From IMG/VR virus record IMGVR_UViG_3300042691_030813, positions 1 to 22,048 of that record: a stretch of DNA of 22,048 nucleotides. The stretch is one strand, 5' to 3'. The position numbers and the translations under genes are program-made. Below are positions 1-22,048 of the stretch, in pieces. This DNA comes from a virus. Each line of letters opens with the position of its first letter. Within the stretch, counting starts at the first letter, position 1. The notes under the pieces were generated by a model that did not search any database, had not been told where the DNA came from, and was given only the letters and a program-made list of their open reading frames with translations.

Positions 1-490
1 CATTTGGCAAGTTAAATGATGGTACAAAAGCGTTTGTAGTTACAGAATCAACTACCCTAACACGGTAACCGTTTACAGGGTCTTTGATCAAAACACCGTA
101 ACCTTGCGCCAAACCAGCTGCTAAAGCACCAGTTACGTTAATTAGTGATACAGTGGATGAAGCCGCTGTAACTCTTTGAGTGCCTTCGATGATTTGAGTA
201 CCAAAAAAGCTTTTTGCAATATCTGACCATTGAGGCGCAGCACCTTCAGTGCCGGAACCTTTCAGGTAGAATGAAAGTGAAGCTGTTGGATTTTCGCCGC
301 CTTGAATAGACGCTGCTCTACCAATAGAAGCCTTGATTTCAAGGTTTTCAATTTGATCATAATTTGGCTCAATACTAAAATCATCTTGAAGTGGAACATA
401 ATCGCCACTTGTTTGAGGTACTCTTAAAAGATTTTGCGTAACTTCAGTGACTACGCCTAAAACTGAATTTCTGCTGGAAATAGTAGCCAT
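1..490 (-). CDS. Tail tube-like protein (3' end outside window)
   Basis: The N-terminal 163 residues are visible and the rest lies beyond the left edge. ATG at 490 is preceded by a strong GGGAG Shine-Dalgarno. The protein opens MATISSRNSVLGVVTEVTQN and continues with a beta-rich, low-charge sequence. Its pattern of short beta strands (EIKASIGRAASIQGGENPTA, then ASLSFYLKGSG) resembles siphovirus and myovirus major tail tube proteins, which stack as hexameric rings. Its position right after a putative tail-completion gene supports this. A tail-sheath-like or other tail structural protein remains possible because the C-terminus cannot be seen. Confidence 0.6.
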   Translation of the reverse strand, partial: MATISSRNSVLGVVTEVTQNLLRVPQTSGDYVPLQDDFSIEPNYDQIENLEIKASIGRAASIQGGENPTASLSFYLKGSGTEGAAPQWSDIAKSFFGTQIIEGTQRVTAASSTVSLINVTGALAAGLAQGYGVLIKDPVNGYRVRVVDSVTTNAFVPSFNLPN

Positions 491-500
491 TTAATTCTCC

Positions 501-956
501 CTAAGGTGTAAGATCTTCAAAATATTCAAAAGCGAAATTAGACTGCAAAACAAAGTATCTTGAATTCTCCAACGACAGAAATTCAAGACCATTGTCTCCG
601 ACGTAGCGAGCCCTTGCCGCTTTATTATTTAGGCTAGGATCTCTTTCAATAGCCCTAATAATAAGAAATTGATCTTCTAAAATGTCTTTTTCTATAGATT
701 CTCTTCTGTTTGTATCATGCTCTGTTGATGACACCTGTCTTGTAAGAACTATAGCCATTTCTCTATCTATGCTTAACTGACAACTAAGCAATCTTTCCGT
801 ATTTGTCCCTGGTCCAAAAGCAATCGCAAAACCTTTTTTAAGGATTACATTTGAAGTTTTTTCAATCTCGTAAGGATTAGGAATTTGTTTATATCCAGCT
901 ATTGAAGCCGCTATAATAGACTCTAATTCTTCTCTAATGTTTGTAATTTTAGTCAT
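501..956 (-). CDS. Putative tail terminator / tail-completion protein
   Basis: A 151-residue soluble protein starting MTKITNIREELESIIAASIA. An N-terminal amphipathic helix is followed by alternating strands. The end, reading FVLQSNFAFEYFEDL, is like the final strand of small tail-terminator or minor tail proteins. Its length and position (after the connector-region protein and just before the tail tube) fit a protein that caps the tube at the neck. It begins 3 bases after the upstream stop with an AGG Shine-Dalgarno. The function is inferred mainly from position and length. The coding assignment is secure, the role is tentative. Confidence 0.55.
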   Translation of the reverse strand: MTKITNIREELESIIAASIAGYKQIPNPYEIEKTSNVILKKGFAIAFGPGTNTERLLSCQLSIDREMAIVLTRQVSSTEHDTNRRESIEKDILEDQFLIIRAIERDPSLNNKAARARYVGDNGLEFLSLENSRYFVLQSNFAFEYFEDLTP

Positions 957-958
957 TA

Positions 959-1813
959 CTACCTAGTAAAAAATGTTTGAGAATGACGCTGCTCTACTGG
1001 AGATAAAAAACCATCTCCATTCCTGTCAGTCTCAAAATACTTAAGGTTTATTGCCTTGATATAAGATTCTAATGCTAATTTCTTAGCTTCATTGTATGCG
1101 GAACCTAGCCCGCCGTAAATGATTTCTGCAGTTTTATGTATGCTTGCCTCAATTAAAAGAGACCAATCAAAAAGCTGCTCTCTTCGCATGATAATAGACT
1201 TTGACCTTAACTCACGCTCAATAGCTTCTGCAGCTGAAATTCCTTGGTCTAACCAGTCAGTTTTTCCAGTTTCAAAAGCTGACATTAAATCAACGTTCAT
1301 TAAATCTGGGTAAAATGTAGCCAGATCATTATCAGTGCTATAAAGACTTCCTATATATGAAAGGCTTGTCTGAGCTTTCCAGTCAGCAGACCAAGTCCAC
1401 TTAGACCAGAATAAATCATATATAAAAGTACCAGTTAAGTTTGGAATATCGTTTGAATCTTGTTCAGATCCCCAACCTCTATCGTCTCTGTCTAAAACAA
1501 AAGAAATAGACCCATTTTTAAATAAAGAAGTGTCATGCAAATGGCTTTCTTGTGTTTCATCAATAACATCTTTAGTAGGAACCCAAGAATTACCATCCCA
1601 AACAGCTATAGAAGCATTTGATGATAAATTGTTAGTTGTGCCAACTTTAAAATATCTACTATTGAATGGTAGTTCTGTGCCTATGTAAATTGAATCAGTA
1701 GCTGATTTGTAATCAATTACAACATTGTGAGCGCCTCTAAAATCATTTAAAGGCTTGGAAATATCTTTTAGAATCCCATTGTCGCCCCAGATAACACGCT
1801 GTTTTCTATTCAT
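959..1813 (-). CDS. Structural/connector-region protein with C-terminal EF-hand loop
   Basis: A 284-residue protein, family not recognised. The first 150 residues are rich in Trp, Asp and aromatic beta-type segments. The second half is helical (ISAAEAIERELRSK and neighbouring helices). Near the C-terminus (about residues 263-274) is a canonical 12-residue EF-hand calcium loop: Asp at position 1, Asn at 3, Asp-Gly at 5-6, Leu at 8, Ser at 9, Glu at 12. A second Asp-rich segment near residues 107-118 (DRDDRGWGSEQD) is only partly loop-like. It sits between the appendage cassette and the tail-completion and tube genes, so a neck or adaptor role is likely. Start ATG at 1813 has an AAAGGT Shine-Dalgarno. 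Confidence 0.6.
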   Translation of the reverse strand: MNRKQRVIWGDNGILKDISKPLNDFRGAHNVVIDYKSATDSIYIGTELPFNSRYFKVGTTNNLSSNASIAVWDGNSWVPTKDVIDETQESHLHDTSLFKNGSISFVLDRDDRGWGSEQDSNDIPNLTGTFIYDLFWSKWTWSADWKAQTSLSYIGSLYSTDNDLATFYPDLMNVDLMSAFETGKTDWLDQGISAAEAIERELRSKSIIMRREQLFDWSLLIEASIHKTAEIIYGGLGSAYNEAKKLALESYIKAINLKYFETDRNGDGFLSPVEQRHSQTFFTR

Positions 1814-1823
1814 TATTTTACCT

Positions 1824-2021
1824 TTAACCTAAAACTTTGTTCCAAATACCTGATTTATTAGCCCATACATCTTTTGCAAGTTGCCATGCTCCACCAGAAT
1901 ACACATAAGCTTGTGTAACTAAAAACCAACTACCAGCCGCATATGCATATAGTAAAGTTAGGTACGATGTACCTTGCCAACTTCCAGTCCATTTACCTGA
2001 ATTGTTTCCCTGCCACGCCAT
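1824..2021 (-). CDS. Small Trp/Gly-rich structural protein
   Basis: A 65-residue protein of unknown family with seven tryptophans and repeated W-x-G/S-G motifs (GKWTGSWQG, AGSWFLV, GGAWQLAKDVW, SGIWNKVLG). The spacing suggests short repeated beta-hairpins, as in small virion appendage or carbohydrate-binding modules. No signal peptide or membrane segment is apparent. Its ATG overlaps the upstream stop by one base (TAATG), so it is probably translationally coupled to the 189-residue protein. A minor virion component is the most likely role by context only. Confidence 0.55.
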   Translation of the reverse strand: MAWQGNNSGKWTGSWQGTSYLTLLYAYAAGSWFLVTQAYVYSGGAWQLAKDVWANKSGIWNKVLG

Positions 2022-2590
2022 TACGTCCCATCCGTGGATGTAATCGTTCTAGCTCCAGCGGTATCAACGGTTCCAACTATTCTGTTTTTTGTTCCATCTA
2101 TTGATTTATAAATAGTTTGAATATTGCTGTTGAGACCTGTTGCCGGGTTGGCTACATATGCATATATAACCCTGAGCATTTGAGCCGCAGTCATTGAACT
2201 CTCTAGTACCGTATCCAGTGGATTACCTGAGCCGTCAACTGTTTCAGTTTTCAAAGCAAATTGTCTAACAACTTCAATTGAAAACCCGCCTCCAGGGAAA
2301 TTAAATGGGCTACTGTTATCATCAGTTAACAAATTTTCTACAATCGTAAACGTATAATTTTGCGCATATGGCCTTATTTTCCAACCATTTGTTAAAAAGA
2401 AATACGGAGTAATAAATACACTTCCGCCGAGTGGGTCACCGCCTACAGTAGTAAAAGCCTGCAAAAATTTTGCATTTGAAGAAGTAGCAACCCAATCTTT
2501 CCATCGTGAATAGATGTAGGTAGCTGTCAGAGTTGTGTCTGAAGCTCCTACTTCTATTAATTTTGCAGGACCATTGAAAGTTATCGCCAC
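2021..2590 (-). CDS. Phage structural protein, short paralogue of the 443-aa neighbour
   Basis: A 189-residue protein starting at GTG (2590), preceded by GGGTGA. Residues about 20-90 contain a YSRWKDW motif, a small-residue stretch ending in Lys-Phe, then AF, GGDPL and a conserved NGWKIRPY segment. This module recurs in structural proteins near phage fibre genes. The same order of features (YSKLKELW, then KFAFP, then a Gly-Trp segment) appears in the upstream 443-residue protein, so the two look like divergent relatives. Molecular role unknown; baseplate, neck or fibre-attachment part is plausible. It is followed by the Trp-rich protein with a TAATG overlap. Confidence 0.6.
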   Translation of the reverse strand: MAITFNGPAKLIEVGASDTTLTATYIYSRWKDWVATSSNAKFLQAFTTVGGDPLGGSVFITPYFFLTNGWKIRPYAQNYTFTIVENLLTDDNSSPFNFPGGGFSIEVVRQFALKTETVDGSGNPLDTVLESSMTAAQMLRVIYAYVANPATGLNSNIQTIYKSIDGTKNRIVGTVDTAGARTITSTDGT

Positions 2591-2605
2591 AAATTCACCC
2601 GTAAA

Positions 2606-3937
2606 TTATGGATTCTCGTAGTTACGCTCAAGACTTGCTACTAATGAAACTGAGTTAGACGCAGATCTAGTTATTAATCCAGTAGCTTTTACGTATTGGC
2701 CAGTTGATAACCCTATGGCAACAACTGTGATAGCAGCATCAGTTCCCGCTGTTCTTCCGCCTTGTACGTTTGTGTCATAAGCAAAAGTAAGACTCACACT
2801 AGAGACTCCACCAACAGTTCCAGACATCGGAGAACCAGCATCATTATTAACCAATAATGCATTTGTTGTACCGTAATTTCCGGCTGGATTTGTTGTATAG
2901 AATACCCTGTATACTGCATCAGCGTCGTTTTTTAAGTTATCGCCAAACTGAAGAATTAAAACAGCTGTGTATGGGAATGTTCTTTCTGTTCCTGTGTCAT
3001 CAACCATTACAATACGGTTAATGTCAGCTGTCAGGAAGTTATCTATATATGTACCGCCAGTGCTATCTAGCTTGGTCTTTAAGGTATCACCAACAAACTG
3101 CAAAAGTTCATTTGTGACCTTACCATTTTTAGTGCCAGCACCACTGTCGATGTCTGCATTCTGACGAAGTAAACGCTGAACGCCTTCATAAATCTGTTCT
3201 GCTGTCTTGTTATTGCCGTTGATAATTACATGAAAATCGCGGTTTACTCCGCCAATGCTTCTTTGCTGTGCTGCTGCATACCATGTAATGGTGACGCCGT
3301 AGCCAGAAACGGTTGTATCATTATTAGTAACTTTTAAATCAGCTGAGTTGGCAAGCGGGAAACGATATGCTTGATAGGTCATATCAGTAACGCCGATATC
3401 AGTCAAAGCAGCACTTGCATAGGACTTTTGGTACTCGCGTACAAATACTTTCATGTAATCGCGATAATCAAAATTCCCGTGAGTAGCATCTCCGTAAATT
3501 TTTACTGACTGATTTACCGGACCTTGAAGCTGCATATTTGTTGAAGATGCGCCCAAAGCTTGCTGAAAGTATGGCTGGTCAGTTGCGCCTATGCTACCAA
3601 GTGAAATAATTCCAGCCCACTCTTCCAGAGAAATACCAGCAGTATCTTTAACAGCCCAGCCACCGCTTCTTATTAAGTATCTGGTTGTGTCATTAAAAAA
3701 ATCCCAACCAGAAACCAATTCAAACTGCTCGTCTGTAATTGGAATCATTGGAAAAGCAAATTTCACATAAGTGCTATTAGATTTCCAAAGCTCTTTTAAC
3801 TTTGAATAAACACACTTTAACGTAACACCATCGTTTGAAAGATTGCCAGTAACGATAAGTCTTACAGTCTTGGCCGTCGTATCTATGACAATTTCGGTGC
3901 CGTCATTTAAATTATCCGGGTCAAAAATAAGCGCCAT
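2606..3937 (-). CDS. Large phage structural protein (fibre/appendage-associated)
   Basis: A 443-residue protein with ATG at 3937 preceded by AGGAGATATAGA, a strong Shine-Dalgarno. The N-terminal 130 residues carry the YSKLKELW / FAFPMIPITDEQFEL / SGGWAVKD module, also seen in shortened form in the 189-residue neighbour. The centre is mixed alpha/beta. The C-terminal third is Ser/Thr/Gly-rich beta sequence. It ends LERNYENP, and the adjacent 1075-residue fibre ends DRQYLNP, so both share an R-x-Y-x-N-P C-terminus. I infer a virion surface or baseplate structural role linked to the fibre. No enzymatic motif was seen. Confidence 0.6.
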   Translation of the reverse strand: MALIFDPDNLNDGTEIVIDTTAKTVRLIVTGNLSNDGVTLKCVYSKLKELWKSNSTYVKFAFPMIPITDEQFELVSGWDFFNDTTRYLIRSGGWAVKDTAGISLEEWAGIISLGSIGATDQPYFQQALGASSTNMQLQGPVNQSVKIYGDATHGNFDYRDYMKVFVREYQKSYASAALTDIGVTDMTYQAYRFPLANSADLKVTNNDTTVSGYGVTITWYAAAQQRSIGGVNRDFHVIINGNNKTAEQIYEGVQRLLRQNADIDSGAGTKNGKVTNELLQFVGDTLKTKLDSTGGTYIDNFLTADINRIVMVDDTGTERTFPYTAVLILQFGDNLKNDADAVYRVFYTTNPAGNYGTTNALLVNNDAGSPMSGTVGGVSSVSLTFAYDTNVQGGRTAGTDAAITVVAIGLSTGQYVKATGLITRSASNSVSLVASLERNYENP

Positions 3938-3947
3938 TCTATATCTC

Positions 3948-6900
3948 CTATGGGTTTAGATATTGACGGTCAATAATTTGGCTTATTGGAATAGATGTTC
4001 CTGTTGAAGTTAGCGTAGAACTCAATTGAAAGTTTTGATAACCAATACTCACAATGCTAACTATAATGGGAATATCTGAACTCCAACTATAGCCATAATT
4101 GAATGTGCCTGTAGTTACGTTCTCTTGTCCCGCAAGCTCACTCATGTCTGATACTTTATAGATTCGAATCTCTGTATTATTTTTTAAATTTGTAAGCTCA
4201 AAATTGGCAAGAACCGGTGGCTGATAATATGTGCCGTCATCAGCTTGAAAACGAGAAAATCCGGCAATACCGTTATCAGATCCGTCTACAATACGAACGC
4301 CTTTTAATGTCGTTCCGGCAGACCCAAATAATTGACCTCTTTGAGTTTCAAATGATGTACCTGCAACGCTAATCATAGATGGCCAAGCCATATTATGAAA
4401 ACTTGCATTTAAACTGTATGAATTTTGCGCGGTATTCCAAGAAATCCACTGCGCAATCTGGGCTGGAGTCGAAGAGTCAGTAACAGTAATCGTAATACTA
4501 TATTGCTTACCGTTCCAGGTAACAGGACTTGCGCCGTGGTTTGTTACCGTGATCCCCAAAGCCCCTGGATCAGTGTTGGAAATGGCGTTATCGACTTGAG
4601 CGAGAGGGAAGGCCGCGCCTGATTCGGTCAACGTGAAAGGTGCTTCGAATTCCGTGTATCCCGGTTTGCGGACACGGAGTGTTACCGCCGCATCCGAGTA
4701 CCAAGCTGGATAGAGCGTTGGGGATGTGCTTGGATTTCTGTCCAGAAGCTTGCCGTCACTATTTCTAAAGATGGCCGCCAGTGATCCAGATTGGATGCTA
4801 GATAATGTGACGGGCGGCTCATTGTATGGATAGTAGTTGTTCGTGACATCGGATGCCGAGGTCGTTCCGACGATGCTGATTGCCCTGAGAAGGTTGGCCG
4901 TGTTGGCCGTGGCGCAGATTGCCCGAATCCTGACCTTGACGCCACCGGGCGATATGCCAGTTTCCGCCGACAGGTTAGCGCCCGACAATGTTTTGAATGT
5001 GCCGCTGAATCCGGTGCCCTTATCAAGGTCGTACTGGAGCGTGAAGTTGCCGGTGTTTGTTCCGTTGAGGATCGGCGCAGTGTTTGCAAAGGCTGTAAGC
5101 CCTAAAATCCAGTAGTTCCATGTCCATGTTACTTGGTCGTTCAAGGCGCGAAGCAAAAGCCCGTTGTTGCCGTCGCGTTTGATCGAGCCAACGTCATCAG
5201 TGTATGCGTTGGTTGAAAACTCGCTTGCTGATTTTTCGGTGCCGCAGTTGACGGTTAGCCATACTTCTGTTGCGGACACTTCCTGCTCTTGAAAGTGAGT
5301 GCCGAAGGCTAGGAACTGTGTGGCAGTGTTGGGAACAGATGGGAGAGAAGTATAAGCCTTGCCGCCGCCCGCTGCTAATCTTTTGTAAAATGTAGTATTT
5401 GACCCAGTAGGGAAAGCCGCTTGATCGCTGTAGTTGCTAGCGTTGCCGCAATCGCTTACAAAAAGCTCGTCGCAGCTACCTACATTGTACGCCGTATCAA
5501 CCCCTTGATTTCCAGCCGCTTGATAGAGCCGATTTAAGAAAATTCGCTTGCAGTTTTGTACCTGTACTAGACGTCTTCCCCCCGTAATATCAAGTGGAGT
5601 GGCCCGGCTTCCAATATTCCTAATTCTAACATTCGATGACTGAGAAACAGCGTTTATAATGTAAAAAGTCGGCGGGACATTTGATTGCCAATAAGATGCG
5701 CCGTCAATGAGCACATCGATACAGTTTGTAAGAGTTATAAGGAATTGATTTCCCGTTGCGGCGGCGCACGTCTTCGCGTCAAATTTTATATTTGTAATTT
5801 TAATGGCACTAGTGCCTGTGATCGTGGCAGTTGTGCTGCCTGCATTACCAACAAGTATCGGATTTGTAATTGTGACATTTGTGCAGTAACTGATGTCAAA
5901 AGGGGTAATCGTCGCGTTAGATATGAGTAGCGGATTCTCTATTAATATCTGGTCGCTAAAAGAGACACCAAAACCGTAAGTACCTGAAGTCGCTCCGCTC
6001 GATCTAAAGGAGCAACAATCCTTAAATGTAATCTTCTGGCAATATGATGCTACAAAATGCAAGCTGTTGACGCTCAATCGACTAGCCGCACATTGTTCGT
6101 AGTAAACCTCTTTATTGTTTACTACTAGTGCGCTGCTACCGCCTTCATTGAACGCCGACTCAATTCCTGTACAGTATCTAGCACTTAGCAATGACGACCC
6201 AGAAGCACCAAAAGACCCGCAAAAAGCTGTGTACTCAAGATCAAGAATCCCTCCGCTAGACTGAAATGAGTACCTGTTAAGCGTGGTGGCATTTAATGTG
6301 TTGGCATTCCAATTTACGCTCGTTGAACTACTAACGTGGATGTTTGGGCAACGGATTCTTGCACCGCTTGGTGGAAGTTTACCAAAAGTAGCACCGCCGA
6401 ATGTAATCAAACCAGCGGCGGAACATGTGAAGAACCTGCCTCGGTCATCGGTTGCTATGTTAGTAGCTGAGAAATCAGCCGCAGGGCATAAACCCCACCA
6501 CTCATATACGCCACTGCCACTAGCTGTTTCGACTTGAATAGCAGGGCAAAATTCAGAAACGTAATATTGTAGGGTTTGCCCAGATGAACCTGATCCCGTA
6601 CCAAGTAGAAACATGTCTCCACGAGTTGTAATCTTTCCAAGCGTTGGAGCTAATGCCCTACCGGTGGAGCTGTTAGTCCCTTCCTCGCCAACGAAATGCA
6701 CCCACCCACGTTGACCGCCAGTTGCCGAGTTGATCGTGATCGTTGCGCCACCGGTAAACGTCAAAACGTCATTATCTGCCAGCGTTGTCGATTTAGTTCG
6801 CAGCTTCACAAAGCCACTAGCGGGCATAGCGCCGCCAGCCGTCGAGGGTGCAACACCAAGGGCAGTGAACACGCCTAGAAATTCGCCAACGTTTGATGCG

Positions 6901-7175
6901 CTTCGCGTTACGTCTGGTGTACCGCGTGTCCCAAGCGAAGGGACGTTGCCGCTAGATGCGTCGAAGGGAACCCACCACGTCTCCCTGGCGTCTATATTTA
7001 ACTCGCCTTCCGTTATGTCAATGTCACCGATTACAGCCGCATTCTGTCCCCACCGAACATCAGAGTTAATGGTAAGAACTGCACCGGAATTGATCGTGAT
7101 GTTTTCGCCATTCAATAAGGCAAGGTTTGCTGCATCATCGAAGTTGCTTGAGGTCAAAACTGTAATATTAGCCAT
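3948..7175 (-). CDS. Fibre/spike protein with parallel beta-helix
   Basis: A 1075-residue protein. An N-terminal attachment-like region (about 1-100, Gly/Asn-rich strands such as ENITINSGAVLTINSDVRW) precedes a Ser/Gly/Thr-rich region. Roughly residues 260-560 contain repeated short turns with stacked Asn, Ile and Val (for example CTNVTITNPILVGNAG and SQSSNVRIRNIGSR), typical of right-handed parallel beta-helix fibres and spikes. The C-terminal 250 residues look like small beta-sandwich domains and end DRQYLNP. The likely job is host receptor binding. Base composition is mosaic: about 4440-5360 and 6650-7000 are much GC-richer than the ends. ATG at 7175 overlaps the upstream stop by one base, with a weak GGGTGAG Shine-Dalgarno. 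Confidence 0.75.
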   Translation of the reverse strand: MANITVLTSSNFDDAANLALLNGENITINSGAVLTINSDVRWGQNAAVIGDIDITEGELNIDARETWWVPFDASSGNVPSLGTRGTPDVTRSASNVGEFLGVFTALGVAPSTAGGAMPASGFVKLRTKSTTLADNDVLTFTGGATITINSATGGQRGWVHFVGEEGTNSSTGRALAPTLGKITTRGDMFLLGTGSGSSGQTLQYYVSEFCPAIQVETASGSGVYEWWGLCPAADFSATNIATDDRGRFFTCSAAGLITFGGATFGKLPPSGARIRCPNIHVSSSTSVNWNANTLNATTLNRYSFQSSGGILDLEYTAFCGSFGASGSSLLSARYCTGIESAFNEGGSSALVVNNKEVYYEQCAASRLSVNSLHFVASYCQKITFKDCCSFRSSGATSGTYGFGVSFSDQILIENPLLISNATITPFDISYCTNVTITNPILVGNAGSTTATITGTSAIKITNIKFDAKTCAAATGNQFLITLTNCIDVLIDGASYWQSNVPPTFYIINAVSQSSNVRIRNIGSRATPLDITGGRRLVQVQNCKRIFLNRLYQAAGNQGVDTAYNVGSCDELFVSDCGNASNYSDQAAFPTGSNTTFYKRLAAGGGKAYTSLPSVPNTATQFLAFGTHFQEQEVSATEVWLTVNCGTEKSASEFSTNAYTDDVGSIKRDGNNGLLLRALNDQVTWTWNYWILGLTAFANTAPILNGTNTGNFTLQYDLDKGTGFSGTFKTLSGANLSAETGISPGGVKVRIRAICATANTANLLRAISIVGTTSASDVTNNYYPYNEPPVTLSSIQSGSLAAIFRNSDGKLLDRNPSTSPTLYPAWYSDAAVTLRVRKPGYTEFEAPFTLTESGAAFPLAQVDNAISNTDPGALGITVTNHGASPVTWNGKQYSITITVTDSSTPAQIAQWISWNTAQNSYSLNASFHNMAWPSMISVAGTSFETQRGQLFGSAGTTLKGVRIVDGSDNGIAGFSRFQADDGTYYQPPVLANFELTNLKNNTEIRIYKVSDMSELAGQENVTTGTFNYGYSWSSDIPIIVSIVSIGYQNFQLSSTLTSTGTSIPISQIIDRQYLNP

Positions 7176-7369
7176 TACTCACCCACAAGTTCCATGATTG
7201 CCAAATAATTGAAACTAATTAGCTTATAATAAATGTCTGAGATTTGCTTAATCCTATTGATCTTTATGATATCGCCATCAGGCATGATGATTGTTTTTTG
7301 ATTTGATTCGATAGATATAATTGCGCCACGATGTTGGCTGTCTGTAGTCTCTATAATTCTGTAAATCAT
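7175..7369 (-). CDS. Small hypothetical protein in the fibre cassette
   Basis: A 64-residue protein, not recognised. The first half is beta-rich with a short hairpin around IIMPDGDIIKI. The second half is helical (QISDIYYKLISFNYLAIMEL). It starts at ATG 7369, four bases after the previous stop, with AAGGA upstream. Its TAA overlaps the fibre ATG (TAATG), so the two genes are probably co-translated. That makes a fibre-associated or chaperone role possible but unproven. Confidence 0.5.
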   Translation of the reverse strand: MIYRIIETTDSQHRGAIISIESNQKTIIMPDGDIIKINRIKQISDIYYKLISFNYLAIMELVGE

Positions 7370-7373
7370 AGGT

Positions 7374-7625
7374 TTAAATCCTTAGCCAAAGATCGCCAGT
7401 GTTGCCAGCCCCACTTGGAGTATCTGTGCTAATTGTAATGTTCTTTGAAGAAATAGTTCCAAGGTTTTGTACTTTTGTATATTGAGCAGAAGTCAAGTGA
7501 TAATATTCGCCTGTTGTACCGCCTTGAAGTCCAGTCAAACTATTGTGACTTCCTCCGCCACCACCGCCAGTAGAAGTATTTACCAAGTCAAGGCAGCCAG
7601 TAAGAGGATTAAATTTAAATGGCAT
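7374..7625 (-). CDS. Small fibre-type structural protein with poly-Gly linker
   Basis: An 83-residue protein starting MPFKFNPLTGCLDLVNTS, followed by six consecutive glycines and then the segment HNSLTGLQGGTTGEYYHLTS. The HN-x-L-x-GLQGG-x-x-GEYYHLT pattern recurs in phage fibre proteins, where it occurs singly or in tandem. Here it stands as a short separate polypeptide, with a C-terminal ITISTDTPSGAGNTGDLWLRI segment like the last strands of fibre ends. It is tightly coupled to the gene before it: TAAATG junction, with GAGG placed before that stop. Likely a fibre-associated virion protein. Confidence 0.6.
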   Translation of the reverse strand: MPFKFNPLTGCLDLVNTSTGGGGGGSHNSLTGLQGGTTGEYYHLTSAQYTKVQNLGTISSKNITISTDTPSGAGNTGDLWLRI

Positions 7626-7877
7626 TTAAGACCTCACTGCTGAAACTAAATTTTCTTTTGTTGAATCAATATAGGTAACTGTAACAACTGATTTTGTAAT
7701 TGTATTCAATTTAAACGTATAAACTTCAGTTGAGTCAGTTGGATATGTAACTTGAACTTCATCATAAGATTCAGGAGCTAAACCACCGGCTAATGAAACC
7801 CTAACAGATGTTTTTCCTTCATCAGTTTCTATAAATTTAGATTTTTCAAGAGTGTTTATATTCTCGTCAAGAGCCAT
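7626..7877 (-). CDS. Small beta-rich phage structural protein
   Basis: An 83-residue protein. After a short charged N-terminus (MALDENINTLEKSKF) it is almost entirely predicted beta: the segments TSVRVSLAGG, YDEVQVTYPTDSTEVYTFKLN and SVVTVTYIDSTKENLVSAV form a typical small beta-sandwich. Similar small proteins commonly precede fibre genes in phages. It is the first gene after the terminator at about 7896-7938 and has its own AGG Shine-Dalgarno. Exact role unknown. Confidence 0.55.
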   Translation of the reverse strand: MALDENINTLEKSKFIETDEGKTSVRVSLAGGLAPESYDEVQVTYPTDSTEVYTFKLNTITKSVVTVTYIDSTKENLVSAVRS

Positions 7878-7895
7878 TTAAAAACCTCATGAAAG

Positions 7896-7938
7896 TTAAA
7901 AAGGTTGGCAAATAACCAATAGATCAAATGCCAACCTT
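7896..7938 (-). terminator. Intrinsic terminator after the capsid genes
   Basis: A perfect 10-bp inverted repeat (AAGGTTGGCA at 7901-7910 and TGCCAACCTT at 7929-7938) with an 18-base loop. Read on the minus strand, the right arm runs into a stretch of five Ts followed by TAACTTTC. It lies just after the stop of the capsid-associated gene ending at 7954 and before the 83-residue gene starting at 7877. The plus-strand side lacks a good T tract, so the minus direction is favoured. Confidence 0.7.
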
Positions 7939-7953
7939 CTATCTAAATAACTA

Positions 7954-8382
7954 TTATTGCTTCATCAATCCGATTACAAATTCAATTTTGCCAGCAGTCA
8001 AAGCAGCTGTAGCAATTGTCATAAGAACTTTATCGCCAGAAAACAATACACATGGAGTAGGCAATACATTTGGAGTGCCTTCTACAGCAACTGGAACAAT
8101 GGTTGAACCAGCTGTTAAGTTTGCAACTGCGCCTTGGGTAGTATTCATGAATCTGTTAGTGTTGCCGGTAACGCCCCAAATAACAGTAGCTGAACCGCCA
8201 GAAGTACAAGTTGTCTTAACTGTAGCGTGAGCGCTTACAATAACCATACGCTGTGAAGCTGTTAGGATATCGTAGAAAGTAGCTGTTCCGCCGTCTACTG
8301 CGAAATCGTAAGTATAGCGAACATACTCAACTTGATTTCCAAATCCTGGTGCTTCAGTACTAGCATCTTTTAAAACTGCCAT
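7954..8382 (-). CDS. Probable capsid-associated (decoration-like) protein
   Basis: A 142-residue protein, ATG at 8382 with GGGAG upstream. Almost entirely beta-type sequence (YVRYTYDFAVDGG, MVIVSAHATVKTT, SATVIWGVTG, KIEFVIGLMKQ) with no charged helices, as in trimeric head decoration proteins. Its position two genes after the major capsid protein and just before a strong terminator suggests high expression with the capsid. The family is not identified with certainty. A minor structural protein other than a decoration protein is possible. Confidence 0.55.
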   Translation of the reverse strand: MAVLKDASTEAPGFGNQVEYVRYTYDFAVDGGTATFYDILTASQRMVIVSAHATVKTTCTSGGSATVIWGVTGNTNRFMNTTQGAVANLTAGSTIVPVAVEGTPNVLPTPCVLFSGDKVLMTIATAALTAGKIEFVIGLMKQ

Positions 8383-8385
8383 GTC

Positions 8386-8595
8386 TCATTCTCCCTTATT
8401 CTTTGTTTTAGAAACTTTTTTAATAGGATTCGTTGGGATAATCCAAGCAATATGAGCGCCACCCATTGCATATATAGTTACAATTCGAAACGGCAACTTT
8501 ATTTGCTTTAATTGCGCTTGTAATTCATCAGGTGAATTTCCCGTAAGAAATTCAATCTTAGAATTCTCGCTTAGACTATCCCCTAAAAATTCCAT
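8386..8595 (-). CDS. Small hypothetical protein downstream of the capsid gene
   Basis: A 69-residue protein: MEFLGDSLSENSKIEF, a helix containing PDELQAQLKQIKL, a hydrophobic strand (PFRIVTIYAMGGAHIAWIIP) and a Lys-rich tail. It looks like a small alpha/beta phage protein of the kind found beside major capsid genes. AAGG precedes the ATG at 8595. The gap to the next gene is only three bases, so these capsid genes form one transcription unit. Function unknown. Confidence 0.55.
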   Translation of the reverse strand: MEFLGDSLSENSKIEFLTGNSPDELQAQLKQIKLPFRIVTIYAMGGAHIAWIIPTNPIKKVSKTKNKGE

Positions 8596-8604
8596 GAGTA
8601 AACC

Positions 8605-9495
8605 TTAGCTGTTATAGATAACGATTGCTTTTTTGTCGCCGTCGATGCCTTGCTTAGCGCCTACTACTAGACGAACCGAAATAACGTAACCGAATTGCTT
8701 ATTAGAATGCAAATCAGATACTTTGATTTCAGGCATTGTCTGCATAACAAGGTGCAAAAAGTCTGGATGGAATGCAAGGCCGATATCTTCAGAACCAGTT
8801 ACGAAGCTTGGCTTAACAGTAGAAGAAAGTGAATTGTCTTCTAGGATGTTAAAACCAAAACGCTGACGAGCCATCTGGCCGCCGACAACTGGAGATTCTG
8901 CGCCAACGTAATCACTAGAAGTCAAAGTCTGAGCGTTAAGAAGGTCAGTTGTATAGCTTGGGTCTGCAAGCAACCACCAGCCGCCAGCTTTTGCCCATTT
9001 AGCTTGTGCAGCAAGTTTACGAGCGTTATTCAAAGCAGATGCGTTGAAGTCTGTAACGCCAGAAACACGGTGTGCAGGTGCAGAAAATGAAGGAAGAACT
9101 AGGCTGTAAAGATACTTGTTAAGCTCAAGCTCAACAGCTTCCATTAAACCCTGGCGGATTTTAGAATCTTGCGCGCCAATTTGAGATTTGAGTGCAATAA
9201 GGTCGTCAAACTCGTAACCAGCAGAGATAACTTGGTCAGCTACGATATCGACATAGCTAGTAGAAAGGGTAGAAGTTGTGAAAGTCTCATGTCCAGAACC
9301 TACAGATTTACGCTGTGCGGTTGGGCGGTTGACTTGGCTAACTCTTACGCGGTCGCCTTGCGCTCTGATTTCGCCTTGGTAAGATTTGTTTACCAAAGAA
9401 GCGAGCAAAGTGTTTTCTTTCAATTGGTCCATAAACGCTGGTGACCAGAAAGCTTGAACCTGATTCTGAACATCTGCCAGTAAAGTTGCACTCAT
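8605..9495 (-). CDS. Major capsid protein (HK97 fold)
   Basis: A 296-residue protein, ATG at 9495 with an excellent AGGAGAAGTT Shine-Dalgarno. The order of features matches HK97-fold coat proteins of the P22/N4-like size class: an N-terminal helix (AFWSPAFMDQLKENTLLASLV), a strand-rich E-loop region (GDRVRVSQVNRPTAQ), a long spine helix (about 105-130, MEAVELELNKYLYSLV), a P-domain with helix NNARKLAAQAKWAKAGGWWLLADP, and C-terminal strands (GLAFHPDFLHLVMQTMPEIK, FGYVISVRLVVGAKQG). It directly follows the coiled-coil scaffold, as expected. It forms the icosahedral shell. Confidence 0.85.
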   Translation of the reverse strand: MSATLLADVQNQVQAFWSPAFMDQLKENTLLASLVNKSYQGEIRAQGDRVRVSQVNRPTAQRKSVGSGHETFTTSTLSTSYVDIVADQVISAGYEFDDLIALKSQIGAQDSKIRQGLMEAVELELNKYLYSLVLPSFSAPAHRVSGVTDFNASALNNARKLAAQAKWAKAGGWWLLADPSYTTDLLNAQTLTSSDYVGAESPVVGGQMARQRFGFNILEDNSLSSTVKPSFVTGSEDIGLAFHPDFLHLVMQTMPEIKVSDLHSNKQFGYVISVRLVVGAKQGIDGDKKAIVIYNS

Positions 9496-9510
9496 AACTT
9501 CTCCTAAAAA

Positions 9511-10134
9511 TTATTTTGGTATTTGTACCCGGCCTTCTTTTACAGCAGCCCATTTAGCTGGGTCGTTGTACTTTAAAGCCTTCCACGTTTCATAATCCAT
9601 TTTAGAATTCGGGTTACCTTGTGGTGCAGCGTTTGGCATATTAGGCATTTGGCCAGGGACTTTAATCGTCTCTGGGTACATCTTCCTATAATCCTCAACT
9701 GCTTTTGCTACCGTCATTTCATCTACAGCCTTGGTCGTTGGGTCAAGAGCGATAGAATCAAGCGGTATCAAAGTCCAGTAATGTTCCGGTAAATCGCCAC
9801 CAAGTGTTTTTAAAAAAGAGTCTATTTTCCTAGCAAATACACGTTCAGAATCGACCTTACTTAATTTATCTTGAGCGTCTTTTAGTTCTTGCTCTCGATT
9901 CTTAAGTAGCTGCTCGTAGTTCTTTTGACGTTCGAGTTCTTCGTTTTCACGTTGACGCTCTTTTGCCTCAAACTCTTCTAGCTTCTTTTCAGCAGCTGCA
10001 GCGCGTTCAGCTTCTTTTTTCTTTTCAGATAAAAGTCTTTGATGTGTTTCGTAGGCAACAACGTCTTTTCTCTGAGTAGCATCACCGACGCTAGTCTCAT
10101 CGCTCCCACCGGAAGCATTTGGCGTGACTGTCAT
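9511..10134 (-). CDS. Scaffold protein
   Basis: A 207-residue protein with an extended charged coiled coil at about residues 30-105 (EKKKEAERAAAAEKKLEEFE and following, rich in Glu, Lys and Gln with heptad Leu). A helical middle and a Pro/Asn-rich linker (PGQMPNMPNAAPQGNPNSK) follow, then a short C-terminal helix (KWAAVKEGRVQIPK). Size, coiled coil, linker and position directly before the capsid gene identify it as the head scaffold, which templates shell assembly and exits before maturation. GGGAGAATTTTAGA precedes ATG 10134. Confidence 0.8.
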   Translation of the reverse strand: MTVTPNASGGSDETSVGDATQRKDVVAYETHQRLLSEKKKEAERAAAAEKKLEEFEAKERQRENEELERQKNYEQLLKNREQELKDAQDKLSKVDSERVFARKIDSFLKTLGGDLPEHYWTLIPLDSIALDPTTKAVDEMTVAKAVEDYRKMYPETIKVPGQMPNMPNAAPQGNPNSKMDYETWKALKYNDPAKWAAVKEGRVQIPK

Positions 10135-10157
10135 TCTAAAATTCTCCCTTTATTAAA

Positions 10158-10625
10158 TCATCTATTCTTAGACTTGACAAGGTCTCTAAAATACTTGTCA
10201 AATGTCTTAACTACTTGGTCTATCTCTTCTTTAGCTAGGAACATAAATGGCCTAGCTCCTGAAACGTACCCAGCAACGTTTTTATTTCTTTGGCTATCAA
10301 ATGTTAAAATTACTGATTTACCTTGTCTCTTTTGTACCATTCCCAAAAGCATTTGGCCTGTGAAAGTTAAATTTGATTTACCTGGATTAGTAAAAGATGA
10401 AAGACGCCCACGGTTACGTCGTCTGAATTTTATGTAATTACCAGATAGAGGTTTAAGCCTTTGCTTAGATCCGCCCTGCTTAGAGACTCCGTACCCCTGA
10501 ATAGTACGCTTTCTGATGATATCAATTGCGATACGACCAACAGGCTCCAAAGCTTTAACACTTGATTCCTGCACGATCTTTCTGAGGTTTTTATTTAATT
10601 TTGCAATGTCAGATAGAAAGCTCAT
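10158..10625 (-). CDS. HK97 gp10-like head-tail connector/tail completion protein (copy B)
   Basis: A 155-residue basic protein. An N-terminal helix is followed by the KRTIQGYGVSKQGG segment, then KPLSGNYIKFRRR, then KSNLTFTGQMLLGM, then ARPFMFLAKEEIDQ near the end. The series R-T-x-x-G-x-G, P-L-S-x-x-Y-I, N-L-x-x-x-G-x-M-L, RPF-x-x-x-x-x-E is typical of the HK97 gp10 / virion morphogenesis families that close the head-tail joint. The same series occurs in the 135-residue protein at 10937-11341. Its ATG (10625) overlaps the end of the tiny gene at 10609-10773 by 17 bases, so it is probably coupled to it. Confidence 0.65.
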   Translation of the reverse strand: MSFLSDIAKLNKNLRKIVQESSVKALEPVGRIAIDIIRKRTIQGYGVSKQGGSKQRLKPLSGNYIKFRRRNRGRLSSFTNPGKSNLTFTGQMLLGMVQKRQGKSVILTFDSQRNKNVAGYVSGARPFMFLAKEEIDQVVKTFDKYFRDLVKSKNR

Positions 10626-10773
10626 AGTACCCCAAGTGATCTAAGAGTTTCTGTGTAGCCTCTATGCTTAACTTGTACTTCTTAGCAACTAACTCCCTAG
10701 CTTTCTGGTGCGGTCTATTTTCCGCTTCGAATAGCTCAAAGTATTCTAAGAAATCGTCTTCAAGCTCGTTCAA
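10609..10773 (-). CDS. Tiny helical protein, TTG start
   Basis: A 54-residue ORF read from TTG at 10773: NELEDDFLEYFELFEAENR, then a helix-turn-helix-like segment (KARELVAKKYKLSIEATQKL, followed by LDHLGYYELSI). The TTG overlaps the stop of the previous gene (TTGA), and its own stop lies 17 bases inside the gp10-like gene. The amino acid composition is clearly protein-like, with alternating acidic helix and basic HTH-like helices. No better start exists in frame: the next upstream codon that matters is a stop (TAA). GGCGGA lies nine bases ahead of the TTG. Function unknown. Confidence 0.5.
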   Translation of the reverse strand: MNELEDDFLEYFELFEAENRPHQKARELVAKKYKLSIEATQKLLDHLGYYELSI

Positions 10774-10940
10774 TTTAAAGTGTCCGCCTTAAACTCACCG
10801 CACCAATCGTCATGTGCTACGTTAGGAAATCCAACAGCAGGATGCACTTCGTCCTCGCTGTCCATCATAGTCATAAGAGTAGGCGGATAGCGGTGACAAA
10901 ATTCATCCGAGTAATAGATACAGTCCTCGCATTTACTCAC
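10770..10940 (-). CDS. Small Cys-rich protein (possible zinc or iron-sulphur site), GTG start
   Basis: A 56-residue protein from GTG at 10940, with GGGAG five bases upstream and a GTGA overlap with the preceding stop. The N-terminus reads SKCEDCIYYSDEFCHRYPP and the C-terminus VAHDDWCGEFKADTLN. The Cys-x-x-Cys, Cys-x-Arg-Tyr-Pro-Pro and Trp-Cys-Gly-Glu-Phe elements recur in very small phage proteins and form a likely four-cysteine metal site. It lies between the two gp10-like genes in the head-neck module. Its biochemical role is unknown. Confidence 0.65.
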   Translation of the reverse strand: MSKCEDCIYYSDEFCHRYPPTLMTMMDSEDEVHPAVGFPNVAHDDWCGEFKADTLN

Positions 10941-11341
10941 TTAAACTCCCTTAAGATCTCTTCTAACTCAGACTTATTAATACCTAGAAACGGACGCTTT
11001 TTACTGTTGCCATCAGCTTTATCGTTACTAAATGTTCCGTTCTCGAAGCCGATTAAGATCTGGTTACCGCGTAAAGAAAGTATTCTCATCTCATCTAACA
11101 TATCGCCAGATAGCTTAAGGTTTACTTCACTAGCAGACTTACCAGCTTCCTTAAACGCTGCTGACTTAATGTAGGCTTCCGAGTATTTCGGGAAATTAAA
11201 CCGCCTACCGTTCTTAATCCCAACACCGTCTAAAGTACGCTCTTTGATATACTCTAGAATTTTTAAAGCAATCTCTTCGCGTTCGGACTTAGCTAAATCA
11301 AAATCCTCAGGCAGTTCAATCTTGGTCTTCATCCATGCCAT
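10937..11341 (-). CDS. HK97 gp10-like connector/tail completion protein (copy A)
   Basis: A 134-residue protein. I chose ATG at 11341 (MAWMKTKIELPEDFDLAK) over the longer start at 11371, because AGAGG sits six bases before it, inside the portal 3' end. Segments: a helical N-terminus (EREEIALKILEYIKERT), LDGVGIKNGRRFNFPKYSEAY, EVNLKLSGDMLDEMRI, then KKRPFLGINKSELEEIL. These match, in order, the segments of the second gp10-like protein at 10158-10625. Such proteins typically sit at the head-tail joint and help complete the neck. The start overlaps the portal gene by 26 bases. Confidence 0.6.
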   Translation of the reverse strand: MAWMKTKIELPEDFDLAKSEREEIALKILEYIKERTLDGVGIKNGRRFNFPKYSEAYIKSAAFKEAGKSASEVNLKLSGDMLDEMRILSLRGNQILIGFENGTFSNDKADGNSKKRPFLGINKSELEEILREFK

Positions 11342-12752
11342 TTGGAACCTCTTCTTCTTCCTCCATATCATCTGGAGTCTCGATAACTTCCGTTAGAATT
11401 AAATCAGACATCAGCTCATCAATTTCTTTATCTGACATATCTGGATTGATTCGTTTTAATGCGCGGCGGCGGTCGATTAATCCAGCCTTCATTTCTTCGA
11501 TGACTTCTTTGACTAAATCAGAGCGGCGCTGCATTGAGATCTGTTCAGGGAAGTTGACGCTTACATATGACGTTGGTCTAAAGAACGTGCGGTTTTCGAT
11601 CATGCCAGTGCTAGACCATACTGGATGCATCTTGTGCAGTACCAAATCCCACAATTCCTCTTCTGCAGTCTTGAAGTAAGGTACTTGCTCTTTACGGTCC
11701 TCGGCAGTATCCGCTTCATCAATCATCTTAGAGATACCAGAACTAAAGTTAGTTCCATTGATATCACCAATCGCACCTGGCCTAATGCCGCGTGAGTTGA
11801 GCCAGAAAGCTAATTGAGATGCGATCAAGTTTAGTGAGCCGTCAACGTCCATCTCTGGTTTGATAGATCCGATCTGAGGTTTAGACTCCACGCCTATCTC
11901 AGACTTGAAAGTCCAGAAGGCATTAGGTGACATCTTCAAACCTTCGTCAGATACATCGATACCGTACATTATAGAAAAGGCTTGAAACATAGAAGCGTAG
12001 TTAGTGTCGGCAAGTAATGTCGGTATAAGGATTGACATTCGTTTTGTGTCTGAATCTTGAATCGGCATTGTCGAGTCGCTTGATCTGTTGACGTATACAG
12101 CCGGGATTGCGCCATATACGTTAATGCCTTGAGGATTATTTTCAGGCGCGTAAAGCTTAGTAATGTCACGCTTATCCTCATCAAAATAAATGAAACGCTC
12201 TTTATCAATAGCTTTGAAATACCTTCTAGGCTGGCCTGTGGGTGTTGCCTGATATTTACCTTCGTAGGTAACAACGCAACTCATTACAGTTGGGTCGGTG
12301 CGGTCGTATGATACGACAATGACTCGGTGCGACGGGATAACTCTTAGCTTGGCAATTCCTGGAGTAAACTCGTCAGCTTTGTATAGGTAAGGCTCAATGA
12401 GTCCTCGCTTGGTTAGATTGAAGTACGCATTGCATATCGCCATATTCTGGTTGATTTTGAAACTATCAGCATACCACTGAAAGAGTTCTTCTTCCTGAGT
12501 AGATCCGCCTTCGACTATGCGGCGCGGCGGATGCGAGTAAACCTTGGCAAGCTTATCAATAATCCGCTTTAAAATATTAATCGGCGGTATTCTAAACTGC
12601 GCTTGCATGTAACTTTGAGGCGACAACTGATTAGCTAATTCTTTTTCAACATAGCTAAGCAAGTCACCGTTGTAGATCTGATAGAGATCACGGTCGTTAT
12701 CTAGATATTCATCATATTCTTTAACCTTAGAAACCAGGTAAGGAATGTCCAT
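11316..12752 (-). CDS. Portal protein
   Basis: A 478-residue protein directly downstream of TerL and one small gene. Features of portal proteins are visible: an N-terminal helical wing (DRDLYQIYNGDLLSYVEKEL), the FRIPPINILKRIIDKLAKVYSHPP segment, a beta stem (KLRVIPSHRVIVVSYDR), a central domain, the helix SGISKMIDEADTAEDRKEQ that would line the tunnel, and a long C-terminal helical crown ending in a very acidic tail (DDMEEEEEV...). It forms the dodecameric portal through which DNA is packaged. Its stop lies inside the next gene. ATG at 12752 is four bases after the previous stop, so translation is probably coupled. Confidence 0.8.
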   Translation of the reverse strand: MDIPYLVSKVKEYDEYLDNDRDLYQIYNGDLLSYVEKELANQLSPQSYMQAQFRIPPINILKRIIDKLAKVYSHPPRRIVEGGSTQEEELFQWYADSFKINQNMAICNAYFNLTKRGLIEPYLYKADEFTPGIAKLRVIPSHRVIVVSYDRTDPTVMSCVVTYEGKYQATPTGQPRRYFKAIDKERFIYFDEDKRDITKLYAPENNPQGINVYGAIPAVYVNRSSDSTMPIQDSDTKRMSILIPTLLADTNYASMFQAFSIMYGIDVSDEGLKMSPNAFWTFKSEIGVESKPQIGSIKPEMDVDGSLNLIASQLAFWLNSRGIRPGAIGDINGTNFSSGISKMIDEADTAEDRKEQVPYFKTAEEELWDLVLHKMHPVWSSTGMIENRTFFRPTSYVSVNFPEQISMQRRSDLVKEVIEEMKAGLIDRRRALKRINPDMSDKEIDELMSDLILTEVIETPDDMEEEEEVPNGMDEDQD

Positions 12753-12755
12753 TTT

Positions 12756-12992
12756 TTATTTGCCTTTACAATTATCGCAACCAATTGGTTTCATGTAGCC
12801 AAATAGATGACCGCAAACGTATCCAAAAACAAAGACTATACCTGGAGCTTGGATGCCAGCATTAGTCAGAAATCTCGATACAGAAATATCAATGCCAACT
12901 CCGGTAGTGACGCAAATCAAGTCGTAAATCCCAAGCATGATAACAAGCGTTGTCGTTACCAAAGCAGTAGTTTTCATTGTGAATTTAATCAC
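12756..12992 (-). CDS. Small two-pass membrane protein with C-terminal CxxC
   Basis: A 78-residue protein from GTG at 12992 (GAGGT five bases upstream). There are two hydrophobic helices, about residues 8-28 (ALVTTTLVIMLGIYDLICV) and 49-66 (APGIVFVFGYVCGHLFGYM). It ends MKPIGCDNCKGK, with a Cys-x-x-Cys pair. No signal-peptide cleavage site is evident. It lies between TerL and the portal, downstream of the predicted promoter. A membrane protein of this size could be a holin, but the usual lysis neighbours are absent, so the role is unknown. Confidence 0.55.
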   Translation of the reverse strand: MIKFTMKTTALVTTTLVIMLGIYDLICVTTGVGIDISVSRFLTNAGIQAPGIVFVFGYVCGHLFGYMKPIGCDNCKGK

Positions 12993-13035
12993 AGCTACCT
13001 CAGATTGTTTTGATCTTATATTGGTCTTGGCTAAG

Positions 13036-13068
13036 ATTGTACGGGTGTTGTATGCAGTTGGTCAACTG
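13036..13068 (-). promoter_or_regulatory. Sigma70-like promoter with overlapping palindrome (late)
   Basis: On the minus strand, TTGACC (at 13065-13060) is followed after an 18-base spacer by TACAAT (13041-13036). Both hexamers match the sigma70 consensus in five of six positions. A 14-base near-perfect palindrome, CAGTTG-GT-CAACTG (13055-13068), overlaps the -35 box, suggesting repressor control. It lies just after the TerL stop and before the membrane protein and portal. Confidence 0.5.
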
Positions 13069-13069
13069 A

Positions 13070-14485
13070 TTACATTTGGATGGTTCTTTGATTCCTAGGA
13101 GCCATTAGGACAGTAGCAGCATACATGCCGTATCCTGCCGCAGTAGTAACGTGTTGAAACGGGAAAGCTGGACCATCGTTCTCTTGATAGCTTGCGCCTT
13201 TTAAAAGCTCAACTAACCTAAAGCCCTTGTGCAGATTAGGGCACTCTTCATAAACAAATAACCGCACTTCATTATTGGCGTTCTTCGCATATGCGTTAAC
13301 CATGTTATGGCGCTGCCTCACTGGCGGGTTAGCAAGCGGCACTATTTTCCTAAAAGATATAGGCTTACCTTCTGCGGTTTTGTAGTTTGATAAGTAATCG
13401 ACAATAATTTCGTAGTCATCACGCCTGTTCCTTGTATCTTTATGCTTACCACTCGCATCGCCATTTACTACAAAGTACGGACACTCCATATCTAGAATAC
13501 CGCGCGCCGCCATTTCCTCTAAGCTATCTTGAGTACGCATACCCTCGATAACTATCTCTTTACCAAAATGGAATTTATCATTCACGTATTGAAATACGCA
13601 TGCCGATAACGGCTTACCAACTCCGATGTTAAAGTCCCATGATAAATGAATAGGAAACCGTGGGTTAAATTCGTATGGACGTGGGATATAGTTATCGTCT
13701 GAATAAGCATAGTAAACCATGTCCTTGGCTATCTCTAACCACTCGCCATCGAGATAACGCCTTGCTCGTCTGGCATCCATGTTAGCACGTAAGCCGTCAA
13801 TATACATTGGATCAAGATACGGGTTTTGTTCTGTCTTGCTGTAAAAAACATACCGCGTTGGGTGTTGCTGATTTTGATTAGGTGCAATGAAATATTCCCA
13901 AAGCCAGTGTGAAGGCGAATCTGGGTTAGTCGCAACTATCAGCACATTTTCTTTTATATGCGGTATACGTCTAAGGCGCGCTTTAATTTCTTCAAAGCCT
14001 TCTTTGTCCTCTAAATTATTTTCTGTTCCTTCCTCAATCAAAACCATTGAATAAGATCTAGAACGAGGTCTTTTGTAGCGTTTGTCAGACCAATATACAC
14101 TTGTTATCTCAGATCCGTTGCTAAACCGTATTGATCCACGCGTATGATTTACGGTATAGTCTCTACCTTCGCGCAAGAAATACTTTAGCCCTTCTTTATT
14201 TTCCTCTCTAGCATCGCCTTCAATATGATCAATGATCTCTCTAAAGATTGTGGATTTAATATCTGGGAGCGCCCGCCTAACTATTGCAACACCAGCGCGT
14301 TTGTTCATCAGGCAATGAGTAACTGCCAGATGCGCGAGTACAATTGACTTCGCAGATCCATATGAACCTGAAAGCATTATTTCTAAATTGCCTGTTGAGT
14401 AGTCGAATGAATTGCGGACTAGATCTATCACGTTTTTTTGATAGGAGAATGGAATAAATCGCTGTAGGGTTGGCCTACTTTCCAT
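13070..14485 (-). CDS. Terminase large subunit (TerL)
   Basis: A 471-residue packaging motor. The N-terminal ATPase has a Walker A variant SGSYGSAKS at residues 39-47 (Gly-Ser-x-Gly-Ser-Ala-Lys-Ser) and a Walker B VLIEEG (about 150-155, catalytic Glu). A coupling-type motif, IVATNP, lies at about 191-196. The C-terminal nuclease domain shows WDFN (first acid) and GDASGK (second acid). The third position reads HVTTAAGY instead of the usual H-x-x-DA-x-GY, so the third acid appears to be Thr. TerL cuts concatemeric DNA and pumps it into the head. ATG at 14485 overlaps the end of the regulator gene by 11 bases. Confidence 0.85.
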   Translation of the reverse strand: MESRPTLQRFIPFSYQKNVIDLVRNSFDYSTGNLEIMLSGSYGSAKSIVLAHLAVTHCLMNKRAGVAIVRRALPDIKSTIFREIIDHIEGDAREENKEGLKYFLREGRDYTVNHTRGSIRFSNGSEITSVYWSDKRYKRPRSRSYSMVLIEEGTENNLEDKEGFEEIKARLRRIPHIKENVLIVATNPDSPSHWLWEYFIAPNQNQQHPTRYVFYSKTEQNPYLDPMYIDGLRANMDARRARRYLDGEWLEIAKDMVYYAYSDDNYIPRPYEFNPRFPIHLSWDFNIGVGKPLSACVFQYVNDKFHFGKEIVIEGMRTQDSLEEMAARGILDMECPYFVVNGDASGKHKDTRNRRDDYEIIVDYLSNYKTAEGKPISFRKIVPLANPPVRQRHNMVNAYAKNANNEVRLFVYEECPNLHKGFRLVELLKGASYQENDGPAFPFQHVTTAAGYGMYAATVLMAPRNQRTIQM

Positions 14486-15089
14486 TCAATCTGTATCGAA
14501 GGCAGCGCAGCGAGATTCCAAGATCTCGGGCAGCGTGAGTTTTGTTACCTTTATGCAACTCTAAAACATATCTGATGTGTTCCATAACTTTTGCTTCAAG
14601 AGAAAACTGGGGCACGTGCTTTTGTTTTTTAGGCATCCTCTTTTGTCTTTCTTTACGAAAAACATTGGAGACACTCATGCTTGACTTTCCCCATATTTTT
14701 GCCAATTCTTCTCCTGTAAAACCCTCTTCTTTTAACAAAGCAAAAGCACGAAATCTTAAAGACTTTCCTGCAAAAGAAGTACTGCATCGTCTATCTGATA
14801 ATTCAGATCTATGTTTGTCTTCAATAAATTCTGAAGATCTGAGTACTCCTTCTTGTTTAGCATCCCCGCCAGGTGTCCCCGAACGACCATAAGTTTTTCG
14901 TAAAAAATCGACAAATCTTCTTTCAACAAATATTTCATCATGTTTTTTCTCTATAGCTTCTAAAATCGCATAGCTTGCAAAGTCTTCTGCAATTGAAGAA
15001 AATCCACTTTTTTTTGCATAAGATTCACAAATTTTTCTTGATTTATCCCAATCAATTTCATTTTCTAGCGATTTAAATTTAGATTTCAT
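14475..15089 (-). CDS. Sigma-like / Fis-type transcription regulator in the packaging operon
   Basis: A 204-residue protein between TerS and TerL. Residues about 29-66 resemble a short sigma70 region-2 helix set (SSIAEDFASYAILEAIEKKH, RRFVDFLRK). Residues 122-149 form a sigma4-like HTH (FTGEELAKIWGKSSMSVSNVF followed by RKERQKR). The C-terminus is a Fis-family HTH at 170-203 (GNKTHAARDLGISLRCLRYR, then L), close to the pattern of NtrC/Fis proteins. I infer a DNA-binding transcription regulator, perhaps for late genes. It could instead act with the terminase, or be an atypical small terminase. Start ATG at 15089 overlaps the TerS stop (ATGA). Confidence 0.6.
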   Translation of the reverse strand: MKSKFKSLENEIDWDKSRKICESYAKKSGFSSIAEDFASYAILEAIEKKHDEIFVERRFVDFLRKTYGRSGTPGGDAKQEGVLRSSEFIEDKHRSELSDRRCSTSFAGKSLRFRAFALLKEEGFTGEELAKIWGKSSMSVSNVFRKERQKRMPKKQKHVPQFSLEAKVMEHIRYVLELHKGNKTHAARDLGISLRCLRYRLNGK

Positions 15090-15430
15090 CCTGCCTCTTC
15101 ATCGCGTTTGTATGCGAGAGAAAATTCTCCGAGCACGTCTATCTCAGCTTCGTCTTTTATTCTGCCGATAGATCTTTGCAGCAAACCCTCAAGTGCGGTA
15201 GCGCAACCCTTACTGACGCCTCTGGCAATAATTGAGGCAATATGAATCTGGAGCATTGTACTTTTAGGCGATTCAATGACTTCTTTTAATTCTTCGGGAC
15301 CGTTCTTGTACAAATCTGAGATAGTCCCATTGACTTGATCCCTAGTCAGCAAGCCCTTGCGCTTACCTGAAATATTCCCAGATTGACCCGGTTTAAATCT
15401 TGTACTTACAGACGGATTTTTATTTGCCAT
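15086..15430 (-). CDS. Terminase small subunit, DUF5681-like (TerS)
   Basis: A 114-residue protein. The N-terminus contains the KPGQSGNISGKRKG segment, the hallmark of DUF5681-type proteins found upstream of TerL genes. Helices follow (DQVNGTISDLYKNGPEELK, TMLQIHIASIIARGVSKG, TALEGLLQRSIGRIKDE). TerS binds the packaging site and activates TerL. I took ATG at 15430 (AGGTGGG upstream) over GTG at 15439, three residues earlier, which is also possible. Its stop overlaps the next gene (ATGA), placing it in one operon with the regulator and TerL. Confidence 0.65.
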   Translation of the reverse strand: MANKNPSVSTRFKPGQSGNISGKRKGLLTRDQVNGTISDLYKNGPEELKEVIESPKSTMLQIHIASIIARGVSKGCATALEGLLQRSIGRIKDEAEIDVLGEFSLAYKRDEEAG

Positions 15431-15456
15431 GTAACCCACCTATATTCCTGCTTTAT

Positions 15457-15470
15457 TCCTGGAGCCAGGA
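15457..15470 (-). promoter_or_regulatory. Dyad between the 81-aa gene and TerS
   Basis: The sequence TCCTGG-AG-CCAGGA has 6-bp perfect arms and a 2-base centre. It starts right at the stop of the 81-residue gene and ends 27 bases before the TerS start. On the minus strand no T tract follows, so it looks more like an operator or mRNA processing hairpin than a terminator. No clear promoter accompanies it. Confidence 0.3.
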
Positions 15471-15716
15471 TTATTTTCTCTTTTTATAGCTAGGCAAAAA
15501 ATACATACCTGCCAGCAATTCTGAGTTTTTGACCATCCCTAGTCGTCTCGCTCCACGCGATATTAACTTACTTACCAAATCAGCTTGCTCAACTGGATGC
15601 ATCTTAGCCAAGACTTTGCCGAGGCATAAGAGTACCTCCTTCACTTGAGCTATGCTTACCAAAACATTTTTGCCTTCTAAATCGGTTATGGCTTTAGCTA
15701 GTTGATTTAAGTTCAT
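15471..15716 (-). CDS. Small helical hypothetical protein
   Basis: An 81-residue protein taken from ATG 15716 (MNLNQLAKAITDLEGK...). A longer start at 15776 is possible but would extend into the membrane gene. Two helices carry KNVLVSIAQVKEVLLCLGKV and VEQADLVSKLISRGARRLG, followed by a Lys/Arg-rich tail (SYKKRK). This resembles small phage proteins with an LEGKK-like, VSIAQVKEVL motif, of unknown function. It is coupled to the upstream membrane gene by a one-base TAATG overlap, and AAGG lies ten bases before the start. Confidence 0.5.
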   Translation of the reverse strand: MNLNQLAKAITDLEGKNVLVSIAQVKEVLLCLGKVLAKMHPVEQADLVSKLISRGARRLGMVKNSELLAGMYFLPSYKKRK

Positions 15717-15928
15717 TATAACAGACCTTCCGTCAGATATTGAAATACGCCAACGCCAGCAAGCCCAAAGAGCCAAATGATAGCGAGCATGATCCCCATA
15801 GCTGCAGCATATTGTAGCTGGCTAAAATCGCGTTGTGCGGCGTGTTTAATAGTAGTCCCGGCTATCAGGAATAGGAATGCTGAATTGATAGCCGAGATTA
15901 GAATTCCGTATTTAAAAAGCTCGAACAT
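15716..15928 (-). CDS. Small two-helix membrane protein (holin-like candidate)
   Basis: A 70-residue protein with two hydrophobic helices, about residues 7-27 (YGILISAINSAFLFLIAG) and 43-63 (AMGIMLAIIWLFGLAGVGVFQ), joined by a charged loop (KHAAQRDFSQLQ). AGGAAAATTA precedes ATG 15928. Length and topology are compatible with a class II holin, but it lies away from the M15 peptidase at the other end of the window. It could be an unrelated membrane protein of the early-to-late boundary. Confidence 0.5.
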   Translation of the reverse strand: MFELFKYGILISAINSAFLFLIAGTTIKHAAQRDFSQLQYAAAMGIMLAIIWLFGLAGVGVFQYLTEGLL

Positions 15929-15992
15929 TAATTTTCCTAAGAAAGATATAGGAAAAAATTACCATTGCTAGGCAACATATGTCCAACAAAAA

Positions 15993-16361
15993 TCAGAAGG
16001 GTATTGAATCGTCTGATGGCTCATCACTAGCCGGTGATTCCTGAGACACTGGCTTAGTCAAAAACTGCACAGAGTTTGCAACGATATCTGTCCGATACAT
16101 TTTAACACCGTCCTTGTTATCGTAAGTGCTATAAGAGAGTTCGCCATCAATCGCGACCATGGAACCCTTCGCGAGATACTTGCCTACATTTTCGGCAGTC
16201 TTTTTGAAGCAAACCACGTTGTGCCAACTTACCAATTCCTGACCGCCAGACTTCTTAGACGTGGCTACCGAGAACTTAGCGATATCCTCCCCTGCCTTCG
16301 ATTTGAACATCTCTGGGGTTTTCCCTACTCTCCCTACAATGATCACTTTTGAAAAACTCAT
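15993..16361 (-). CDS. ssb: Single-stranded DNA-binding protein (SSB)
   Basis: A 122-residue protein with an N-terminal OB-fold: strand KVIIVGRVGKTPEM, then FSVATSKKSGGQE, the SWHNVVCFKKTAENVGKYL segment, MVAIDGELSYSTY, and the SVQFL strand. An acidic, disordered C-terminus ends SDDSIPF, the tip by which bacterial SSBs recruit partner proteins. It coats single-stranded DNA during replication and recombination. It is translationally coupled to the ERCC4-type gene by an ATGA overlap, with AAGGAG inside that gene. Function is assigned with high confidence. Confidence 0.9.
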   Translation of the reverse strand: MSFSKVIIVGRVGKTPEMFKSKAGEDIAKFSVATSKKSGGQELVSWHNVVCFKKTAENVGKYLAKGSMVAIDGELSYSTYDNKDGVKMYRTDIVANSVQFLTKPVSQESPASDEPSDDSIPF

Positions 16362-16888
16362 TTTATCTCCTTAATGGGATTCTGAATTGAATCACCAAAA
16401 TGTTTAAGTTCATCCCATCGCCGCCTGGCTGCCGTGAATAAGAGCCTAGCAACGAAACTGGAGCATCTTTCGTGATTGGTAGCCATGATGACTGGCACCC
16501 CTCGCGCGATCCAACCAAGGGCCGATCCGACCGCCTGAGAGGATGTTATCTTAGACCTCCACTTGTAATGGGTCCCAGAGAGCCATAAACCGGCCTCCAG
16601 TTCGTTCCAAGTGGCCTCGACTACGATTGCCCTGGTCTCGTATGCCAAGAGCCTCTGGATCTCTTTTTCGAACCTCTCGCGTTCCCTGCCAACGCAGCCC
16701 AAGAAATCAGGTAGGGACTTGCGCTCGATTGCTACCGATTGCTCCAATCCCTTCACGCTGTAATCAGCGGTTTGCAATGTTCCAACAACAACATTAAGGG
16801 GCGAAAGATCTAAAGGTGCTTTTTCTCTACTATCTTGAATTGCAATTATATCTGATGGTTGTATGTTTTTCTTCACAACCATCCCCAT
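16358..16888 (-). CDS. ERCC4-type nuclease
   Basis: A 176-residue protein with the XPF/ERCC4 nuclease core: DSREKAPL near residues 18-25, TADYSVKG at 40-47, AIERKSLPDFLGCVGRERER at 52-71 (catalytic ERK-x-x-x-D), then an IVVEAT strand. It would cut branched or flap DNA, acting with SSB during replication and recombination. Three in-frame starts (ATG 16888, ATG 16882, GTG 16876) lie inside the HNH 3' end. The GTG one gives a GTGA overlap and is the alternative choice. Most of the gene is GC-richer than its HNH neighbour. Confidence 0.75.
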   Translation of the reverse strand: MGMVVKKNIQPSDIIAIQDSREKAPLDLSPLNVVVGTLQTADYSVKGLEQSVAIERKSLPDFLGCVGRERERFEKEIQRLLAYETRAIVVEATWNELEAGLWLSGTHYKWRSKITSSQAVGSALGWIARGVPVIMATNHERCSSFVARLLFTAARRRWDELKHFGDSIQNPIKEIK

Positions 16889-17427
16889 CTTTTACGTCTG
16901 TAAATCTGTGAAACGCACTCAAGAGATACACCGTATCTTTTTGCAATAGACGTCATGGTAATAGTTTTAGAATCACATAAATTTCTTATTTCTAATGCAG
17001 TAAATTCATCTATTTTTGACCTTGAGTTTTTGGATCCCTTGCAGGTTGTTCCATGTCTAACAGCATCCTGCATATTCTCCTTACGCGTCCCTACAGCTAG
17101 ATTATTTAAAAAATTATTATATGAATTACCATCGAGGTGCCTGACATCGTGTCCATCAGGTATTTGACCTTTAAAGCAAGTGTAAACAAGCCTATGCACA
17201 TCCCAACGATTACCGGCACCTAAATAGACTGTTGAATATTGTTTTTTAGAACCGGTCCTTAACTGTTTCAATTCTCTCCAACCGTTATCTTTTCGACCAA
17301 TACGAATCGCACGAGAAAATACACGTCCATTTTGCGATATGGCGTAGCGGGTATCACGTAACCATATTTTTGCTATTCCAGACTGCAACTGGTCTTCAAC
17401 TTCCGCTATTATATTGACGCAGTCCAT
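16873..17427 (-). CDS. HNH homing-type endonuclease with C-terminal HTH
   Basis: A 184-residue protein. An N-terminal NUMOD4-like segment (RYAISQNGRVFSR) is followed by an HNH_3-type core: VHRLVYTCFKG (first His), GHDVRHLDGNSYNN (His-x-Asp, conserved Asn-Asn), NLAVGTRKENMQDAVRHGT, and a C-terminal HTH (MTSIAKRYGVSLECVSQIYR). These enzymes nick or cut DNA and often spread as free-standing mobile genes. It is low in GC, like many mobile nucleases, and its 3' end overlaps the ERCC4-type gene. Start ATG 17427 has AAGGA upstream. Activity is inferred from domains, not shown. Confidence 0.8.
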   Translation of the reverse strand: MDCVNIIAEVEDQLQSGIAKIWLRDTRYAISQNGRVFSRAIRIGRKDNGWRELKQLRTGSKKQYSTVYLGAGNRWDVHRLVYTCFKGQIPDGHDVRHLDGNSYNNFLNNLAVGTRKENMQDAVRHGTTCKGSKNSRSKIDEFTALEIRNLCDSKTITMTSIAKRYGVSLECVSQIYRRKRWGWL

Positions 17428-17462
17428 TGCATGATTCCTTGCGTAAATGGTTAGTTATAAAA

Positions 17463-17690
17463 CCGATCAAAACCGATCAAAAATAAATACAGCCGATCAT
17501 AACCCATTGATAAACCAGAAATCTGATCAAACCGATCAAAATCCTAATTCTACATATTAGTGATTGCATATATATCTAAAAAAACAATTACTATATAATA
17601 ATAACACTTTTGATCAGTCTGATCAGATGATTAATAATATTAAATACTTATGATCAGTTTTTTGATCAGCTGTTGATCGGCTCCTGATCG
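17463..17690. repeat. Inverted GATC decamer array, candidate replication origin
   Basis: Eleven GATC-containing repeats lie in 228 bases. The five left copies (GATC at 17465, 17475, 17495, 17525, 17534) read CYGATCAAAA or close to it. The six right copies (17612, 17621, 17652, 17664, 17675, 17686) read mostly as the reverse complement, TTTTGATCRG. The arms are separated by about 75 bases that are very AT-rich (17538-17611), with runs of A and TATATA. Iteron arrays flanking an AT-rich unwinding element are typical of origins. The last copies extend into the 3' end of the SF3 helicase gene. No gene is found at 17428-17665. Operator or methylation-switch roles are alternatives. Confidence 0.55.
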
Positions 17691-18970
17691 GTTTTTTCTT
17701 CTCTGCTGTCCTTTAAATATACATCCTGCTTTTTTGCCATCTTGTAATAAGCCCACCTATTCGTCTCCCCAAGTCTCCCTTTTTCTATCCCTAAGTTGTT
17801 TTTCCAATTGTCGATGTATCTACCGCATAGCTTTGTTGAGTGAATTTTGTGGCTGGAAAAAACTTGCTGGATATCAGCAGCTGAAACGTAATCTTTTTCA
17901 TTTGTACTAGTGACGAAATATTTATCAAAAAGTGAAATGTATTTTTCATCGACTACTGAAGCCTGAGCATCAGCCGTTTCTTCTACGGGAATAGGACCAT
18001 GATTTGGGCAGTCCTTCTGATATAAATCTATACAGTTCCTAATAATCTCAGGCGACTCTTTTAATAGATTCTCGTAATATTTCGGATCTGGTTTTTTATT
18101 AATTGGCCCAACGTGACAGAAGATTGCACGTCTTTGATCAGCCATGCCTCCGCTAATCGCCAACTCTTCATTACTCAAAAACATAAACTTGCAATTTAGC
18201 TCTGCGCTATAGGCGTCACTATTTTTCTTTTCTAGTCTAATGCTATCGCCGCCTGTAAGTGTCTTAAAGAATCCTGAGCTAGGGAAATCAGGCTGATCGC
18301 ACTCAGGAAATATGACGAGGCGTTTACCTAAGAATGAGTAAGTCCAAAAGTTGTTAATACGGCTAGGAGAAGGAACAAAGTCCGTATGACAAGATGGTCC
18401 AAGTATTGAACGGAGCAAGTAAGTAAGAGCACCCTTGCCGTTTTGTCCTTGGCCGTGCAGATATAGATACTGTTGTCTATCAGCCTTCGGATCAAACAAG
18501 CTGCCAATAAAAGAACATAACGCCAAACTATTTGAGCAGCGAGATAGAAATTCTTCAAATAGCGGTGGAGTATCAAACTTAGCTTCTGGTAGATCAAAAT
18601 CAAGCCGATGAAAAGCCAGACTATCATCTGATTTAAAAGAAATAGATTTTGGTTCATCGATAGGTTCTTGCATACCTATCCACATATTAGCGACTTCCTG
18701 TGACTCCCTATAAGTAAGGTAAAGTTTTCTCTTACCGCATGAGTTAACAAAAGAAAGAATCGCGGACACCAAAGCTTTATTGTTCACATAGCACACAACT
18801 TTATTATAATTCTCAGCAACTAGTTCTTTGATGCCCGGTTTAGGCTCGCAAACATGAAATTTATGCGGCCACGGTGGGAGTCCGGGATGCAGACCATTAA
18901 TTGCAGCAATAATTTCTAGGTAAGTTTCAACTTTTTTCTTTCGTGGTTTTACGACAGGAGCAGCTTCCAT
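17666..18970 (-). CDS. SF3-family replicative helicase
   Basis: A 434-residue protein taken from ATG 18970, because AGGA lies five bases before it; GTG at 18982 would add four residues. The P-loop is YLHGQGQNGKG (about 170-180), the Walker B is RLVIFPECD (about 217-225), motif C is KFMFLSNE (about 261-268) and the arginine finger region is DQRRA. This is the SF3 set seen in poxvirus D5 and phage P4-type proteins. No primase domain is visible. The final residues are encoded by repeats of the array. It probably unwinds DNA at replication start. It lies next to the candidate origin. Confidence 0.8.
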   Translation of the reverse strand: MEAAPVVKPRKKKVETYLEIIAAINGLHPGLPPWPHKFHVCEPKPGIKELVAENYNKVVCYVNNKALVSAILSFVNSCGKRKLYLTYRESQEVANMWIGMQEPIDEPKSISFKSDDSLAFHRLDFDLPEAKFDTPPLFEEFLSRCSNSLALCSFIGSLFDPKADRQQYLYLHGQGQNGKGALTYLLRSILGPSCHTDFVPSPSRINNFWTYSFLGKRLVIFPECDQPDFPSSGFFKTLTGGDSIRLEKKNSDAYSAELNCKFMFLSNEELAISGGMADQRRAIFCHVGPINKKPDPKYYENLLKESPEIIRNCIDLYQKDCPNHGPIPVEETADAQASVVDEKYISLFDKYFVTSTNEKDYVSAADIQQVFSSHKIHSTKLCGRYIDNWKNNLGIEKGRLGETNRWAYYKMAKKQDVYLKDSREEKTDQEPINS

Positions 18971-19031
18971 AGTTTTCCTCACAACATGGTTAAGCTAAGA
19001 CAAGTTTTGAAAGTTTTTGATTGACAAAATA

Positions 19032-19047
19032 GGTGAGCAATGTCACA
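19032..19047. promoter_or_regulatory. CRP-like dyad upstream of the helicase
   Basis: GGTGA-GCAATG-TCACA matches the CRP consensus (TGTGA, six bases, TCACA) in nine of ten arm positions. It sits 62 bases upstream of the helicase start. Such a site could link replication to host catabolite signals, but it is a single match and no promoter is attached to it. Confidence 0.3.
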
Positions 19048-19168
19048 TATGAGGCAATCGTTTTATTTCTAAAAATGCTCCTCGGTTTGCCGCCAGTTGG
19101 AGTATTTTTTTTGTCTTAACGGGATTTGAAAGACCAGATTGCTACTGACACTAAAAAGAGTCAAGCAG

Positions 19169-19193
19169 AAAAAACTCGTTATTTAAGCAAGTT
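19169..19193 (-). terminator. Weak hairpin after the 75-aa gene
   Basis: On the minus strand, AACTTG pairs with CGAGTT (one G-U pair) around a nine-base loop, and the right arm is followed by four more Ts. It lies about 40 bases beyond the stop of the 75-residue gene. The stem is short and AT-leaning, so termination would be partial at best. Confidence 0.3.
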
Positions 19194-19233
19194 AATCCAT
19201 TTTTATGTGAGTAAGCTGTGTATTACTTGTGGA

Positions 19234-19461
19234 TTATTTTTCTGGAATGAGAATTCTTTTTAAATCCTCGTAAGATTCCGCTACTTGAATATAACCACCG
19301 CCTATCGAATGAATACCAGTTTTAGCAGGTAGGTGCCTTGCGTCCAAGTATCCGATTTTGGATATTGCATTAATCGAAATAATCACTTTGATTTTCTCTA
19401 CCTGGGATAAAAACTCTGCATTTTTCTCTCTAAAAATCTGCGTAACTTCTATGAACATCAT
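19234..19461 (-). CDS. Small protein with FlbD-like features
   Basis: A 75-residue protein starting MMFIEVTQIFREKNAEFL. After the charged first helix it has strand KIKVIISINAISKIGYL and a hairpin ending GGGYIQVAESYEDLKRILI. This pattern (N-terminal I-E-V-T, a central I-N-x-I-x-x-I and a final I-x-V-x-ES-x-E-x-L/I) resembles small FlbD-type proteins. The similarity is by eye and function is unknown. It has its own promoter with an overlapping dyad (19486-19513) and is divergent from the early operon. Confidence 0.5.
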   Translation of the reverse strand: MMFIEVTQIFREKNAEFLSQVEKIKVIISINAISKIGYLDARHLPAKTGIHSIGGGYIQVAESYEDLKRILIPEK

Positions 19462-19485
19462 TTAAATAAACCCCCGATATCTTTA

Positions 19486-19540
19486 ATAATAAAATACTAG
19501 TTTAACTAGGCAAAAAAGTATAGTAGGAAATGTATTCCTA
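19486..19540. promoter_or_regulatory. Divergent control region with two operator dyads
   Basis: On the minus strand, TTGCCT (19513-19508), a 16-base spacer and TATTAT (19491-19486) form a reasonable sigma70 promoter for the 75-residue gene. Its spacer holds the dyad CTAGTT-T-AACTAG (19497-19509). A second dyad, TAGGAA-N5-TTCCTA (19524-19540), lies just after a plus-strand TATAGT (19519-19524). That TATAGT could be the -10 of the early operon, although no good -35 was found. This layout fits a repressor-controlled divergent switch. Confidence 0.45.
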
Positions 19541-19562
19541 ACATAAATTCAGGAGAAATAAA

Positions 19563-20123
19563 ATGACTGAACAACGGGTTTCCCTACAGTGGGCGGCTAT
19601 CTGCCTAAATGAAATCGCAGACGAGATCGAAAAGGGAGTTTCAATCAGCGATGCGCTAATGATCCAATTTTCGGAGCACCAAGCTAACATCCAGGAAAGT
19701 ATTGATCGCCGCAAAGCTTTCAAGCGATATCTAAAAATGATGATTGAAGCTTGCAAGGATCAAAAAAGGTTTATCGCGGAAGAGCAGGCGAGATTTGAAA
19801 CTGTCTTAGATAAATTCGAAGAAAAAACAAAAGAGATTATTGAAGCGAATCCGAATATCCCCTTTACCGATTCTTTGGGCAAGAAGGTTTCTGTGTCTCG
19901 CAACGGTACACCGCGCCTAGAAGTTGATTTTCCATTAGGTAGTAAATCATTTGGTAACATCGTCGACCTAGAGCAGGCGAGTTTTTTTGAGGTGCCATCT
20001 GAATATGTTCAGCAAGTATCGTTTCACACGTTGGACACTAAAAAGTTAAAGGATGATTTAGCTGCTGGCCATATTTTGAAATGGGCGAGATTACAATTCG
20101 GCACTCAGTTGAGAGGACTATAA
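19563..20123 (+). CDS. Siphovirus Gp157-like protein
   Basis: A 186-residue protein. The N-terminal 110 residues are strongly helical and probably coiled-coil (SIDRRKAFKRYLKMMIEACK, DQKRFIAEEQARFETVLDKF, EEKTKEIIEANPNI). A strand segment follows, GKKVSVSRNGTPRLEVDFPL. A coiled coil followed by a beta module is the Gp157 pattern. These genes often precede recombinase genes in phage early operons, as here, where the ERF gene follows two bases after the stop. The first gene of the operon, with AGGAGAAATAAA upstream of ATG 19563. The precise function of Gp157 proteins is not settled. Confidence 0.55.
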   Translation: MTEQRVSLQWAAICLNEIADEIEKGVSISDALMIQFSEHQANIQESIDRRKAFKRYLKMMIEACKDQKRFIAEEQARFETVLDKFEEKTKEIIEANPNIPFTDSLGKKVSVSRNGTPRLEVDFPLGSKSFGNIVDLEQASFFEVPSEYVQQVSFHTLDTKKLKDDLAAGHILKWARLQFGTQLRGL

Positions 20124-20125
20124 AC

Positions 20126-20740
20126 ATGAGAACATCAGAACAAGTTTCAGATATTCAGGCGGCCCTATCTGCTATGCAAGGTGAGCTAAAGCCAGCGTTT
20201 AAGGATAGCGTCAATCCTCATTTCAAATCTCGCTATGCCGATTTCTATGCGTGTAAATTAGCCACCCAAGATGTTATGGCGAAAAACGGTTTAGCAGCTA
20301 TCCAAGGTATTTTATCCGATCCAGAGAAAGGCTTGGTCGGTATAGAAACTCGTATCGTACACAAGTCAGGGCAGTGGATCGAAAGTGATTCCTGGTGCAA
20401 ACCTAAAGCACTTTTGCCGCAAGACGTTGGATCTGCCGTGACCTATCTAAAGAGGTACGCCCTATCTGCAATGCTTGGAATAGTTGCGGATGACGACGAC
20501 GATGCGAATCAAGCGCAGGGTAAGAGCGAAGAACCAGTCAAATTTCATAAATCGAATAAAAAAATTGATACCAAAGAAGACAAGTTCTTTATTGGGACAA
20601 CTACGCAAGTTAGAGCCGTAAAAGAAATACTCGCTAAGAACGGAGTACCAGAACAAGATTATGAATTAATTCATAGTGAACTATTAGACAAAGAAAAAAA
20701 GTATTTGTTCGATGTAATTTTGAAGAGGTATGAACCGTGA
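20126..20740 (+). CDS. erf: ERF-family single-strand annealing protein
   Basis: A 204-residue protein from ATG 20126 (MRTSEQVSDIQAALS). The start at 20081 lies inside the preceding gene, and AGAGGAC sits before the ATG chosen. The core shows ALSAMQGELKPAFKDSVNPH, then SRYADFYACK, GLVGIETRIVHKSGQWIESD and SAVTYLKRYALSAMLGIVAD, close to the ERF pattern (N-P-x-F-x-S-x-Y-A, and Y-x-K-R-Y-x-L). A DDDDDAN linker leads to a Lys-rich C-terminal region. It anneals complementary single strands in recombination, probably with SSB. The stop overlaps the next start (GTGA). Confidence 0.8.
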   Translation: MRTSEQVSDIQAALSAMQGELKPAFKDSVNPHFKSRYADFYACKLATQDVMAKNGLAAIQGILSDPEKGLVGIETRIVHKSGQWIESDSWCKPKALLPQDVGSAVTYLKRYALSAMLGIVADDDDDANQAQGKSEEPVKFHKSNKKIDTKEDKFFIGTTTQVRAVKEILAKNGVPEQDYELIHSELLDKEKKYLFDVILKRYEP

Positions 20741-20910
20741 TTTATCTAATCCTTTACCTGTTTGCGGGAATAATTTTCGCCTATAAATGGTATTTCAAAC
20801 ACGTAAAATACGGCGCTAGCCTAAGTGAATGGAGTTTCTTTTTAATTTTGACAGTTTTTTGGCCATTTCCGTTTTTAACTGAAGTCGTTTTAAAATACAT
20901 GAGGTTTTAA
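20737..20910 (+). CDS. Small membrane protein, GTG start
   Basis: A 57-residue ORF from GTG 20737, overlapping the ERF stop by four bases (GTGA), with AGAGG eight bases upstream. Two hydrophobic helices flank a charged loop: IYLILYLFAGIIFAYKW, then KHVKYGASLSEW, then SFFLILTVFWPFPFLTEVVL. It ends one base before ATG 20911, and its 3' end holds the GAGG for the next gene. A role in lysis or the cell membrane is possible; the family is not recognised. Confidence 0.55.
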   Translation: MIYLILYLFAGIIFAYKWYFKHVKYGASLSEWSFFLILTVFWPFPFLTEVVLKYMRF

Positions 20911-21159
20911 ATGTACGATTTAAAAAAAGGAAACCTAGGAATAAATGCTGTTTGTATTGGATGCGATAAAAGATACAACGAAGGCACTCAGGATTATATA
21001 GCCATTAGTATGTGTCAGCCATGCATTGACAACTACAAATCCAGGCATAAAACCCGCGATTACTCAGGCTTTGAAGAAGCTATAGAATTAGTTTACAGCA
21101 AGCTGAAATATAGAGCGGCACCAAAAAGAAACAAAACAATTTTGGACTATCTGCGATGA
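20911..21159 (+). CDS. Small zinc-ribbon-like protein
   Basis: An 82-residue protein. Two Cys-x-x-Cys pairs, CIGCDKRYNEG and MCQPC, are separated by 17 residues of strand, a pattern typical of zinc ribbons. The C-terminal half is helical and basic (DYSGFEEAIELVYSKLKYRA, then PKRNKT). It may bind nucleic acid or a protein partner. ATG 20911 is preceded by GAGGTTTTAA. The end overlaps the next gene by four bases (ATGA). Confidence 0.6.
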   Translation: MYDLKKGNLGINAVCIGCDKRYNEGTQDYIAISMCQPCIDNYKSRHKTRDYSGFEEAIELVYSKLKYRAAPKRNKTILDYLR

Positions 21160-21344
21160 CTAATTACTACAAAGTGCATTTAAAGATACGAGAGTTAAAC
21201 GGGAAAATGTTTGTGTTGTGTGGCAGGGATGCAGGGACGCTGGCGACTATTACGACTGATCCAAAAGAAGTTAACTGTAAGGCTTGTTTATTTAGAATGA
21301 AGACGAGTGCTGACCTACCTGCTTTTATTAAGGAAACAAAATAA
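21156..21344 (+). CDS. Small Cys-containing (zinc-ribbon-like) protein
   Basis: A 62-residue protein with KVHLKIRELNGKMFVLCGRD at its start and VNCKACLFRM near the centre. The His, LCGR Cys and Cys-x-x-Cys pair make a likely four-ligand metal site, as in several tiny phage proteins. It overlaps the previous gene (ATGA) and the next (TAATG). The two zinc-ribbon-like genes are adjacent but not obviously duplicates, because spacing and flanks differ. Confidence 0.55.
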   Translation: MTNYYKVHLKIRELNGKMFVLCGRDAGTLATITTDPKEVNCKACLFRMKTSADLPAFIKETK

Positions 21345-21598
21345 TGGGATTAAATATTATTGACGCCGTGAAAAGCGGGAAACGACATAGAAGAAAAGGT
21401 AATAATCTTTGGAGTGAAGCCCTTAGATCGCAAGACGTTTACTACAATGTTGAAAGCATACTTGCCACCGACTGGGAAATAGAAGAACGAAAGATTGAGA
21501 TTACGGAGAGTGAGTTTGATGCTATTGCCGAAGACGTAGAAAGGTTTAACAGGAACCATCATTTGTCTGAACTCAAGAAAAGGTTATTCCCAGAATGA
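21344..21598 (+). CDS. Small protein resembling part of DUF2829 (Tad2-like)
   Basis: An 84-residue protein: MGLNIIDAVKSGKRHRRKGN, then NVESILATDWEIEERKIEIT, then a helix (AIAEDVERFNRNHHLSELKK). The A-x-K-x-GK-x-x-x-R start and the D/S-I-LATDW-E-I end resemble the two ends of DUF2829, the family that includes the Thoeris inhibitor Tad2. The middle of that family is missing here. So this could be a relative, a short form, or a coincidence in a common small-protein pattern. The ATG overlaps the previous stop by one base. Confidence 0.5.
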   Translation: MGLNIIDAVKSGKRHRRKGNNLWSEALRSQDVYYNVESILATDWEIEERKIEITESEFDAIAEDVERFNRNHHLSELKKRLFPE

Positions 21599-21756
21599 CT
21601 AAAGAAGAATTAAACGCCATAAAAGCCAGACTATTCTCAATCTCGCCAAAAAAGATTCAAGATATCTATGCTACAAGCGAAGCAGCTTATAAATTAATCC
21701 AGGCAATTCCTCTTTTGCTTGCTTACATTTCTAGCCTAGAAAAACAAAAGCCCTAA
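21595..21756 (+). CDS. Small helical protein, last gene of the early operon
   Basis: A 53-residue ORF from ATG 21595, with an ATGA overlap with the previous stop. It reads MTKEELNAIKARLFSISPKK, then a helix IQDIYATSEAAYKLIQAIPL, ending LLAYISSLEKQKP. It is amphipathic, with no clear domain. Its final codons form the left arm of the terminator at 21748-21769. Composition and coupling support a real gene, but no function can be assigned. Confidence 0.5.
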   Translation: MTKEELNAIKARLFSISPKKIQDIYATSEAAYKLIQAIPLLLAYISSLEKQKP

Positions 21757-21769
21757 TTTCTTAGGGCTT
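21748..21769. terminator. Bidirectional hairpin between converging operons
   Basis: AAGCCCTAA pairs perfectly with TTAGGGCTT over nine base pairs with a four-base loop. On the minus strand the right arm is followed by TTGTTTTTC, a good T tract, ending the M15 peptidase transcript. On the plus strand only TTC follows, so early-operon termination would be weaker. It overlaps the last codons of the 53-residue gene. Confidence 0.65.
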
Positions 21770-21800
21770 CTAGAAATCTGACGTATCCCCCGCCTGGTCT

Positions 21801-22048
21801 CTAGTAAGTAAATACTACTAGTGGCCCGCCTCTCGTGTCAATATGCAGAAATCCCTTAGCAACACCGATCCCACGAAAGCCTACCCTAATAGCCATTTCA
21901 ACTAGCTGACCCATCATGGTTCCGCTAGTTACTCTAATATCTACAGCCGCACCAATAAGGTGATAGCTATTCTCGGCACCCCCACATTTTTGATTCCACA
22001 TGGAACATCTGCGAGCGCTTGTAATAAATAACGGTTTCCCGTAAAGCT
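21801..22048 (-). CDS. M15-family peptidase, endolysin candidate (5' end outside window)
   Basis: The reading frame is open to the right edge, giving 81 C-terminal residues: GKPLFITSARRCSMW, then CGGAENSYHLIGAAVDIRVT, then MAIRVGFRGIGVAKGFLHID, then TRGG. The S-x-H-x-x-G-x-A-x-D and G-x-x-H-x-D motifs give the His, Asp and His zinc ligands of M15 D-Ala-D-Ala carboxypeptidase or L-Ala-D-Glu endopeptidases. It would cut peptidoglycan cross-links for lysis. The usual start is lost beyond 22048. The ATG at 22001 is internal, as the motif begins upstream. It converges on the early operon. Confidence 0.75.
   Translation of the reverse strand, partial: LYGKPLFITSARRCSMWNQKCGGAENSYHLIGAAVDIRVTSGTMMGQLVEMAIRVGFRGIGVAKGFLHIDTRGGPLVVFTY

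Follow-up and report, generated by a model that had tools for sequence, protein, structure and literature searches.

From the evidence assembled here, a two-armed array of GATC-centred decamers located behind an SF3 helicase gene very probably serves a tailed phage as its replication origin and, judging from its sequence and by analogy with known systems, is an origin of the self-loading-helicase (SaPI/D5) type. The window, i.e. the 22,048-nucleotide stretch of DNA that was analysed, constitutes an entire 22-kb virus record and is over its full length 99.95% identical to part of a 36.1-kb record (G001). Since it encodes terminase, capsid and tail genes, besides a single-strand DNA-binding protein (SSB), an ERCC4-type nuclease, an HNH endonuclease, the SF3 helicase and an ERF recombinase, we assign the virus to the tailed phages. 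The origin reading draws its support from the array itself, from its mirror geometry, from its conservation with the helicase gene and its position behind it, and from the match to an annotated phage origin. Origins of this kind are already known; the phage itself is undescribed.

The array comprises a distal arm of five decamers on the plus strand (17463..17541; GATC starts at 17465, 17475, 17495, 17525 and 17534) and, in the opposite orientation, a helicase-proximal arm of six GATC-centred decamers on the minus strand (17608..17691; GATC starts at 17612, 17621, 17652, 17664, 17675 and 17686). The eleven sites, which the original prediction had placed in about 225 bases, fall within 231 bp, while no 231-bp stretch held more than seven when the whole window was simulated 1000 times with a first-order Markov model. 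When one mismatch was allowed, CYGATCAAAA matched 17 times in the window as compared to 4.4 expected (none of the shuffles reached 17), and exact decamers are confined to the array, with none elsewhere in G001 or in its relative G002, i.e. they are not evenly scattered. The proposal that the left copies read CYGATCAAAA and the right ones its reverse complement held with regard to the flip in orientation, as every orientable copy has its A-tract pointing toward the core (the copy at 17621, CTGATCAGAC, is palindromic and hence ambiguous), but exact matches amount to only three of the five left and two of the six right copies. Likewise, the AT-rich core was confirmed but not its length, as the 75 bases run from one inner GATC to the other: the candidate unwinding element between the inner decamers spans 66 bp (17542..17607) and is 80% AT, as compared to 59% for the window. 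As had been predicted, the right arm reaches the helicase coding sequence with its outer three sites, those at 17675 and 17686 coding for the end of the protein and that at 17664 overlapping the stop codon. Spacings are mirror-symmetric and close to multiples of a helical turn (9, 10-12, 20 and 30-31 bp). A search against Rfam returned no match, and a scan for operators, promoters and terminators found a single, chance-like hairpin inside the iterons.

In the collections searched, G002 was the only independent close relative of the window phage; scans of viral contigs with the window helicase returned G001 and G002 and nothing else, and bacterial genomes scanned with the helicase profile yielded no relative. 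The 38.8-kb G002 record carries an exact 127-bp terminal repeat and therefore represents a complete circle of 38,717 bp. Its helicase is 76% identical to that of G001, with a diverged C-terminal tail, and the iterons are still present, directly downstream of and overlapping the end of the helicase gene as in the window. In G001, the sites of the left (helicase-proximal) arm lie 39, 48, 79, 91, 102 and 113 bp from the centre of the array. The corresponding offsets in G002 are 40.5, 49.5, 80.5, 92.5, 103.5 and 114.5 bp on the left (plus a weak extra GATC at 108.5) and 40.5, 49.5, 79.5, 91.5, 102.5 and 113.5 bp on the right (plus one at 133.5). Thus, both G002 arms agree with each other and with the left arm of G001 within 1.5 bp, which was equalled by 0-3 of 20000 random placements with equal site numbers. 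In the right arm of G001, only the three inner positions agree, and this arm taken alone does no better than chance. Columns conserved between the two phages are enriched in the sites (71/88) over the spacers (88/150; Fisher p = 6e-4). In G002, the HNH gene is absent beside the array, which is closely followed by the ERCC4-type nuclease gene. Because the HNH gene comes and goes while the array stays, the array travels with the end of the helicase gene rather than with the gene downstream.

The helicase (17666..18982, minus strand, 438 aa) is D5-like (Pfam DUF5906, 3e-15) and our candidate for an origin-binding, self-loading initiator. It matches DNA primase families in PHROG, and the best solved relative of its profile is a 'DNA primase' (PDB 7ola/7om0, 6e-10), which we take to be a SaPI5 protein. 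An AlphaFold prediction from a two-row alignment gave no usable model (pLDDT 31). G002 has a primase-like ORF upstream of the helicase (L007:4955-5770; PHROG 4e-12); no primase was detected in the window phage or G001, where the best tblastn hit had an E value of 0.038 and the only ORF at window positions 19000-19460 spans 75 aa. In SaPIs, an associated primase gene is dispensable. Further along, a mostly non-coding stretch of 101 bp ahead of the ERF operon (window 19466-19566; G002 8162-8262) shows 95% identity, with the two phages sharing ~75% elsewhere, and probably represents a shared, unusually conserved promoter and ribosome-binding region.

The window agrees with each testable structural feature in the published layout of SaPI-type origins. 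SaPI Rep helicases recognise, through their C-terminal domain, iterons directly downstream of their own gene (PMC7581432), and in SaPI origins, as in SV40, repeats of opposite orientation serve to load a head-to-head pair of hexamers (PMC9894130). As in the window, the iterons of SaPI/PICI origins are found directly 3' of a gene for an SF3/D5-type helicase and are opposed around an AT-rich stretch (PMC7581432, PMC9894130). In contrast to SaPIs and PICIs, the window array belongs to an entire tailed phage that carries terminase and capsid genes, its iteron is a different one, and the helicase is not fused to a primase. A counterpart in the same place is the ori of the Streptococcus thermophilus phages Sfi11 and Sfi21 (known as phage-encoded-resistance element) at the 3' end of the primase/helicase gene. 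In Sfi21, an ori element that is non-coding and 302 bp long behaves as an origin in its own right (PMC6356513), and the depositors of the Sfi11 sequence marked the stretch overlapping the end of this gene as a putative rep_origin. Similar to the window, direct pairs 8 bp apart on either side face each other in Sfi11 across a 76-bp spacing, with a core of 88% AT, whereas the iteron word (AGTAAC) and the host lineage are different and the helicases only distantly related. With this equivalence in layout to both the annotated Sfi11 origin and the published SaPI origin, and with the array kept in a relative that has the same helicase, the original prediction of a candidate replication origin gains considerable support.

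Other systems resemble the window in part. The pRN1 protein ORF904 also is an SF3 helicase, with a C-terminal winged helix and an origin 3' of its gene (PMC4234260), yet this origin consists of a 100-nt stem-loop instead of iterons; P4 alpha is grouped by type with ORF904-like primase-helicases. By description, the SV40 T-antigen origin is similar as well, in that an SF3 double hexamer assembles on sites that flank a melting region in opposite orientations (PMC9894130), but T-antigen recognises DNA by its N-terminal domain (PMC7581432), unlike the SaPI-type C-terminal recognition proposed here. An iteron plasmid origin that depends on DnaA and Dam (P1 or RK2 type) does not fit, given that the whole window is devoid of DnaA boxes (TTWTNCACA) and that the gene adjacent to the array encodes an SF3 helicase, not a non-helicase Rep initiator.

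By analogy, the decamers would be bound by the C-terminal part of the SF3 helicase, whose gene lies just upstream, and each arm would nucleate one hexameric ring. The two rings would face each other across the AT-rich core and might jointly melt it to start bidirectional replication. In the complete G002 circle, the cumulative GC skew, suggested as a check along with the original prediction, reaches its detrended minimum at a distance of 0.7 kb from the array, in agreement with an origin there, but gene direction switches ~2 kb away and may cause this minimum; the skew maximum of G001 does not lie opposite the array.

The same anatomy was found in other phages and satellites. Among 25 SF3/VapE helicase loci, 11 had arrays above all shuffles in their 3' flank (four of which, G001, G002, L022 and L037, had been chosen via the array or phage lineage and are non-independent, leaving 7 of 21), as compared to one of 24 in the 5' flank, and several phages with related helicases had no detectable array. 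Two facing GATC pairs, searched for as a DNA pattern and without protein information, were found in G001, G002 and L037 only, the latter with an array (CYGATCACCC) whose start coincides with the last codon of the gene for a primase-polymerase/VapE helicase. As BLASTP found no match between the C-termini of the window and L037 helicases, their common GATC core is not explained by detectable homology. Compared phages with other array words are relatives by helicase or terminase: ctKpZ937 has a GGTARCAGCA array 5' of the helicase, in which direct pairs, spaced by 7 and 8 bp, face one another over 78 bp; a GGTAGACACTA array follows a partly cut helicase in a contig whose terminase is 53% identical; the word is TGGAACA in lactococcal phi31, and GGTGACG and AAGGTAAC in streptococcal satellites. 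Besides, five AGCACAA repeats in a single orientation, i.e. a one-armed version, stand right behind the primase-helicase gene of an uncultured phage (L014 4951-5066) but did not exceed shuffles in the automatic test, and Vibrio phage 1.111 (L052 29-362) bears an AGGGAAT mirror array ~1.6 kb upstream of the helicase, near the end of the record.

When words were chosen by hand, 10 of 12 arrays had their largest gap bracketed by facing direct pairs 6-10 bp apart, while 0.24 were expected when gaps and orientations were permuted. This pair-core-pair rule was formed on those same 12 arrays after they had been viewed, and we therefore wrote down a fixed procedure before applying it to eight unread phage loci. 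Five of the eight had arrays, two of which obeyed the strict rule (0.05 expected), and the same automatic procedure returned six of 11 in the first set (0.17 expected). Automatic word choice loses repeat copies; G001 and G002 fail the procedure for this reason and pass with the decamer. Pair-core-pair geometry hence is far more frequent than chance would predict, without being universal, and across these sequences array geometry looks better conserved than the repeat sequence. A wider reading, for and against which we see the balance as even, is that origins of self-loading SF3/VapE helicases in unrelated phages and satellites follow one geometric grammar, with selection holding the geometry of the loaded double hexamer and not the repeat word, which would change freely. 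Under this grammar, an outer cluster with a pitch of ~11 bp would be separated by ~30-47 bp from a direct pair (7-10 bp apart), and the mirror image would follow beyond an AT-rich core that measures ~71-81 bp, sometimes more.

Among the alternatives, we would still grant a slim chance to the array being an operator or promoter, at which a phage repressor or activator binds the decamers to control the HNH-ERCC4-SSB-terminase operon or to autoregulate the helicase. The array is intergenic and located just ahead of the next gene, namely 36 bp from the HNH start codon in the window and 33 bp from the ERCC4 start in G002. However, the outer sites of the right arm are inside the helicase gene, sigma-70-like sites are not enriched in the region (1 vs 2.4 expected), no regulator gene sits beside the array, and the array did not move when the HNH gene was inserted between it and the downstream operon. 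The two-arm anatomy, moreover, recurs behind helicases, including at an annotated origin. Either way, origin and operator roles of the array can coexist.

It is very unlikely that the array is a methylation-controlled site of the Dam/SeqA type, where the density of GATC would matter and not the decamer. Eleven GATCs in 231 bp would be in keeping with such a site, as would the GATC-centred iterons of L037, whose VapE helicase is of a different family. Yet, the bases flanking GATC are conserved and oriented, and the responsiveness to Dam methylation raised in the original prediction finds no backing, since no Dam-type gene (PF02086) occurs in the phages and equivalent arrays elsewhere (GGTARCAGCA, GGTAGACACTA, TGGAACA and others) do without GATC. 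The tetramer is not depleted in the window (86 observed vs 73 expected), and in the array is most plausibly read as the palindromic centre of the iteron. Silvanigrella phage MWH-Nonnen-W8red 1 (L012) contains no GATC in 8.6 kb (~29 expected), which likely reflects avoidance of a GATC-cutting host system. A partition (centromere) or packaging (pac/cos) site is just as improbable: iteron arrays form centromeres too and the terminase genes are ~2.4 kb away, but none of the window proteins searched was recognised as ParA/ParB-like, such arrays are tied across lineages to the helicase gene and not to the terminase, and a pac site needs no mirror arms around an AT core.

The genes next to the array differ between the two sister phages. 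In the window, the HNH endonuclease gene (16873..17427, minus strand; Pfam HNH_3) is inserted between the array and the ERCC4-type nuclease gene of the replication operon (16358..16888, minus strand), whereas HNH-type genes of G002 are found at L007 8152-8670 and 10240-10926 (the latter recognised by eye only). These differing positions suggest recent homing insertions. The SSB gene (15993..16361, minus strand), which shares the operon with the ERCC4-type nuclease, shows ~93% DNA identity between the window phage and G002, while its neighbours show 75-84%; either mosaic exchange or strong constraint could account for this.

In summary, a probable replication origin behind the SF3 helicase gene provides an otherwise uncharacterised metagenomic phage lineage with a defined, testable origin and initiator. 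The sequence rule, i.e. a direct pair, an AT core and a mirrored pair directly behind an SF3 helicase gene, could serve to locate origins in many phages and satellites whose repeat words cannot be matched, and the other phages and satellites offer natural variants for measuring the spacing needs of the double hexamer. Its wider reach would lie in a possible common geometry beneath changing repeat words.
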